From contig NZ_FZOW01000008.1 in NCBI RefSeq assembly GCF_900188125.1, positions 62,001 to 126,000 of the forward strand: a stretch of 64,000 bases of DNA. Direction: 5' to 3'. Positions 1 through 64,000 of this stretch are shown piece after piece. The notes under the pieces are model-generated. The model ran no database searches. It saw nothing but the letters and a program-made list of their open reading frames with translations, and had not been told where the DNA came from. Made by a program: the position numbers and the translations under genes. The stretch comes from Rhodococcoides kyotonense. Its GTDB lineage: Bacteria > Actinomycetota > Actinomycetes > Mycobacteriales > Mycobacteriaceae. How positions within the stretch are numbered: the first letter of the stretch is position 1; each line of letters opens with the position of its first letter.

Positions 1-1
1 G

Positions 2-844
2 TTCGGCTACGGCACCGAAGAGGACAGTGCACGGCGCGTCTACACAGGCGGTACGACGACGGTTCGCCTGGCCGGGACCTATATCGACCCCAACGCAGCG
101 GGCATCGGCCTGTTCGTCGCACTGATGCTGTGTGTCCTGCTGATTCGCGGTAGGACACGATGGGCATTGTCGGCGTTGCTGTTCGGGGCCATCGTGCTGA
201 CGCTGTCGCGGGCGGCGTTGTTCTCGGTGGTGTTCGGCGTCGTCCTCATGCTGCTGTTCCAGACCATGCGCACGCGTGATCGCGCCGTCATCATCGGCGG
301 ATTCTTCGCCGCGTTCGTCGCGGCGCTGTCCATCCCGACCGTGCGAAGCCGTGTGCTGTCGTCGTTCGGAAGCGGTGACGCAGGCTCGAGCGCACGAGGC
401 GATGCCCTCGTCGACTTCCCCGGTCACATGGCCGGACACTGGCTGTTCGGGCTCGGCTGGGGCCGCACGGAATTCAAGGATCCGGGCTCCGCATTCGAGG
501 TCAACTACGTGGCCAACGCCCCGCTGCTGTCGGTGTACCGCGGCGGAATTCTCGCGGGCCTTGCCTTCGTCGCAGTCATCGTCGTCGGCGCGATCATCGG
601 GTACCGGTGCCTACGATCCAAGAACTGGGAGCACGGATTCATCGGCGGCGGATTCATCGGATTCTCCGTCGTCGCGCTGCAGTTGGATTTTCCCGTCGTC
701 ACCATTCCGGCGACCACGATGGCCTTTTCCGTGCTCATCGTATTCCTCGTCGTGGCGTGGGAAAAAGCGACCGATAACGTGCCCGACGACCGAAGTCGGG
801 GGCCATTGACTGCACCGAGACCGGTACCGTCGAACACTGCCTGA
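2..844 (+). CDS. O-antigen ligase/polymerase-like membrane protein, 5' end missing
   Basis: The reading frame is open from the first base of the window, so only the C-terminal 280 residues are visible. They contain several hydrophobic segments (around residues 33-75, 95-115 and 175-260) separated by a polar loop. The stretch LAGTYIDPNAAGIGLFVAL resembles the Wzy/WaaL O-antigen ligase family, which polymerises or transfers lipid-linked polysaccharide units at the membrane. The downstream glycosyltransferases, sugar-nucleotide enzymes and flippase fit a polymerase of an exopolysaccharide made by a Wzx/Wzy route. The sequence does not show whether it is a polymerase or a ligase. A Met at 125 could start a shorter protein, but the frame upstream has the same coding character. 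Confidence 0.75.
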   Translation, partial: FGYGTEEDSARRVYTGGTTTVRLAGTYIDPNAAGIGLFVALMLCVLLIRGRTRWALSALLFGAIVLTLSRAALFSVVFGVVLMLLFQTMRTRDRAVIIGGFFAAFVAALSIPTVRSRVLSSFGSGDAGSSARGDALVDFPGHMAGHWLFGLGWGRTEFKDPGSAFEVNYVANAPLLSVYRGGILAGLAFVAVIVVGAIIGYRCLRSKNWEHGFIGGGFIGFSVVALQLDFPVVTIPATTMAFSVLIVFLVVAWEKATDNVPDDRSRGPLTAPRPVPSNTA

Positions 845-881
845 CCAGCAGTTCGATACTGTCGAACTATTTACTTTCGGC

Positions 882-938
882 TTGTAACACTTCGGTTCGT
901 CCTGCAATTATTTCTTGTCGGGCTCAGGAAATGAGCCC
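882..938 (+). promoter_or_regulatory. Possible promoter and 5'-UTR hairpin before the first glycoside hydrolase
   Basis: TTGTAA (882-887) and AATTAT (906-911) are spaced 18 bases apart in a locally AT-rich stretch and could be -35 and -10 elements. A perfect 7-bp hairpin follows: GGGCTCA (920-926), loop GGAAA, TGAGCCC (932-938). It lies just before the ribosome binding site GGAGAG (945-950) of the gene at 959. The hairpin could be the terminator of the upstream gene or an attenuator; no U-tract is seen. Confidence 0.35.
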
Positions 939-958
939 CTTCTCGGAGAGAAAAGCAG

Positions 959-2470
959 ATGAGCCGTATTCGACTTCGTTCGGTGGTGTCCGCACTGTCG
1001 GTAGCCGTGATCACCGCCGGGGTGACCCTCGGGGCCGCGTCGTACATAGCGCCGACCGAACACACCCTCGCTCAGGCAGAGGCCGACGTTCTACCCACCA
1101 CCGTCGGTGTGTCCGACAGCGGCGCTCTGCTGTGGTCAAGCGACGCCGAACTCAACACCACGTTGTCGATTCTCGACGCGGCAGGAATCAAGTCGCTGCG
1201 TGTGTCCATCCCGTGGGCCAGCGTCGAACCCGTGCAGAACCAGCTCGTCTGGACGGCCGTCGACCGCGTCGTGAATGCCGTGAGTGCGCGCGGAATCTCG
1301 ATGCTCGGCATCATCGCGTACACGCCGGCCTGGGCGACGTCGCCTCCCGGCCAGCCGATCAACACGCGGCCTGCATCGCCTGCGCTGTTCGGTCAGTTCG
1401 CCGGAAAGGTCGCCGCCCGGTACAAGGGCAAGATCGAGGCATACGAGATCTGGAACGAGCCCAACGGCGCGATGTTCTACGGACCGTCTCCCGACGCTGC
1501 CGGGTACACCGACCTGCTGAAATCCGCCTATCCGGCCATCAAGAGCGCCGACGCAGGGGCCACGGTCGTCGGCGGCGTGTTGGGTTCGGTCGTCGACATG
1601 GCAGGAGTGCAGAACCCCGTCTCGTTCATGCAGCAGATGTACGCCGCGGGCGCAGGGGGCAAGTTCGACGCGTTGTCGTTCCACCCGTACCAGTACTCGC
1701 TGAAGTTCGCCGACGGCGTCTACGTCGACGACTCTCCTGCCCGCCAGGTCATGGACATCCGCGCGGCCATGGTCGCCAACGGTGACGGCAACAAGAAGAT
1801 CTGGGCCACCGAGTACGGCGTCCCGACCGCGGTCACGTCGGAAGAGCAGCAGAGCGACATGATCACGCACTTCATCACCAAGTGGCAAGAGTTGCCGTAC
1901 GCCGGGCCGATCTACCTCTACCAGCTGCGTGACCAGCAGACCGGGAGCGCCGACACGGAGATGACCTTCGGTCTCCTGCGGTCCGATTGGAGCGGCAAAC
2001 CTGCGCTGTGGGGCGTCATGTCGCAGCTGATGAACAACGTTCCGCGCTCGGCCGAGTACGACCGCTTCCAGATGGTGCCGAGCGGGCTCGGCGCGCCACT
2101 CAGCCCGGTGTTCCCGATCCGCGACACGTGGGCGCAGATCCGCGAATACGCGACGGTGTTCCAGACGCCTGCGGGGTTCATCGCGTCGCCGAACGTGGTC
2201 GCGGAAGCGGTCCGGCGCACCGGACTGTTGCCGACCACCGGTTTCGCCAACGGTTACCAGGACTTCGACAGCCCGTACGGCCTGCGCGTGTTCTCGACGG
2301 ACATCGGCGGTACGCGTCTCGTCGGCGGCGGCATCATCTCCGCCTGGGATCCGACGCTCGGGCCTGCGACCAGCGACGAAACCCCTGTCGACGGCGGTGG
2401 CGTGCGCGTGACCTTCCAGTACGGCTCGATCACCTGGACCCCTGCCGCGGGGGCTCGGGCGCAGAGGTAG
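959..2470 (+). CDS. Secreted clan-A glycoside hydrolase (503 aa)
   Basis: The N-terminus is a signal peptide (basic MSRIRLR, then a hydrophobic stretch to about residue 28). A TIM-barrel glycosidase of clan GH-A follows. The acid/base motif IWNEPN has Glu167, and a candidate nucleophile Glu285 lies in WATEYG. The protein resembles the cellulase/GH39-type 'glycosyl hydrolase' proteins of actinobacteria; the substrate cannot be read from the sequence. About 120 residues after the barrel (from ~350) form an extra C-terminal domain not present in the shorter paralogue at 10173. It lies inside an exopolysaccharide locus, so it probably trims or releases the polymer outside the cell. GGAGAG upstream supports this ATG. 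Confidence 0.85.
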   Translation: MSRIRLRSVVSALSVAVITAGVTLGAASYIAPTEHTLAQAEADVLPTTVGVSDSGALLWSSDAELNTTLSILDAAGIKSLRVSIPWASVEPVQNQLVWTAVDRVVNAVSARGISMLGIIAYTPAWATSPPGQPINTRPASPALFGQFAGKVAARYKGKIEAYEIWNEPNGAMFYGPSPDAAGYTDLLKSAYPAIKSADAGATVVGGVLGSVVDMAGVQNPVSFMQQMYAAGAGGKFDALSFHPYQYSLKFADGVYVDDSPARQVMDIRAAMVANGDGNKKIWATEYGVPTAVTSEEQQSDMITHFITKWQELPYAGPIYLYQLRDQQTGSADTEMTFGLLRSDWSGKPALWGVMSQLMNNVPRSAEYDRFQMVPSGLGAPLSPVFPIRDTWAQIREYATVFQTPAGFIASPNVVAEAVRRTGLLPTTGFANGYQDFDSPYGLRVFSTDIGGTRLVGGGIISAWDPTLGPATSDETPVDGGGVRVTFQYGSITWTPAAGARAQR

Positions 2471-2479
2471 TCGCGTCCC

Positions 2480-2507
2480 TCCCCTCCACGCATCTGTGTG
2501 GAGGGGA
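2480..2507 (+). terminator. Hairpin terminator after glycoside hydrolase
   Basis: A perfect 10-bp stem, TCCCCTCCAC (2480-2489) and GTGGAGGGGA (2498-2507), has an 8-nt loop and starts 10 bases after the stop codon. There is no U-tract, which is common for actinobacterial terminators. Confidence 0.6.
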
Positions 2508-3066
2508 AGGCCCCGACCCGCGCAAATGCATGTGCGTCTGCGCAGGTTGCGAAAACAAACCGATTTCCGAATAAACTAGCAATCGGCAGGTTTGAAGCGT
2601 CTTTCTCGATATTCATTCAGTCTCGAAGCGTCCGAATTTCGCTTTTCACCGACACGTCACATTCGTACCGGTCGGTGTCTTTGTCGGCGTCTGAATTTCA
2701 GGCCGGGAAACCCTCGAGAACCCGGTCCCTCGGAGAAATCATTTCCGCCGTGTTAAATCCCGAGGAATACCGAGTATCCATACTCTCGTTGCACCGAATT
2801 GGCACTGTGAACCACCTCACTTAGTGCTACCAATTCCGTCTCTCAGCGGATACTTATCTACTGTGAACGAATGACACAGCGGGGCAGCGCTATGTCTGTA
2901 GTTTTCGTCCCGGTCGGGGGACGCACGTGAGCTCTACAGCAATCGCACAATGTCGTAGCGAAAAGAATGCTTCTGGAGTCGGGACCACACGTCATAGCTC
3001 TCTTTGTGCACGGTTCGACACGATTGGTTGAGGGATGAAGGCAACATATCCGACGCAGGTCGCCGC
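2508..3066. other. AT-richer 560-bp intergenic region
   Basis: No convincing gene is present; the open frames here are short and lack a ribosome binding site and typical codon use. The base composition is visibly richer in A and T than the flanking genes. It presumably carries the promoter of the glycosyltransferase operon that starts at 3067. Confidence 0.5.
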
Positions 3067-4212
3067 ATGACGCAGGAAATGACCCGACCCGTGCGCGTCG
3101 CGATCGCCCACGACTACCTGACGCAACGCGGTGGTGCGGAGAAAGTCGTGCTCGCGATGACACGTGCATTTCCCGACAGTCCCGTCTACACAACCCTCTT
3201 CGAGCCGTCGACGACGTTCCCCGATTTCGCGGGCGTCGACGTCCGCACCTCGCGGCTGAACCGAATCGGGTTCCTGCGCAAGAATCATCGTCTCGCACTA
3301 CCCCTTCTCCCCTTCGCGTCGAGTTCCATCGCGATCGACGCCGACGTCGTACTCACCAGTACCAGCGGGTGGTCGCACGGATTCCGCACGTCGGGCCGCA
3401 AACTCGTCTACTGCTATTCACCCGCCCGATGGTTGTACGAGTCGGAGATGTACCTCGGTGAATCGAGCAGCACACTGAAACGTGTTGCACTGAAAGCACT
3501 CTCCTGGCCGTTGCGGCAGTGGGACCGTCGTGCAGCGGAATCCGCGGATCGCTACCTGGCCATCTCGACGGTCGTCCAGAAGCGCATCACCGACGCCTAC
3601 GGCATCGCGTCCACACTGCTTCCTGCGCCCTTCACCGTCGAGAACGCACCACCCGAACCGATCGCCGACGCCGAGGCATGGCTCGCCGGGGATCCGTTCC
3701 ACCTGTGCATTTCACGCCTGCTGCCCTACAAGAACGTCGACAAGATCATGGCGGCCTTCGCCGGTTCCGATCGCAAGCTCGTCGTCGTCGGGCGTGGCCC
3801 CGAAGCCGACCGCCTGCGAAAAGTCAAGTCGGACAACGTACTCATGCTGAGCGACCTCAGCGCAGGCGAAATGACCTGGCTCTACACGCGGTGTAACGCC
3901 GTCGTCGCCGCGAGCTATGAAGACTACGGATTGACCCCCATCGAGGCCGGCTATCACGGGAAACCGAGCGCGGTGCTTCGGTGGGGCGGATTCCTCGACA
4001 CCGTCGAAGAAGGCGTCACGGGTGTCTATTTCGACCAACCCACACCCGAAGCCATTCGGGAGGCGGTCGAGAAGCTCGAACGAACAACATGGGAGCCGTT
4101 GAAGATTCAGGCTCACGTGGAGCAGTTCAGTGAGGAACGCTTCGCAGCAGAACTGATTGCGGCAGTCACAGAAATTCACGAAGAAACAATCGAGAGGAAG
4201 CTGTCGCGATGA
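3067..4212 (+). CDS. Glycosyltransferase family 4
   Basis: This 381-residue protein looks like a GT4 (GT-B fold) sugar transferase. The N-terminal acceptor domain begins with VAIAHDYLTQRGGAEKVVL. The C-terminal nucleotide-sugar domain has SRLLPYKNVDKI, VVVGRGPEADRL and the E-x7-E-like segment YEDYGLTPIEAGYHG. It resembles WbaZ/WcaI-type mannosyltransferases, which fits the adjacent GDP-mannose enzymes, but the donor is inferred. An upstream TTG at 3004 would add 21 residues unlike the family; ATG 3067 gives a standard N-terminus. The stop codon overlaps the next start (ATGA). Confidence 0.85.
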   Translation: MTQEMTRPVRVAIAHDYLTQRGGAEKVVLAMTRAFPDSPVYTTLFEPSTTFPDFAGVDVRTSRLNRIGFLRKNHRLALPLLPFASSSIAIDADVVLTSTSGWSHGFRTSGRKLVYCYSPARWLYESEMYLGESSSTLKRVALKALSWPLRQWDRRAAESADRYLAISTVVQKRITDAYGIASTLLPAPFTVENAPPEPIADAEAWLAGDPFHLCISRLLPYKNVDKIMAAFAGSDRKLVVVGRGPEADRLRKVKSDNVLMLSDLSAGEMTWLYTRCNAVVAASYEDYGLTPIEAGYHGKPSAVLRWGGFLDTVEEGVTGVYFDQPTPEAIREAVEKLERTTWEPLKIQAHVEQFSEERFAAELIAAVTEIHEETIERKLSR

Positions 4213-5204
4213 CCAAGAGGGCATTGATCACGGGAATCACCGGTCAAGACGGTCTCTACCTTGCCGAACTGCTTCTGAGCAAGGGCTACAAGGTTTTCGG
4301 ATTGCTTCGCGGACAGAACAATCCGAAGGCCGCGATGCTCGACCGCGTTCTCCCCCAGGTCGAGGTACTTACGGGCGACCTGCTCGACCTCTCCAGTCTG
4401 ATGCGCGCCTTCGCCGTCGCCGACCCAGACGAGGTCTACAACCTCGGCGCGGTCTCGTTCGTCGCGTACTCATGGGAGAACGCTCGCCTCACCACCGACG
4501 TCACCGGCGGCGGCGTGCTGAACATGCTCGAGTCGACGCGTCTGTACCAGGACGTCGCGGGCAAGCAGGTTCGCTTCTACCAGGCATCGAGCTCCGAAAT
4601 GTTCGGCAAGGTCCAGGAAGTCCCGCAGCGCGAGGAAACACTGCTGTGGCCGCGCTCGCCGTACGGTGTCGCCAAGGTCTACGGCCATTACATGACGATC
4701 AACTACCGCGAGTCGTACGACATGCATGCCAGCTCCGGAATCCTGTTCAACCACGAATCCCCGCGTCGTGGAATCGAATTCGTGACTCGTAAGGTCACGC
4801 GTTCCGTCGCACGCATCGCGCTCGGACTGCAGAGCGAGATCGCTCTTGGCAACCTCGACGCCAAGCGTGACTGGGGATTCGCCGGTGACTACGTCGAGGC
4901 CATGCACCTCATGCTGCAGCAGGAGCAGGCCGACGACTACGTCATCTCCACCGGCGAGACCCACTCCATCCGTGAGCTCCTCGACCACGCGTTCGCGGCC
5001 GTCGACATCACCGACTGGGCCGAGTACGTCAAGATCGACCCGCGCTTCTTCCGGCCTGCAGAGGTGGACCTGCTCGTCGGTGACTCGTCCAAGGCACAGT
5101 CCGTTCTCGGCTGGAAGCCGAAAGTCACCTTCCCCGAGCTCGTTTCGATGATGGTGCAGAACGACCTTGCGGAGCAGTCGGCCGACACGGTCAAGATAGC
5201 GTGA
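4209..5204 (+). CDS. gmd: GDP-mannose 4,6-dehydratase
   Basis: This 331-residue extended short-chain dehydrogenase should convert GDP-D-mannose to GDP-4-keto-6-deoxy-D-mannose, the precursor of fucose, rhamnose or talose sugars. Diagnostic features are the NAD(P)-binding GITGQDGLYLAELL at the N-terminus, SSSEMFGKVQE (catalytic Ser/Glu region), the YGVAK Tyr-Lys pair, and the dehydratase signature LFNHESPRRG followed by FVTRK. Length and motifs agree with the family. It overlaps the previous and the next gene by 4 bp, so the three are probably translated together. Confidence 0.9.
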   Translation: MTKRALITGITGQDGLYLAELLLSKGYKVFGLLRGQNNPKAAMLDRVLPQVEVLTGDLLDLSSLMRAFAVADPDEVYNLGAVSFVAYSWENARLTTDVTGGGVLNMLESTRLYQDVAGKQVRFYQASSSEMFGKVQEVPQREETLLWPRSPYGVAKVYGHYMTINYRESYDMHASSGILFNHESPRRGIEFVTRKVTRSVARIALGLQSEIALGNLDAKRDWGFAGDYVEAMHLMLQQEQADDYVISTGETHSIRELLDHAFAAVDITDWAEYVKIDPRFFRPAEVDLLVGDSSKAQSVLGWKPKVTFPELVSMMVQNDLAEQSADTVKIA

Positions 5205-6166
5205 CCGAGAAGCGGCCGACGGCCCTCGTCACGGGGGTCGCCGGGCAGGACGGTAGCTACCTGTCCGAGGCACTCGTCGAGCTCGGTTGGACCGTTCACG
5301 GAGTAGCCCGACCCGGTTCCTCGGATGTGGTCGACCACGTCACGATGCACCACGCCGACCTCGGAGAGCCCGGGGTCGCTGCGGATGTCGTCACTGCAAC
5401 GGACCCGGACTACGTCTTCCACCTCGCCGGTATCTCGTCGGTATGGAGGTCGTGGAACGACCCGGTGCTCACCACACGCGTCAACGGAGTGTCTGCGACA
5501 TCGCTGCTCGACGCCTGTCACACGCACCAGGAGGCGTCGGGCAAGCGCGTCATGGTGATCAACGCATCCAGTGCAGAGATCTTCGCCGGCTCCACGGACG
5601 CGGCGAAGAACGAGGACTCGCGCATCGCTCCGACGTCGCCTTACGGCGCGTCGAAGGCATTGAGTCACAACATGGTCCAGGTCTATCGAGCCCGCGGGCT
5701 GGAGGCGACAAACGCGATCCTGTTCAACCACGAATCGCCGCGTCGCCCGGACACCTTCGTGACCCGCAAGATCACCAAGGCTGCAGCCGCGATCGCTCGC
5801 GGAACACGGAACAAGCTCGAACTCGGCAGCATGTCCGCCCAACGTGATTGGGGCTGGGCACCGGACTACGTCGCAGCGATGATCGCGATGGCGTTGCACG
5901 GCAAGGGAGACGACTTCGTAGTCGCAACGGGGCAAGCACACAGCGTCGCCGATTTCGTGGCGGCCGCGATGCATGCCGTCGGCATCGACGACTGGCGCAG
6001 TTACGTCGACGCCGATCCCGAGATGCTGCGGCCCGCCGATTCCGCGAGAATGATCGGCGACGCGTCCAAGGCACGCGACGTGCTGGGGTGGACGCCCACC
6101 AAGAACTTCGAGGAGATCGTCACCGCGATGGTCGACTTCGACATGACCGAGGAGATGGCAGCATGA
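5201..6166 (+). CDS. Second GDP-mannose-4,6-dehydratase-like protein
   Basis: This 321-residue NAD-dependent epimerase/dehydratase is a clear but divergent paralogue of the preceding gene. It shares GVAGQDGSYLSEAL, NASSAEIF, the YGASK Tyr-Lys pair, and FNHESPRR with FVTRKI. The last motif is a dehydratase signature not expected in the Rmd or Fcl reductases that usually follow gmd, so the reaction is uncertain: a second dehydratase, or an Rmd-type 4-reductase derived from one. The GTG start is embedded in the stop of gmd (GTGA), and the end overlaps the acetyltransferase start. Confidence 0.8.
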   Translation: MTEKRPTALVTGVAGQDGSYLSEALVELGWTVHGVARPGSSDVVDHVTMHHADLGEPGVAADVVTATDPDYVFHLAGISSVWRSWNDPVLTTRVNGVSATSLLDACHTHQEASGKRVMVINASSAEIFAGSTDAAKNEDSRIAPTSPYGASKALSHNMVQVYRARGLEATNAILFNHESPRRPDTFVTRKITKAAAAIARGTRNKLELGSMSAQRDWGWAPDYVAAMIAMALHGKGDDFVVATGQAHSVADFVAAAMHAVGIDDWRSYVDADPEMLRPADSARMIGDASKARDVLGWTPTKNFEEIVTAMVDFDMTEEMAA

Positions 6167-6774
6167 CAGCGCTGGAAGAGCCGACGACGGGCGCGGAGAT
6201 TCACCACGTCTCGGACTACAAGATGCAGGACATCTCGTTGGCCCGCAAGATCCGAAACCGAATTGGCACACTGGGATTCAACATGGTGGTCACCTACATC
6301 CCATCGCATTCGATACGTCAGAACTTCCTGCGTGCGTTCGGCGCGAAGATCGGCAAGGACACCTCGATCTTCCGCGGCACGACGATCCTCGACATCGAGA
6401 ACCTCGTCATCGGTGAAGCCTGCTCCATCGGATTCCGATGCATGTTCGACGCGCGCGGCGGAATCACCATCGGCGACAACGTCGTCATCGCCAGCGACAC
6501 CCACATCATCGGTGGTTACCACGACCACAACGATCCGACGTTCAAGCCGATCCTCGAGCCGTGCGTCATCGGCGATTACGTCTGGATCGCCAGCCGCAGC
6601 ACGGTACTCAGCGGTGTGACCATCGGCCGAGGTGCCGTGGTGGGTGGGTGCTCCATGGTGCGCAAGGACGTCGGTGAGCTCGAGGTGGTCGCGGGTGTTC
6701 CCGCCCAGGTCCGCGGCACTCGTGACCCGAATGCATTGCAGTATCGCCCGAAGTATCGTCCGCTGTTCTACTGA
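6163..6774 (+). CDS. Hexapeptide-repeat acyltransferase (WcaF/NodL type)
   Basis: The 203-residue protein has a left-handed beta-helix built from hexapeptide turns, visible as IGKDTSI, VIGEACSIG, ITIGDNVVIAS, VIGDYVWIAS and VTIGRGAVVGG. A His-containing segment, TDHIIGG-like THIIGGYHDHND, probably holds the catalytic histidine. Such enzymes transfer acetyl groups from acetyl-CoA to sugar hydroxyls. In this operon it most likely O-acetylates the exopolysaccharide or its precursor. The start is ATG 6163, overlapping the upstream stop; longer frames reaching upstream only read through the preceding gene in another frame. Confidence 0.85.
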   Translation: MTALEEPTTGAEIHHVSDYKMQDISLARKIRNRIGTLGFNMVVTYIPSHSIRQNFLRAFGAKIGKDTSIFRGTTILDIENLVIGEACSIGFRCMFDARGGITIGDNVVIASDTHIIGGYHDHNDPTFKPILEPCVIGDYVWIASRSTVLSGVTIGRGAVVGGCSMVRKDVGELEVVAGVPAQVRGTRDPNALQYRPKYRPLFY

Positions 6775-6776
6775 CC

Positions 6777-6822
6777 CATGTGCATGAAAATACATAGCCC
6801 GCTATGTATTTTCGTGCACATG
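6777..6822. repeat. 21-bp inverted repeat, hairpin family 1 (copy 1)
   Basis: Arms 6777-6797 and 6802-6822 form a 21-bp stem with one mismatch (a G-T wobble in RNA) around the tetraloop CCCG. It starts 3 bases after a stop codon and lies before the next ribosome binding site. The left arm matches 17 of 21 bases of the arm at 46531-46551. Its position suggests a terminator or processing signal between two halves of the polysaccharide operon. Confidence 0.8.
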
Positions 6823-6845
6823 CTCCGAAGGAGCCCCACCCGCTG

Positions 6846-7907
6846 ATGCTGAGCGACTACCGCCTCGTCTACGTTGCCCCACGCTCCGGCGTGGGCGGCG
6901 TCGGCGACTATGCCGACGACTTCGCGGCCGCTGTGCGCCCGCACTTCGGCGAGGTCGTCGAGTACCGCCACGACGGGCCGGGGAACGACTCGGTACGCGA
7001 CATCCTCGCCCACCGCACGGCGATCGAACAGCTCGTCGAGGATCCGGACCGCACCATCGTGCACTGCGAGCTCAGCGGTGGCTCGGTTGTTCCGTTCTGG
7101 GCGACGCGCAAGCTCGCCGGAGACCCGACGGTGACGGCGACGGTGCACGACCCGCCCGGGCTCGTCTGGTGGCCTGCGCGGACCAAGTTCCTCGCCGGGC
7201 AGAAGCTGCTCAATCACGGTCTGCACTATCCCCTGCGCGGGTTGTGGCGCCGGCTGGAACGACACGTCGCAGCCGATCGCACGTTCTTCGCACTGACGAA
7301 GGCCGGCGCCGATTCGCTTGCCTCCCAGTACCCCCGCGCGACGGCGAAAGCCAGCACGATCTTCGTGCCCGAGCGCCCCGATCTGACACCCGCAGAGGAA
7401 CGACCGCTCGCCGTCGGCCTGTTCGGTCTGGTGTACCGCGGCAAAGGGTTCGAACAGATCCAAAGCCTGCGCGACCGCCTTCCGCGCGAGATCGGAATTC
7501 GCGTCGCCGGCCGCGGCACCGAGCAGTTGCCTGCCGTCGACGGCGTGGACATCGTCGGCGAGGTCAACGACGCGGACGAGGATGCCTTCTTCTCCTCCAT
7601 CCGCGCGCTCGTCGTCCCGTACGGCAGGCGCACGATCTACGGCGACGCGTTCCCTGCGTCGTCGGTCGTCACGCGAGCGATCGCCTATCAGACACCCATC
7701 GTCTGCATGAAGTACGGCGCGCTCGCCGAATCCGACGGTGGCGCAGTAGTTGTCGACGGCAGTATCGACGACGTCGCCGACTCGGCAGCGAACCTCGTCA
7801 CCGATACAGAAGCCCTCGGCACGCTCAGGCGTGAGGTCGAGGCTCTGCGGCAGGCCAACACCCCGGAACTCGTCGTCGAAGATTTCCTGGCGGAGTGGCG
7901 CAAGTGA
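6846..7907 (+). CDS. Glycosyltransferase (GT-B type)
   Basis: The 353-residue protein shows the layout of GT4-like transferases. The N-terminal YVAPRSGVGGVGDYADDF loop resembles the acceptor domain, and VGLFGLVYRGKGFEQI with VAGRGTEQLP resembles the donor domain. The classical E-x7-E motif is not obvious, so it is a divergent member. It has no signal peptide and probably acts at the inner face of the membrane on the growing repeat unit. GAAGGAG at 6826-6832 precedes ATG 6846; an earlier start at 6804 would fall inside the hairpin. The stop overlaps the flippase start (GTGA). Confidence 0.75.
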   Translation: MLSDYRLVYVAPRSGVGGVGDYADDFAAAVRPHFGEVVEYRHDGPGNDSVRDILAHRTAIEQLVEDPDRTIVHCELSGGSVVPFWATRKLAGDPTVTATVHDPPGLVWWPARTKFLAGQKLLNHGLHYPLRGLWRRLERHVAADRTFFALTKAGADSLASQYPRATAKASTIFVPERPDLTPAEERPLAVGLFGLVYRGKGFEQIQSLRDRLPREIGIRVAGRGTEQLPAVDGVDIVGEVNDADEDAFFSSIRALVVPYGRRTIYGDAFPASSVVTRAIAYQTPIVCMKYGALAESDGGAVVVDGSIDDVADSAANLVTDTEALGTLRREVEALRQANTPELVVEDFLAEWRK

Positions 7908-9049
7908 ACGCCAACCTGATCAAGGCAGGCATCGCCGCGCTCTGGACCTACGGCGGCCGAGGGATCGGTTTGCTCTGGACCGTCGCGCTGATCGCTCAAC
8001 TCGGCATCGCCGACTACGGCCACTACGCCATGGCCTTCGCTCTCGCCGCGATAGTCGCTGCACCACTGGATCATCCGTTCGGCGTTCGGTCCATCCGCGT
8101 CGACGAAGCCGACTATCTCGGTGAGCGCACCACTCGCGCGCTGATCGGTGTCGGGCTGATCGTCGTCGGGCTGTGCCTGATTCAGGTGAACTACGTGGCG
8201 TGGTTCGCGTTGGTGGTCGCCGGTGGCGAAATGGCCTTCAACGCATACAAATCCAAGGCTCTCCGCGACGGGCACCCCGACGTCACGCAGCGGATGGACA
8301 CGGTGCGTCAGGCGTCGAGCATCGCACTGGCGACGGCCTATCTCTTCGCCGTCGCGGAGCCGACCTTGCTGATCGCGAGTCTGCTCTACGTCGCTCCGTA
8401 TTTCGTCATCGCGATAGCCGCGCTTGCCGAGAGTCGCGTCGCCCGACCGCGCATTCCCGGATCGTGGCGTGAGATCTCGATGCTGTTCTCGGAGAACCTC
8501 GCCAACGCCGTCTACATCCAAGGCGACGTGTTGTTGCTCGGCTATCTCACCGACAGCACGATCGCCGGGTACTACTCCGTCGCCTCGGTCACCGCATGGG
8601 CTGTTGCGTTCATCGGACAGTCGTTCGGGCACACGTTCCACGAGAAGCTACGACTCGCCGACGGCCGCGTCACGGCCGGGCCCGCACTGAAGCACACCGT
8701 CGTACTCGGCTGCGCAGCAGGCTCTTTGCTGCTGATCGCGGGTCTCGTACTGTTCTTCACTCCGGCACCGTCGGAAGTTGCGGGCGCGCTCGTCGTGATG
8801 TCGTTCTTCGTCGTCATGCGCGTGATGAACTACGTCTTCACGACCGTTCTGTATCTGCAACACCGGGACCGCACCCGCGTCCTCGCCGCAGCAGTGCTCG
8901 CACCGCTCAAGATGGTGTTGATCCTGTGCCTGTTCCCGTTCGGCGCCGTCGGTGCCGCGATCGCATCGGTCGTCACCGATGCCGTTCTGCTCGTGTGGTT
9001 CACGCGAGCGCTCTACCGTGAACCCGCCAAGGAAGAGGTGGCCTCGTGA
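7904..9049 (+). CDS. Polysaccharide flippase (Wzx/MATE-like)
   Basis: The 381-residue protein is almost entirely hydrophobic, with about 10-12 membrane segments, beginning NANLIKAGIAALWTYGGRGI. This matches the MOP/Wzx-type exporters that flip lipid-linked oligosaccharides across the membrane. The start is GTG 7904, which overlaps the upstream TGA and has GGAG 9 bases upstream; GTG 7895 is possible. With the truncated Wzy/ligase-like gene at the window start it completes the membrane part of the locus. Confidence 0.8.
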   Translation: MNANLIKAGIAALWTYGGRGIGLLWTVALIAQLGIADYGHYAMAFALAAIVAAPLDHPFGVRSIRVDEADYLGERTTRALIGVGLIVVGLCLIQVNYVAWFALVVAGGEMAFNAYKSKALRDGHPDVTQRMDTVRQASSIALATAYLFAVAEPTLLIASLLYVAPYFVIAIAALAESRVARPRIPGSWREISMLFSENLANAVYIQGDVLLLGYLTDSTIAGYYSVASVTAWAVAFIGQSFGHTFHEKLRLADGRVTAGPALKHTVVLGCAAGSLLLIAGLVLFFTPAPSEVAGALVVMSFFVVMRVMNYVFTTVLYLQHRDRTRVLAAAVLAPLKMVLILCLFPFGAVGAAIASVVTDAVLLVWFTRALYREPAKEEVAS

Positions 9050-10155
9050 GGCGTGCGACGTTCCTACTGTCGAAGGATCCGATCACCGAGCACGGCGGCG
9101 ATATCGCGTTGTCTCGCTTGATGATGCAGCTCGCGCGGGAAGCGTTCGAGGTTCGGTCGCTGTGCCTGTCGAAAGAGCAAGCGCCGTCACCGGATCCCGA
9201 CGTCACCCGCGTACTCAAGCCCGGAGTCGACGCCAAGCTGCTGCTCAAATCGCTCCGGCCGACGCGCAGCATCGTCCACGGCCGATACGACGTCGACGCA
9301 TTCGTCGCCGCAATCGAAGCCTCCGAGTCGGATGTCTATGTGGCCGAACACAGTTACATGGCCGAACCGTTCATCCGCTCGGCGAAGTTCGGGTCACCGT
9401 TCGTCATCAACACCGTCAACACCGAGTCACAGGTCTGGAAGGTGACGCGGGGACTCACGGGCCGGATCGAGGCGCCCAGAATTCTGCGTGACGAGATCCG
9501 CGTCGCGCGTGCAGCCGACGCCGTGGGTACCTACGACGCCGACGAGGCAGAGATGTACCGCAGCGAAGGCGTTCACGACGCACGGTGGATCGACCTGACA
9601 CTCGAGCCGACGCCGAAACTGGACCTCACACAGACCGCGAATCGACTCGTCTTCATGGGCACACGCGACTGGCCGCCGAACCAGGAAGCCTTCAAGATCG
9701 CGCTCGAGTACTGGCCCCGGATCTCCGAGGGAATCGACGACGCAGAGCTGTGCATCATCGGCGCAAAGGCAACGGGTGCACCCGATCCCGTCTACCCGCC
9801 CGGCGTCCGTGACCTCGGCTTCGTCGACGACCTGCAGGAATTCCTCGGCACCTGCCGCGCTCTGATCGCACCCGTCGCAACCGGCGGCGGTGTGCGCGTC
9901 AAGATACTCGACGCCGCGAGCAAGGGGCTTCCGGTCGTCGGGACCTCGGCGGCCGTCGGATCGCTCGGACCCGTCTTCGAGCTCCCCACGTTCGACGACC
10001 CGGAGCAGTTCGTCGCCGAATGCCGTCGCTATCTGCTCGACCGTAGTGCCGCCGTCAAAGCCGGACAACGCATCTACGAACTCAACACCGCCCGTTGGGA
10101 AGACCGCATTCCGCACACCACCGTCGCATCGCTGATCGGCGCACCACTCCGATAA
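9046..10155 (+). CDS. Glycosyltransferase
   Basis: This 369-residue protein belongs to the GT4/GT1-like superfamily. Its C-terminal half carries LVFMGTRDWPPNQEAFKIAL, a typical 'sugar transferase with PEP-CTERM/Stp1-like' segment, then LCIIGAKA, DLGFVDDLQEF and the donor-binding stretch CRALIAPVATGGGVRVKILDA. No membrane segments are present. The GTG start overlaps the flippase stop by 4 bp. The substrate is not predictable from the sequence. Confidence 0.8.
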   Translation: MRRATFLLSKDPITEHGGDIALSRLMMQLAREAFEVRSLCLSKEQAPSPDPDVTRVLKPGVDAKLLLKSLRPTRSIVHGRYDVDAFVAAIEASESDVYVAEHSYMAEPFIRSAKFGSPFVINTVNTESQVWKVTRGLTGRIEAPRILRDEIRVARAADAVGTYDADEAEMYRSEGVHDARWIDLTLEPTPKLDLTQTANRLVFMGTRDWPPNQEAFKIALEYWPRISEGIDDAELCIIGAKATGAPDPVYPPGVRDLGFVDDLQEFLGTCRALIAPVATGGGVRVKILDAASKGLPVVGTSAAVGSLGPVFELPTFDDPEQFVAECRRYLLDRSAAVKAGQRIYELNTARWEDRIPHTTVASLIGAPLR

Positions 10156-10172
10156 CGCTTAGGATCACCGCC

Positions 10173-11198
10173 ATGCTGAAACACCGAGTTGCTACCGTCG
10201 TCGCCGCTGCGGCCCTTGCACTGGGCCTCACGGCGCCCGCCGCGCAGGCTGCCCCGCCGTCGGGACTGGGTTTCAGCAGCGGCGCGCCGTTCGTGCTGCT
10301 CGACGACGCCACCCTGAACAACGAGCTCGTCGCAGGCCGCGAGGTAGGAGCGTCGTGGGTTCGCGTCGTCGTCAACTGGGCGGCGATCGAGACGGCACCG
10401 GGCGTGTTCGACTGGAGCAACACCGATCGCGTCGTGAATGCGGCTCGTGCGCAGGGCTATTCGGTTCTGGCGGTACTCGCCGGCACGCCCGCGTGGGCGC
10501 AGGGAGGCATTCCCAGCTTCCTGCCGGGTGCTGTACCGGCCGATGCAGGTACCTACGGTGCGTTCGCGGGCGCTGCCGCAACACATCTCGGCGATCGCGT
10601 CGACACCTACGAAGTCTGGAACGAGCCGAACATCCCCTCGTTCTTCGCGCCCGTCGACGCGTCGCGCTACGTGGGACTTTTGCGCGCGGCGTACCCGTCG
10701 ATCCATGCAGGTGACCCGGGCGCCACCGTGATCAGCGCCGGACTCGCCACCACCATCGACACCGGCGGCTGGACCGTCGCACCGGTGACGTTCCTTCAGC
10801 AGATGTACGCGGCCGGAGCTGCGGGCTTCATGGATGCAGTTGCGTTGCACCCCTACACTTTTCCGTTCACCGTCGAGAACGATCCCAACGGCCAGTGGAC
10901 ACAGGTCGACCAGGCGTACGGCACCATGACGGCCAACGGCGACGGTGGCAAGAAGATATGGATCACCGAGCTCGGCGCGCCGACCGGCAACGGCCCCATG
11001 TCCGTCAGCGAGGACGCGCAAGCCGCGATCATCGGCAGCAGCCTGGCCAAGGCGTCGCAACTTCCTTATGTCGGACCGGTTTTCGTGCACTCGCTGCGCG
11101 ACTCGGGCACCGACGCGTTCGACTCCGAGCAGAACTACGGTCTGCTGCGGAGCGACTTCAGCCGGAAACCATCGTTCGCTGTGGTGCAGGGCTCCTGA
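10173..11198 (+). CDS. Secreted clan-A glycoside hydrolase (341 aa)
   Basis: This is a shorter paralogue of the hydrolase at 959. A signal peptide (MLKHR, then an Ala/Leu stretch ending APAAQA) is followed by a barrel with acid/base Glu151 in VWNEPN and candidate nucleophile Glu266 in WITELG. The sequence around both glutamates and the segments VTFLQQMYAAGA and MTANGDGGKKIW are nearly shared with the first enzyme. The ATG at 10173 has AGGA upstream; a start at 10095 would lie inside the preceding gene. Its 3' end overlaps the convergent TspO-like gene by 41 bp. It probably degrades or trims the polymer made by this locus. Confidence 0.85.
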   Translation: MLKHRVATVVAAAALALGLTAPAAQAAPPSGLGFSSGAPFVLLDDATLNNELVAGREVGASWVRVVVNWAAIETAPGVFDWSNTDRVVNAARAQGYSVLAVLAGTPAWAQGGIPSFLPGAVPADAGTYGAFAGAAATHLGDRVDTYEVWNEPNIPSFFAPVDASRYVGLLRAAYPSIHAGDPGATVISAGLATTIDTGGWTVAPVTFLQQMYAAGAAGFMDAVALHPYTFPFTVENDPNGQWTQVDQAYGTMTANGDGGKKIWITELGAPTGNGPMSVSEDAQAAIIGSSLAKASQLPYVGPVFVHSLRDSGTDAFDSEQNYGLLRSDFSRKPSFAVVQGS

Positions 11199-11916
11199 CG
11201 ACAGCTGTGTAGACGCCGACGACCAGGGCTGCGGCGGCTGCGGTCCACCCGACCGGCGCGCTGCTCAGCTCGCCGGCAAGTCGACCCTGTGCGATCCACA
11301 TCAGGCCCCACACGATCCCGATTGCGGGAGCGGCCGCGCCGCCCGAGTAGACGGCCAACCAGACACCGACGATCGCGGCGACGACCACCGCGCCGACGGC
11401 CCACACCGTCGCACCCCCGGTGATGCCCAGGTCGACGAGCCACGCGGTCACGTTGGCGATCGTTGCGACGCACACCCAGCCGAGGTACAGGCCCATCGTG
11501 CCGTCGGTGATCACCGCGTCGAGGCGATTCTCGGGTGGCGTTGCCTGCGTGAGAACGAAGATCCGAACGAGGGTTGCCAGCAATGCGGCGATCACGAGGA
11601 CGCTCAGCCACAGCAGGCCCGCTTGAATCGTCAGAATCCACACCGCGTTCAGCAGCATCGACACCGCGATCGGCACGCGTAGCGGTTCCTGCCTCGGCCC
11701 GGCGAAGAACTGATGAATCGCGTACGCGGCGAACCCGATGTAGATGACGGTCCAGATCGAAAAAGCGGGCCCCGACGGCGCAACCAGCGTCGATGACGCA
11801 CTGAGCGCGCCATTCGCTGCCTCCGCGATCGGCGTGCCCACCCACGCTCCCGAACCGATGAAGGACCCGATCACCGCAACGACCGCGCTGACGAGGACTC
11901 CGACCTGCCGTGTCAT
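11158..11916 (-). CDS. TspO/MBR-like membrane protein
   Basis: The 252-residue integral membrane protein has about six hydrophobic segments. The segment PSGPAFSIWTVIYIGFAAYA and many conserved tryptophans resemble the tryptophan-rich sensory protein (TspO/MBR) family, which binds tetrapyrroles or other hydrophobic ligands. The match is to the broader actinobacterial branch, which is longer than the classical ~160-residue TspO. ATG 11916 has GTGAGG upstream; GTG 11928 is an alternative. It is not obviously linked to its neighbours. Confidence 0.65.
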   Translation of the reverse strand: MTRQVGVLVSAVVAVIGSFIGSGAWVGTPIAEAANGALSASSTLVAPSGPAFSIWTVIYIGFAAYAIHQFFAGPRQEPLRVPIAVSMLLNAVWILTIQAGLLWLSVLVIAALLATLVRIFVLTQATPPENRLDAVITDGTMGLYLGWVCVATIANVTAWLVDLGITGGATVWAVGAVVVAAIVGVWLAVYSGGAAAPAIGIVWGLMWIAQGRLAGELSSAPVGWTAAAAALVVGVYTAVVRSPAPQRTMVSG

Positions 11917-12010
11917 GTCCAGCCTCACTTCTGCCGAGACGTGGCGGATCCAGCGTCCCCGACGTCTGCAGTCGGATTCCCGAGGTGGGGTGATCGCAAA
12001 CCGGCAGATG

Positions 12011-12061
12011 GCTTGAATGGTCCGCTCAAACCATCGGATCGTATGAATGTGCGATTCAAGC
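12011..12061. repeat. TTGAATGG palindrome, hairpin family 2 (copy 1)
   Basis: Outer arms GCTTGAAT (12011-12018) and ATTCAAGC (12054-12061) are perfectly complementary. Two smaller palindromes lie inside: TTGA...TCAA (12013-12029 region) and TGAAT-GTGCG-ATTCA (12044-12058). It lies 5 bases after the stop of the minus-strand operon ending at 12067 and probably terminates it. The GCTTGAATGGTCC core is shared with the hairpin at 16326. Confidence 0.65.
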
Positions 12062-12066
12062 GGTGG

Positions 12067-13572
12067 TCAGAGCAGGGCAGATATGTCCGACGGCAAGGCC
12101 GCCGGCGAGATCACGACCGCCGCGAACGTACCGTCCTCGGCCGGAGAAATCTGAACCGGGGACGCGTCGGACAGCACGTACAGGCTGCCGTCGGACGACC
12201 AGACAGCCCCCGAACCGTAGCGATCGCTCGATGACGCGGGGCCTTCGTAAACTACTCGGCCGATCGTGTCGGTGATGACGAGCGACCCGCCGTCGACGCC
12301 CGCGGTGTATCCGCCGGAGGACGTCGAACTGCCCTCTGCAATGAACGCGCTCGCGGGTGGCGGGGGTGGCGTGGTGACCGCCGGCGTAGTGGTGTCGGGC
12401 ACGAGGGGTTCCGCAGTCTGCGCCTCGGGTGCCGACGTCGTCGTGGTCGGTGCCGCCGAAGTCTCCGGAACCGTGGTCGTGGTGGTCGTTGCGGTCTCTG
12501 CAGGCGAGGACGTCGCGGCCGTGCTGGGAGCTGGTGCTTCGGTCGTCGACGTGGAGGCCGGGGCCTCCGCGATCCTGGCCGACCGCGGTGCCGCGGCAGC
12601 TGGAGTGACCGTGCCGGCTGTCTTGCACGCGTATGCCAACGACGTCAGTGCCACGATCGTCTGCGTCACGGACTGGCTGGAAATGAAGTTGTTGTACACG
12701 GTCTGGAGGGTGACCCGTATGTCGCCGAGGTTCAGCAGATTCGTCAGTCCGGCAGCAGGACGGTAGGTCGTCGTTGCTGTTGCCGAGGGTGTGACGTCGA
12801 TGGTCGTCGGGTTGGCCCCGAGGGGAGGTGTGAACACCAATCGGTACCCCGTTGCACGGGTGACGTTCGGCCAGCTGAGATCCACGGCCGAACCGGCTGC
12901 GTTGGCACAGGTGAACGACGCAGGCCGCCCCAGTACGACGGGTGTGATCGACGCCTGTGCCGTCGCCACGTCCAGCGGCGCGGCCTCCGTGGCGGTCGAC
13001 CGCGAGAAGCCGACGCCGACAATCGAAGAGACGACGACCACGGCTGCGACGGACGCGGCGGCCGCGTGCCGACCGGACGGCTGAGACAGGCGTCGTACAT
13101 CGGGCGCGAACGCGACCCACAGCAGAACCGACGCCAGCACGCCGCCCGTGATCCACGCGAACGGTGTACTCAGCCACGCGACGACGTAGCCGAGGTAGGG
13201 CACGGAGAACAGCACACGATCGGCGTCGACGACGACGTACTGCTCCGAATCGACCGCAGCATTCGCGTCGCCTTTGAGATTCAGTACGACGGAATTACCA
13301 GTGACAGTGCCGATCTCGTCGACGCGGTGCGTGATCCGTGAGCCGTCAGCGCTGTGCACACTGACGACGTCGCCGACGTGAACGTCGGTCGCCGGAACGG
13401 TGCGCGACATCGCGACGGATCCGGTGGGAATGCTCGGTTCCATCGACCCCGACGTGAACACGAGAGGTGTGATCCCGAAAGCGATAGCGGCGATTCCGCC
13501 CAGAAGGCAGAGCGTCCCCAGGATCGCGCCGACGGTGAGAGCGGTCTCCTGCAGCCTCTTACGCATCTGCAT
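12067..13572 (-). CDS. SipW-type signal peptidase fused to an exported FnIII/Thr-rich stalk
   Basis: Residues 1-160 are an S26 signal peptidase of the SipW/ER type. A membrane anchor (11-38) is followed by the nucleophile Ser43 in TSGSMEPS, His82 in RITHRV in place of the usual lysine, and a second membrane segment (~125-155). A new hydrophobic segment (171-190) then leads to a ~95-residue region resembling a fibronectin type III domain (SWPNVTRATGYRLVF), a Ser/Thr/Pro-rich linker (~330-420) and a C-terminal beta-rich domain. The whole is 501 residues; ordinary SipW proteins have about 190. The start overlaps the TasA-like gene; ATG 13566 is an alternative. It presumably processes the small exported proteins upstream, and its tail may be a surface scaffold. 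Confidence 0.8.
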   Translation of the reverse strand: MQMRKRLQETALTVGAILGTLCLLGGIAAIAFGITPLVFTSGSMEPSIPTGSVAMSRTVPATDVHVGDVVSVHSADGSRITHRVDEIGTVTGNSVVLNLKGDANAAVDSEQYVVVDADRVLFSVPYLGYVVAWLSTPFAWITGGVLASVLLWVAFAPDVRRLSQPSGRHAAAASVAAVVVVSSIVGVGFSRSTATEAAPLDVATAQASITPVVLGRPASFTCANAAGSAVDLSWPNVTRATGYRLVFTPPLGANPTTIDVTPSATATTTYRPAAGLTNLLNLGDIRVTLQTVYNNFISSQSVTQTIVALTSLAYACKTAGTVTPAAAAPRSARIAEAPASTSTTEAPAPSTAATSSPAETATTTTTTVPETSAAPTTTTSAPEAQTAEPLVPDTTTPAVTTPPPPPASAFIAEGSSTSSGGYTAGVDGGSLVITDTIGRVVYEGPASSSDRYGSGAVWSSDGSLYVLSDASPVQISPAEDGTFAAVVISPAALPSDISALL

Positions 13573-14119
13573 CGAACCTCAACAATGCGGTACCCGTCTG
13601 TCCCTGAACGGTATTCGGTGCCGTCGAGGACAACGTGACGACGACGCACAGTGCGTTGCTTCCGGTGGCCGCGAGCGGTCCGGTCCTGACGCCTATCGCT
13701 GCGTCGGCGGTGGTGAGAGCGACCGCGGTGGCGATCGCGGTACCACCCGTACACGCCGTTCCGGTCGACGTGCCGCCCGTGTACACGGACATCGTCAGGC
13801 CCGACGTGAAGGTGCCCGCACCCTTCGCGAACATCGTGTAATAGAGCGGGAGGTTACCGGCGTTCTGCACGGTGACGATCGCCGAAACACTGTCTCCCGG
13901 ATAGACGTTCGTTCCGTTGATCAGCGACAGCGGAGTGGGATTGGCCTCGCTACCGCTCAGTTTCACGTTGAACAGTCCGGTCGTGAACACACCGGACGTC
14001 GCAGTCGCAGTCTGAGACCATGCGGCCAGCGTCCCGACCGCTCCGAGCCCCAGAACCATGCCCAACGACAGCAGCGCACGAACCCGAGTGCTGCTGACGA
14101 AGGCCCACAGACGCTTCAT
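13559..14119 (-). CDS. TasA/camelysin-like exported protein
   Basis: The 186-residue protein has a basic N-terminus, a hydrophobic signal segment (about 12-33, ending GTLAAWSQ) and a beta-rich, Thr/Gly-rich body with ITVQNAGNLPLYY-like segments. This is the layout of SipW-dependent fibre or matrix proteins such as TasA and camelysin. The body has SAIVTVQNAGNLPLYYTMF, a typical strand pair of that fold. It is encoded between two signal peptidase genes with 4-14 bp overlaps, so it is very likely a substrate. Assembly into fibres is inference. Confidence 0.75.
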   Translation of the reverse strand: MKRLWAFVSSTRVRALLSLGMVLGLGAVGTLAAWSQTATATSGVFTTGLFNVKLSGSEANPTPLSLINGTNVYPGDSVSAIVTVQNAGNLPLYYTMFAKGAGTFTSGLTMSVYTGGTSTGTACTGGTAIATAVALTTADAAIGVRTGPLAATGSNALCVVVTLSSTAPNTVQGQTGTALLRFDADA

Positions 14120-14679
14120 GATCGACGACGCGATCGATCGATACCCGCGCCGACGAACTGATACAGCGCATACAACACCAGCGCCCCCGCAATGCCTCCG
14201 ACGACGACGGTCCTCCGATCACCGGTGAGCCAATTGTTCACGTATCCGAGATACGGAATGCTGTACCAGACAGCACCTCTGATCTGGACAGGCTGCACCG
14301 GCTTCTCGTCGGCAACAGGGTTGTTGTCGCCCTGCGTGGTGTAGACGGTGGTGCCGTCCGCCTCGATCGACGACGCGATGATCCGGTGCGTGATGACGTC
14401 GGGCTTACCCGATTCGATCTGGTACGTCACAGCCTGACCGATGGCGAGTTCCGCGTCGTCGATGGGTTTGGTGATGATCAACGTTCCAGGCGGGTACGTC
14501 GGTTCCATCGACGACGTCAACACGGTGTACGGCATCGCACCGGCAACCTTCGGAACGATCACGGCCGCAAGGAGAACCGCGACGACGAACAGCAGAACGA
14601 CCATCGAGACGATACGCGAGAACCACCAGCCGAAGCCGGTCGATTCGTCGTCCTCGACGGGTGCCGTATGCGCGTTCAT
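14116..14679 (-). CDS. SipW-type signal peptidase I
   Basis: The 187-residue membrane protease has an N-terminal anchor (~21-42), nucleophile Ser57 in LTSSMEPT, general-base His98 in DVITHRI, and a C-terminal membrane segment near VVVGGIAGALVLYALY. His in place of Lys marks the ER/SipW type, which in Bacillus cleaves TasA-like substrates. The start at ATG 14679 overlaps the upstream stop (ATGA), and the stop overlaps the TasA-like start. Longer frames upstream run through the neighbouring gene in another frame. Confidence 0.85.
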   Translation of the reverse strand: MNAHTAPVEDDESTGFGWWFSRIVSMVVLLFVVAVLLAAVIVPKVAGAMPYTVLTSSMEPTYPPGTLIITKPIDDAELAIGQAVTYQIESGKPDVITHRIIASSIEADGTTVYTTQGDNNPVADEKPVQPVQIRGAVWYSIPYLGYVNNWLTGDRRTVVVGGIAGALVLYALYQFVGAGIDRSRRRS

Positions 14680-15257
14680 GCTCTCGGTGCCTGCTTCGCT
14701 AGGAAAGAGAAGACGTGTGTGTACGTCGACTGGACGGCAGGGACCGTCTTCAATGTCGAACGAACACAGAGGATCTGCGTGGCTCCCGGTTCGAGCCGCG
14801 TGGCTGCCCCCGACAAGGCAGCGGGCGTACCCGTGGTCACGTCGACGGAGAACGCCGAAGTTCCTGTGGGAGTGCCGGTATCGGTACACGCCGCCTGCGA
14901 CGCGACGACCGTGCCGTCGAGATGCACCGTCACCGCAGCACCGGATTGCAACTGCACTGCGATGGACGACACCTGGACCGTCATCGGCGTCGTGCCGGAG
15001 TTCTCCAGCACCAAGGGTTTCTGGACGAACTGATTCTGCAGCAGAGGCGTCGACGATTTCAGGTTCGCGAACACATAACTCGACGATTTCGCATCCGCCC
15101 CGCTACGCGCAGTGAGCGAGAAGGTACCTGCGGCAACGGTTCCGCCGGGCGCGGTGGTCTGGGCACGCCACAGGGCGCCGGTGGACTGCACGGACCCGAA
15201 GGCCACTGCAGCCACCGCCGCCGCTGCGACTGCGCACCACAGCCACTTCATGCTCAT
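14676..15257 (-). CDS. SipW-dependent-type exported protein
   Basis: The 193-residue protein begins MSMKWLW and has an Ala/Val-rich signal segment (to about residue 25), then QSTGALWRAQTTAPGGTVAA. This ALW...APGG junction is the same as in the next gene and is typical of SipW-type signal peptides. The body is beta-rich with repeated Thr/Ser/Val strands and two Cys pairs (AACTDTG, ILCVRS). It is a likely substrate of the adjacent peptidases. ATG 15251 is an alternative start. Confidence 0.75.
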   Translation of the reverse strand: MSMKWLWCAVAAAAVAAVAFGSVQSTGALWRAQTTAPGGTVAAGTFSLTARSGADAKSSSYVFANLKSSTPLLQNQFVQKPLVLENSGTTPMTVQVSSIAVQLQSGAAVTVHLDGTVVASQAACTDTGTPTGTSAFSVDVTTGTPAALSGAATRLEPGATQILCVRSTLKTVPAVQSTYTHVFSFLAKQAPRA

Positions 15258-15283
15258 GGCAGGCAAACTTCAATTCACCAGAA

Positions 15284-15829
15284 TCAAGAACGAGTTTGAG
15301 TCAAGTCGATCTTGAAGTTGGTCAAACCCACCGAACCGTTCTGGCCGTTGAGTCCGGTTGTGGTGGAGAGGAACTCGAGACGAACCTTGACTGCGACGGT
15401 CTTGCCGTTGTCCGCACTGGTGACGGCGTTGTTCGCGATGTCGGTCGTACCGATCTTCGACGTCACGGTGACCGGAGTGTCGGTGGCGGAGATGTTGGTG
15501 CGCGCGATCGAGTCCTGGCTGGCCGAAATGGTCGCCGTGAGGTTGTTGCCGGACGCCGCGACGGTGTAGCTCGCGTCGTACTCGAGGACGTCGCCGGGGA
15601 CCATCTTGAACGCGGAGATGTCCGCGATGGGGCCGGGGGCAACGCTTCCCGTGGTGGACACCTCGGTCCACTGACCGGTGTTGACGGGGACAAGCCGCAG
15701 CTCACCGGCGGTGACGGTTCCACCGGGAGCGGTCTGACTGTCGCTCCACAGGGCGTAGGAACCCGCGCCACCCAACAGAAGTACGCCTGCGGCTGCTGCA
15801 GCGATTGCGCCCTTGGTTGCCTTGTTCAT
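15284..15829 (-). CDS. Alternate-type signal peptide (SipW-substrate) protein, first gene of operon
   Basis: The 181-residue protein begins MNKATKGAIAAAAAGVLLLG and continues GGAGSYALWSDSQTAPGG, the pattern of the actinobacterial 'alternate-type signal peptide' family that occurs with SipW-like peptidases. The mature part is a ~150-residue beta-rich domain without cysteines, like TasA or camelysin. A purine-rich AAGG lies before ATG 15829; upstream methionines are not in a coding context. As first gene after a long leader it is probably the major product of the five-gene operon. Confidence 0.8.
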   Translation of the reverse strand: MNKATKGAIAAAAAGVLLLGGAGSYALWSDSQTAPGGTVTAGELRLVPVNTGQWTEVSTTGSVAPGPIADISAFKMVPGDVLEYDASYTVAASGNNLTATISASQDSIARTNISATDTPVTVTSKIGTTDIANNAVTSADNGKTVAVKVRLEFLSTTTGLNGQNGSVGLTNFKIDLTQTRS

Positions 15830-16325
15830 AGCCTTGTATCTCCATCGCGAAAGGTGCCCGGGTCGCGGGCATGAGGGGTGCCGTGCCGTCCGCGGTGGAC
15901 GGGGGCCGGTCAACACGAGCGCCTGGGTCTCGACTGCTCGGTAACTCAGGCAACTTGTCGCAACCCCGCAGTACTTCGTTACGCCTGCACCGTGCCTGTA
16001 ACGAGCCTTCACAGGTGTACGCCAAGCCGTGACCCCACGGTACGACACCCGTCGCGCCGATGGGCACGATGTCGATAACTGTTGCAACACAATCGAATAC
16101 GGAAAGAACGATGGTTCTCCGAAGTGGAGGAATTCAAGCTTCCGGACAACCGGGTCCGGTCAATTCTTCGATATCAGTTTTCTTTTGCCTGGCAAAAGAA
16201 CTTCAAGTTTCTTTACCGGCCGTGGCGGGCAGCAAACTTGGAGTCAAGATCCTTGGTGTAAACCCGATCGGCCGTCATGCGGCCGCGCACTCCGTAGGTT
16301 CGGAGGCTGGAAGTGGCGCAAAATG
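15830..16325. promoter_or_regulatory. Long upstream region of the SipW-type operon with palindromes
   Basis: About 500 bp without a gene. It contains a near-perfect palindrome with 10-bp arms TTCTTTTGCC (16190-16199) and GGCAAAAGAA (16201-16210) around one base, in an AT-rich stretch. A smaller inverted repeat CCGGAC (16142-16147) / GTCCGG (16154-16159) lies beside it. These could be operators; the distance of about 360 bp to the first start codon suggests a long leader. No promoter hexamers could be assigned with confidence. Confidence 0.45.
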
Positions 16326-16382
16326 ATCGCTTGAATGGTCCATTCATGTTGTCTGGCAACATGAATGGACCATTCAAGCGAT
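16326..16382. repeat. Perfect 26-bp inverted repeat, hairpin family 2 (copy 2)
   Basis: Arms 16326-16351 and 16357-16382 are perfectly complementary over 26 bp with loop TCTGG. Each arm contains its own palindrome TGAATGG-T/A-CCATTCA, so a cloverleaf is also possible. It lies 27 bases downstream of the stop of the minus-strand HadAB-type gene and probably acts as its terminator. The GCTTGAATGGTCC core recurs at 12011. Confidence 0.85.
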
Positions 16383-16409
16383 GAAACAAGCAGCGAACCG
16401 AATCCGACG

Positions 16410-17450
16410 TCAGCCGAGCTGAACCGTCGCGGTGGCTCGGTGTCCGAAGATGCGCTTGCCCTGGAAGGTCGCGCCCAGGGACACGACGGCCGTGCGGCTG
16501 TCGGCGTCGAGCGACTTGATCTTTCCGCTGAACTCGATTTCCGCGGCCTTGTGTGGGCCGACTGGAATCGGTGCAGTGAAGCGCACGGTGTAGTCCTTGA
16601 CCGCACCCGGGTCACCGATCCACGACGTGACATATCCGCCGCCGAGGCCCATCGTCAGCATTCCGTGGGCGAGGACGTCGTCGAGGTCGATGAGCTTGGC
16701 GAACTGCTCACTCCAGTGAATGGGGTTCGCGTCGCCCGCGACACCGGCGTAGTTGACCAGGTCGCCGCGTGTGAGGCGGACGGTGCGGCCGGGCAAGGTG
16801 TCCCCGACAGCGACGTCGTCGAACTTCACCGCAGGAGAAGAAGAATGGTCGACGGTGTCGAGCGGCGGGTGCTCGACCTGCTGATCCTCGTGTCCGGAGG
16901 CGCTGGCGCGAGCGGCCGATGTGGTCGCGCCGTGCATGACCAGGTTTTCGGCGGCGGCGATGATGCCGGTGTCGACGTCACCCTCGCGTCCGATGAGCAG
17001 CGTCGTGTACGTGGTCTGAACGAGTTCGTTGCGCTGGTTGGACACGATGTTCTTGGTGACCATCATGTCCTTGCCCATGACTTCTTTGTAGGAGTCGAGC
17101 GAGACGTCGCAGTACAGCTGATCGCCCGCCAGGATCGGCTGATGGAACTCCAGAACCTGATCCGTCTGCAGCATTTGACTGAGGTCGAAGCCGACCGCGA
17201 TCTTCTCGAGCAACCGTCGCTGCGCGAGTGTGCCGACCAGGGAGATGAACGTCAGCGGCGCGACCAGACCTGTGTGGCCGATCGCTTTCGCGGCGTCGGC
17301 GTCCCAGTGAACCGGGTTGAAGTCCTGAACCGCCCGCGCATATTCGCGGACCTTCTCGCGTCCGACCTCGTAGTAGTCCTCGGTGCGATAGTGCTGGCCC
17401 ACCATTGCGCGCACGTGCTCGGATGGATCGACTGCCTCGTTGTCGCTCAT
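16410..17450 (-). CDS. Fused HadA/HadB-type (3R)-hydroxyacyl-ACP dehydratase
   Basis: This 346-residue protein joins two hot-dog domains. Residues ~15-150 resemble HadA/FAS1-DH (FNPVHWDADAAKAIG), and residues ~205-340 resemble the MaoC-like HadB with the active-site AGDANPIHW (Asp, His) and HGMLTMGLGGGYV. In mycobacteria HadA and HadB are separate subunits of the FAS-II dehydratase that removes water from 3-hydroxyacyl-ACP during mycolic acid elongation; fused forms are known in Rhodococcus and Nocardia. The linker (~150-200) is Ala/Ser-rich. It stands alone here, with no other FAS-II gene beside it. Confidence 0.85.
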   Translation of the reverse strand: MSDNEAVDPSEHVRAMVGQHYRTEDYYEVGREKVREYARAVQDFNPVHWDADAAKAIGHTGLVAPLTFISLVGTLAQRRLLEKIAVGFDLSQMLQTDQVLEFHQPILAGDQLYCDVSLDSYKEVMGKDMMVTKNIVSNQRNELVQTTYTTLLIGREGDVDTGIIAAAENLVMHGATTSAARASASGHEDQQVEHPPLDTVDHSSSPAVKFDDVAVGDTLPGRTVRLTRGDLVNYAGVAGDANPIHWSEQFAKLIDLDDVLAHGMLTMGLGGGYVTSWIGDPGAVKDYTVRFTAPIPVGPHKAAEIEFSGKIKSLDADSRTAVVSLGATFQGKRIFGHRATATVQLG

Positions 17451-17554
17451 TCCGAAAAACCTACCGGTCTCTCGACGAGGGGTTCCACACGAGGGCAGTG
17501 AGCTTGTGGAACGTCATAGAACCCGGCCGTCGGCAGTGGTATCGAGCCACAGCG

Positions 17555-18493
17555 TCACGCCGTTCGGTGGCTCGGCATCGCACCGAACTCCATCGGCGCG
17601 ATGGTGGTGACGGCAGCGAACGGCTTCTGCGTTCGGTCGCGTACGGCGTCGGCGGCGAGCAACGCAGACCCGTGCGCGGTGAGCGATTCCGGCAGCGACG
17701 GGGCGAGAACGGGCAATTTGAGATCCCGACGGAACACTCGCCGAAGCGTCGGGATGTGCGCGCATCCGCCGACGAGGGCGAGGGCGTTGACCGCGCTGGG
17801 CGCGTCGACGATGATGCTGGCCGTCCAATCCTCGATCGATCGAACGGATCTGTCGATGATGTCGTCGAACGAGTTGCGCCACAACCGAACCGGGCCTCCG
17901 ACGAACGGACCCGACACCTCGGCGACACGCAGACTCGACAGCTGTTCCCGCGCATAACGGACGGCAGTGGTCAGGCTGTCCAGCGTCGCAGTGGACACCA
18001 ACTCGTCGGCGCCGTAGGTGTTCAGCAGATATTCGCGGACGGCGTCGTCACACACCGCCCCGCTGAACGTGAGCGTGCGCGCCGACCCGAAAACCTGTCC
18101 CGACGACGGATCCACGATCGACACCGTGGTCCCCGACGCGCCGATATCGCAGATCGCAACCGTGCGAAGACCGTCGAGCTGGCCAGTTCCGCGGAGGAAG
18201 CGGAGCTGGGCGCCGAGCTCGGACACGACCATGCAGCGCTCGGAACGGTGCATCGAATACGCCGAGGTGCGCATGCGCGACGCCGGGTCGTCCGGAACTG
18301 CGAGCACGATGTCCTCGCCCTCGACGTGCTGAGCATGCGCCATCGAGTCGAGGAGTTCGAGCGCGGCGGTGACGTGGTCCGCCGGCTCGAACGAGCGCGC
18401 GACGCTGGCGGACACCACGGAGTCGTCGGCGACATCGAGTGCGGTTGCTCGTGCTGTCGCAGTACCCACCGACACACCCAGCACCGTTCTCAT
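17555..18493 (-). CDS. Hsp70-like actin-fold protein without substrate-binding domain
   Basis: The 312-residue protein has the N-terminal LGVSVGTATARATALDV (phosphate-1 like), CDIGASGTTVSIVD (phosphate-2) and LVGGCAHIPTLRRVF (adenosine motif) of the Hsp70/actin ATPase fold. No peptide-binding domain follows, and it has no membrane anchor. It is a paralogue of the proteins at 22423 and, by its N-terminus, 19969. Its role is unknown; the family is common in mycolata, and chaperone activity should not be assumed. Expression seems monocistronic. Confidence 0.75.
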   Translation of the reverse strand: MRTVLGVSVGTATARATALDVADDSVVSASVARSFEPADHVTAALELLDSMAHAQHVEGEDIVLAVPDDPASRMRTSAYSMHRSERCMVVSELGAQLRFLRGTGQLDGLRTVAICDIGASGTTVSIVDPSSGQVFGSARTLTFSGAVCDDAVREYLLNTYGADELVSTATLDSLTTAVRYAREQLSSLRVAEVSGPFVGGPVRLWRNSFDDIIDRSVRSIEDWTASIIVDAPSAVNALALVGGCAHIPTLRRVFRRDLKLPVLAPSLPESLTAHGSALLAADAVRDRTQKPFAAVTTIAPMEFGAMPSHRTA

Positions 18494-18608
18494 GGTTACC
18501 TCGACTCCGGGTTACACATATCCGACCAGCAGATACTAACGCCGAACCAGGCGATCGGTAGGCTGAATGGCCCTTTTTCCGAACTTCCAGTTTGTTCTCG
18601 CGGGGAAG

Positions 18609-19409
18609 CTAGGCGAACCGCAACCTGGTCAGAACGGGACGGAAGTCGCGCACCTTCGGCACCGACGCAACCTGTCGCAGGATCGACGATTTCCACGAGC
18701 CACGGCCAGGCGGGAGCATGATGTCGTCTACGGATCCGACCCCGTCGATGGTGCGCACCAGATCGGCCGCCTGCGCGTACGACAGTCCGAACGGCATCGG
18801 CGGCACCGTGTAGCGGTCGGAGATCTTCAGACCGTTCAGGGTCTTCCTGCTGAACCACCCCGGGATGGAATCGAAGATCAACTGACCGCCGGGGAAGCGT
18901 CGGGCACAGTCGGCGATGAGCGCCAGCGCATCCTCGCGATCGAAGTACATGAGCAGCCCTTCGGCGGTGATGACGACGCCGTTCCGCGGATCGACCTGGT
19001 CCATCCATCGGCGATCGAGCGCCGACGCCGCAATCCCGACGACCGAATCCTCGTGCGGCAGAAGCTGTTCGCGAAGACGAAGCACGGGTTCGAGATCGAC
19101 GGACAGCCAGCGAACGTTTCGCCGACCCAGCCGCCAGTAACTTGTCTGCAACCCTTCGCCCAGCGCGACGACCGTCGCATTCCGGTGGGTCGCGAGGTAT
19201 TGCCAGACCGCGTGATCGAATGCGAGCGCTCGCAAAGGATGCGACTGCGACAGCTTACCGAATTTGCCCCAGTCGCAGTCGATTTCGTCGTACAGCTCGA
19301 TGGCAAGCGGATCCTCCAGAACCGAATCGGGGCGTTTCGCCTCGATCGCTCGATTACGCAGAGTCCACAGCGACGTTTCGGACACCCCACTCAGCGCTGC
19401 ACGCTTCAC
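18609..19409 (-). CDS. Class I SAM-dependent methyltransferase (LCMT/TIGR00027 type)
   Basis: The ~266-residue protein resembles the leucine carboxyl methyltransferase-like family that is expanded in mycobacteria and their relatives. Visible features are SETSLWTLRNRA at the N-terminus, VVALGEGLQTSYWRLG (SAM-binding loop), WLSVDLEPVL (acidic residue after strand 2) and TAEGLLMYFD. The substrate is unknown. A strong AAGGAGG (19414-19420) favours GTG 19409, although GTG 19427 upstream is open. A partial iron-box-like sequence lies at 19432. Confidence 0.75.
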   Translation of the reverse strand: MKRAALSGVSETSLWTLRNRAIEAKRPDSVLEDPLAIELYDEIDCDWGKFGKLSQSHPLRALAFDHAVWQYLATHRNATVVALGEGLQTSYWRLGRRNVRWLSVDLEPVLRLREQLLPHEDSVVGIAASALDRRWMDQVDPRNGVVITAEGLLMYFDREDALALIADCARRFPGGQLIFDSIPGWFSRKTLNGLKISDRYTVPPMPFGLSYAQAADLVRTIDGVGSVDDIMLPPGRGSWKSSILRQVASVPKVRDFRPVLTRLRFA

Positions 19410-19431
19410 CACCCCTCCTTCGACCACCGAC

Positions 19432-19470
19432 TTAGGTTACCCTACATCGGTTGAAGAGGTGTAGCTACAC
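19432..19470 (-). promoter_or_regulatory. Partial DtxR/IdeR-like box and GTGTAG palindrome
   Basis: TTAGGTTACCCTA (19432-19444) matches 12 of the first 13 positions of the DtxR/IdeR consensus, but the second half does not match. A perfect 12-bp palindrome GTGTAGCTACAC follows at 19459-19470. Both lie in front of the methyltransferase gene. Function is not established. Confidence 0.3.
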
Positions 19471-19511
19471 TCTGCATGCTGATGCCATGCCGCACAGACG
19501 AATCGGCTGTT

Positions 19512-19754
19512 TCAGGCTACGTTCTCGATGCCGCCGGACGGTTTACGATCGGCGAGAACTTCACCCCACACGGCATCGTTGGCGCCGCATTGCTTTCGAG
19601 CCTCGGCGACGAGCGAGCGCGACGACTGCAGCAGGCTCACGTTGAATTCATGGCTGTGCGCAACCAATTCCTCGAAAGCCTGCTCAGGAGAACAGCCACG
19701 CAACGCAATGAGGACTCCGACTGCGAGGTCGATGTTGGTACGCGAATCGTCCAT
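19512..19754 (-). CDS. Small ANTAR-domain protein
   Basis: The 80-residue protein consists mainly of an ANTAR-like three-helix domain: RTNIDLAVGVLIALRGCSPEQAF, then ELVAHSHEFNVSLLQSSRSLV. ANTAR domains bind paired RNA hairpins and cause antitermination. Usually they are attached to a GAF or receiver domain; stand-alone versions occur in actinobacteria. The conserved pattern (A-x-G-x-L, then the helix with aromatic and Ala positions) is recognisable but degenerate. ATG 19754 has only a weak ribosome binding site. Confidence 0.6.
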   Translation of the reverse strand: MDDSRTNIDLAVGVLIALRGCSPEQAFEELVAHSHEFNVSLLQSSRSLVAEARKQCGANDAVWGEVLADRKPSGGIENVA

Positions 19755-19968
19755 CGGATTACCTACAATTCATGGGTGCGAATCTATTTTCAGCTGAAGC
19801 ACTTTCGAGTGACGCCTACGTCGTCGTGACATCGATCGTAACCGCGTCGAATCACATCCAGCCACCGGAATTCGATGAAAATGCGCCTGCCACGGATTAA
19901 TTCACACGTGGTTCACATCGCCGAATTGTGACGGAGACGTGCGGCCATGCCACCCGTGTGAAGCCGCA

Positions 19969-20817
19969 TCAAGACGTCTCGGTCTCATCCGGACTGGTCG
20001 TCGAAGTCTCCGCCGTCGTCGACGCCACCGAGGTGCTCGGCACGGTCGTCGTACCCGTCTCGGGAGGCTGCGTCGTCCGAGTCGTCGTCGGCACCGACGT
20101 GGTCGGCCGAGGTTGCTGCGTCTGCGTCGGTACGACGACGGCAGGCTCGGGCACGATCACGTCGACCGTCTCCGGGGCAGGCGGAAGCGGGAGCGGCGCC
20201 TCGGTCGTCGGCGGGGCGGTTGCCTCTGGAGCAGGCGTCGGGATCGCGACCTCGACGGGGATGGCCGTCGACGGAACGACCTGCGTCGGATGAACCACCT
20301 CGACGGGCACGGTTCGATCCCCGGCAGGCGACGACGTCATTGCCCACGCCGTGACCGCGCCGAGCGCCGCCAACACGAGTGCGGCAACGGCCGCAACGGG
20401 CCAGATGCCGCGTCGTTCAGGCTTGGGCAGTGCTGCACGCTGCGGAGCCACGATGTCGACCTGGCCGACGAGCAACGCGGCTGCGACGTCGGGCGGGTAG
20501 GCGTCGATCAGGTGCGAATCGAAGATATCGACGACGAGCACCGGCTCCGGCTCGGTGTCCGCCAACGCGTCGGCGACGATCTCGCGCTGCAGCGAGTTCT
20601 CGCAGACGACGGCTGCACCGGCGACCGTCAGATCGTTCTGTACCGCCTGGACGCGCATGAATCCGAGTGCAGTCGACACCGCGCCTGCGATCCCACCCGG
20701 CGCGGCCGCGACGTGCACCGTTCTCGAGGCGACAGGTCCCAGCTCCGGCATGGTCGTGTCGACGAGCGACGCGGTCACTTCGTAGGTGCTCACGTGTACG
20801 CCGAGTGCAATCCGCAC
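19969..20817 (-). CDS. Membrane-anchored protein with reduced actin-like N-domain and Pro/Thr-rich tail
   Basis: The 282-residue protein begins MRIALGVHVSTYEVTASLVD, like the start of the two Hsp70-like neighbours. The remaining ~110 residues are too short for a full ATPase and show no phosphate-2 or adenosine motif. A membrane segment (~139-159) separates this cytoplasmic part from a ~120-residue exported tail rich in Pro, Thr and Val. The same architecture, with a full ATPase, is found at 22423. It may be a degenerate or accessory member of the set. The GTG start is preceded by a G-rich stretch. Confidence 0.65.
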   Translation of the reverse strand: MRIALGVHVSTYEVTASLVDTTMPELGPVASRTVHVAAAPGGIAGAVSTALGFMRVQAVQNDLTVAGAAVVCENSLQREIVADALADTEPEPVLVVDIFDSHLIDAYPPDVAAALLVGQVDIVAPQRAALPKPERRGIWPVAAVAALVLAALGAVTAWAMTSSPAGDRTVPVEVVHPTQVVPSTAIPVEVAIPTPAPEATAPPTTEAPLPLPPAPETVDVIVPEPAVVVPTQTQQPRPTTSVPTTTRTTQPPETGTTTVPSTSVASTTAETSTTSPDETETS

Positions 20818-20911
20818 GAAGTCCCGCCCCCCTACGCTCGAAACACCGACCGCAGCCGGACGGTCGGTTTGTCGTGCGTCAGGCTACCGCCGTGCCCGGT
20901 TCACGCGGAAG

Positions 20912-22360
20912 TCAGAGGGACAAATCCGACACTTCGGCGCGTGCCGCCTCCGCTGCCTGAATTTCGCGGGCATAGAGCAGACCGAACGTGAACCCGTTCT
21001 CACCAGGCGTGACACCGGCGACGCGGCCGAGATCGCGAAGCGTCTGCGCCGCGACGACCGAGTCCTGGTGCTCGCCGAGCACCTCCTGAACGTGCTTGAA
21101 CTTCTTGATGTCGGCCTTGGCTTCCTTCTTCCCGACGACCGGCTGCAGCAACTCGGCTGCGTACCTGGCTCGCTTGGCGGCCTTGCGGGCTTTGTGGAGC
21201 GCGTCGTCGTCGCCCAGTTCGATGGCTTTGTCGACGCGCTTGGCGACCTTCTTGGCTGCCTTACGTCCCAACTTAATCAGCGTCTTCTCGGACGCGTCGT
21301 CGGCGCCGTCGACGAGGGGCAGCTTCTGCGACCACGCCGTGAGCGTGGCCAGTAGGTCGCGGTACCGGTCGCCGTCGAGTTCGGTGGTCACGACGGCGCG
21401 GTGGCGGATCTGCTCCGCCAGCAGATCGTTCTCGATGCGCGACGCGACGGGCCCGAGGACCAGTTCTTCCGGCAACGCGTGTACCGCATCGGAGAACCGA
21501 GCGCGCTGCACCTGACGATCTCGCACCTCACCGAGAAGTCCTGCATACCAGGACAATTCGTTGTCGAACCGTTCGGCTTCGTCGTCGTCGAACAGGTCCG
21601 CGAACACTCGGATGGTGCTGCGGTAACGCCGGATCGCGACGCGGGTGGAGTGAATGGGATCAAGTCCGCGCCGCAGGTAGACATCTCCGGCGAAGATGGC
21701 CTGCGCCTGCTCGTCGAGGTATCCGGCGACGACACCGATCGGCTTCGACGACGGCGCCGCGGGCTGGGTCACCAACGCGCGGTGCAACTTCGACGGGTGC
21801 GCCGACCGCTTGGCTCCCGCGGATTTCAACACCTTCGCCGCCTTCTCGAGGGTCTTCTCCGAACCACCCGGCCCGAGCTCCACTTCGAGTTCACGCCACA
21901 CATGCCCCGGCGCACCGGCGACGTCGGCGGTGACGGAATCGTCGGCGACCTCGGCCAGAACCACCCCGCCGCCATCGAGCACGACGTGCACTCGCCGCAA
22001 CGACGTCAGCGTCGCGACGGGCGTCAGTGGCTTGCCCAGTGCCGCCCCGACGAGCAGGCTCGCCAGTTCCTCCGGCACCACCGAATCCTCACCGACACCC
22101 AGGGGCAGACGAATCTCCGTGCGAGCCTTGTCCGCCGGGACCTTCGCGTGCCAGCCGGTGTCCGCGTCTCCGCGTCGACGCCGAATGGTGATGCCGCGGC
22201 GGAGCAGATCCAGATCGGCAGTGTCGTAGTAACTACTGACCAGCTGCACTTCTGCGACGTCGATCGAACCGCCCTTCGGGGCGAGCTCGGTCAAGGAGGG
22301 GAGAACGAAGTCCACATCCGCGTCGAACTTGTCCTCGCGTTCGGTCTGTATCGAAGCCAT
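20912..22360 (-). CDS. CYTH and CHAD domain protein
   Basis: The 482-residue protein has an N-terminal CYTH (triphosphate tunnel metalloenzyme) domain, residues ~1-200, with its hallmark ExExK intact as EREDK near the N-terminus. The C-terminal CHAD domain (~215-480) is a helical, Lys/Arg/His-rich polyphosphate-binding module (HSTRVAIRRYRSTIRVF, LHKARKAAKRARYAAELL). Such proteins bind or hydrolyse inorganic polyphosphate or other triphosphates. The ATG is at 22360. It lies between two membrane-anchored actin-fold proteins, without overlap. Confidence 0.9.
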   Translation of the reverse strand: MASIQTEREDKFDADVDFVLPSLTELAPKGGSIDVAEVQLVSSYYDTADLDLLRRGITIRRRRGDADTGWHAKVPADKARTEIRLPLGVGEDSVVPEELASLLVGAALGKPLTPVATLTSLRRVHVVLDGGGVVLAEVADDSVTADVAGAPGHVWRELEVELGPGGSEKTLEKAAKVLKSAGAKRSAHPSKLHRALVTQPAAPSSKPIGVVAGYLDEQAQAIFAGDVYLRRGLDPIHSTRVAIRRYRSTIRVFADLFDDDEAERFDNELSWYAGLLGEVRDRQVQRARFSDAVHALPEELVLGPVASRIENDLLAEQIRHRAVVTTELDGDRYRDLLATLTAWSQKLPLVDGADDASEKTLIKLGRKAAKKVAKRVDKAIELGDDDALHKARKAAKRARYAAELLQPVVGKKEAKADIKKFKHVQEVLGEHQDSVVAAQTLRDLGRVAGVTPGENGFTFGLLYAREIQAAEAARAEVSDLSL

Positions 22361-22422
22361 GAGTCCAGTGTGCCCGAATCGGGTGAACAGTAAGCGATCA
22401 TCCGAACAGGGCCGGGGGGGAA

Positions 22423-23751
22423 TCAGCGCGTGGTCGTCGACGAGGTCGTCGAGGTAGGACTCTGCCGCGTCGTCTCACGGGACGTGCGTGGCGCATCCGT
22501 CGTGGTGGTCACGGTCGTCGGCGGGACGGTCGTCGTGGTCGCTCGCGGCGCTCGGGTCGTCGTCGATTCGGTCGTGGTGGTCGTCGCGGTCGTCGTCGGC
22601 ACCGGCGGCGAGGTCGACTGCTGGGTCGTGTCGTCCGAAGTGGTTGTCGTCGTTGCCGATTCGGGCTCCGGCGGGGCGGCCGCCGGCAGGATCGCGACGG
22701 GCGGATCGGAAGGCGTCGACGGAGCGGGCTGCTTTCGATCGACGACGGTGACCTGCTCGTCCTTCGTCGAGGAGATCACGGCCGCCGCAGCCACTCCCCC
22801 GGCCACCAGGACGGCGAGCACTCCGGCCAGATAGCGAGAGCGCTTCAAACGGCGCGTATGTCTCGACGACGAGTCGCTGTGCCGGGGAGGTGCCGCCGAC
22901 CGTGCGGGCGCACGCCCGGCCGCGAACCCACGCGCCATCCCCACTGCCCCTCGGGCCGCGAGCAACTGAGGTTCGACGGGCACGAACACGGGCACCGACA
23001 CCGCGTCGAACAGCGATTGCCGGACGATCTGCATGTTGGCTGCCCCACCGACCGCGAACAGAGCGTCGACGCGCGGGCCGGCTGCGATCATGGACTCGGC
23101 GAGTGTGACGGCGTCGTACACGTCGTTGCGGACGAGGTCGTCGAGATCGGTGCGATACACCGTGACCGGGCCGCCGGGGAACGGGCCGTCGAATTCCACC
23201 TCGGTGAATCGCGACAGCCGCTCCTTGCCCGCGCAGACCATCTCGACGAAGAATTCCTGCGCGTCGGGCGCGAGTTGCCTGCCGTGGCCGTACCGGTCCA
23301 GAAGGTATCGGGTCAGGGCCGCGTCGCAGCCGTCACCGGAGAACACCGTGCTGCGGCGAGAGGCCTGCACGACCCCGGAGCCGACGTCGACGATGGACAC
23401 GGTGACTCCGCCCGCCCCTGCGTCGAACAGTGCGACCGTCTTCTCTCCGGACAGCAGGCTGGATTCCTGCAGTGCGCCGATCTGGGCGCCGAGATCGGAG
23501 ACGAGTGCGAGCCCGTCCACGTATTCGACGCCGTACGCCTCGGTGGGCTGCTTGTCGCGGAGCGCGAGAACAGGGGTCGTCGACGTGCCTGCCATGTCCC
23601 GCACTGCGGACGTGACGGCATGCCAGTGATTCTGCGACGCGGGCGGCATTGCAACGAACGATTCGGTGCTCGTCGACGAAGTATCCGCCAGATCCACCGA
23701 CAACCCGTGAATGCCGCTCACGCCGAGGGATGCGCCGAATACGGCGGTCAT
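22423..23751 (-). CDS. Hsp70-like actin-fold protein with membrane anchor and Thr-rich exported tail
   Basis: The 442-residue protein has an actin-fold ATPase-like domain (1-275): phosphate-2 motif LFDAGAGGVTVSIVD near 108-122 and the adenosine motif FAVGGAANM near 232-240. A basic patch (RRLKRSRYLAG) precedes a membrane segment at ~308-326. The final ~110 residues are an exported Thr/Ser/Pro-rich tail with long runs of threonine. Such a cytoplasmic ATPase tied to a disordered surface tail is unlike DnaK and has no substrate-binding domain. A paralogue without anchor lies at 17555. The role is unknown; signalling or cell-envelope sensing is only a guess. Confidence 0.75.
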   Translation of the reverse strand: MTAVFGASLGVSGIHGLSVDLADTSSTSTESFVAMPPASQNHWHAVTSAVRDMAGTSTTPVLALRDKQPTEAYGVEYVDGLALVSDLGAQIGALQESSLLSGEKTVALFDAGAGGVTVSIVDVGSGVVQASRRSTVFSGDGCDAALTRYLLDRYGHGRQLAPDAQEFFVEMVCAGKERLSRFTEVEFDGPFPGGPVTVYRTDLDDLVRNDVYDAVTLAESMIAAGPRVDALFAVGGAANMQIVRQSLFDAVSVPVFVPVEPQLLAARGAVGMARGFAAGRAPARSAAPPRHSDSSSRHTRRLKRSRYLAGVLAVLVAGGVAAAAVISSTKDEQVTVVDRKQPAPSTPSDPPVAILPAAAPPEPESATTTTTSDDTTQQSTSPPVPTTTATTTTTESTTTRAPRATTTTVPPTTVTTTTDAPRTSRETTRQSPTSTTSSTTTR

Positions 23752-23860
23752 CGAACAACCTCACTCCGAGTAAGCCCCGACCCACACGGTAGTGAGCGAG
23801 GCTACCGGAAAAACCAGCGAAAAGCAGGTTTCGACGGCCGTAACCGGAACGGGGGGTGAT

Positions 23861-24439
23861 TCAGTCGACCGGAGACTGCACGAAGTTCAGGTACGCCTTC
23901 GACGGCGTCGGGCCACGTTGGCCCTGATACTTCGAGCCGACCGACGCGCTGCCGTACGGGTGCTCGGCAGGACTGGACAACCGGAACAGGCACAGCTGCC
24001 CGATCTTCATTCCCGGCCACAACGTGATCGGGAGGTTCGCGACGTTGGACAACTCCAACGTGATGTGACCGCTGAACCCGGGATCGATGAATCCGGCCGT
24101 CGAGTGCGTCAACAGGCCGAGGCGACCGAGGGAGCTCTTGCCCTCCAACCGGCCCGCCAGATAGTCGGGCAGTGTCGTCAGCTCGAGCGTCGACCCGAGA
24201 ACGAACTCCCCCGGATGCAACACGAACGGCTCGCCTTCCGCAGGCTCGACGAGACTCGTCAGCTCGTCCTGCCGTTTCGACGGGTCGATGTGGGTATATC
24301 GAGTGTTGTTGAACACCCGGAACAACTTGTCGAGACGCACATCCACGCTCGACGGTTGAACCATCGATGCGTCGAACGGCTCGATGCCGAGGTTGCCGGT
24401 GGACACTTCGGCACGGATATCGCGGTCGGAAAGCAGCAC
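23861..24439 (-). CDS. dcd: dCTP deaminase (probably bifunctional)
   Basis: This 192-residue enzyme converts dCTP to dUTP, and in actinobacteria often on to dUMP, supplying thymidylate precursors. It begins MLLSDRDI, and the dUTPase-like core is clear: [20 protein letters not shown], then [13 protein letters not shown] and the C-terminal [15 protein letters not shown] loop that closes on the nucleotide. Length and motifs match the family throughout. In mycobacteria dcd also lies near a tRNA-Gly gene. Confidence 0.93.
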
Positions 24440-24654
24440 AGTGGAAGGCTAACGTGCCGCCCTCGCGTTGCAGCAGGCCGTCCCACCTGCGGCCGACTGG
24501 TTACCGGTGGGTACCGATCACATTCACCGGAGTCCGAAACGAAGATCGAGTTCCGCAGAATCTTTGCATTGCTCACGTCCGGTCGATTTGCCCCGATAAT
24601 GAGCAATGTCCACCAATTCGAGCCTCATAACAGGGCTATCACAGAAGGATGACG
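24440..24654. promoter_or_regulatory. Divergent intergenic region between dcd and the acyltransferase-like gene
   Basis: About 215 bp without coding character, richer in A/T near 24540-24640. It should contain the promoters of dcd (minus) and of the operon starting at 24655 (plus). No hexamers or operators could be assigned. Confidence 0.4.
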
Positions 24655-25407
24655 ATGAATTCGACCTTCGTGCTCGATCGGGGAGTAAGAGAACGAATGC
24701 GCAATCCCGTTCTCGTTCCTTCCGAATCGAGCTATTTCGATCCGCAATTGCAGTGCACGGTCCTGGCCACGACTCCGAGTAGACGTCCGGATCTGTGGCG
24801 AGACTTCGTCGAAGGCGCCCGAGAGAGCTATTCGCATTTCGGCGTCGAGAAAGCACTGGAGTACGAACGGATAGCGGACGGGTCGTCGACTTCGCTGTTC
24901 TTCGCAAAACTGGACAGCACGGGGGAACTGTGTGGAGGTCTGCGTGTCCAGGGACCCTATTCGTATCCACACCAGACGCATGCGGATCTGGAATGGGATT
25001 CGGCACCGACCGGCCGCGCGGCATTGCGCGCGATGGTGGCCGATCGTCTTCCGCACGGCGTCGTCGAGATGAAGACGGTGTGGTCGTCGGTCGGAGGACC
25101 TCGCCGTGGATCGTCGGGATACCTCGGTGCGATCGGTGCGTCGTTGGCGGCGGCCGTTCTCGGATGCCGATTCACTCTGGCGACGAGCGCTGATCACGCT
25201 GTGGGCCCCTATCTCGACTCGGGAGCCGTGATGGCGGCCCACATCGACGCCGTGCCCTATCCCGACGACCGATACAAGACTCGTGTCCTCTGGTGGGATC
25301 AACGCACGATTCACCTGACGGCCGGTGCCGAGATTCTGTCCCACATTTCCTATGCGGTCGACGCTCTGCTGGGCCGCACCATCTCCACGGAGGCTGCTGC
25401 ATCATGA
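24655..25407 (+). CDS. GNAT-like (N-acyl amino acid synthase-like) protein
   Basis: The 250-residue protein is not firmly assigned. Parts recall the FeeM/GNAT acyltransferase fold: LQCTVLATTPSRRPDLWRDF at the start, then a central acceptor region with LFFAKLDSTGELCGGLRVQG, which is a typical GNAT beta strand pair. It is coupled to the ThiF-nitroreductase gene by an ATGA overlap, so the two probably work together. SD AAGGA (24645-24649) sits 5 bases before ATG 24655; the ATG at 24649 overlaps the SD and is less likely. Confidence 0.55.
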   Translation: MNSTFVLDRGVRERMRNPVLVPSESSYFDPQLQCTVLATTPSRRPDLWRDFVEGARESYSHFGVEKALEYERIADGSSTSLFFAKLDSTGELCGGLRVQGPYSYPHQTHADLEWDSAPTGRAALRAMVADRLPHGVVEMKTVWSSVGGPRRGSSGYLGAIGASLAAAVLGCRFTLATSADHAVGPYLDSGAVMAAHIDAVPYPDDRYKTRVLWWDQRTIHLTAGAEILSHISYAVDALLGRTISTEAAAS

Positions 25408-27554
25408 CCGCACACTTCACCGCGATCGTCCTCGACGAGAACGACGCCGACGACCGTGCCGAGCTGGCACGACTACGACACGATCCGACCATCGAGTTTC
25501 TCGACAGGCTCGCCGAACAGCGTGACGGGCTCGCGCGCCTGACTCCACCGCCGCCCCAGGACATTCTCGACGAGCCGATGCGATGGGTGCACTACCCGTG
25601 GCGTCGAACCGTCGTCGCGACTCTGGGTCCCGTCGGCTTCCGACGGCTGCGACTCGACCGAAACCGCAACAAGATCACTGCCGAGGAACAGGATCGACTG
25701 TCGACGCTGAAGATCGGCATCGTCGGGCTCAGTGTCGGGCATGCCATCGCGTACGCACTGGCACTCGACGGGGTGTGCGGCACACTACGACTCGCGGACT
25801 TCGACGAGATCGAACTGTCCAACCTCAACCGCATCCCCGCGACGCTGTTGGACCTGGGCGTCACGAAACCCATCGTCGCCGCACGCCGCATCGCGGAACT
25901 CGATCCGTATCTCCCGATCGAGATCGACGAACGCGGTGTCACGGCCGAATCCGCCGACAGCTTCGTCGACGGTCTCGACCTCGTCATCGAGGAATGCGAC
26001 TCCCTCGACGTCAAGCTCCTCGTCCGGGAACACGCTCGTGCACATGGTGTCCCCGTCATCATGGAGACCAGCGATCGTGGCCTTCTCGACGTCGAACGGT
26101 TCGATCTCGAACCGAATCGTGCGCTGTTCCACGGCCTGCTGGGAGACATTCAGTCAAGCACTCTGCGCGGCCTGTCGACGCACGACAAGGTTCCGTACGT
26201 GCTCGCTCTCCTCGGCGCCGACGACCTGTCCGCCCGCATGGCCGCATCGATGATCGAGGTCGACCGCACGACGACCACCTGGCCGCAACTCGGCAGCGAA
26301 GTGACGCTCGGCGGCGCGTCGGTCGCCGGTGCCGTGCGACGCTTCGGCCTCGGACAGAAACTCGAGTCGGGCCGCGTGCGCATCCATATCGACGAGCATC
26401 TCGACGGCCTGGTCCCACCGACCGGCGAGATACACATCGGTGGCGTCGTCCCGATCGCTACGTCGGAAGACGACACACCCGCCGAGGTCGACGCGCTACG
26501 GGCCATCGCCGACGCGGCCACCAGGGCACCGTCGGGCGGCAACGTGCAGCCGTGGCACATCACCGTCGACGACGTCTCGGTCGGACTGTCCGTCGACCGC
26601 GAGCGCACGTCGGGCCTCGACGTCGCGTACCGCGGAAGTCACGTGGCGCTCGGTGCCGCACTGTTCAATGCTCGGGTCGCCGCAGCCGACCGCGGTGTGC
26701 TCGGCGAGACCAAGGTCGACACCGTCGGCGAGACAGCCGAGGTCACGCTCATGCTCGGTGACGGTGCCGATCCCGCACTCGCGAGCAGGTATCCGCGGGT
26801 TCTGGCACGCGTCACCAACCGCAATCTCGGGTCGCCGAGCACAGTCGACGACACCACAGCTTCGGCGCTGTCGGCTGCTGCGGAGTCCGAGGGCACTCGG
26901 TTGTCGCTGATCACCGACCGTGCCGCGATCGAACAGGTCGCCGAGATCATCGCCGAATCGGACCGTATTCGGTACCTGACGAACTCGTTGCACTCCGAGA
27001 TGATTTCGGAGTTGAGGTGGCCGGGGCAGGCCGACCCGAACACCGGAATCGACGTGCACGCGCTCGCACTGGATCCGACCGATCTCGTCAAGCTCGACGT
27101 GTCGCGTCGCTCGGATGTCATGGCGCTGCTTCGTGATTGGGATGCGGGCGTCGCGCTGGGCGAGGACAGCTACGACCGCATCATGTCGAGCTCGGGGTTG
27201 GCCGTCACCATCGTCTCGGGTGACTCGCCTGCCGACTTCGTGCGCGGCGGATCGGGCACTCAGAACGTGTGGATCACCGCCGAGGAGCACGGTCTCGCAG
27301 TCCATCCCGCGTCGCCGGTGTTCATCTACGCACACAAGCCCGCGGAGTTCGACGAGCTGTCATCGCACTACGCACGCGCGCTGACCGAACTCAAACAGCG
27401 ATTCGATGCGGTTGCGGGTGTCGAACCGGGAGAGAGCATTACATTGGTTCTCCGTCTGTCACACACCGATGCCGAGGCAGTCAAGAGCCGCCGACGAAGT
27501 CGGACAGATGTCTCGTCACAGCAGGTAGAGTCGGGCGCCATAACGCTGAACTGA
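25404..27554 (+). CDS. Rv1355c-type ThiF/E1-like and nitroreductase fusion protein
   Basis: The 716-residue protein joins an E1/ThiF-like Rossmann domain (~95-300; KIGIVGLSVGHAIAYALAL, LADFDEIELSNLNRI) and a nitroreductase-like flavin domain (~370-700; ATRAPSGGNVQPWHITVDD). The ThiF half normally adenylates a C-terminal Gly of a carrier protein, and DFDEIELSNLNR is the typical ATP/nucleotide loop. It corresponds to Rv1355c (formerly moeY) of M. tuberculosis, whose function is not known. As there, it sits beside a GAF-GGDEF-EAL gene. GGAGG at 25389-25393 supports ATG 25404. Confidence 0.8.
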   Translation: MTAHFTAIVLDENDADDRAELARLRHDPTIEFLDRLAEQRDGLARLTPPPPQDILDEPMRWVHYPWRRTVVATLGPVGFRRLRLDRNRNKITAEEQDRLSTLKIGIVGLSVGHAIAYALALDGVCGTLRLADFDEIELSNLNRIPATLLDLGVTKPIVAARRIAELDPYLPIEIDERGVTAESADSFVDGLDLVIEECDSLDVKLLVREHARAHGVPVIMETSDRGLLDVERFDLEPNRALFHGLLGDIQSSTLRGLSTHDKVPYVLALLGADDLSARMAASMIEVDRTTTTWPQLGSEVTLGGASVAGAVRRFGLGQKLESGRVRIHIDEHLDGLVPPTGEIHIGGVVPIATSEDDTPAEVDALRAIADAATRAPSGGNVQPWHITVDDVSVGLSVDRERTSGLDVAYRGSHVALGAALFNARVAAADRGVLGETKVDTVGETAEVTLMLGDGADPALASRYPRVLARVTNRNLGSPSTVDDTTASALSAAAESEGTRLSLITDRAAIEQVAEIIAESDRIRYLTNSLHSEMISELRWPGQADPNTGIDVHALALDPTDLVKLDVSRRSDVMALLRDWDAGVALGEDSYDRIMSSSGLAVTIVSGDSPADFVRGGSGTQNVWITAEEHGLAVHPASPVFIYAHKPAEFDELSSHYARALTELKQRFDAVAGVEPGESITLVLRLSHTDAEAVKSRRRSRTDVSSQQVESGAITLN

Positions 27555-27597
27555 GCTTCACCGCACGGCAAGAGCATCGAGACCCTCGGGGGGAACC

Positions 27598-29475
27598 GTG
27601 AAAAACATCCGTAGTCTCGATGCCCTTGTCACCGACGTTGCATCGGAGCTCATGGGCGTCGATGCAGCGTCGGTGATGACGGCGTACACGCGGGTTCTGC
27701 GTACGCTCGTCGAATACTTCGGCGTCGACGCCGGATATCTGCGCCACACCGATTACGCCAATCGCGCAACCGTCATGGTTGCCGAGTGGCCCGCACGGCC
27801 GGACGCGCCCGACCCGGACCCGCTCGGCGTCGTCTTCTTCGCCGACGCCGACCCTGTCTTCGCAACATGCGAGCACCTCTTGCATCCCAGGGTGTTTCGG
27901 CCGCGCCCCGAACAAGAGGAATATCGACGACGAGTAAAGGCCGCGTCCGGGTACTCGGTCACGTCCATGGCCGTCGTTCCACTCGTGCAGGGCAGGTCGA
28001 TCGGATGGGTCGGTCTGATCAAGAGCGGCGACCGCGATTGGTCCGAGCAGGAGACCAACGCACTCGTCGCGATCGCGTCGATGTTCACGCAAGTACATGC
28101 ACGAATTCAGGCCGAGGAATCACTCCGCATGGCCGCCGAGCACGACGCCCTGACCGGGTTGTCCAATCGTCGAGGAGTCACCGAGGATCTCGAACGCCGA
28201 CTCGACGCCGGATCCACCGGCGGCCCCGTGGCAGTGCTGTTCCTCGACCTCGATCGGCTCAAGGCGCTCAACGACTTCTACGGACACACCGCGGGCGACG
28301 CGTATCTCTGTGCACTCGCCGACACGTTGCGCGGTGTCCTCGACACCGACGCGACCATTGCTCGGTGGGGCGGCGACGAATTCGTCGTCGTGCTTCAGCC
28401 GTCGGCCATCGATGGAAAGACCATGTCGCCGTACGACGTCGCGTGCCGCGTGCTCGATGCCGTCGGCTCCACCAAGGTCATCATCGCCGGCGACGCGATC
28501 AACCGAACCGCCAGTATCGGTGTGACGACGGCATATCCGGGCGTCGACAGCGTCCACGAGGTGATCGCGAACGCCGATCAGGCTGCACTGGTCGCCAAAC
28601 GGACGGGCGGAAACAGCGTCGCGCTGTTCGATTCGACGATCCGCGCACGGAACGCACTGCGCAACGACGTCGAGCTGCACCTGCATGCGGCAATCCAAGG
28701 CGGCGACCTGGTCCTTCATTACCAACCGGAAGTCGACCTCGAGACCGGGCGAATCACCGCCGTGGAGGCGCTCGTTCGATGGCAACACCCCACGCGCGGT
28801 CTGCTTCCCCCGGCGGATTTCATCGATATCGCGGAGTCCTCCGATCTCGCAACGGAACTCGGCCGCTGGGTTCTGCAGGATGCGCTGCGTACCTACAGCG
28901 AATGGTCGCGCGATCTGCCGACGCTCGATATCGTGCTGCGCGTCAACGTCTCTCCCGCACAGCTGCTGGCGACCGAATTCGTCGACATCGTCTCCCGCGC
29001 CCTGCTCACCGGTGGTGTGCCGCCGACGCACCTGTGCCTGGAGATCACCGAGAACGCCGTAGTCCAGGACACCGGCCAGACGGCGAAAGTCCTGACGATG
29101 CTCCGCGAACTCGGTGTCAGCATCGCGATCGACGACTTCGGAACCGGCTTCAGCTCGCTGGCGCACCTCAAGATCCTTCCCGTCGACGCTCTGAAGATCG
29201 ACCGTGAATTCGTCGAACATCTCGATTCCGACGCGAGCGATCAGGCGATCGTCCGGTCGATCGCTTCGCTTGCCAAGGCATTCGGCCTCGACCTCATCGC
29301 CGAAGGCGTCGAAACCGTAGCCGCGCAGGCCGAGCTGTTGTCCGTCGGGTGCACCCGCGCACAGGGTTTCCTGTTCTCGAGACCCGTCCCCGAGGACGAC
29401 ATGCGAAACATGCTGGCCACAGCGGTAGAGTCGACGTCGGGAATCGGGGGTTCTCGCGACAGGAGAGGAAGCTGA
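27598..29475 (+). CDS. GAF-GGDEF-EAL cyclic-di-GMP enzyme (first copy)
   Basis: The 625-residue protein has a GAF-like sensor domain (~20-175), a GGDEF diguanylate cyclase domain with intact WGGDEFVVV, and an EAL phosphodiesterase domain with AVEALVRWQ, RVNVSPAQL, EITENAV, IDDFGTGF, LKIDREFV and AEGVET. All catalytic motifs of both activities are present, so it may make and degrade c-di-GMP, as described for the mycobacterial homologue Rv1354c/DcpA. The RxxD inhibitory site 5 residues before GGDEF is replaced (DTDA). No membrane segments. GTG 27598 is preceded by GGGGGGAA. Confidence 0.9.
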   Translation: MKNIRSLDALVTDVASELMGVDAASVMTAYTRVLRTLVEYFGVDAGYLRHTDYANRATVMVAEWPARPDAPDPDPLGVVFFADADPVFATCEHLLHPRVFRPRPEQEEYRRRVKAASGYSVTSMAVVPLVQGRSIGWVGLIKSGDRDWSEQETNALVAIASMFTQVHARIQAEESLRMAAEHDALTGLSNRRGVTEDLERRLDAGSTGGPVAVLFLDLDRLKALNDFYGHTAGDAYLCALADTLRGVLDTDATIARWGGDEFVVVLQPSAIDGKTMSPYDVACRVLDAVGSTKVIIAGDAINRTASIGVTTAYPGVDSVHEVIANADQAALVAKRTGGNSVALFDSTIRARNALRNDVELHLHAAIQGGDLVLHYQPEVDLETGRITAVEALVRWQHPTRGLLPPADFIDIAESSDLATELGRWVLQDALRTYSEWSRDLPTLDIVLRVNVSPAQLLATEFVDIVSRALLTGGVPPTHLCLEITENAVVQDTGQTAKVLTMLRELGVSIAIDDFGTGFSSLAHLKILPVDALKIDREFVEHLDSDASDQAIVRSIASLAKAFGLDLIAEGVETVAAQAELLSVGCTRAQGFLFSRPVPEDDMRNMLATAVESTSGIGGSRDRRGS

Positions 29476-31301
29476 ACCGACGCCGAAGTCTCGATGTCGT
29501 AGTGACCGACGTCGCGACCGAACTCATGGGCGCCGACGCGGTGACTGCCCAGGCGACCTATCAGGCGGTCCTGCGCGATCTTGTCAACAGCTTCGAACTC
29601 GACATCGCCTTTCTACGCCACACCGACATCGACGCACGATCGAGTGTGCTGATCGCAGAGTGGCCACCTCGCTCCGACGTCGCCGAACCCGATCCGCTGC
29701 AGGTCGTGCGCTTCGACGACGCCGAACCGGTGTTCGCGTCGACCGAGGAGCAGTTCGACGTTCGGGTCATCCGCGCCGGGGACGGCATCGACGACTACCG
29801 CAAGCTCGTCGAGTCCGCGTCGGGGTTCGTTGCGGACACTCTCGTCGCGGTCCCGATGGTGGACAACGGAATCACGGTCGGAGTACTCGGATTCGGAACA
29901 CTGTCCGCACGCGAATGGTTCGACGACGAACTGAACGCGCTGCGCGCCATCGCTGCCCTGATGACGCAGGTACACACCAGGGTGGAAGCCGAGAACCGCT
30001 TCCGGTACGCCGCATCGCACGACGAGTTGACCGGACTGTTCAACCGCCGAGCACTACTGGGCTACCTGCGCGAGCGACTCGACGACCGTTCCACGGGCCC
30101 GGTCGCGATACTCGCGCTCGACCTCGATCGACTGAAAGCACTGAACGACTTCCTCGGACACCTCGCCGGTGACGAGTACATTCTCGCCATCGCCGACATC
30201 CTGCGTGCGGAAATCGGATCCGACGCCGTCGTCGCCAGGTTGGGCGGCGACGAGTTCGTCGTCGTACTTCGGGGTCCGGCCAACTCTCACATGGCGACAC
30301 TCGCTGCCAAGGCGATCCTCGACGCGACCGGTTCGGTGAGCACCCCAGGTATGGATTCCGTCCGCCGTGCGAGCATCGGCATCTCCGTCGCGCATCCGGG
30401 TCGGATCTCCGCCGAGGACGCTCTTCGAGGCGCCGACCAGGCAGCGCTCATCGCAAAAGGCGACAGCGACAACAACATTGCGCAGTTCACCGAGGCGGTC
30501 CAACGTCAGAGCGAACTGCGAAGCGACGTCGAGATACACCTGCGCAGTGCCATCGAGAACGACGCACTCGTGCTGTACTTCCAACCGGAACTCGATCTGA
30601 TGACCGGAGCAATCACGGCCGTCGAAGCTCTCGTTCGCTGGCAGCACCCGATTCGAGGGCTGTTACCGCCGACCGCGTTCATTCCTGTCGCGGAAGCGAC
30701 CAACCTGGCCCCGCAGCTCGGTCGCTGGGTACTCGAGCACGCGTGCCGAACCTTGGCCGAGTGGCAGGAAGCGGTGCCGGGGCTCGATATCTCGATGAGG
30801 GTCAACGTCTCACCCGCGCAACTGGTGTCGACCGACTTCGTGCGCACCGTCGCGGCGATGTTGCGTCGCTATCGGATCGACGCGGCGTCGCTGTGCCTCG
30901 AGATCACCGAGGTGGCGGTCGTCAAGGATCTCGACCGAACCAGACGCACCCTCCTCGGGCTGCGACGACACGGGGTCCACGTCGCGATCGACGACTTCGG
31001 TACCGGCTACAGCTCGCTGTCGCATCTGAAGGAACTACCGGTCGACGCCCTGAAGATCGACCGCACGTTCGTGACCAACCTCGGGACCGCTGACCGAGAC
31101 GATCTCGCAATCATCGCGTCGATCGTCGGGTTGGCTGCGTCGTTCGGTCTCGACGTCATCGCCGAGGGAGTCGAAACACGCGACGCCATCGACGTACTCC
31201 TCGGCCTCGGCTGCCGACGCGCGCAGGGGTACCTGATCTCCCGGCCGGTCCCGGCGCCCGATGCGCTGGAACTGCTGCGGGGCGGGACCATCGACCTCTG
31301 A
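29472..31301 (+). CDS. GAF-GGDEF-EAL cyclic-di-GMP enzyme (second copy, probable CTG start)
   Basis: This ~609-residue protein is a tandem paralogue of the preceding gene, with the same order: GAF-like, LGGDEFVVV, AVEALVRWQ, MRVNVSPAQL, EITEVAV, IDDFGTGY, LKIDRTFV and AEGVET. Both catalytic domains look intact; the I-site is again missing (GSDA). The start is unusual. AGGAG (29461-29465) sits 6 bases before CTG 29472, which overlaps the upstream stop (CTGA), and the first residues LNRRRSLDVVVTDVATELMG align with the start of the paralogue. GTG 29502 is the alternative; Met at 29349 lies deep in the first gene. Confidence 0.85.
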   Translation: MNRRRSLDVVVTDVATELMGADAVTAQATYQAVLRDLVNSFELDIAFLRHTDIDARSSVLIAEWPPRSDVAEPDPLQVVRFDDAEPVFASTEEQFDVRVIRAGDGIDDYRKLVESASGFVADTLVAVPMVDNGITVGVLGFGTLSAREWFDDELNALRAIAALMTQVHTRVEAENRFRYAASHDELTGLFNRRALLGYLRERLDDRSTGPVAILALDLDRLKALNDFLGHLAGDEYILAIADILRAEIGSDAVVARLGGDEFVVVLRGPANSHMATLAAKAILDATGSVSTPGMDSVRRASIGISVAHPGRISAEDALRGADQAALIAKGDSDNNIAQFTEAVQRQSELRSDVEIHLRSAIENDALVLYFQPELDLMTGAITAVEALVRWQHPIRGLLPPTAFIPVAEATNLAPQLGRWVLEHACRTLAEWQEAVPGLDISMRVNVSPAQLVSTDFVRTVAAMLRRYRIDAASLCLEITEVAVVKDLDRTRRTLLGLRRHGVHVAIDDFGTGYSSLSHLKELPVDALKIDRTFVTNLGTADRDDLAIIASIVGLAASFGLDVIAEGVETRDAIDVLLGLGCRRAQGYLISRPVPAPDALELLRGGTIDL

Positions 31302-31351
31302 TCGAACGGACGACGGCCGACATCGGGAGTGCTGCTAGAGTGTTTCCTCAC

Positions 31352-31365
31352 GGGCCTTTCGGCCC
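31352..31365 (+). terminator. Short hairpin before tRNA-Gly
   Basis: GGGCC (31352-31356) and GGCCC (31361-31365) form a 5-bp stem with loop TTTC, followed by TCGAC. It may end the c-di-GMP operon; it is weak. Confidence 0.35.
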
Positions 31366-31370
31366 TCGAC

Positions 31371-31441
31371 GCCGGTGTAGTTCATTGGTAGAACGCGACC
31401 TTCCCAAGGTTGAGAGGCGGGTTCGATTCCCGTCACCGGCT
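31371..31441 (+). tRNA. tRNA-Gly (anticodon CCC)
   Basis: A complete cloverleaf of 71 nt. Acceptor GCCGGTG pairs with CACCGGC (31434-31440), discriminator T. D-arm GTTC...GAAC, anticodon stem CGACC/GGTTG with loop TTCCCAA (anticodon CCC, reading GGG), and T-arm GCGGG/CCCGT with GTTCGATTC. No CCA is encoded. Confidence 0.95.
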
Positions 31442-31589
31442 CTCTGCACGTGGACCCGCAGGGTTCACAGCTGCGTTACCGTCGCATCCGTTTGTGAACA
31501 ATCCTGATACATCCCGCGTCTCGTTGAGACAACTCCCGAAGACCGGCCTATCGTAAGAGCGAACCGGGGGAGAATGCTCGAGGGACAGT

Positions 31590-32537
31590 GTGAACCACCG
31601 ACTGACGTTGGCCATCTGCGCGGCATCGATCGCGCTGGGTGCGGGTGTCGCCTCGGCCGCACCGGTGGTGCCGACCATTCCCGGACCTCCGCAGTCGAAT
31701 CATGCCGACGCGATCCGCTATTCGGAACAGCACCCGGGTGCAACACCGCCCGGTGTCAACGACTTCGACTGCGTACCTTCACCGGAGCATCCGAATCCGG
31801 TCGTCCTCGTGCACGGCACGGACGCCACTGCGTACGCGGACTGGGCTGGATTCGGACCGGTCCTGCAGGCTCAGGGCTACTGTGCGTATGCACTGAACTA
31901 TGGACTGTCGCCGGACGGAACCACCTACGGCTACAGCGACATTCGCGGCAGCGCCGAGGAACTGAGCGAATTCACCGAGCAGGTACGCGCATCGACGGGC
32001 GCGGAGAAGGTCGACATCGTCGGATACTCCCAGGGCGCTGCGGTGTCCAGGTACTACACGAACGAACTGGGCGGTGCGGCCGTCGTGGACAAATGGATCG
32101 GCATCGCGTCTCCGACGTACGGCGGCACTGCATACGGCTTCTCCCCTGCGGTGCAATCGGTTCCGGGCGGCACGACGCTCGTATCGAGCGAATTCGGGCC
32201 CGCGCTCGTTCAGCTACTGCAAGGGTCGGAGTTCCTGACCCAGCTGAACGCACACGGTGACACCGTCCCCGGCGTGCAGTACACATCCATCGCGACACGA
32301 GTCGACGAAACCATCCAGCCCTACACCAACGCACTGTTCCACGATCCGAACGTGAACAACGTTGTGGTGCAGGATGTCTGCCCGGAGAACAACGTCGCAC
32401 ACTTCACGATCACCTACGATCCGACGGCCCTCGGACTGGCGCTCGCCGCACTCGATCCGGACGCGGGCATCGTCCCCTACTGCGGTCCGGTTCCACTCGG
32501 CGCCGGAATCCTGGACGTCATCATCGCGAGCAACTAG
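31590..32537 (+). CDS. Secreted lipase/esterase (alpha/beta hydrolase)
   Basis: The 315-residue protein begins with a signal peptide (MNHRLTLAICAASIALG, ending near ASAAP). A lipase fold follows: oxyanion HGTDATAYADW after VVLVHG, nucleophile elbow GYSQGA (Ser), and a C-terminal segment with Asp and the His of VAHFTITYDPTAL. Three further cysteine positions (FDCVPSP, GYCAYAL, DVCPENN, PYCGPV) suggest disulfides. It matches the secreted triacylglycerol lipase class 2 family of mycolata. GAGGGA lies before GTG 31590. Confidence 0.88.
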   Translation: MNHRLTLAICAASIALGAGVASAAPVVPTIPGPPQSNHADAIRYSEQHPGATPPGVNDFDCVPSPEHPNPVVLVHGTDATAYADWAGFGPVLQAQGYCAYALNYGLSPDGTTYGYSDIRGSAEELSEFTEQVRASTGAEKVDIVGYSQGAAVSRYYTNELGGAAVVDKWIGIASPTYGGTAYGFSPAVQSVPGGTTLVSSEFGPALVQLLQGSEFLTQLNAHGDTVPGVQYTSIATRVDETIQPYTNALFHDPNVNNVVVQDVCPENNVAHFTITYDPTALGLALAALDPDAGIVPYCGPVPLGAGILDVIIASN

Positions 32538-33325
32538 AAGCGGCTTTCGAGCCAGTCGACGGCGAACTCGGTGACGGCCCGCGCGTCGACGAGCACACTG
32601 TCCGCGTCGCCGATCCTTCCGCGACGGCCGGCGCCCGTGCCGAGGAAGTCCTCGACGACCGTCGCGAAATAGTCGTCGGGCAGACCGTCGACGACGGGTC
32701 TCGACGTGTCGAACTCGCTCACCCACTGCCACACCGTGCCACCGTTTTCGCCCAGCAGCGGATACTCGAGCTTCACCCGACGCTTGCCGGGTATGTCGGC
32801 GAGCGCCTCGGCATGATGCAGGAGCGTCATCGTGTCGAGCGGAGCCCCGATCATCAACACACGGCCCCCTGCGTCGACCAGTCTCGCCAACGGTGTCCCG
32901 ACGCCGTAGCCGTCGTCCATCGGGTGCTCGCGTGTCAGTTCGTCGGCTCGAAACCCCAACGCCGACATGGCTGCTCCAGGATTTCGACTGGTGCGTACAC
33001 CTGGGCGGGTTCGAATGGTCGACGCAAGTATTCCGTGATCTCGCGCCGGCCGCGACGTCGCGGGATCGTACGGCGGAACGTGCGCCCGCAGTTCGTCGAC
33101 GACACTGCCGTCGGCGTTCCAGACGTCGACGCCGAGTTCCCAATCCTGATACGACACAAGCGTTCCCGACGGTCCCACGACGTCGACTAACGCGTCCACC
33201 AGCACATCCGGGCCACCGACGACCGGACCGACTCGCCCGAACGCGGCGTGCACCATGACCACGTCGCCCGCGACCAACCCCAGCTTTGCGGCATCGGCGG
33301 CCAGACTCTCGTGCGTGTGTGTCAT
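32534..33325 (-). CDS. AAC(3)-family N-acetyltransferase
   Basis: The 263-residue protein is a member of the antibiotic N-acetyltransferase fold (AAC(3)). Typical segments are GDVVMVHAAFGRVGPVVGG near the N-terminus, TLVSYQDWELG, and EHPMDDGYGVGTPLARLVD. The family transfers acetyl from acetyl-CoA to the 3-amino group of aminoglycosides or to unrelated amines. Chromosomal members in actinobacteria often have no clinical resistance role, so resistance should not be assumed. The start at ATG 33325 overlaps the PucR stop (ATGA), and the 3' end overlaps the lipase stop by 4 bp. Confidence 0.8.
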   Translation of the reverse strand: MTHTHESLAADAAKLGLVAGDVVMVHAAFGRVGPVVGGPDVLVDALVDVVGPSGTLVSYQDWELGVDVWNADGSVVDELRAHVPPYDPATSRPARDHGILASTIRTRPGVRTSRNPGAAMSALGFRADELTREHPMDDGYGVGTPLARLVDAGGRVLMIGAPLDTMTLLHHAEALADIPGKRRVKLEYPLLGENGGTVWQWVSEFDTSRPVVDGLPDDYFATVVEDFLGTGAGRRGRIGDADSVLVDARAVTEFAVDWLESRF

Positions 33326-34488
33326 GCCGACTGAACCACACCGTCCATGCACAGTTGGTAGGCGCGGAGACCGATGAACAATTCCGACGCGTGGATCGGA
33401 TCGAGGAAGTCCCGACCCGTCAGCTCCCCGATTCGTCGCAGTCGATACAGGACCGTGTTGCGGTGATAGTGCAGCCGCTCGGCGGCGTCGGTCGTCGACC
33501 CCTTCGACTGGAACCACGCCTCCAACGTCGCGAGCAGGCTCGACCTCTCCGCGTCGGGCAGATCGAGGAGTTTGCCGAGTATCTGCCGCGCTGCGACGCG
33601 TCCGGAATCGGGATTGGCCGCCAGCAGCAGCGGGATCGGAACCGCATCGAAACGCGTCGACGCCGTCTGTTCCACGCGTGCGCACGCACGGGCCAACCGA
33701 GCCTGCTCGACGGCGGCAGGAGTATCCGACTGCGACCAGAACATCGCACTGACGCCGATGGTGCCGCTACCCGCGGGGATGGCCCCGATGACGGCATCGA
33801 GCGCGACGTCGGAATGCGCGAACAGCAGGCCGAGCACGCCGTCGACCTCGCTGTCCCAGATGGCATCGACACCGGGAGTCGAGATGCCTGAGCACTGCGC
33901 CTCGGCAGAGACGACGACGAAACTTCCACGATCGGGAATCCGGAACGCGCGTAGCGCGTCGGTCACCGCTGCCGGATTGGAACCATGGCCTGCGAAGACG
34001 GCACGCGCGAGGCGTCGTCGTACATCTGCGTCCTGCTCGGCCCGCGCATCCGTGCTGAGCCGATAGGCTTCCGACGCCGCGTCCGAATAGACGTCGACCA
34101 GCGCCCACACCTGCGCCGCCATCTCGAGCAGAGCTCGCGGGTGATCCGCCTCGGACCGTTGCATGAGCTTTTCCCAGATGAGGCGTCCGCCCAATCGAAA
34201 CGCGTGCAGCAGCGCAGCCAGCGGGACGCCCTGCTCGGCCTTCAACCGACCGGCCGCACGGGCGGACTCCAGATCGATCGGATGCGCGCCCGCGAGATTG
34301 GAGATCAATGCCGTCACGTTCGCCAGACATGCTTCGCGAAGCTGCTCCCGAGTCAACGACGTGGACTCGACGTACCCGTGTTCGGCGTCCAGGATGCGGC
34401 GGACCAGCTCGTCGGTGAGGGCCTCGACCTCGCCCATCAGAGGTGCGGCGAGTTCGAACGAGCCTGCAACGGCTGGTGCGGTCGTCAT
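33322..34488 (-). CDS. PucR/CdaR-type transcriptional regulator
   Basis: The 388-residue protein has an N-terminal ligand-sensing region, a central CdaR/GGDEF-like domain (~165-290) and the C-terminal PucR helix-turn-helix: LEAWFQSKGSTTDAAERLHY, HRNTVLYRLRRIGELTG, RDFLDPIHASELFIGLRAYQ. PucR-type proteins regulate purine, amine or aldehyde catabolism. It is divergent from the aldehyde dehydrogenase, a likely target, with a palindrome between them. ATG 34488 is chosen; GTG 34506 is also open. It is translationally coupled to the AAC(3)-like gene. Confidence 0.85.
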   Translation of the reverse strand: MTTAPAVAGSFELAAPLMGEVEALTDELVRRILDAEHGYVESTSLTREQLREACLANVTALISNLAGAHPIDLESARAAGRLKAEQGVPLAALLHAFRLGGRLIWEKLMQRSEADHPRALLEMAAQVWALVDVYSDAASEAYRLSTDARAEQDADVRRRLARAVFAGHGSNPAAVTDALRAFRIPDRGSFVVVSAEAQCSGISTPGVDAIWDSEVDGVLGLLFAHSDVALDAVIGAIPAGSGTIGVSAMFWSQSDTPAAVEQARLARACARVEQTASTRFDAVPIPLLLAANPDSGRVAARQILGKLLDLPDAERSSLLATLEAWFQSKGSTTDAAERLHYHRNTVLYRLRRIGELTGRDFLDPIHASELFIGLRAYQLCMDGVVQSA

Positions 34489-34531
34489 GATCCGATGGTA
34501 GTTCACCGACTGTTAGCCACGCCACAGCGTC

Positions 34532-34549
34532 GTTGTGCGACGGCACAAC
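34532..34549. promoter_or_regulatory. Perfect palindrome between PucR and aldehyde dehydrogenase
   Basis: GTTGTGC (34532-34538), GACG, GCACAAC (34543-34549) is a perfect 7-bp inverted repeat in the divergent region, 43 bases from the regulator start and 84 bases from the dehydrogenase start. It is a good candidate operator for the PucR-type protein. Confidence 0.5.
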
Positions 34550-34632
34550 AAGTCGAGAGCGTCCGCCCATGGCGTCGGACGGCGTGCGAGATGACAATCA
34601 CAGTTCGAGGATCTACGACGGGAGCTGCCTGA

Positions 34633-36375
34633 ATGACCGATCGATCTGCACCTCACCTGCACGTCGCCCAGAGCGCGGAGGCCGAGTCTCATCATGCCGT
34701 CGACGCCGCGCTGTCCGATCTCGGCGAGGGCGAGAAGACGTGGGCATCGTTGTCCCTGTCGGACCGAGGTCGTCTGCTGGAGCGCGTTCGTGATCTCACC
34801 GTCGCGCACGGCCGGGAGTGGGTCACGGCGGCGTCGACGATCAAGGGGCTCGACGCGTCGTCGCCGCTCGTGGGCGAGGAGTGGATGTCGGGTCCGTACG
34901 CGTTCGCCAGTGCTGCGGCCACACTGGTCCACACACTCACCGCGCTCGATTCGGGCACCAGTCCACTCGCGTCCGCGACCTTCGGTTCGGCGCCGGGGAA
35001 TCGCACGACGGTACAGGTCCTGCCGATGAGCATCTACGATTCGTTGCTGCTCAGCGGCTTTCGAGCCGACGTCTGGCTGAACCCAGGTGTCGACGCCACC
35101 GCCGCGACACGGAATGCAGGATTGGCTCAGCTCGACCGGAGTTCCACGAACGGCATCGGTGTCGTTCTCGGCGCAGGCAACATCACGTCGATCGCGCCGC
35201 TGGACACACTGTACGAGCTGTTCGCACACAATCGCGTCGTCGCGTTGAAGCTCAACCCCATCACCGATCCGATGCTGCCGGTACTGACCACGGTCCTGGA
35301 ACCACTGATCGACGTCGGCGCAGTCCGAATCCTCACCGGCGGACCGGAAGTCGGCACGTATCTCGTCCACCACCCGTCGGTCGACCACGTACACATGACA
35401 GGTAGCTCCATCACACACGACGCCATCGTCTTCGGACCCGGCGAGACCGGCGCCGAACGCAAGGCGTCGAACGACCCGATCCTGACCAAGCCGATGACCA
35501 GCGAACTCGGCGGGGTGTCCCCGACGATCGTGCTGCCCGGAAAGTGGAGCCCCTCGGACATCGAGTTCCAAGCGGAACACATTGCCACACAACGACTCCA
35601 CAACAGTGGCTACAACTGTGTCGCGGCACAAGTCGTCGTGATCTCGTCATCGTGGCCGCAGCGCGACGAGTTCCTCGCCGCACTGAGAAACGCCTTCGAC
35701 AAGGCACCGGTGCGTCGCGCGTACTACCCCGGTAGCGACTCCCGCGTGTCCGGAGCGCGGACCAGCTATCCGCGGTCCGAACAACTGTCCGGTGGCCGCG
35801 TGCTGATCGGGGACATCGACCCCGGTGACGAAACCGCACTGCTGACCACCGAGTACTTCGCTCCCGTTCTCGGGGTGATCGAACTGCCGTGCACAGGTAC
35901 GACATTCGCCGAACGCGCCGTCGAGACCGCCAACGACGACTTCGTCGGAACACTCGGCGTCAACATCATCGCGCACCCGTCGACGATCGCCGAACTGGGA
36001 GACAAGTTCGAATCCCTTCTCGCCGAGCTTCGCTACGGAACGATCGCCGTCAACGCGTGGACCGGTCTCGGATTCCTCAGCGCCGCAGCGACATGGGGCG
36101 CCTTCCCCGGACACACCATCGACGACGTCCAGAGCGGAATCGGCATCGTGCACAACGCATTGTTGATCGACGGCGCCGAACGCACCGTCGTACGCGGGCC
36201 GTTCCGCCCTGCGCCGCGGTCGATCGTCAACGGCGAATGGTCGCTGTCGCCCAAACCGCCGTGGTTCGTCACCAACACCACCGCGGCCACGACGGGCAGG
36301 CTGTTGACCGGATTCGCCGGAAAGCCTTCGTGGGCAAAGCTTCCCGCGATCTTCGCGTCGGCACTGCGAGGATAG
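34633..36375 (+). CDS. Aldehyde dehydrogenase superfamily protein
   Basis: At 580 residues it is longer than typical (~490) aldehyde dehydrogenases but has the core motifs. NAD-binding ALKLNPITDP, the glycine motif MTGSSITHDAIVF, general-base region SELGGVSPTIVLP with the conserved Glu, and candidate catalytic Cys in NSGYNCVAAQ. The C-terminal segment around GTIAVNAWTGLGFLSAAATW is unusual. It should oxidise an aldehyde to an acid; the substrate is unknown, but the GMC oxidoreductase 9 bp downstream would supply aldehydes from alcohols. GGAG lies 9 bases before ATG 34633. Confidence 0.8.
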   Translation: MTDRSAPHLHVAQSAEAESHHAVDAALSDLGEGEKTWASLSLSDRGRLLERVRDLTVAHGREWVTAASTIKGLDASSPLVGEEWMSGPYAFASAAATLVHTLTALDSGTSPLASATFGSAPGNRTTVQVLPMSIYDSLLLSGFRADVWLNPGVDATAATRNAGLAQLDRSSTNGIGVVLGAGNITSIAPLDTLYELFAHNRVVALKLNPITDPMLPVLTTVLEPLIDVGAVRILTGGPEVGTYLVHHPSVDHVHMTGSSITHDAIVFGPGETGAERKASNDPILTKPMTSELGGVSPTIVLPGKWSPSDIEFQAEHIATQRLHNSGYNCVAAQVVVISSSWPQRDEFLAALRNAFDKAPVRRAYYPGSDSRVSGARTSYPRSEQLSGGRVLIGDIDPGDETALLTTEYFAPVLGVIELPCTGTTFAERAVETANDDFVGTLGVNIIAHPSTIAELGDKFESLLAELRYGTIAVNAWTGLGFLSAAATWGAFPGHTIDDVQSGIGIVHNALLIDGAERTVVRGPFRPAPRSIVNGEWSLSPKPPWFVTNTTAATTGRLLTGFAGKPSWAKLPAIFASALRG

Positions 36376-36384
36376 GGGAATACG

Positions 36385-37974
36385 ATGACCAACCCATCGA
36401 TCGCAGACTACGTCGTCGTAGGGGCCGGTTCGTCTGGCGCCGTTCTCGCGAACCGACTCAGCGCCGACCCGCGCAACAGCGTCGTACTCCTCGAAGCAGG
36501 GCCCGAGGACAAGAACAAGTTCGCACACATCCCCGCGGCGTTCTCGAAACTGTTTCGGAGCGAGGTGGATTGGAACTACGACTCGGAACCTCAGCCCGAA
36601 CTGAAGGGCCGCAGCATCTTCTGGCCACGTGGCAAGATGCTCGGTGGGTCGTCGTCGATGAACGCGATGATGTGGGTGCGCGGCTTCGCGGCCGATTACG
36701 ACGAGTGGTCGTCGCTCGCCGACTCGTCGTGGTCGTTCGAGAACGTCGTTCCCTACTTCAGGAAGATCGAGAGCATCGAGAATGCAACCGCTCTCGACGC
36801 CGGACGCTCGGGCCCGCTTGTCGTGTCGAACCAACGCAGCCCTCGCGCGCTGACGTCGTCGTTCCTCGATGCCGTCCGAGAGGCGGGCTACCCCGTCGAG
36901 GCCGCGAACAGGCCGGAGCCGGAAGGCTTTTCACAGACCATGGTCACGCAGAAGCGCGGAGCGCGCTGGAGCACGGCCGACGCGTATCTGAAGCCGATAC
37001 GAAAACGTGCCAACCTCACCGTTCTGACCGACGCGCAGGCAGTCCGCGTGGTGTTCGAGGGCTCGGCTGCCGTTGGGGTCGAATACGTCTCGGGCGGGAA
37101 GACGAGCATCGTCCGCGCCGCTCGCGAGGTGGTTCTCGCCGGTGGCGCCGTCAATTCACCGCAGCTGCTGATGCTGTCCGGCATCGGAGACAAGACGCAG
37201 CTCGACGCACACGGCATCGAGGTGCGGCATCACTCCCCGCACGTCGGCAAGAACCTGACGGACCATCTGGCCGCCCTGGTCGGCTGGAGTGTCGAGAAGG
37301 ATTCCTTGTTCTTCGCCGAGAAGATTCCCGAGTTGATCAACTACCTCACCCGACGACGCGGCATGCTCACCTCCAACGTCGCCGAGGCGTACGGATTCAT
37401 CAAGAGCCGCGACACCGTCCCGTACCCCGACGTCGAGGTGATCTACGCGCCTGCGCCGTTCTTCGACGAAGGACTCATCGCACCCGACGCGCACGCAGCC
37501 GTCATCGGATCGGTGCTGCTCAAGCCCGAGAGTCGCGGTGAGATCACGCTGCGCTCCGCGGACCCCTTCGCCAAGCCGATCATCGAACCGCGATACCTCA
37601 GCGATCCCGACGGAGTCGATCGACGCGCCATGATCGAAGGATTGCGCGTGTGCGTGGACATCGCGTCACAGCCAGCGCTGAAAGGACTGCTCGGCGACAT
37701 CGTCCGACCCTCCCTCGGACCCGACGTCGACGCCGAGCACCTGCTCACCGAAGCGCTCGAGCAGAACGCGCACACCCTCTATCACCCGGTCAGCACCTGC
37801 CGGATGGGCAGCGACGCGTCGAGCGTTGTCACCCCCGACCTGCGGGTACGCGGCGTCGACAAGCTGCGGGTCGCGGACGCGTCGATCATGCCCACGATCA
37901 TCCGCGGACACACTCACGCGCCCAGCGTGCTGATCGGGGAGAAGGCGGCCGACCTGATTCTGAGCGCCCGCTAG
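36385..37974 (+). CDS. GMC-family alcohol/choline oxidoreductase
   Basis: The 529-residue flavoprotein belongs to the glucose-methanol-choline family. The FAD-binding YVVVGAGSSGAVLANRLS is at the N-terminus, followed by LGGSSSMNAMMWVRG (GMC signature 1), GGAVNSPQLLMLSGIG (signature 2), and the active-site His region HPVSTCRMG and RGHTHAPSVLIGEKAAD. It oxidises a primary alcohol to an aldehyde, probably the substrate of the preceding dehydrogenase. The spacer is only 9 bp with AGGGGAA. It converges on the rhodanese gene with a 4-bp overlap. Confidence 0.88.
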   Translation: MTNPSIADYVVVGAGSSGAVLANRLSADPRNSVVLLEAGPEDKNKFAHIPAAFSKLFRSEVDWNYDSEPQPELKGRSIFWPRGKMLGGSSSMNAMMWVRGFAADYDEWSSLADSSWSFENVVPYFRKIESIENATALDAGRSGPLVVSNQRSPRALTSSFLDAVREAGYPVEAANRPEPEGFSQTMVTQKRGARWSTADAYLKPIRKRANLTVLTDAQAVRVVFEGSAAVGVEYVSGGKTSIVRAAREVVLAGGAVNSPQLLMLSGIGDKTQLDAHGIEVRHHSPHVGKNLTDHLAALVGWSVEKDSLFFAEKIPELINYLTRRRGMLTSNVAEAYGFIKSRDTVPYPDVEVIYAPAPFFDEGLIAPDAHAAVIGSVLLKPESRGEITLRSADPFAKPIIEPRYLSDPDGVDRRAMIEGLRVCVDIASQPALKGLLGDIVRPSLGPDVDAEHLLTEALEQNAHTLYHPVSTCRMGSDASSVVTPDLRVRGVDKLRVADASIMPTIIRGHTHAPSVLIGEKAADLILSAR

Positions 37975-38795
37975 CTGGGCCCGGTGGCGACCGGGCGCGA
38001 TGGGTCGTTGGACCACTGCGACCACGAGCCCGGGTACAGCGCCGCGTCGATACCCGCGATCGCCAGCGCCGCGATCTGGTGAGCGGCGGTAACGCCCGAT
38101 CCGCAGTAGACGCCGACCTCGTCGCTCACACCGGCGAATCGTGCACGCAACTGCTCGGCGGGGAGGAATCGGCCGTCGGCGTCCAGATTGGCCGACGTCG
38201 GCGCACTGACCGCCCCGGGGATGTGCCCGGCGCGGGGGTCGATGGGCTCGGTCTCACCCGTGTAGCGTTCGGCCGCTCGGGCGTCGAGCAATGTTCCCGA
38301 AATCGCCAGCGCGGACGCGTCGTCAGCTGTCAGAATCGGAAGGTGGCCTTCGCCGAGTTCGATGTCACCTTCCGTCCGCGCCGTTTCTTCGCCGGACGCG
38401 GTGTCGTTGCCGGCCTCGATCCACGCCTTCAGGCCCCCGTCGAGCATGGTGACGTGCTCCACCCCTGCCCACTTCAGCAGCCACCATGCACGAGCTGCAG
38501 CCGTGTTGCCCGTGTTGTCGTAGACGACGACGGGAACCCCGACGGTGACGCCCCATCGTCGCGCCGCGGCCTGCAGAGCGTCGATCGACGGCAACGGGTG
38601 CCTCCCGAGTTCGGGTGCACCGTGCTCGGCGAGTTCGGTGTCGAGGTCGACGAACACCGCACCGGGAATGTGGGCATCGAGGTAGTGCTGACGGCCTTCG
38701 GTATCGCCCAGAGCCCAGCGCACGTCGAGCACCACGGGCGGCACGAGACTTCCGAGTGCGGACTTGACGTCTTCGACCGTGCGGATAGGGCTCAT
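37971..38795 (-). CDS. Two-domain rhodanese (thiosulfate/mercaptopyruvate sulfurtransferase)
   Basis: The 274-residue protein has two rhodanese domains. The N-terminal one (~1-135) is inactive (WWLLKWAG, no Cys). The C-terminal one (~150-270) carries the active Cys in VGVYCGSGVTA. Such SseA-type enzymes move sulfane sulfur from thiosulfate or mercaptopyruvate to an acceptor. AAGGAG lies just 5 bases before ATG 38795, making this start clear; the 43 extra upstream residues of the longer frame are not supported. Confidence 0.9.
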   Translation of the reverse strand: MSPIRTVEDVKSALGSLVPPVVLDVRWALGDTEGRQHYLDAHIPGAVFVDLDTELAEHGAPELGRHPLPSIDALQAAARRWGVTVGVPVVVYDNTGNTAAARAWWLLKWAGVEHVTMLDGGLKAWIEAGNDTASGEETARTEGDIELGEGHLPILTADDASALAISGTLLDARAAERYTGETEPIDPRAGHIPGAVSAPTSANLDADGRFLPAEQLRARFAGVSDEVGVYCGSGVTAAHQIAALAIAGIDAALYPGSWSQWSNDPSRPVATGPS

Positions 38796-38935
38796 ACGAC
38801 TCCTTGTGGTTGATGTTCGGAGGTGAGCGTAACGATTGGTGGGCCTGGTCTTCCAGTCTCGACCCATCCGACTTCGACGTAGCGGCGAATCACCTACAAC
38901 GCTCGAGCAAACGCGAGCCAACAAGGGAGAAAAAG

Positions 38936-39619
38936 ATGCTTACGATTCGTAAAGTCATGGCCGCCACCGCAATCGGAGCGATGACACTCGTTCCTCTCGC
39001 CGCTTGTTCCAGCGACGACTCGTCGAGCAGCACCAGCTCCACGTCGGCAGCAGCCGAAACCACCGAGGCAACCCCCGCCCCCGTGGCCGAGGTCGACGAC
39101 CTCTCGGGTGGCGTCAGCACCGCCGTCGCACTCGATCCCGGATTCCTCGGAGCGTTGACGACCCTCGGCCTCACACCGGGAACCATCGGAACCGCAACTC
39201 TCGCAGACGGTTCCATCGCATTCCCGATCACCGGCGGAGACGTCAAGTACTGGGAGCCGGGCACCGTCGACCCCTACGTCCAGGGTGAGATCATGCACGA
39301 CGGCAGCGGACTGTCCCTCACCGCAGGTGACACCGTCGTCGAGCTGACCGACTTCGACATCGATCCGGGCACGTCGCTTCTGGCGGGTACCGTCACGGTC
39401 AACGGCTCCGTCGCTGCAGAAGATGCAGTCATCTTCGACCTCGACGGCCGCACGCTGAACCCGCTGGCCACCGGCCCCGACAACACCGCGATCCTGCAGG
39501 GCACCCAGGTCAAGATCTCCGAGACCGCTGCCGGCCTGCTGAACGACACGTTCAAGACCGACGCAGTCGCACCCGGCCTGCTGGTGGGCGTTGCCACCAT
39601 CACCATCGCCACTGCGTAG
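38936..39619 (+). CDS. Lipoprotein, possibly HtaA-like beta-rich domain
   Basis: The 227-residue protein has a lipobox VPLAAC (Cys23), so it is lipid-anchored on the outer face of the membrane. A Ser/Thr-rich linker (~26-55) leads to a beta-rich domain of ~165 residues with GTIGTATLADGSIAFPITGG and VQGEIMHDGSGLSLTAGD. This arrangement recalls HtaA-type heme-binding or related surface lipoproteins, but no Tyr/His ligand pair is evident, so I call it only tentatively. It is followed without gap by the molybdoenzyme, so they likely cooperate. AGGGAGA precedes ATG 38936. Confidence 0.65.
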   Translation: MLTIRKVMAATAIGAMTLVPLAACSSDDSSSSTSSTSAAAETTEATPAPVAEVDDLSGGVSTAVALDPGFLGALTTLGLTPGTIGTATLADGSIAFPITGGDVKYWEPGTVDPYVQGEIMHDGSGLSLTAGDTVVELTDFDIDPGTSLLAGTVTVNGSVAAEDAVIFDLDGRTLNPLATGPDNTAILQGTQVKISETAAGLLNDTFKTDAVAPGLLVGVATITIATA

Positions 39620-40864
39620 ATGAACACCGACACCGTGCGCAACTCACGGCGCGCACGGTTTCGCAGCCCGCTCCGCGGACCGTGGTTCACCTCGGTCCTC
39701 GGAGCGGTTCTGCTCGTCGGGCTTCCGATCGTCATCGTCACCGGACTGCTGTCCTACATGGCGTACGGCCCGCAATTCGGCCAGGCGATCCCCGGTGACG
39801 TCGGATGGCTACGTTTACCCCAGTTCGATTGGCCGACCGACCCGGCCTGGCTCTATCGCCTCACACAGGGTCTCCACGTCGGGCTCGGACTGATCCTCGT
39901 TCCGATCGTGCTGGCCAAGCTATGGTCGGTCATCCCGAAACTCTTCACGACGCCTCCCGTGCGCTCGATTGCCCAAGCGCTCGAACGCCTTTCGCTGATC
40001 GCATTGGTCGGCGGCATTCTGTTCGAGATCGTCACCGGCGTTCTGAACATCCAGTACGACTACATCTTCGGCTTCAGCTTCTACACCGCCCACTACTGGG
40101 GTGCATGGGTGTTCATCGCCGGCTTCGTCAGTCACGCAGTTCTCAAGGTGCCGTTGATGATTCGCACCTTGCGCGGCCGTTCGCTGATGCAGGCCCTGCA
40201 GGACGGTCAAGAGCAAGGCGATTCCGACCTCATCGCCGAGAACCCGTCGGAGCAGACCATCAGTCGACGGGGTGCCCTCGCGCTCGTGGGCGGTGGAGCA
40301 GCCTTCATCGCGCTCCTGACCGTCGGCCAGACGACAGGCGGATTCCTGCGCAACGCAGCAGTTCTCCTACCCCGTGGCCGGTCCTACGGCGACGGCCCCA
40401 ACGACTTCCAGATCAACCGAACCGCGTCCGCCGCACAGATCACCGACGACGTGACCGGCGCCGACTGGACTCTCGAACTGACAGGAGGTGCATCGCCCGT
40501 GTCGTTCACCCGGGATGCCCTCCTGCGGATGGAACAGCACACCGCGGACCTCCCGATCGCCTGCGTCGAAGGCTGGTCGACGGTGCAGACCTGGACCGGT
40601 GTGCGCCTTCGTGATCTGGCTGCGGTCGCCGGTGTGCCCGAGCCGACGTCCGCGCAGGTCACCTCCCTGGAGCAGAACGGGCCGTTCCGGCAGGCGATAC
40701 TGCAGTCCAACCAGGTGCTGCATTCGGATTCGTTGCTGGCGCTGCAGGTCAACGGCGCCGACCTGTCGCCCGACCACGGCTATCCAGCCCGCATCATCGT
40801 CCCGGCGATGCCCGGTGTGCACAACACCAAGTGGGTTGCGACGATCGAGTTCAGGACGAGCTGA
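39620..40864 (+). CDS. Cytochrome b561-like membrane domain fused to a molybdopterin oxidoreductase domain
   Basis: The 414-residue protein has a membrane part (residues ~20-205, four to five segments) with candidate heme ligands in TQGLHVGLGL, YTAHYWGAW and GFVSHAVLK. An exported part (~255-414) resembles the sulfite oxidase/MsrP fold, with the Mo-ligand Cys in LPIACVEGWSTVQTW and the C-terminal DHGYPARIIVPAMPG. This fuses in one chain what MsrQ (heme b) and MsrP (molybdoenzyme) do separately. Substrate unknown. A twin-Arg-like pair (SRRGAL) precedes the segment at 235-255. It starts right after the upstream stop. Confidence 0.8.
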   Translation: MNTDTVRNSRRARFRSPLRGPWFTSVLGAVLLVGLPIVIVTGLLSYMAYGPQFGQAIPGDVGWLRLPQFDWPTDPAWLYRLTQGLHVGLGLILVPIVLAKLWSVIPKLFTTPPVRSIAQALERLSLIALVGGILFEIVTGVLNIQYDYIFGFSFYTAHYWGAWVFIAGFVSHAVLKVPLMIRTLRGRSLMQALQDGQEQGDSDLIAENPSEQTISRRGALALVGGGAAFIALLTVGQTTGGFLRNAAVLLPRGRSYGDGPNDFQINRTASAAQITDDVTGADWTLELTGGASPVSFTRDALLRMEQHTADLPIACVEGWSTVQTWTGVRLRDLAAVAGVPEPTSAQVTSLEQNGPFRQAILQSNQVLHSDSLLALQVNGADLSPDHGYPARIIVPAMPGVHNTKWVATIEFRTS

Positions 40865-41340
40865 TGAAGCGATTCGTCCGTTTCTACGGTGCTCACCCAT
40901 TACACCTGCTCGTGATGGGTTTGGCGTTCGCGCTCATGGGATATGTGGTGTGGGTGGCAGGCATACGGACGTTCTGGAATCAGGACGTCTGGTGGCAGTC
41001 GATCGCAGTCTGGTTCGCAGGGGCTGTCATCGTCCACGATCTCGTGCTGTTTCCGCTGTACTCACTCGTGGATCGATCCTTGATCTCCGTGCGCACCAGG
41101 AGGGTTCGGTGGCGGGTATCACCGCTCAACTACATCCGAATCCCCTTGATTGGCAGCGCCCTGACGTTCGTCCTGTTCCTGCCCGGAATCATCGAGCAGG
41201 GCGCGGAAACCTACGTCACGGCAACAGGTCTCACCCAGGAACCGTTCCTCGGCCGTTGGCTCGTACTGACGGCATGCTTGTTCGGCGTCAGCGCACTCGC
41301 CTACGCACTCCGTTTCGCAACCACCAGGAGATCGACATGA
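40864..41340 (+). CDS. Small four-helix membrane protein
   Basis: The 158-residue protein has four hydrophobic segments (~12-32, ~46-68, ~88-110, ~126-148), the first loop being short. No enzymatic motif is seen; the single His in VIVHDLVLFPLY could bind heme or a metal. It lies between the molybdoenzyme (1-bp overlap, TGATG) and a methyltransferase (ATGA overlap), so it belongs to that operon and may help electron transfer. The family is not recognised. Confidence 0.7.
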   Translation: MKRFVRFYGAHPLHLLVMGLAFALMGYVVWVAGIRTFWNQDVWWQSIAVWFAGAVIVHDLVLFPLYSLVDRSLISVRTRRVRWRVSPLNYIRIPLIGSALTFVLFLPGIIEQGAETYVTATGLTQEPFLGRWLVLTACLFGVSALAYALRFATTRRST

Positions 41341-41999
41341 CCGTGACAGCCGACGAGCTGTTTCGCCGGGTCTCCTCCGGCCTCCCCTGTTGGATGGGGC
41401 ATTCCGACGGCACTCGTGAACCGCTCCCCATCGCCCGCTGGATGGGTGGGGAGGCGTCGAGCATCGAGGACCGCGTCGCGGACAACGGAATGATCGCGCA
41501 GTGCAGCGGGCCCACTCTCGACCTCGGTTGCGGCCCAGGGCGTCTCACCGAAAGGCTTGCACGACGCGGCATCTCGGCTCTTGGCGTCGACACCTCTCGT
41601 GAAGCCGTCGACCTGACCGTCGGACGAGGTGGTCGCGCGGTGCTGCGAGATCTGTTCGAGCCGTTGCCCGACGTCGGCGAATGGGCGTGCGTTCTCCTCG
41701 CCGACGGCAACATCGGCATCGGCGGAGACCCAGTGCGGCTTCTGCGTCGAGCTGCCGAACTGATCCGACCCGACGGCGTCATCATCGCCGAGGTCGACGC
41801 GCCCGGCCGCGAGGGCGTGACGCATCGAACCGTGCGCTGGGAGACCGACACGATGGTCGGCGACTGGTTCGCGTGGGCGAGCGTCAGCGCGGACGCGACG
41901 GTCGATCTGGCACGCACGGCGGGCTTACGCGTCGTCGATATCGCGTCTTTTCACGGTCGGTATTTTGCGCGCATGCGCTCCGCACCCGTGAGTGGATAG
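41337..41999 (+). CDS. Class I SAM-dependent methyltransferase
   Basis: The 220-residue protein has the SAM-binding motif TLDLGCGPGRLTERLARRG, then LGVDTSREAV, and a post-motif LRPDGV-like LIRPDGVIIAEVDAPG. It is the last gene of the lipoprotein-molybdoenzyme operon (ATGA overlap with the membrane protein). What it methylates is unknown; the association with the exported molybdoenzyme is conserved-looking but not explained by sequence alone. Confidence 0.8.
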   Translation: MTVTADELFRRVSSGLPCWMGHSDGTREPLPIARWMGGEASSIEDRVADNGMIAQCSGPTLDLGCGPGRLTERLARRGISALGVDTSREAVDLTVGRGGRAVLRDLFEPLPDVGEWACVLLADGNIGIGGDPVRLLRRAAELIRPDGVIIAEVDAPGREGVTHRTVRWETDTMVGDWFAWASVSADATVDLARTAGLRVVDIASFHGRYFARMRSAPVSG

Positions 42000-42002
42000 T
42001 GT

Positions 42003-42042
42003 GTGCCTGGCCCAACCATGCGCGCACGGGCGCGAAGCGCAC
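42003..42042. repeat. Dispersed 40-bp repeat, copy 1
   Basis: This element starts 4 bases after the methyltransferase stop. It matches 33 of 40 positions of the reverse complement of 61339-61378. Both begin GTGCCTGG and end GGCGCGAAGCGCAC. Its last base is part of the stop codon of the minus-strand gene ending at 42042. Confidence 0.7.
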
Positions 42043-43367
42043 TACCAATTCGTGAACAACAGGTGATTGATCAGCAACGCCGCCACGACCTGCAACGCCA
42101 GCCAGAACTTGTGCGTCCGGGCAGGAAGTACCGCGGGCGCGATCAGCATCCACATCGCGAACGGCAGCCAGATGCGTTCGGTCTCGGCCTTGCTGAGCTG
42201 ACTCAGATCCGCCATGACGACTGCTGCCAGCCCTGCCAGGACAAGCAGATTCACCGGTTGCAGCCGGGTGAAGATGCGCGGGAACGCGGCAGGTACGGCG
42301 AGCCCGAGTGCGCAGAACAACGCCGCGAAATTGGCCCAGCCCCAGTACGCGAACGGCCGATCCGTCGCGATGCCCTGGTAGTAGCGTTCCTGGACCAGCT
42401 CGTAGCCGTCGAACCACCAGAATCCGTACGCGGTGAAGATCGCCACGACGACGAGAGCGCCTGCAACAGCGCCGATCAACGGCCACGCGGTGCGTGCAGC
42501 GATCAAGACCGCGATCGCAGGCAGGCCCATCAACACGAGCCCGTAGTTGAGGTAGATCCCGAACCCGAGCAACAGACCGGCCGCGACGGACGCGGGCCAG
42601 CGATACTGCCTCGTCGAGATCGCAAGCAGCGCAATGCCCCACGCGACGACGCCCGCATAGAACGCGTCCGCGGACACAGCGAGCCAGATCGCGGCGGGTG
42701 CGATCGCCACGAAAGGCGCTGCCCGACGCGCCATCGTCTCGTCACCGAGCGCCTTCAGGGTCACCATGACCGCGACGGCCGCGCTGGTTCCGACGAGCAC
42801 GCACAGCGCTGCCGCCCAGGCGCCGCCGCTCAGACCGAGCCTGTCGAGCCACACGAAGGACAGCAGCGCGCCCGGCGGATGACCGGAGACGTGCGTCGTC
42901 CACGAGTCGGCTTGGTAGTCGAGTATGCGATCGGAGAAGCCGCGCAACGTCTCCGGGATGTCGGTGATACCGGGGACCTCGTGCAGATACTCGTCGGTCG
43001 ACGCGAGACGATCCACGAATCCGCGACGCCACCCGTCGATCATCGCGAGCGAGAAGGTCCACGCGCCCGACGCGGCCCACGTCGTCAGCAGCAGCTTGCG
43101 CCACGGCAACCGTCGCGCAATGTCCGGCCCCCACAGAACCGACGCGAGGCCGATCAGGATCGCGAACGGTGTACCCCACCCGAAGTGGATCTCGCGGAAC
43201 CCGAAAAGCGGTGCCGCGTCGGCAAAATCACGGACCTGCTGCGGCGTCCTGTTGATGATCGGGGTGATCAGCTCGTTTCCCAGGTACGGGACGACGAACG
43301 CCACGGCGACGAGCAGGGCAGCAAGGACAGCCGCGACGGATTCTCTCCAGTACCGGATAGCGTTCAC
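42042..43367 (-). CDS. Polytopic membrane protein (GT-C-like; Rv0541c-type)
   Basis: The 441-residue protein has about ten membrane segments from the first (residues 9-28) onward. An early exported loop carries Asp/Glu/His-containing motifs (FREIHFGWG), as in GT-C mannosyltransferases that use polyprenyl-phosphate sugars. In M. tuberculosis a similar membrane protein (Rv0541c) lies next to the same MTA phosphorylase, epimerase, GT2 and DUF2064 genes. Its exact role is unknown; lipoglycan or cell-wall glycosylation is plausible. It is divergent from the MTA phosphorylase gene. Confidence 0.7.
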   Translation of the reverse strand: MNAIRYWRESVAAVLAALLVAVAFVVPYLGNELITPIINRTPQQVRDFADAAPLFGFREIHFGWGTPFAILIGLASVLWGPDIARRLPWRKLLLTTWAASGAWTFSLAMIDGWRRGFVDRLASTDEYLHEVPGITDIPETLRGFSDRILDYQADSWTTHVSGHPPGALLSFVWLDRLGLSGGAWAAALCVLVGTSAAVAVMVTLKALGDETMARRAAPFVAIAPAAIWLAVSADAFYAGVVAWGIALLAISTRQYRWPASVAAGLLLGFGIYLNYGLVLMGLPAIAVLIAARTAWPLIGAVAGALVVVAIFTAYGFWWFDGYELVQERYYQGIATDRPFAYWGWANFAALFCALGLAVPAAFPRIFTRLQPVNLLVLAGLAAVVMADLSQLSKAETERIWLPFAMWMLIAPAVLPARTHKFWLALQVVAALLINHLLFTNW

Positions 43368-43426
43368 CTAACGTTTGTGCGAATGCATCGTTGCGCTCAG
43401 CATAGAAGAGGATGGAAGAGGGAACC

Positions 43427-44218
43427 ATGACAACCAGTCACCGCCCGGAGATCGCCGTCATCGGTGGCAGCGGTTTCTACTCGTTCTTCTCGGACGACGC
43501 CGAATCCGTCGTGCTCGATACCCCGTACGGGTCGACGAGCGGGCCGATCACCGTCGGCGATGTCGGCGGCCGTAGCGTCGCGTTCCTGCCCCGGCACGGA
43601 ACGGCCCACGAGTACTCCCCACACACGCTTCCGTATCGCGCGAACATGTGGGCGCTGCGGATGCTCGGCGTGCAGCGGGTGTTCGCACCGTGTGCAGTCG
43701 GCAGTCTCGTCGTCGAGTACGGGCCCGGGACGTTCGTCGTTCCCGATCAACTGGTCGACCGGACGTCGGGACGCGTGCAGACGTACTTCGATCAGGGCGG
43801 TGTGCACGTCGAATTCGCCGATCCCTACTGCTCGGAGCTTCGTGGTGCTGCGTTGCAGGACGGTGTCGTCGACGGCGGCACGATGGTCGTCGTCGAAGGC
43901 CCCCGGTTCTCCACGCGTGCGGAAAGCCAGTGGTACGCGCGGCAGGGATGGACGCTCGTCAACATGACGGGCCACCCCGAAGCCGTGCTCGCTCGCGAGC
44001 TCGAACTGTGCTACACCCCTATCGCATTGGTCACCGACCTCGACGCGGGAATCGAAGCGGGACAGGGCGTTCGAGCGGTCGACGTGTTCGCCGAGTTCGC
44101 GCGCAACATCGAACCGCTGAAGAAGCTCGTACGCGACGCCATCGGAGCGGCGCCGAGCGGCCCTTGTTCGTCGTGCCGCATCCACGACGGCGCCGACCTT
44201 CCGATCGAGCTACCATGA
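43427..44218 (+). CDS. S-methyl-5'-thioadenosine phosphorylase
   Basis: The 263-residue protein is a purine nucleoside phosphorylase-type enzyme that splits methylthioadenosine (or methylthioinosine) to adenine and methylthioribose-1-phosphate. Visible: EIAVIGGSGFYSFF, the phosphate-binding PRHG in AFLPRHGTAHEYSPH, GPRFSTRAES, and VNMTGHPEAVLARELELCY. AGAGGGA precedes ATG 43427; ATG 43412 is in frame but overlaps its own SD. The order MTA phosphorylase, epimerase, GT2, DUF2064 matches Rv0535, Rv0536, Rv0539, Rv0540. Confidence 0.88.
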   Translation: MTTSHRPEIAVIGGSGFYSFFSDDAESVVLDTPYGSTSGPITVGDVGGRSVAFLPRHGTAHEYSPHTLPYRANMWALRMLGVQRVFAPCAVGSLVVEYGPGTFVVPDQLVDRTSGRVQTYFDQGGVHVEFADPYCSELRGAALQDGVVDGGTMVVVEGPRFSTRAESQWYARQGWTLVNMTGHPEAVLARELELCYTPIALVTDLDAGIEAGQGVRAVDVFAEFARNIEPLKKLVRDAIGAAPSGPCSSCRIHDGADLPIELP

Positions 44219-45270
44219 CCCGCGTACTCCTCACCGGCGCAGCCGGTTTCATCGGCGGACACATCCTCGAGGCCCTGAAGACCGAGTACGACGTCGTCGC
44301 CACGGATGCGTTTCTGTCGTCGGCGCACGGATCTTCGGCCGGAGTCGACGGCATCGATGTTCTCGACGTTCGAGATGCCGACGCTGTGGCCTCGTCACTG
44401 AAGGGTGTCGACGTCGTCTGCCACCAGGCTGCGGTCGTCGGCGCGGGCGTGAATGCGTCCGACGCCCCTGCCTATGCCAGCCACAACGACTTCGGCACAG
44501 CAGTTCTCCTTGCTGCGATGGCCGACGCCGGCTGCTCGCGGCTGGTGCTGGCGTCGTCGATGGTGGTGTACGGCGAAGGCCGCTATCGCACCCAGGACGG
44601 CCGGGTCGTCGTTCCCGGTCCGCGGTCGCGATCGGATCTCGACGCAGGCCGCTTCGACAACACCGATCCCGACACCGGCGAGGTTCTGGATTGGACTCTC
44701 GTCGGCGAGGATTCACCGTTGCAGCCGCGAAGCACCTATGCGGCAAGCAAACTCGCACAGGAGAATTACGCGTTGGCGTGGTCCCTCGCGACGGGTGGTT
44801 CGGTCACCGCGCTGCGCTACCACAACGTCTACGGGCCGCATATGCCGCGGAACACCCCGTATTCCGGTGTGGCAGCGATGTTCCGGTCGTCACTGGAAGC
44901 CGGGCGCGCGCCGCAGGTGTACGAAGACGGCAGGCAGGCACGGGATTTCGTCCACGTCGGCGATATAGCCGCGGCGAACGTGCTGTCCGTATCGGCCGCG
45001 CTGCCGGGCTTCGCTGCGTTGAATGTGTCCTCGGGTTCGCCGATCACGATCGGCGAGGTCGCGAGCGCTTTGGCCGACGCCTGCGGAGGCCCTGCACCGG
45101 AGGTGACCGGGCAGTACCGGTCCGGCGACGTGCGGCACATTGTCGCCAGCCCGGAGCTCGCGCGCGAACTGATCGGATTCGAGGCCAGTGTCTCGCCACT
45201 CGACGGGCTTCGCGAATTCGCGACTGCCCCACTGCGCGATGCGGAAGGTACAGGGGCACCGCGTGTCTGA
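44215..45270 (+). CDS. NAD-dependent nucleotide-sugar epimerase/dehydratase
   Basis: The 351-residue extended SDR has GAAGFIGGHILEAL (NAD binding), CHQAAVVGAG, SSMVVYGEG (catalytic Ser) and the Tyr-Lys pair in TYAASKLAQENY. It resembles GalE3-type UDP-sugar epimerases and corresponds to Rv0536. The specific sugar is not clear from sequence. The start overlaps the MTA phosphorylase stop (ATGA). It is coupled to the GT2 gene by an 8-bp overlap, so the epimerase probably supplies the donor sugar. Confidence 0.85.
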   Translation: MTRVLLTGAAGFIGGHILEALKTEYDVVATDAFLSSAHGSSAGVDGIDVLDVRDADAVASSLKGVDVVCHQAAVVGAGVNASDAPAYASHNDFGTAVLLAAMADAGCSRLVLASSMVVYGEGRYRTQDGRVVVPGPRSRSDLDAGRFDNTDPDTGEVLDWTLVGEDSPLQPRSTYAASKLAQENYALAWSLATGGSVTALRYHNVYGPHMPRNTPYSGVAAMFRSSLEAGRAPQVYEDGRQARDFVHVGDIAAANVLSVSAALPGFAALNVSSGSPITIGEVASALADACGGPAPEVTGQYRSGDVRHIVASPELARELIGFEASVSPLDGLREFATAPLRDAEGTGAPRV

Positions 45271-45904
45271 CGTCACCGTGATCATCCCGTGCATGAACGA
45301 ATCAGGTTCTCTGCCTGGTGTTCTTGCCCTGATGCCCGACGGCTACAGGGTCATCGTCGTGGACAACAATTCGACGGACGACACAGCATCCGTTGCCGAG
45401 GCTCACGGCGCGACGGTCGTTCGAGAAACAGTGCCGGGTTACGGCTCTGCCGTTCATGCGGGAGTCCTTGCGGCCGAGACCGATATCGTATGCGTCCTCG
45501 ACGGCGACGGATCGATGGACCCTCGGGAACTGCCGATGCTCGTCGACGCCTTGGCCGGTGCCGACCTCGCGGTGGGGCGTCGGAGATCCGGGAATTCGCC
45601 GTTGCATGCACGACTCGGCAATGCCGTTCTGTCACTGAGGCTTCGAACCAAGTACAAACTCCCGGTGCACGATCTGGGAGCGATCCGCGCGGTGCGCAGA
45701 CAAGCACTGCTCGACCTGAACGTCACCGACCGTCGTTCCGGATATCCGTTGCAGCTACTCGTGCTCGCGTCGAAGGCCGGATGGCGCGTCGTCGAACGCG
45801 ATGTCACGTACAGCCCGCGTACCGCCGGGACGTCGAAGGTGTCCGGTTCCGTCAAGGGCACCGTCGTCGCGGTGCGGGATTTCTGGAAGGTGCTCTCGAC
45901 ATGA
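45263..45904 (+). CDS. Family 2 glycosyltransferase
   Basis: The 213-residue enzyme starts at GTG 45263 inside the epimerase stop region. It has the GT2 nucleotide-binding motifs VTVIIPCMNESGSLPGVL, VVDNNSTDDT (DXD-type acidic cluster follows in VCVLDGDGSMDP) and LGAIRAVRRQALLDL. It resembles dolichyl-phosphate mannose synthase-type transferases and the M. tuberculosis Rv0539. It has no membrane segments. The upstream Met at 45188 is in the epimerase sequence and would add an unsupported N-terminus. Confidence 0.85.
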   Translation: MSDVTVIIPCMNESGSLPGVLALMPDGYRVIVVDNNSTDDTASVAEAHGATVVRETVPGYGSAVHAGVLAAETDIVCVLDGDGSMDPRELPMLVDALAGADLAVGRRRSGNSPLHARLGNAVLSLRLRTKYKLPVHDLGAIRAVRRQALLDLNVTDRRSGYPLQLLVLASKAGWRVVERDVTYSPRTAGTSKVSGSVKGTVVAVRDFWKVLST

Positions 45905-46551
45905 AGGTCACTGCGCTCGTCGTCGCCAAGGCTCCCGTGCCCGGGCTCGCGAAGACGCGACTCGCTGCCACCGTCGGCGACGACGCAGCCGCGGACATCG
46001 CGGCCGCAGCGCTCCTCGACACTCTCGACGCGGTTGCCTCGGCCGACTTCGCGCACTGCATCGTCGCGATGACAGGCGATCTCGGCCTGGCCGCGCGTCG
46101 GGACGAGATTGCTGCGAGATTGGCGTCGTACACCGTTGTTCGCCAGCGCGGCGACGGGTTCGCCGAGCGTCTGGTGCATGCGCACGTCGATGCGGCGGCC
46201 GTCGGGCATCCGGTGTTCCAGATCGGGATGGATACGCCGCAGGTGACGCCGGAGCTGCTGAATGCGTCGGCGTCGTTGCTGACGGGCGAGCGATCGGTGC
46301 TGGGCATGGCCGAGGACGGCGGCTGGTGGGCGCTGGGCATTCCTGATCCCTCGTTGGCGTCGGCGCTGCTGACGGTGCCGATGTCCACACCCGACACCGG
46401 CGCCGCCACACTCGCGGCGCTGTGCGCGCGGTCGGCGGAGGTGGTGCTGCTCGAGACGCTGCGGGACGTCGATCATGCGTCCGATGTCGCGGCCGTCGCG
46501 GCTGTGTGTCGGCCGGGGAGCCGCTTCGCTCATGTGAGTGAAAATGTATAG
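45901..46551 (+). CDS. DUF2064 (TIGR04282-type) glycosyltransferase-like protein
   Basis: The 216-residue protein begins VTALVVAKAPVPGLAKTRLA, typical of the DUF2064/CofC-like nucleotidyl- or glycosyl-transferase fold, and has MDTPQVTPELL and GMAEDGGWWALGI. Annotated relatives are called arsenosugar-type or phosphosugar transferases. It corresponds to Rv0540 and is coupled to the GT2 gene by an ATGA overlap. Its last codons and stop lie inside the hairpin repeat that follows. The pathway is unknown. Confidence 0.8.
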   Translation: MKVTALVVAKAPVPGLAKTRLAATVGDDAAADIAAAALLDTLDAVASADFAHCIVAMTGDLGLAARRDEIAARLASYTVVRQRGDGFAERLVHAHVDAAAVGHPVFQIGMDTPQVTPELLNASASLLTGERSVLGMAEDGGWWALGIPDPSLASALLTVPMSTPDTGAATLAALCARSAEVVLLETLRDVDHASDVAAVAAVCRPGSRFAHVSENV

Positions 46552-46573
46552 AGGACTACACATTTTCACTCAC
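46531..46573. repeat. Inverted repeat, hairpin family 1 (copy 2)
   Basis: Arms 46534-46550 and 46557-46573 (17 bp, one mismatch) with a 6-nt loop form a strong hairpin that includes the last codons and stop of the DUF2064 gene. The left arm (46531-46551) matches the family-1 arm at 6777-6797 in 17 of 21 bases. It probably acts as a terminator between the GT block and the HTH-DUF4180 pair. Confidence 0.75.
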
Positions 46574-46593
46574 GAGGGGCACCATAAGGAATT

Positions 46594-47007
46594 ATGGGGA
46601 ACGATTTCTACACTGCCGAGCAAGTAGCGGAACTGCTCGGCCTGCACGTGCGCACCGTCCGTAGCTACATCCAGGACGGCAGGCTCCCTGCGGTGCGGAT
46701 CGGGAAGCAATACCGCATCACCCCCGCAGGCCTCGCGGCTCTGACGGGCGATCCGCAGGCCGAGCGGGCGCACGTCGACGTCACCAGCATCGTCACCGTC
46801 GACGCCATCGGCCGGGAGACCGCATCGCGGCTGGCCACGTCCCTGCAAGCCGCCGCGATGGGGCGCGGAAACTCAGGTACGCGGCTGCGCATCGACACCG
46901 CGTACGACGCCACCGCATCGAGCTTCAAGATCGTCGTCATCGGAGAACCTCTCGACACCGCCGAAGTCCTTCGCATCGTCGACGCATTCGTGGAGGGAAG
47001 CCGATGA
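46594..47007 (+). CDS. HTH (MerR/excisionase-type) DNA-binding protein
   Basis: The 137-residue protein begins with an excisionase-like helix-turn-helix (YTAEQVAELLGLHVRTVRSYIQDG, RLPAVRIGKQYRI), about residues 5-50. The C-terminal ~85 residues resemble a small ligand-binding or dimerisation domain of no obvious family. AAGGA lies 3 bases before ATG 46594. It overlaps the DUF4180 start (ATGA), so the pair is one unit; the protein probably regulates its own transcription. Confidence 0.75.
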   Translation: MGNDFYTAEQVAELLGLHVRTVRSYIQDGRLPAVRIGKQYRITPAGLAALTGDPQAERAHVDVTSIVTVDAIGRETASRLATSLQAAAMGRGNSGTRLRIDTAYDATASSFKIVVIGEPLDTAEVLRIVDAFVEGSR

Positions 47008-47345
47008 CCACCATGTACCTCGACAGCGATGGGCCACTTCTGGGCTCCGAGTCCGACGCAGTGGACGTTCTCGGCGACGCATTCGGAGTTGAAGCAACAA
47101 TGATCGCAATTCCGGTCGAACGATTCCGTCCGGAATTCTTCGACCTCAGCACCCGACTGATGGGCGAATTCGTACAGAAATTTGCGAACTATCGAATTCG
47201 GCTCGCCATCGTGGGTGAGATCGACGACTACACGCAGGTCAGCGAGCCATTGCGCGCATTCGTCGCCGAGTCCAATCGAGGCCGCCACATCTGGTTCGTT
47301 GCAGATCGGAGATCTTTACAAGACCGCATCGCAACAATCCGCTAG
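47004..47345 (+). CDS. DUF4180 protein
   Basis: The 113-residue protein matches the DUF4180 family: SESDAVDVLGDAFGVEATMI, then PEFFDLSTRLMGEFVQKFANYRIRLAIVG. Function of the family is unknown, and it is often next to a MerR- or HTH-type gene. The pair could be a regulator with its effector or partner, similar in layout to toxin-antitoxin pairs, but no evidence here shows that. It is followed by an intrinsic terminator. Confidence 0.75.
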   Translation: MTTMYLDSDGPLLGSESDAVDVLGDAFGVEATMIAIPVERFRPEFFDLSTRLMGEFVQKFANYRIRLAIVGEIDDYTQVSEPLRAFVAESNRGRHIWFVADRRSLQDRIATIR

Positions 47346-47364
47346 CTGGTTTCACCAGCTTTTC
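47345..47364 (+). terminator. Intrinsic terminator after DUF4180
   Basis: AGCTGG (47345-47350), loop TTTCA, CCAGCT (47356-47361), then TTTT. A classical hairpin plus U-run, beginning at the stop codon. Confidence 0.7.
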
Positions 47365-47391
47365 TCAGCACCGGGTGCTACAAACGTCATG

Positions 47392-47550
47392 TGGTCGGGT
47401 TACTGATCGGCGTAGCGATTTGGATGGCGTTGGCATTGATTGTCGCCGTCGTACTCGGTCGTGTCGCCAGACGGGCCGACAACGAAGAACTCGGATCCAC
47501 CCTGGACTGGAACACCGCAGAGATCGACGACGCCGTCCACCACGACTGAC
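47392..47550 (+). CDS. Small single-pass membrane protein (52 aa)
   Basis: Too short for automated open-frame lists, but with coding-like third positions (about 75% G/C). GTG 47392 gives VGLLIGVAIWMALALIVAVV, a membrane segment, then a cytoplasmic tail RRADNEELGSTLDWNTAEID. No good SD is visible; ATG 47425 would give a shorter start. Function unknown. Confidence 0.55.
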
Positions 47551-47576
47551 GCTCACTCACGCGAGGCGGGATGAGG

Positions 47577-48005
47577 CTAGTCAGCCCGCTCCACGATCTC
47601 CGTCAGGATGTCCACCGAGCGCGCGAGTGTGACGCGCTGATCGTCGGTCAATTTCGCCACCTGCGCTGCGAGTACCTGTTCGCGTGCCGCCACGTCTTCC
47701 ATCGCGACACGGCGTCCCTCGTCGGTGAGTGTCAGGAGCACCTGCCGACCGTCCGTCGGGTGCGGCACCCGCTCGATCAACCCCATCTCGACCAGCGTGT
47801 GCGACGACCGTGAGATCGACGGCGGCTTGATGCGCTCACGGACAGCGAGCTCCCCCGTCGTCGTCGGCCCTTCCCGAAACAGCGTCGTCAGAATCGACAG
47901 ATGCGCGACGGGTAGGCGGTCGCTCGCGTGACGCAACCTGAGCTGCCGATTGAGGCGCATGGCCATCACCGACAGATCCCTGGCGAGATGCGGATCGATG
48001 CTCAC
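47577..48005 (-). CDS. MarR-family transcriptional regulator
   Basis: The 142-residue protein is a winged-helix regulator: helical dimerisation N-terminus, then VAHLSILTTLFREGPTTTGE, LAVRERIKPPSISRSSHTLVEMG and the wing LIERVPHPTDGRQVLLTLTDEG. MarR proteins respond to small aromatic or oxidant signals. The GTG start has weak support. It is divergent from the DUF4185 gene, which may be its target. Confidence 0.88.
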   Translation of the reverse strand: MSIDPHLARDLSVMAMRLNRQLRLRHASDRLPVAHLSILTTLFREGPTTTGELAVRERIKPPSISRSSHTLVEMGLIERVPHPTDGRQVLLTLTDEGRRVAMEDVAAREQVLAAQVAKLTDDQRVTLARSVDILTEIVERAD

Positions 48006-48123
48006 AAGAACAGGTTAGCGCGGCAAAACATCACTACTGGAAAACCGATTCCCTGTTTCCGACAATTTCGTGGGCTAAACTACCGGGCGCTCAGTCAAAA
48101 CAATGTCTAAGCCGGGGGGCTTG

Positions 48124-49218
48124 GTGAAACGCTTCTTCACTGTGGGAACCACAGCGCTCGTGATGTCGTTGGTCGTCGCCGGACCAGCTGTTGCGAATCC
48201 GAATGCCGTGAACCCCATTCCAGGGCTCAACGGCGTGTTCGGACTCCCGTCTCTCACCGGTCGAACCGTCGCTGTCGCGCAGGCCACCGGCCTGGCCAGT
48301 ACCAACGAGACTCAGAACTTCAACATGCTCGGTACCGACCTCGGCATCATGTGGGACAACGGCAACGGCGAGATCCTGACGGCGTTCGGTGACACTGCCG
48401 GACTCGGACTCCCGAACCTGCTGCAGGGCAGCATCTGGTCCTGGCGTAGCAACTCGCTCGTCCGCAGCCGAGACGGCAATCTGGCCGACGGCATGAACTT
48501 CGACAGCATCGTCCGCGACCCTCTCGGGCAGTCCAAGGAGTTGATTCCGAGTCCCAAGATCCCGTTCGTCGAGATCAGCAGGATCCCGACGGCCGGCGTC
48601 GCGATCGGACCGAACCAGTTCATGAGCCTGATGTCGGTCAAGAACTGGGGCGAGCCCGGGAGGTGGGAAACCAACTACTCCGGGCTTGCGGTGTCCGGCG
48701 ACAACGGTGAGAACTGGGCCGTCGTCCCGGAAACCCAACGCACGTGCGAGGGCGGCAACCGCAACTTCCAACAGAACGCATTCTTGAAGGACGGCGGCTT
48801 CGTCTACGAGTACGGAACACCGCCGGGACGAGGCAACCTCGGCCACGTCGCGCGCGTGCCCGAGAAGGACATCCTGAACCTCGGTGAGTACGAGTACTGG
48901 AACGGCCACGAATGGAAGAAGAACGACCCGGCAGCGGCCGCGCCGATCGTCGACAACGTCGGAGAACTGTCCGTCGCGTACAACGAGTACCTCGGCCAGT
49001 ACCTGATGCTCACCACGGATAACTTCAACTCGATCGTGATGCGTCGAGCGCCTTCGCCGGTCGGCCCCTGGAGTGCGCCCGAGGTTCTCGTCGACACCCG
49101 CCAACTGTCGAGCGCCTACGCGCCGTACATCCACCCCTGGTCGTCGGGCCGGGATCTGTACTTCCTGGCCACTGTGCATCAGAACTACAACGTACTGTTG
49201 TTGCGAACTACGCTGTAG
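48124..49218 (+). CDS. Secreted DUF4185 protein, probable endo-D-arabinanase type
   Basis: The 364-residue protein has a signal peptide (MKRFFTVGTTALVMSLVVAG, then PAVANP). The remainder has the beta-propeller-like DUF4185 pattern: MLGTDLGIMWDNGNGEILTAFGDT, GPNQFMSLMSVKNWGE, then WETNYSGLAVSGDNG. Family members of this domain have been reported as glycoside hydrolases of family GH183 acting on mycobacterial D-arabinan. It could remodel the cell's own arabinogalactan or attack that of others. GTG 48124 follows a strong GGGGGG; ATG 48103 upstream would add 7 residues. Confidence 0.8.
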   Translation: MKRFFTVGTTALVMSLVVAGPAVANPNAVNPIPGLNGVFGLPSLTGRTVAVAQATGLASTNETQNFNMLGTDLGIMWDNGNGEILTAFGDTAGLGLPNLLQGSIWSWRSNSLVRSRDGNLADGMNFDSIVRDPLGQSKELIPSPKIPFVEISRIPTAGVAIGPNQFMSLMSVKNWGEPGRWETNYSGLAVSGDNGENWAVVPETQRTCEGGNRNFQQNAFLKDGGFVYEYGTPPGRGNLGHVARVPEKDILNLGEYEYWNGHEWKKNDPAAAAPIVDNVGELSVAYNEYLGQYLMLTTDNFNSIVMRRAPSPVGPWSAPEVLVDTRQLSSAYAPYIHPWSSGRDLYFLATVHQNYNVLLLRTTL

Positions 49219-49286
49219 CACAGATATTTTCGGCCGCGCGGCCGCGCACACGCGGGAGTTCGCCCATGCGTCGATAGGCTCGTGGC

Positions 49287-49910
49287 ATGGACGCCGCAGA
49301 CTGGGACCGAAAGTATTCGAGCCGGGACCTGATCTACGGCGCGCCGCCGAACCAGACGCTCGTCGAGGTCGCGACGTCGCTCCCCAGGGGCCGCGCGCTC
49401 GACCTCGCGTCGGGCGAGGGGCGGAATGCACTGTGGCTCGCGACTCGCGGCTGGGAGGTCAGCGCCGTCGATTTCTCGGCCGTCGGGCTGCAGAAGGGCC
49501 ACGCGATCGCGTCGCGGTCCCCGAAATCGGTCCGGGAGCGCCTCACGTGGGTTCATGCCGATGTGACGACCATCGCAGCGGAACCGACATATGACTTGGT
49601 TCTCATGCTCTATTTACACCTGCCCCACGAGCAACGTGCGAAAGCAATACGCAACGCTCTCGACGCCCTGAAACCTGACGGAATCCTCATGATTCTGGGG
49701 CATCATTCCGACAACATCTCACACGGGGTGGGCGGACCCCAGAATCCCGAACTACTCTATACAGCAGAGGAATTGGCGTTCGATGTCGGGGATCGAGCCG
49801 CCGTTCACCTCTGCGAGAAGAGGCTCCGAACAACAGACAGTGGTACCGCCATCGATGCTTTGCTACTCGCCGGTAAGTCCGGTCTTGGCAGCGGGAATGA
49901 ACGGGGGTAA
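49287..49910 (+). CDS. Class I SAM-dependent methyltransferase
   Basis: The 207-residue protein has ALDLASGEGRNALWLATRGW (SAM loop), SAVDFSAVGL (acidic loop), and YDLVLMLYLHLPHEQR. It resembles the TehB/Methyltransf-25 group. The substrate is unknown. The context (DUF4185 before, FadE5 after) does not suggest one. No SD is striking; the ATG at 49287 is the only sensible start. Confidence 0.8.
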   Translation: MDAADWDRKYSSRDLIYGAPPNQTLVEVATSLPRGRALDLASGEGRNALWLATRGWEVSAVDFSAVGLQKGHAIASRSPKSVRERLTWVHADVTTIAAEPTYDLVLMLYLHLPHEQRAKAIRNALDALKPDGILMILGHHSDNISHGVGGPQNPELLYTAEELAFDVGDRAAVHLCEKRLRTTDSGTAIDALLLAGKSGLGSGNERG

Positions 49911-49921
49911 TATGCCGTTAT

Positions 49922-49937
49922 GTTACCGACGAGTAGC
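49922..49937. promoter_or_regulatory. Candidate TetR-type operator upstream of fadE5
   Basis: TTACCGACGAGTAGC at 49923-49937 matches 12 of the 15 positions of TTACTGACGAGTAAG at 61304-61318, which is a perfect palindrome. It lies about 50 bases before the fadE5 start, so repression by the same regulator is likely. Confidence 0.5.
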
Positions 49938-49987
49938 TAACTTGGGCGGTACTCACGAGACCGCACCACCGACTGGAGAGCGACGCA

Positions 49988-51823
49988 ATGGGCCATTACA
50001 AGAGCAACCTTCGGGATCTCGAGTTCAACCTCTTCGAGCTGTTCGGGCTCGACGAGTCCCTCTCGGGTGACAAGTTCGGCGACCTCGACGGCGAGGCAGC
50101 CCGCGACATGCTTCGCGAGGTAGTACGCCTGTCCGAGGGCCCCCTGGCCGAGTCGTTCGCCGAAGCGGACCGCAACCCGCCCGTTTTCGACCCCGAAACC
50201 CACACCCTGAAGCTGCCCGACTCCTTCAAGAAGTCGTTCAAGGCGCTCTACGACGGTGAATGGTGGCGCGTCGGCCTCGACGAGGAAATCGGCGGCATCG
50301 CTGCACCTCGCAACCTCGGCTGGGCCATCAACGAGATGCTCCTCGGCTCCCAGCCTGCAGCCTTCATGTACTCCGCCGGACCCTCCTTCGCCAACGTCCT
50401 GTTCCACAACGGAACCGACGAGCAGAAGGAATGGGCAAAGGTCATCGCAGAGCGCCAGTGGGGCGCCACGATGGTGCTCACCGAGCCCGACGCCGGATCC
50501 GACGTCGGCGCAGGTCGCACCAAGGCCATCAAGCAGGAAGACGGCTCCTGGCACATCGAGGGAGTCAAGCGCTTCATCACCTCGGCAGTGTCCGACGACC
50601 TGTTCGAGAACATCTTCCACCTCGTACTCGCTCGTCCCGAAGGTGCAGGACCCGGCACCAAGGGCCTGAGCCTCTTCTTCGTTCCCAACACCCACTTCGA
50701 CTTCGAGAAGGGGGAAATGGGCGAGCGCAACGGCGTCTTCGTCACCGGCGTCGAGCACAAGATGGGCCTCAAGGCGTCGGCCACCTGTGAACTCACGTTC
50801 GGCGGACACGGCATTCCCGCGCAGGGATGGCTCGTCGGCGAGGTACACAAGGGCATCGCGCAGATGTTCGACGTCATCGAGCACGCTCGAATGATGGTCG
50901 GCACCAAGGCAATTGCGACGCTGTCCACCGGCTACCTCAACGCGCTCGGCTACGCCAAGGAGCGTGTCCAGGGCGCCGATCTGACGCAGATGACGGACAA
51001 GGCCGCGCCGCGTGTCACCATCACGCACCACCCGGACGTGCGTCGCAGCCTCATCACCCAGAAGGCGTACGCCGAAGGCCTGCGCGCGGTGTACCTCTAC
51101 ACGGCAGCTCACCAGCACCCGATCACCGCCAAGCAGGTGTCCGACGCCGACGAGGACCTCGCCTTCCGCGTCAACGATCTGTTGCTCCCGATCGTCAAGG
51201 GTGTCGGTTCGGAAATCGCATACAGTCAGCTCGCCGAATCCCTGCAAACTCTCGGTGGGTCCGGCTTCCTGCAGGACTACCCCATCGAGCAGTACATCCG
51301 CGACTCCAAGATCGACTCGCTGTACGAGGGCACCACAGCCATCCAGGCGCAGGACTTCTTCTTCCGCAAGATCGCCCGTGACCGTGGCGTCGCGCTCGCT
51401 CACGTTGCAGGACAGATCAAGTCGTTCATCGACAGCGAGGCAGGCAACGGTCGTCTGAAGGCAGAGCGCGCACTGCTCAGCACCGCCCTCGAGGACGTGC
51501 AGGCCATCGTCACGTCGATGACCCAGCAGCTCATGGGCGCTCAGGAACAGCCGACCGAGCTGTACAAGGTCGGACTCGCATCCGTTCGCTTCCTGATGGC
51601 GTTCGGTGACCTGCTCATCGGATGGCTCCTGCTGCGCCAGTCCGAGATCGCCATCAAGGCGCTCGACGCCGGCGCCGAGGGTGCGGACAAGTCGTTCTAC
51701 GAAGGCAAGGTCGGCGTCGCGTCGTTCTTCGCCAAGAACGTGCTCCCGAACCTCACGGCCACCCGCAACATCCTCACCAACCTCGACCTCGACGTCATGG
51801 AGCTCGACGAAGCAGCGTTCTGA
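49988..51823 (+). CDS. fadE5: Acyl-CoA dehydrogenase, FadE5 type
   Basis: The 611-residue protein has the length of the large FadE5 type (Rv0244c, 611 residues). It catalyses the first step of fatty-acid beta-oxidation, the dehydrogenation of acyl-CoA. Visible: [20 protein letters not shown] (FAD binding), [17 protein letters not shown], and the catalytic Glu region [19 protein letters not shown]. The N-terminal [17 protein letters not shown] is characteristic. In mycobacteria it neighbours fadA2, fabG4 and htdX; here these lie 8 kb downstream. A candidate operator is upstream. Confidence 0.92.
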
Positions 51824-51839
51824 TCTTCTCGCTCGTCAG

Positions 51840-51866
51840 CGGCCGCACCCTTCCTGGGTGCGGCCG
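51840..51866 (+). terminator. Terminator hairpin after fadE5
   Basis: A perfect 11-bp stem: CGGCCGCACCC (51840-51850), loop TTCCT, GGGTGCGGCCG (51856-51866), followed by TTGGTGTT. It starts 17 bases after the stop. Confidence 0.7.
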
Positions 51867-51884
51867 TTGGTGTTCGAGGGGTTG

Positions 51885-51968
51885 CTCAGCTCAGGTGCTC
51901 ACCATTTCGTCAGGCGCACGCCGATTCGCTAGCCAACAGACGTGCACCTGACTACATGGTGAGCATCT
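51885..51968. repeat. 84-bp hairpin repeat, copy 1 (left flank of DUF559 unit)
   Basis: This sequence is repeated at 53033-53116 with only three mismatches (81 of 84 identical), as a direct repeat with a spacing of 1148 bp. Each copy is itself a long imperfect inverted repeat: TGCTCACCAT near the left end pairs with ATGGTGAGCA near the right, and the middle parts (CGCACG...CGTGCACCTGAC) pair partly. Its last base is part of the stop codon of the DUF559 gene. Confidence 0.85.
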
Positions 51969-52923
51969 ATAGCCGTCGTGCAGGCCGAATGATCGCCGTG
52001 GGCTTCGGAGATCGCTCTGCTCTCGTCATTGCTCGGCGGAGACGGTCGACCACGACCTCGAACCGGAAGATCTCGTCCCACGTCCAACTGACGAACTGCA
52101 GCCCGGTGTCTCGGATCCAATCCTCGCGCCGTTTCTCCTTGAACGCGACGTCACCGGGTTCCTCGCCAGGCCGAAGGTACTTCACGTATTTGGCTTTGCC
52201 GTCGCATTCGCCCACCACCTCGGGTGTTACACCGAAATCGCCTCGGCCGAGGAACTTTCCCTTCGAATCACGAATCTCGACCTGTAACTCCACGTCGCCG
52301 AAACCGTGTCGATGCAGCCGAATTCGGCTCAGCGACTCAGCGACGCTCTCGCTGCGCGCATCCAGGAAGTCGGCGATCCGCCGAGCAGCTGCGATCCCCC
52401 GCCATCGACGTGCGCGCTCGAGTTCCTCAGCGACTTCGAGACTCGACGCCCCCTGCCTCAGTGCAACGTCACCGAGCACCACCGCCGTATCCAGCGTCGT
52501 GGTCCGGGCGATGTCGACGAGTGTGCGTGCAAGCGTCGTGACTTTGACACCGTCGACCACGACGAAGTCGTCGAGAGCAGAACAGTGCGTCACCACGCCC
52601 GCAGTGGTACGACCCCCACCGCGCCGATTGCGGGTCACGTGCACCTTCGACAATTCGACTTCGTACAGCGGCAATCCATGAAGCACCGCAGCCGACTCGT
52701 GGCTCACGACTGCACTGTCCGACAGCGTGGGCACCACAGCATCGATGAGGAGCCGGTGCCTGGACGTGTCGTCGAGCGAGTCCGCATAGCTCGAACCGAT
52801 GAAGCTGCCATTGTGCACGGACATCCAGCCGCCACTCGTGTGCAGCGCTCGAATCTCGTGGTCGGCCATACCCATCGCCAACGCATCACGACGACGAAGG
52901 ATTCGGGTCGGGTCCAGTTCCAT
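51967..52923 (-). CDS. AbiEi-antitoxin-like N-domain plus DUF559 (Vsr-like) C-domain protein
   Basis: The ~318-residue protein has an N-terminal ~80-residue region resembling the AbiEi-type winged-helix domain (RRRDALAMGMADHEIRALHT) and a C-terminal DUF559 domain. The latter has a PD-(D/E)XK-like pattern: LGRGDFGVTPEVVGECDGKAKY with Asp, Glu and Lys in the expected order. DUF559 is related to the Vsr mismatch endonuclease fold. Many actinobacteria carry several such genes with unknown function. The start is ATG 52923 (GTG 52938 is alternative). The gene stands between two 84-bp hairpin repeats, unlike all its neighbours. Confidence 0.75.
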   Translation of the reverse strand: MELDPTRILRRRDALAMGMADHEIRALHTSGGWMSVHNGSFIGSSYADSLDDTSRHRLLIDAVVPTLSDSAVVSHESAAVLHGLPLYEVELSKVHVTRNRRGGGRTTAGVVTHCSALDDFVVVDGVKVTTLARTLVDIARTTTLDTAVVLGDVALRQGASSLEVAEELERARRWRGIAAARRIADFLDARSESVAESLSRIRLHRHGFGDVELQVEIRDSKGKFLGRGDFGVTPEVVGECDGKAKYVKYLRPGEEPGDVAFKEKRREDWIRDTGLQFVSWTWDEIFRFEVVVDRLRRAMTRAERSPKPTAIIRPARRL

Positions 52924-52974
52924 GGTCCGAGACTGCACTATCGGTCAGGCCGACTCGGCCTCTCGGGAGCCAAT

Positions 52975-53007
52975 TGTGGATAACTCTGCGCCTGTGGACG
53001 AATAGTG
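52975..53007. promoter_or_regulatory. DnaA-box-like motifs upstream of the DUF559 gene
   Basis: TGTGGATAA (52975-52983) is a perfect reverse-complement DnaA box (TTATCCACA). A second, TGTGGACGA, follows 10 bases later at 52994. They lie upstream of the minus-strand gene. A real DnaA function is not established. Confidence 0.35.
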
Positions 53008-53032
53008 GCACGGGCGTGCAGTTCCGGGGCTA

Positions 53033-53116
53033 CTCAGCTCAGGTGCTCACCATTTCGCCAGTCGCACGCCGATTCGCTAGCCAACTGACGTGCACCTGAC
53101 TACATGGTGAGCATCT
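53033..53116. repeat. 84-bp hairpin repeat, copy 2 (right flank of DUF559 unit)
   Basis: Second copy of the repeat at 51885, in the same orientation, 81 of 84 bases identical. It ends 9 bases before the stop codon of ribBA. The two copies and the intervening DUF559 gene form a discrete 1.2-kb unit. Confidence 0.85.
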
Positions 53117-53125
53117 GCCACCGGT

Positions 53126-54346
53126 CTACACGCTCCGCTCGAGCTGACCGGGGAGGAGGTGCCCCATCCGGTCACGCTTGGTCTCCAGATAGCGGACGTT
53201 CGCGGGCGCGGCTCCGACGATCAGGGGCACCCGAGCGGTGACCCCGATTCCGTTGTCGCGCAAACCCTGCACCTTGTCTGGGTTGTTGGTGAGCAGGCGG
53301 ACCGTCGTCACGCCGAGATCTTCGAGTATCGCTGCAGCACCGCCGTATTCGCGGCCGTCGGCGGGCTCGTCGAGTTCGAGGTTCGCCTGCATCGTGTCGA
53401 AACCCTGGTCCTGCAACCGGTATGCGGCGAGCTTCTTGAGCAGCCCGATGCCACGACCCTCGTGTCCGCGCAGGTAGACGACGACTCCACCTTCGCGTGC
53501 GACACGTGCGAGCGCTGAATCCAATTGCGGACCGCACTCGCACCGTTCCGACGAGAACGATTCCCCGGTAAGGCATTCGGAGTGCACCCGTACGATCGGA
53601 GCGCCGGCGAGGTCGCCCTTCACCAGAGCGATGTGTTCCGCTCCGGTTTCTCGATCCGCGTATCCGTAGGCGCGAAACTCACCGTGCGACGTCGTCAGTA
53701 CCGTTTCGGCAACTCGATCGACTCTGGACACCGGCGGAACAGTCGATATTCCCTGCGCCAAGCGGTAATTCGCGAGCTGCTCGATGGTGAGAACCGGAAG
53801 CTGCATCCGTCGACCCAGCGATTCGATATCAGGGAACGTCATCATGGATCCGTCGTCGGCGACGAGTTCTGCTATGACTCCGACCGCGGGAACACCCGCA
53901 AGACTGCACAAGTCGACGGCTGCCTCGGTGTGACCGGCACGCTCCAGCACCCCGCCTGGTCGAGCACGCAACGGGATGACGTGCCCCGGACGGATCAAAT
54001 CCGCTGCGACAGAACCCGGATCGGCCAGGACTCGCAAGGTACGAGCACGATCGGCGGCACTGATTCCCGTCGTCACTCCGACCGCTGCGTCGACCGTCAC
54101 GGTGTACGCGGTCTTCTTCGGATCCTGATTGTCGGCGACCATCGGCGGCAGATCCAACGCGTCCGCACGCGCTGCGGTCATCGGCGCGCACAGCAGACCC
54201 GAGGTGTTGCGGATGGTCCACGCGGTCCATTCCGGCGTCACTCGATCCGCCGCGAGAACGACGTCACCCTCGTTCTCGCGTCGTGCATCGTCGGTGACCA
54301 GGACCGGCTTGCCCTGTCGCAACGCGTCGAACGCGGCTTCCATCAT
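53126..54346 (-). CDS. ribBA: Bifunctional DHBP synthase / GTP cyclohydrolase II
   Basis: The 406-residue protein makes both precursors of riboflavin. The N-terminal RibB domain (1-200) has DDARRENEGDVVLAADR and SICRLRPGHVIPLRARPGG-like RPGHVIPLRA, GHTEAAVDLCSLAG. The C-terminal RibA domain (~205-400) has the zinc cysteines SERCECG, LRGHEGRGIGLLKKL, and GFDTMQANLELDEPADGREY. No FMN riboswitch was seen upstream. The flavin reductases directly upstream (adjacent stop/start) suggest a coordinated flavin unit. Confidence 0.93.
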   Translation of the reverse strand: MMEAAFDALRQGKPVLVTDDARRENEGDVVLAADRVTPEWTAWTIRNTSGLLCAPMTAARADALDLPPMVADNQDPKKTAYTVTVDAAVGVTTGISAADRARTLRVLADPGSVAADLIRPGHVIPLRARPGGVLERAGHTEAAVDLCSLAGVPAVGVIAELVADDGSMMTFPDIESLGRRMQLPVLTIEQLANYRLAQGISTVPPVSRVDRVAETVLTTSHGEFRAYGYADRETGAEHIALVKGDLAGAPIVRVHSECLTGESFSSERCECGPQLDSALARVAREGGVVVYLRGHEGRGIGLLKKLAAYRLQDQGFDTMQANLELDEPADGREYGGAAAILEDLGVTTVRLLTNNPDKVQGLRDNGIGVTARVPLIVGAAPANVRYLETKRDRMGHLLPGQLERSV

Positions 54347-55350
<1,004 letters not shown>

Positions 55351-55532
55351 TTCGGGCCTCCAGCCACGTCGTAGTGCCGTGACTGTTACTCAACACCGCA
55401 TCCATGTCGGACATGCAACCCGAATGTGGCGGGAGTATTGCGCCGCGAGTTCGTGCATCGACACGCACAAGAGCAGCGGCGACGCACGCAAAGCACTTCT
55501 GAACGCCGCTCACATTTGCGTGGGAGCGGGGG

Positions 55533-56533
<1,001 letters not shown>

Positions 56534-56704
56534 GCGCCTACTTTCGTTCGGAAAACACGTGTACTACACAGCCAACCCGTCGAGTACCCACGTGTCCATA
56601 ATCAGAATCAGCCTGATTATTTCCGCGACCTACCCCGGGAATGAACGGCATACGCAGGGCGTCGTAGATTGGAGAAATCTTTAGCAAGACTACGGAGGAT
56701 CTAC

Positions 56705-57466
56705 GTGTCGAGGATCGACAGCTACATCGCGCTCGGGGATTCGTTCACCGAAGGAGTCGGTGACGCCGACCCCACCAGCCCCAACGGCGTCAAGGGTTGG
56801 GCCGATAGAGTCGCCGAGCAGCTCGCCGTCGGGAACCCGGACTTCCGTTACGCCAACCTCGCCGTCCGCGGAAAGCTGCTCGATCAGGTGATCGAGGACC
56901 AAGTGGGCATAGCCGTCGAAGCCGCCCCTGATCTAGTCACCATCTACGCAGGCGGAAACGACCTCATGCGGCCGAAGGTCGACATCGACGCCATCATCAC
57001 CCGGTACGACGCGGCCCTCGCGGATCTGACAGCAACCGGCGCGCGTGTCGTCGCATTCACCGCGTACGACGCAGGCTGGTCACCCGTGTTCCGCGCACTC
57101 CGTGGCCGCACCGCGATCTACAACGAACTCCTGCGGGCAGTCGCGGACCGCCGTGGCGTCGAACTGATCGACTACTGGCGTTTCGAGGGATACGACGACA
57201 GCAGAATGTGGGACTGGGATCGACTGCACATGTCGACGCGCGGGCACACGCGAATGGCGACGGAGGTGCTCGACTTTCTCGGAGTCGCGCATGCCATCGA
57301 CCTGACACCGCTCGACCCACTGCCACCGGTGGACGCGTCGGCACGGCGGCGCGAGAACGCCGAGTGGGTCAAATCCTTTGCAGCCCCGTGGGTGTCACGT
57401 CGACTGCGCGGCACGTCGTCGGGTGACGGAGTAGCCGCCAAACACTCCGCGCTGCACAGCTTCTGA
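56705..57466 (+). CDS. SGNH/GDSL-type hydrolase
   Basis: The 253-residue protein has the four SGNH blocks: YIALGDSFTEGVGD (nucleophile Ser), the Gly of NLAVRGKLLDQ, IYAGGNDLMRP (Asn) and the catalytic Asp-x-x-His in WDWDRLHMSTRGHTRM. It should be an esterase or deacetylase; no signal peptide is seen, so it acts in the cytoplasm. GTG 56705 has GGAGG 7 bases upstream. It converges on the VanW gene with no gap. Confidence 0.88.
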   Translation: MSRIDSYIALGDSFTEGVGDADPTSPNGVKGWADRVAEQLAVGNPDFRYANLAVRGKLLDQVIEDQVGIAVEAAPDLVTIYAGGNDLMRPKVDIDAIITRYDAALADLTATGARVVAFTAYDAGWSPVFRALRGRTAIYNELLRAVADRRGVELIDYWRFEGYDDSRMWDWDRLHMSTRGHTRMATEVLDFLGVAHAIDLTPLDPLPPVDASARRRENAEWVKSFAAPWVSRRLRGTSSGDGVAAKHSALHSF

Positions 57467-59641
57467 CTACTCCCCGTCGTCCGCCGGAGGAGTAGCTGCA
57501 GGCGGCGCCGCCGGAGTGGGCTGGTTGGCGGGCGTCTCCCCCGGGGGCGTTTCGCCAGCAGGCGCCTCGGGCTCAGGCTCTGGTTCGGGCGACTGGCATC
57601 GCACGATCGGGATGGGGTCGTACTTGACCGTCCGCGTGTTGCGCGACACTTCGTTGCCCGACGCGATGTCGGTGATCACGCGGGTGTCACTGGCCGTGAA
57701 TCCCGGTCCGCCACTGGACGGAACGCACGCATCGCCTGCAGGCAGGGTGATGGTGTTGGGACTCGTCGGATTGGTTCGCGAGCCGGTGATGGACTCGACG
57801 TCGACCGTCTTGGTTCCCCAAAGGCGAACCGTCACATTGGAACTCGTACCGAAGGACTCGATCAGCACGCCTGTCTTCGCAGGATTGGTGAACTTCAGGT
57901 CGATCGCGCCTTCGAAGACCGTCGCTTCACGTGCCTCCGGGTACCGGCTGATGTAGTAACTGTGCTCGGTGTGCCCGGCGTCTTCCATTCCGCCGAAGTA
58001 CGACGCGTTGTACAGCGTCGTCGCGAATTGGCTGATTCCGCCGCCGACTGCACGATCGGGACGACCGTTGTCGATGATTCCCGACTCGACGAATCCCTGC
58101 GCCGACCCACGCGGGCCGGTGTAGTCGTTGAGCGAGAACGTTTCTCCCGGCTTGACCAGCGCACCGTTGACGATGTCGGCCGTCAGGCGGATGTTGACGC
58201 CCGACGCGTACTCGAAGCCACCCGTCGTGTATTCGCCGACGACCTCGTTGATCCCCAGCGCCTGCGCACCTTCGGTGGTCAGGGCCGGCTGAGCCTGCTC
58301 GTACACCGCTTCCGTCGTGCGCGAATCGGTCGAGGACAGCAGAGTCGGCAACTGCTCCAACGTCTTCGGCCACTGCACCAGCTCGCCGACGACACCGGGC
58401 ACCACCGTCGGCGCACCGCCACCGAGCGCGAACGACGCATCCTTCGGCTGTGTTTCCGTCGACGCGAGTTGAGGCGCCAGAATTCGAGTGGCTGCGCCCG
58501 CGTCGTACATTTCCGCGAGAGCACCGTTGCCGTCCGGCTCGAAGGACACGAGACCGGCGATCGCGTCGGGCGCCAGAACGGCATTTGCACCGTCACGGCC
58601 GGTGAAGACGACCGGAGCGGAGACGGCCGGTGTCGCGACGTCTCGGAGGACGCGGTCGACCTCGTCCTGGTGCACGGTCACATCTACGGTGTCGACCGGC
58701 AACTCGACAGATCCGAATGCCCAGTTCTGCTCGATCACATCCCGCGCGTCGGCGACGTTCATCGTCTGGCCGGGAGCAGGAGTGACCGCAACGGGTGTGG
58801 TGCCCTCGAAGACGACGTCACCTTCGGACGGCTGCCGATCCGTCTGCGCCCGAAGCGATTCCACGGCTGCGTCGAGTGCGGGCTCGTCGACGGACGACTG
58901 CACCCCGATCTCTCGATCGGCGAACAGCGACGTCAACCGAGTGAACGGATTGATCGGCTGAGCCCCGGCCTGATCGAGCGTCGCCGTCCAATCGACGTCG
59001 AGACCTGCTGCGGCAGGCACCAATTCGAGCTCCTGGTCCCCTGCGGCCACACGCACCGGCTGCTCGACGCGAGGCCCGAGTTCGGACTGCAGGCGTGCTT
59101 CGGCGTCGTCGTGGCTCAATCCGCCGATCGAGATGCCCGCGACGGTGACACCGCGGGGCACCGAGCCGCTCGACGACAACATGTCGGCGGTGTAGAACAC
59201 ACCGAGGATGGCGATCGCGGCACCGGCCACGACTGCGATCTTGGCTCTGTTGGACACGTCGGTGCGGGAAGCAGGCTCGCCGCTCTCGGGAGCGGCAACC
59301 GCGGGTTGGGCGACCGTCGGCGCCGAGGGGACCTCGGGTGCGGGGTGCTCTTCCGGTGCGGGCTGCTGTTCCGGTGCGGGCTGCTCTTCGGCTGCGAACG
59401 CCTCGGTGGGCGGTGCGTCGGCCTCGGGCTCGGATACTGCGGGCTCGGATACTGCGGGCTGCTGCGCTACCTGCTCGCCAGGGGCAGGCGCGTTGGGATC
59501 GATTGCTCGGATGACCTCGGTCGGTGCGTCGTAAGGGGCGACGTCCGGCACCGAACTCTCGGCTGCAGCAGCACTCTCGTCGGCATCGACGTGATCCGGC
59601 TCTTGGTCATGCTTGTCTTTGCCGTCTCCACCGACGCTCAC
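57467..59641 (-). CDS. VanW-family membrane protein
   Basis: The 724-residue protein has a ~130-residue Pro/Ala/Glu-rich cytoplasmic N-terminus with repeats, one membrane segment (~133-153), two peptidoglycan-binding-like domains (~165-275 and ~300-430) with RGVTVAGISIGGLSHDDAEA, and a C-terminal VanW domain (YTTGGFEYASGVNIRLTADI, VNGALVKPGETFSLNDYTGP). VanW proteins occur in cell-wall contexts; their activity is not known. It ends in a long Pro-rich tail (APAGETPPGETPANQP). The GTG start has GGGAGGG upstream. Confidence 0.82.
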   Translation of the reverse strand: MSVGGDGKDKHDQEPDHVDADESAAAAESSVPDVAPYDAPTEVIRAIDPNAPAPGEQVAQQPAVSEPAVSEPEADAPPTEAFAAEEQPAPEQQPAPEEHPAPEVPSAPTVAQPAVAAPESGEPASRTDVSNRAKIAVVAGAAIAILGVFYTADMLSSSGSVPRGVTVAGISIGGLSHDDAEARLQSELGPRVEQPVRVAAGDQELELVPAAAGLDVDWTATLDQAGAQPINPFTRLTSLFADREIGVQSSVDEPALDAAVESLRAQTDRQPSEGDVVFEGTTPVAVTPAPGQTMNVADARDVIEQNWAFGSVELPVDTVDVTVHQDEVDRVLRDVATPAVSAPVVFTGRDGANAVLAPDAIAGLVSFEPDGNGALAEMYDAGAATRILAPQLASTETQPKDASFALGGGAPTVVPGVVGELVQWPKTLEQLPTLLSSTDSRTTEAVYEQAQPALTTEGAQALGINEVVGEYTTGGFEYASGVNIRLTADIVNGALVKPGETFSLNDYTGPRGSAQGFVESGIIDNGRPDRAVGGGISQFATTLYNASYFGGMEDAGHTEHSYYISRYPEAREATVFEGAIDLKFTNPAKTGVLIESFGTSSNVTVRLWGTKTVDVESITGSRTNPTSPNTITLPAGDACVPSSGGPGFTASDTRVITDIASGNEVSRNTRTVKYDPIPIVRCQSPEPEPEPEAPAGETPPGETPANQPTPAAPPAATPPADDGE

Positions 59642-59961
59642 GTTCTCGGCCCTCCCGAACCCCCAGAAATCCCCTCGACACTTTCCACGAGCTTACGCAA
59701 TGGACGTCTGCCACATCCGGGCGGAGATACGAAGGTGGCTCCGCACCGCTGCCGGGTCGGGGGTCGGGCAGCAGTGCGGAGCCACTCTCAGTATCGCGAC
59801 CCTTTGTGATGCGTTACAACCGACGTTGGAATGTCTCCCTATTTCATTCGTTTGAATGAGCAATCACTTCCGCGAGCGACAATGCTGCACGGCCGGCAGA
59901 TCCATAAACCCCTCGTGTGACGAATCTGCCGACCGTCGGCCCCCTGGTGTCGAGCGCTGGA
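59642..59961. other. 320-bp intergenic region between VanW gene and fadA2
   Basis: No coding frame. A 6-bp hairpin TCATTC (59844-59849) / GAATGA (59854-59859) lies in an AT-rich stretch. The region should contain the VanW promoter; no hexamers were assigned. Confidence 0.4.
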
Positions 59962-61275
59962 TCAGCGCTCGATGATTGCGGTGACGCCCTGGCCGCCCGC
60001 TGCACAGATGGAGATCAAGCCGCGGCCCGACCCCTTCTCGGCGAGCATCTTGGCGAGCGATGCGACGATGCGTCCGCCGGTCGCGGCGAACGGGTGCCCG
60101 GCAGCGAGCGACGATCCGTTGACGTTCAGCTTGCTGCGGTCGATCGATCCGAGTGCCGCGTCGAGGCCGAGGCGCTCCTTGCAGTACTCGTCACTCTCGA
60201 ATGCCTGCAACGTCGCCAGCACGACGGACGCGAACGCCTCGTGGATCTCGTAGTAGTCGAAGTCCTGCAGCGTCAATCCGTTCCGCGCGAGCAGACGCGG
60301 AATGGCGTACGTCGGCGCCATCAGCAGGCCGTCCTTGAACGAACTGTTGCCGTGGATGTAGTCGACGGCAGCGGTCTCCGAATCGACGAGGTGCGCAAGG
60401 ACCGGCAAGTTGCGCTCGGACGCCCACTCGTCGGTGGACAACAACGCAGCCGACGCACCGTCGGTGAGGGGCGTCGAGTTACCTGCCGTCATGGTGGCGT
60501 CGCCGAGCTTGTTACCGAACACAGGCTTCAGCGTCGCCAGTTTCTCGACGGTGGATCCCGGACGCAGGTTGTCGTCGCGCGTGAGTCCGAGGAACGGCGT
60601 CACAAGATCGTCGAAGAAACCACGGTCGTAGGCAGCGGCCATATTCTTGTGGCTCGCGGCAGCCAATTCGTCCTGATCCTCGCGGCGAACACCGAACTCC
60701 TTCGCCGTGATCGCGGCGTGCTCGCCCATGGACAATCCGGTGCGGGGTTCACCGTTGCGGGGAATTTCGATACCGAGCATCGACGGGCGCACGTTGCCGA
60801 GCAGCTTGATGCGATCGGTCGTCGACTTGGCGCGGTTGAGAGAGAGAAGGAACTCGCGGAGTTCGTCGTTGACGCCGATCGGAGCGTCGGATGTGGTGTC
60901 CACGCCACCGCCGATACCGGCGTCGATTCGTCCCGACGCGATGGCATCGCCGACCGCGACGACCGACTGCAGGCCCGTTCCGCAGGCCTGCTGCAGATCG
61001 TAGGCGGGGGTGTACGGGCTCAGCGCACTGCCGAGGACGGATTCGCGAGTGAGGTTGAAATCGCGACTGTGTTTGAGAACCGCGCCCGCGACGACGAGTC
61101 CGAGACGCTCACCTTGCAGGCCGAATCGGCTGACGAGCCCATCGATGGTGGCGGTGAGCATATCCTGGTTCGAAGCCTGTGCGTACTTCTTGTCCGAGCG
61201 CGCGAAGGGGATGCGGTTTCCACCGACGATTGCGACCGGTCGTAGCTGCTTGCTTGTCACTGCGTCTCCAAACAT
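59962..61275 (-). CDS. fadA2: Acetyl-CoA acyltransferase (thiolase), FadA2 type
   Basis: The 437-residue thiolase has catalytic Cys98 in DLQQACGTGLQS, His of EIHEAFASVV, GHPFAATGGRIV, and C-terminal Cys of ISICAAGGQGVTAI. It cleaves 3-ketoacyl-CoA in beta-oxidation. It corresponds to Rv0243. The start at ATG 61275 gives the normal family N-terminus (VAIVGGNRIPFARSD near residue 14); ATG 61302 is possible and would lie over the operator palindrome. Confidence 0.9.
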   Translation of the reverse strand: MFGDAVTSKQLRPVAIVGGNRIPFARSDKKYAQASNQDMLTATIDGLVSRFGLQGERLGLVVAGAVLKHSRDFNLTRESVLGSALSPYTPAYDLQQACGTGLQSVVAVGDAIASGRIDAGIGGGVDTTSDAPIGVNDELREFLLSLNRAKSTTDRIKLLGNVRPSMLGIEIPRNGEPRTGLSMGEHAAITAKEFGVRREDQDELAAASHKNMAAAYDRGFFDDLVTPFLGLTRDDNLRPGSTVEKLATLKPVFGNKLGDATMTAGNSTPLTDGASAALLSTDEWASERNLPVLAHLVDSETAAVDYIHGNSSFKDGLLMAPTYAIPRLLARNGLTLQDFDYYEIHEAFASVVLATLQAFESDEYCKERLGLDAALGSIDRSKLNVNGSSLAAGHPFAATGGRIVASLAKMLAEKGSGRGLISICAAGGQGVTAIIER

Positions 61276-61302
61276 CGTGGAATGGCCCTGGTGGAGTTTC
61301 AT

Positions 61303-61318
61303 CTTACTGACGAGTAAG
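61303..61318. promoter_or_regulatory. Perfect palindrome in the fadA2-fabG4 divergent region
   Basis: CTTACT (61303-61308), GACG, AGTAAG (61313-61318) is a perfect inverted repeat 28 bases upstream of the fadA2 ATG. The same sequence, in imperfect form, precedes fadE5 at 49923. It is a good candidate operator of a TetR-family repressor. Confidence 0.6.
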
Positions 61319-61338
61319 TTGGTTGTCGACACCCGGTC

Positions 61339-61378
61339 GTGCGCTTCGCGCCTGTGCGTTCGTAGTCGGTCCAGGCAC
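61339..61378. repeat. Dispersed 40-bp repeat, copy 2, with adjoining hairpin
   Basis: Reverse complement of the repeat at 42003 (33 of 40 identical). Its right part joins a 13-bp stem GTGCGTTCGTAGT (61354-61366) / ACTACGCACGCAC (61381-61393) with one mismatch. It lies in the fabG4 leader. Confidence 0.7.
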
Positions 61379-61427
61379 CAACTACGCACGCACGGGGCGC
61401 CGGAGGCGCCAATTGAAAGGTAGGACA

Positions 61428-62774
61428 GTGGCAGCCACCAAGGGAGCCCCAGACCTTTACTCTTCGTTCCTGGCGTCCGCGCCGGGAGCATTCATCGCCA
61501 AGCAGGCGGGGTTGCCGCAGCCAGAGAAGCTGCGCCGCTACAAGGCAGGCGAACCGCCGCTCGCGGGCCCCGTGTTGATCGGCGGCAACGGTCGCCTCGT
61601 CGAACCGCTGCGCATCCTGCTGTCCGACTACCCGCAGGCACAGGCACACGACGAGAAGTACGGCGCCCTCGTGTTCGACGCCACCGGCATCGGGAACGTC
61701 TCCGAACTCGAGCAACTGTTCCAGTTCTTCCAGCCGGTCATCCGCAATCTCGCACCGTCGGCGCGCGTCGTCGTCATCGGTACGACGCCCGAGGAAACGG
61801 CCGGCGTCGACGAGCATGTAGCCCAACGAGCGCTCGAAGGATTCACCCGCAGCGTCGGCAAAGAGGTCAAGCGCGGAGCGACGGCACAGCTCGTCTACAT
61901 CTCACCGAAGGCCTCGACGGGCCTGTCGGGCCTCGAATCCACATTGCGTTTCCTGTTGTCTGCCAAGTCCGCGTTCGTCGACGGCCAGGTCATCGCCGTC
62001 GGTGACGCCGACTCCGAGGCACCCGCATCGTGGGACAAGCCACTCGCCGGGAAGGTAGCCGTCGTCACCGGCGCTGCCCGCGGCATCGGTGCGACGATCG
62101 CCGAGGTGCTCGCTCGCGACGGCGCAACCGTCGTCGCCGCCGATATTCCTGCTGCGGGAGAAGCGCTTTCGGAGACCGCCAACAAGGTCGGCGGCACGTC
62201 GCTCGCCCTGGACGTCACCGCAGACGACGCCGGCGAGGTACTGTCCAAGCATCTGCTGGAGCGTCACGGCGGCGCCGACATCATCGTCCACAACGCCGGC
62301 ATCACCCGCGACAAGACTCTCGCCAACATGGACGAGAGCCGCTGGAACTCCGTCATCGGTGTCAACCTTCTTGCACCGCAACGCATCACCGAGCAGCTGG
62401 TTGCCTCGGGCGCATTGAAGGAAGGCGGCCGCGTCGTCGACGTCTCGTCCATCGCAGGCATCGCAGGCAACCGCGGTCAGACCAACTACGGCACGTCGAA
62501 GGCCGGCGTCATCGGCCTGGTGCACGCGTCCGCTCCGGTCTTGGCGCAGAAGAACATCACCATCAACGCCGTCGCCCCCGGATTCATCGAAACCGCCATG
62601 ACAGCGGCGATTCCGTTCGCCACGCGTGAAGCGGGTCGACGTATGAGCTCGCTACTGCAGGGTGGCCAGACCGTCGACGTCGCAGAATTGGTGTCGTACT
62701 TCGCTTCTCCCGCATCCAATGCCGTCACCGGACAGATCGTTCGCGTCTGCGGCCAGAGCCTCCTCGGCGCATGA
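61428..62774 (+). CDS. fabG4: 3-oxoacyl-ACP/CoA reductase, FabG4 type
   Basis: The 448-residue protein corresponds to Rv0242c. An N-terminal flavodoxin-like, inactive domain (1-200) is followed by the reductase (~205-448) with [40 protein letters not shown] and the YGTSK Tyr-Lys pair. It reduces 3-ketoacyl thioesters. The GTG 61428 is preceded by AGG and gives the family length of about 454; the longer frame upstream runs through the repeat. It is coupled to htdX (ATGA). Confidence 0.92.
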
Positions 62775-63628
62775 GCGTCGTCGAGCTCGAAGAGCAGCCC
62801 AAGACGTCGGAGATCTATGCGTCAGCGGCGTTGGGCGCGTTGCCATTTCTTGGTTCGAAGTCGTCGACGGCGCCGTCGACGGTCTATGAGTTGCGCGGAC
62901 TTCGCGTCGACCCGGACAACCTCGCCGGATACTGCCGGGCGACGGGACTTCGCTTCGGCGATACCCTTCCGGTGACGTATCCGTTCACTCTGGTCTTCCC
63001 GACGGTCATGAAACTGATGGTGTCCAAGGAATTTCCGTTCGCGGCCATCGGATCGGTCCACGCGGAGAACGTCATCGAGCAGTTCCGCGGCATCTCGTCG
63101 TCCGAGCCACTGGACATCCGCGTGCACGCCGAGAACCTCCGCGAGCACCGCAAGGGACTGCTGATCGACGTGATCAGCGAGATCAGCGTCGGGCGCGAAC
63201 TCGTGTGGAAGCAGACGTCCAGCTTCCTGAGCCTGCAGAAGACGTCCCTCTCGGGCGGACCACGGGAAGCCCCGCCCGCCGACGAGGTACCGCCGCCACC
63301 GACGCGAACCCTACGCGTGGATCAACGAACGATCAGCAAGTACGCGGCGATCTCCGGTGACCGCAACCCGATCCACGTGTCGACCTTGGGCGCCAAGGCA
63401 TTCGGGTTCCCGCGCACCATTGCGCACGGAATGTGGAGTGCCGCAGCAGTTCTGCAGACCATCGAAGGTCGAGTGCCGACCGCCGTGACCTACAGCGTGC
63501 GGTTCGGGAAGCCGATCGTGCTGCCTGCGACGGTCAACGTGTACGCCGAATCCATCGAGTCCGGGTGGGACCTGTCCCTGAAGCACCCGAAGAAGGGGTA
63601 TCCGTACCTCACAGCGACTTTGAGGTAG
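62771..63628 (+). CDS. htdX: MaoC-type 3-hydroxyacyl dehydratase, HtdX type
   Basis: The 285-residue protein corresponds to Rv0241c. Two hot-dog domains are visible; the C-terminal one carries the catalytic Asp-His pair in [10 protein letters not shown] and [16 protein letters not shown]. It should dehydrate 3-hydroxyacyl thioesters and works with FabG4. The start overlaps the fabG4 stop by 4 bp. Confidence 0.9.
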
Positions 63629-63643
63629 GACGGTGGCTCCGGG

Positions 63644-63895
63644 GTGAGCGAATGTGACATTCGGTCACCCTGGGGCGGGGGCGGATCCGGAGCGAAGGCG
63701 CCATTCAGTCACTCAGAGTGAGCGAGGGTGACATTCGGTCACCTCGGGGCGGGGGTCGATCCGGAGCGAGGGCGCCATTCGGTCACTCAGAGTGAGCGAG
63801 GGTGACATTCGGTCACCCCGGGGCGGATCCGGAGCGAGGGCGTCATTCAGTCACTCAGAGTGAGCGAGGGTGACATTCGGTCACCCCGGGGCCGG
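63644..63895. repeat. 74-bp tandem repeat array (about 3.5 copies)
   Basis: GTGAGCG starts at 63644, 63718, 63792 and 63860, so units are 74, 74 and 68 bp with a partial fourth. Each unit contains the hairpin GTGACATTCGGTCAC (near-perfect in the first, perfect 6-bp arms GGTGAC/GTCACC in the others) and a CCATTCRGTCACTCAGAGTGAG-like second palindrome. It fills the space between htdX and the next gene. Confidence 0.85.
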
Positions 63896-63911
63896 CCGAC
63901 CCCCGACTGCC

Positions 63912-64000
63912 CTATCCCGTGTGCGCGGTCTTCTTACCCGCCAGACCACGCCAGGCGAGGTTCTCGAGCAAGTCTGCTGCTGCGTCGACCTCGATCTCTC
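63912..64000 (-). CDS. C-terminal end of a probable TetR-family regulator, 5' end missing
   Basis: Only the last 29 codons are in the window: EIEVDAAADLLENLAWRGLA then GKKTAHTG and stop. This looks like the final helix of a TetR-family protein. In mycobacteria a TetR gene (Rv0238) lies near htdX. If so, it is the natural candidate to bind the palindrome at 61303. Confidence 0.45.
   Translation of the reverse strand, partial: EIEVDAAADLLENLAWRGLAGKKTAHTG

What the first reader, a model, noticed from the sequence alone, without database searches (positions are those of the whole stretch)
51885..53116. DUF559/AbiEi-type gene bracketed by two 84-bp hairpin repeats: a possible mobile unit
Two direct repeats, 81 of 84 bases identical and each able to fold into a long hairpin, flank a single gene for a Vsr-like (PD-(D/E)XK) protein with an AbiEi-type N-domain. 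The unit is exactly bounded, sits between fadE5 and ribBA, and the left repeat overlaps the gene's stop codon. The layout (nuclease-like gene plus flanking palindromes) recalls REP-associated transposases or homing endonuclease units, but the protein family is different. Members of this family are common and multi-copy in actinobacteria and have no known function.
Basis: partly seen in the sequence, partly recalled or inferred. Interest (0 to 1): 0.75.

Follow-up and report, generated by a model that had tools for sequence, protein, structure and literature searches.

The report
Nuclease-like gene with cognate dispersed palindromes
A DNA-cutting-type gene in a soil actinobacterium sits between two copies of its own private DNA palindrome, more copies lie scattered over the genome, and the same gene-plus-palindrome pairing recurs with different palindromes in many actinobacteria, resembling the REP/RAYT repeat systems of other bacteria but built on an unrelated protein.

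Summary
Observation confirmed. Two 91-bp direct repeats (95%), each a ~76-bp palindrome, flank a 323-aa gene between fadE5 and ribBA. By predicted fold the protein is an AbiEi-antitoxin domain joined to an I-Bth0305I/Vsr-like nuclease domain.

The pairing is family-wide: left and right flanks share a repeat (>=32 bits) in 57 of 80 named loci, against 0 of 152 control ORFs and 3 of 200 mismatched pairs. Palindromes differ between paralogs and species. Solo copies lie elsewhere: 3, 5 and 3 for three paralogs of this genome. The gene beside fadE5 is resident (20 of 37 species) and diverges faster than its neighbours. With this protein as query, phages gave 0 of 50,697 records and plasmids 1 of 72,556. 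In one species the gene is missing and one palindrome bridges fadE5 and ribBA.

Best reading: a REP/RAYT-like system in which a PD-(D/E)XK-type protein replaces the HUH transposase. Binding, cutting and mobility are inferred, not shown; compensatory-change tests were negative. A DnaA-box-like pair precedes many of these genes.

The parts
51878..51968 (.). left (downstream) repeat; palindrome 51893-51968; overlaps the gene's stop codon
53026..53116 (.). right (upstream) repeat; palindrome 53040-53117; 9 nt from the ribBA stop codon
51967..52938 (-). gene for AbiEi-fold (about residues 3-193) plus Vsr/I-Bth0305I-like (198-309) protein; likely start ATG at 52923
52975..52983 (-). DnaA-box-like 9-mer TTATCCACA between the upstream palindrome and the gene
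   Evidence: family counts
52993..53001 (-). second DnaA-box-like 9-mer TCGTCCACA, 18 nt away
49988..51823 (+). left neighbour, fadE5-type acyl-CoA dehydrogenase (name recalled from homology); marks the conserved locus
51828..51878 (.). separate stem-loop just after fadE5, terminator-like by eye; not part of the repeat
   Evidence: I4; similar stem-loops after fadE5 in relatives
53126..54346 (-). right neighbour, ribBA-type gene (name recalled from homology)

Best explanation
It is a resident 'REPtron-like' pair: a chromosomal nuclease-type gene together with its own family of palindromes. Two copies bracket the gene, and further copies lie as solo units or small arrays, mostly between genes. 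Shown by sequence: the bracket across the family, different palindromes for different paralogs, dispersed copies, conservation of catalytic-type residues, a species that lacks the gene and keeps one palindrome at the site, and a DnaA-box-like pair before many of the genes. Shown by prediction: the AbiEi-plus-Vsr-like fold. Inferred: the AbiEi-type winged-helix part recognises the cognate palindrome, and the nuclease-type domain nicks or cuts at its edge, or on the extruded hairpin, during replication. Repair and replication restart then copy the palindrome to nearby or distant sites and homogenise the copies. Recombination between the two flanking copies deletes the gene and leaves one palindrome. 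The DnaA boxes may tie expression to replication initiation.
For: Flank repeats: 57 of 80 loci vs 0 of 152 ORF controls and 3 of 200 mismatched pairs; 42 of 70 genus loci vs 5 of 150 mismatched; 17 of 29 in a phylum-wide set, without its own control. In 131 non-identical loci of the first two sets, 87 have the repeat; the downstream copy begins a median 3 nt after the stop and the upstream copy ends a median 102 nt before the start. Specificity: within-genome paralog pairs examined share palindromes in 1 of 44. Non-syntenic pairs share them in 7 of 13 at 65-75% protein identity, 17 of 65 at 55-65%, 7 of 593 at 48-55%. Dispersal; 10 of 11 solo copies outside clear coding frames. Arrays: 3 units in G014 versus 2 in G013 at each of two homologous loci. 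One-palindrome site. G015 and G033 keep 8 and 4 exact cores without the fadE5-side gene. Fold. E201, D234, E244, D246 invariant, K250 nearly so.
Against: No transposition, binding or cleavage is shown. Of four dispersed sites of G013/G014 tested, three appear, by the gap between their flank matches, to hold a unit in relatives too, so recent movement looks rare. Copy numbers are low against classical REPs (1-17 exact cores per genome). In 35 aligned units of the CAAACG type there is no compensatory change beyond shuffles; all 500 shuffles did as well or better. The 9-copy set of the window's type is also unremarkable against shuffles. 44 of 131 loci show no clear repeat. The DnaA-box-like 9-mer is found in only 4 of 29 phylum-wide loci. 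Some related proteins (60-66% identity, Geodermatophilaceae) share no palindrome.
Confidence: 0.62

Rival explanations
1. Operator/insulator reading: the palindromes are binding sites through which the AbiEi-type protein represses its own gene and marks other sites; nothing moves, and solo copies are old duplications used as regulatory or chromosome-structuring sites.
For: AbiEi of Streptococcus agalactiae binds two 23-bp inverted repeats in its promoter and autoregulates (PMC3985639, passages seen). One copy lies upstream of the gene in the 87 bracketed loci. Cores are conserved in sequence rather than by compensation, as expected for sequence-specific binding.
Against: A second copy sits right at the stop codon (median 3 nt), where an operator is not expected. 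Three of eleven solo copies lie within 1 nt of a stop codon. The nuclease-type residues are conserved. Array number varies between species.
Confidence: 0.2
2. IS-like reading: palindrome-gene-palindrome transposes as a whole, and single-palindrome sites are targets or excision scars.
For: Compact, exactly bounded unit; one-palindrome site in G004 whose left and right flanks match the two outer flanks of G025; several paralogs per genome, many with their own bracket.
Against: Gene beside fadE5 in 20 of 37 species, with protein identity 44-75% to the window gene in the 18 measured. Phages 0 of 50,697 and plasmids 1 of 72,556 records with this query. Among the 131 loci compared, all 143 pairs of >=75% protein identity were syntenic.
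Confidence: 0.1
3. The palindromes are only transcription terminators or RNA hairpins that accumulate downstream of genes, and the association with the gene is incidental.
For: Strong hairpins next to stop codons.
Against: No T-tract terminator found in 51700-53300 (a weak test, since it also passes over the stem-loop after fadE5). Likeness between upstream and downstream flanks is absent from control ORFs (0 of 152). fadE5 already has its own stem-loop.
Confidence: 0.05

Closest known systems
REP/REPIN-RAYT (TnpA-REP) systems, 'REPtrons'
   Same: Gene bracketed by two palindromes, in many cases close to or right after the stop codon; palindromes dispersed; gene and palindrome co-diverge; gene evolves faster than neighbours (PMC2817692: abstract, passages and section 3 part 3 seen). 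REPIN doublets show a spacing peak at 71 bp (PMC3116915, passages); most units here have cores 70/71 nt apart.
   Different: Protein is AbiEi fold plus Vsr-like domain, not an HUH Y1 transposase. Brackets are more often direct (60) than inverted (27 of 87), whereas RAYT brackets are inverted. Palindromes are longer and fewer; found here in Actinomycetota.
AbiEi antitoxin of type IV AbiE toxin-antitoxin systems (6y8q)
   Different: No AbiEii toxin gene beside it in the window; single gene; extra C-terminal nuclease-type domain.
Vsr-like homing endonuclease I-Bth0305I (3r3p) and Vsr (1cw0)
   Different: Free-standing gene bracketed by palindromes; no homing shown.

Membership tests
REP-RAYT (REPtron) | gene flanked by two copies of its cognate palindrome | tested here: met
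   57 of 80 loci; 87 of 131 non-identical loci
REP-RAYT (REPtron) | cognate palindromes dispersed outside genes | tested here: met
   low copy number
REP-RAYT (REPtron) | protein is an HUH Y1 (IS200/IS605-type) transposase | tested here: not met
   positive assignment of residues 3-193 to the AbiEi fold and 198-309 to the Vsr-like fold leaves no room for another domain; Pfam lists no Y1 transposase hit
REP-RAYT (REPtron) | protein cleaves its palindrome | not testable with these tools
   needs biochemistry
AbiE type IV toxin-antitoxin | antitoxin followed by AbiEii nucleotidyltransferase gene | tested here: not met
   neighbours in the window are fadE5 and ribBA
Vsr-like homing endonuclease | Vsr/I-Bth0305I-type catalytic fold | tested here: met
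   (predicted model)
Vsr-like homing endonuclease | resides in an intron or intein | tested here: not met
   free-standing intergenic gene
Insertion sequence | near-identical copies at different sites | tested here: not met
   143 of 143 pairs of >=75% identity syntenic among the 131 loci compared

The most novel reading that the evidence does not exclude
A second, independently evolved class of gene-driven genomic palindromes: an AbiEi-fold protein joined to a Vsr-like nuclease domain spreads and maintains its own palindromes through replication-coupled nicking, switched on by DnaA in part of the family, in Actinomycetota.
Probability: 0.45. Interest if true: 0.93.

Novelty: new variant of a known kind. 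Interest (0 to 1): 0.85.

Why it matters
REP-like palindromes with a driver gene have, in the papers seen here, been tied to one enzyme class, the HUH transposases. A multi-copy actinobacterial protein family without a known role is here linked to private palindromes. That gives it a testable substrate and makes 'what spreads palindromes' a question with possibly two independent answers. It also offers a natural set of matched protein-DNA pairs for studying specificity.

Tried and rejected
Rfam over 49500-55500: one sub-threshold, unrelated match. NCBIfam: 0 families for 21 members. PHROGs: none. Solved-structure sequence search with A3: nothing relevant. Plasmids by DNA: one 21-bp match. I had first expected the repeats to be an independent dispersed element next to a resident gene; one search overturned this.

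Compensatory-change tests gave no support within a type. Exact insertion boundaries and target duplications could not be read, because intergenic DNA diverges too much between species. A suspected empty site in G033 turned out to be a decayed unit with a remnant core. Dispersed sites tested in close relatives mostly seem filled there too (judged by gap lengths).

Papers: searches found 0 papers; others gave listings with no title or abstract start describing palindromes around such genes. PMC3733652 (REP survey) was searched for six terms, among them Rhodococcus and Actinobacteria, with 0 occurrences; of PMC8266576 I saw abstract and outline. Searches timed out, and subscription papers are not held, so the absence is weak.

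Full report
What is there. The window carries two 91-bp direct repeats, 51878-51968 and 53026-53116, 95% identical, each largely palindromic. Both strands of the left copy and the minus strand of the right copy fold better than all 200 shuffles; the plus strand of the right copy is matched by 2 of 200. Between the repeats lies one gene, 51967-52938 on the minus strand. Its stop codon overlaps the left repeat by two bases; the right repeat ends 9 nt from the stop codon of the ribBA-type gene. fadE5 ends at 51823 and has its own stem-loop before the left repeat.

A family-wide bracket. Relatives occur in 37 of 37 genus genomes, usually several per genome. A covariance model built from nine copies of this genome and of G006 found hairpins on both sides (E <= 0.01) of 16 of 19 genes next to fadE5 (L023-L041); two of the 16, L023 and L024, gave copies to the model. 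Of the other three, L027 and L041 show a strong left-right repeat (58 and 98 bits) and L035 only a weak inverted one (36 bits). A twentieth gene, a partial match in G012 (L269), has hairpins on both sides. By eye the palindromes differ between species groups and agree within a species. A comparison without any model, left 350 bp against right 350 bp, gave 42 of 70 genus loci at >=32 bits against 5 of 150 mismatched pairs. For 80 named loci, among them Rhodococcus, Nocardia, Prescottella, Antrihabitans, Geodermatophilus, Pseudonocardia, Blastococcus and Nakamurella, it gave 57 of 80, against 0 of 152 control ORFs in the same loci and 3 of 200 mismatched pairs (Fisher p 7e-36 against the ORFs, relatedness not corrected). 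The 80 are the best of a capped list. Control ORFs often have coding flanks, so the mismatched pairs are the fairer control. Across the phylum the protein family occurs in 57 of 296 sampled genomes, this one included. Of the 29 loci given from other genomes, 17 have the bracket (one of them a locus already seen, no separate control). Over 131 non-identical loci, 87 have it: downstream copy a median 3 nt after the stop codon, upstream copy ending a median 102 nt before the start, 60 direct and 27 inverted. Hairpins of -50 kcal/mol or better lie downstream in 31 of 64 and upstream in 29 of 64 loci, against 4 of 46 and 4 of 46 controls.

Private palindromes, dispersed copies. In this genome the window's type has two flanking and three solo copies. 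A second paralog (C9) has two flanking and five solo copies, and a third (C41) two flanking and three solo, the last of them weak. Ten of eleven solo copies lie outside clear coding frames and three lie within 1 nt of a stop codon (simple ORF and GC3 criteria). Within-genome paralog pairs examined share a palindrome in 1 of 44. Non-syntenic pairs share one in 7 of 13 at 65-75% protein identity, 17 of 65 at 55-65%, 7 of 593 at 48-55% and 33 of 7,025 below 48%. In the Geodermatophilaceae several pairs at 60-66% identity share none, so palindromes can change fast. In another clade the 18-nt core CAAACGCGCGCGCGTTTG occurs exactly 1-17 times in 15 of 37 genomes, and 0 times read backwards. There most units are two such cores 70/71 nt apart (a shorter form about 60), in single copies and small arrays; homologous loci hold 3 units in G014 and 2 in G013 at two places. 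All 12 genomes whose fadE5-side gene has this palindrome type carry the exact core, against 3 of 25 others (p 2e-7; relatedness not corrected). Two of these three, G015 and G033, lie inside the same clade on the fadE5 tree, lack the fadE5-side gene though they have other paralogs, and keep 8 and 4 cores.

Resident, fast-diverging, sometimes absent. The gene sits next to fadE5 in 20 of 37 species. Protein identity to the window gene is 44-75% where fadE5 keeps 85-96%, and ribBA 88-93% in the three other loci where it is linked. The tree needs about 8 gains or losses (quick method). In G004 the gene is absent and one palindrome lies between fadE5 and ribBA. Its left flank matches the outer left flank of the sister species G025 and its right flank the outer right flank, with a few mismatches and a 19-nt partial extra end in G025. 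G027 and, by eye only, G017 also keep palindrome sequence beside fadE5 without the gene. This is what recombination between two direct repeats would leave; insertion into a palindrome is not excluded. With this protein as query the gene is absent from 50,697 phage records and found once, at 32% identity, in 72,556 plasmid records.

DnaA-box-like pair. Between the upstream palindrome and the gene, 113 of 131 loci have at least one TCCACA on the coding strand within 140 nt of the start, 52 of them two or more, spaced mostly 18, 19 or 15 nt; in matched downstream and distant stretches it is 1 and 4 of 131. With the full 9-mer [TC][TC][AG]TCCACA it is 108 of 131. The commonest forms are TTATCCACA (62), TCATCCACA (29) and TTGTCCACA (21) of 166. 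The dnaA region of this genome holds five such 9-mers in 5.5 kb, while the whole 64-kb window holds three, two of them before this gene; the background in other loci was 32 in 200 kb. That actinobacterial DnaA boxes look like this is recalled. In the phylum-wide set only 4 of 29 have one, so it belongs to part of the family.

What speaks against. Movement is not shown. One solo copy of this genome has no counterpart, by eye, at the homologous site in eleven other species, but the intergenic DNA there is too diverged to read boundaries. In the other clade tested copies mostly seem shared by relatives, and one apparent empty site is a decayed unit. Within a type, pairing is kept by invariance, not by compensation, which favours sequence recognition over pure structure.

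Comparison and verdict. The layout, the position at the stop codon, co-divergence, fast divergence and the link between gene and copy number match what is described for RAYTs (PMC2817692; abstract, passages and section 3 part 3 seen), and the 71-bp REPIN spacing is a curious likeness (PMC3116915 passages). The defining enzyme is different, so this is not a RAYT. I judge the association as close to certain, and the mechanism (palindrome recognition by the AbiEi-type part, nicking by the nuclease part, copying during repair) as more likely than not.

Noticed in passing
52970-53005 and upstream of 113 of 131 relatives: DnaA-box-like 9-mers, often two 18-19 nt apart, precede these genes; the same forms occur at this genome's dnaA region. 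It may link the gene to replication initiation.
   Followed up: partly
L025 (G009), between the fadE5-side palindrome and the gene: A transposase-like insertion of about 1 kb with inverted ends (seen by eye) sits at the edge of the palindrome, as some insertion sequences do at REPs.
   Followed up: no
L026 (G025), left and right repeats: The likeness of the two flanking copies runs about 12 nt past the palindrome into the last codons of the gene and of ribBA, which suggests gene conversion between the two ends.
   Followed up: no
54347-56533: Two tandem copies of a two-gene cassette (flavin-reductase-like plus FMN-reductase-like ORFs, names recalled) follow ribBA in the ORF list.
   Followed up: no
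G000:C25:173481-175158: Solo palindromes of two different paralog types lie only about 1.5 kb apart.
   Followed up: no
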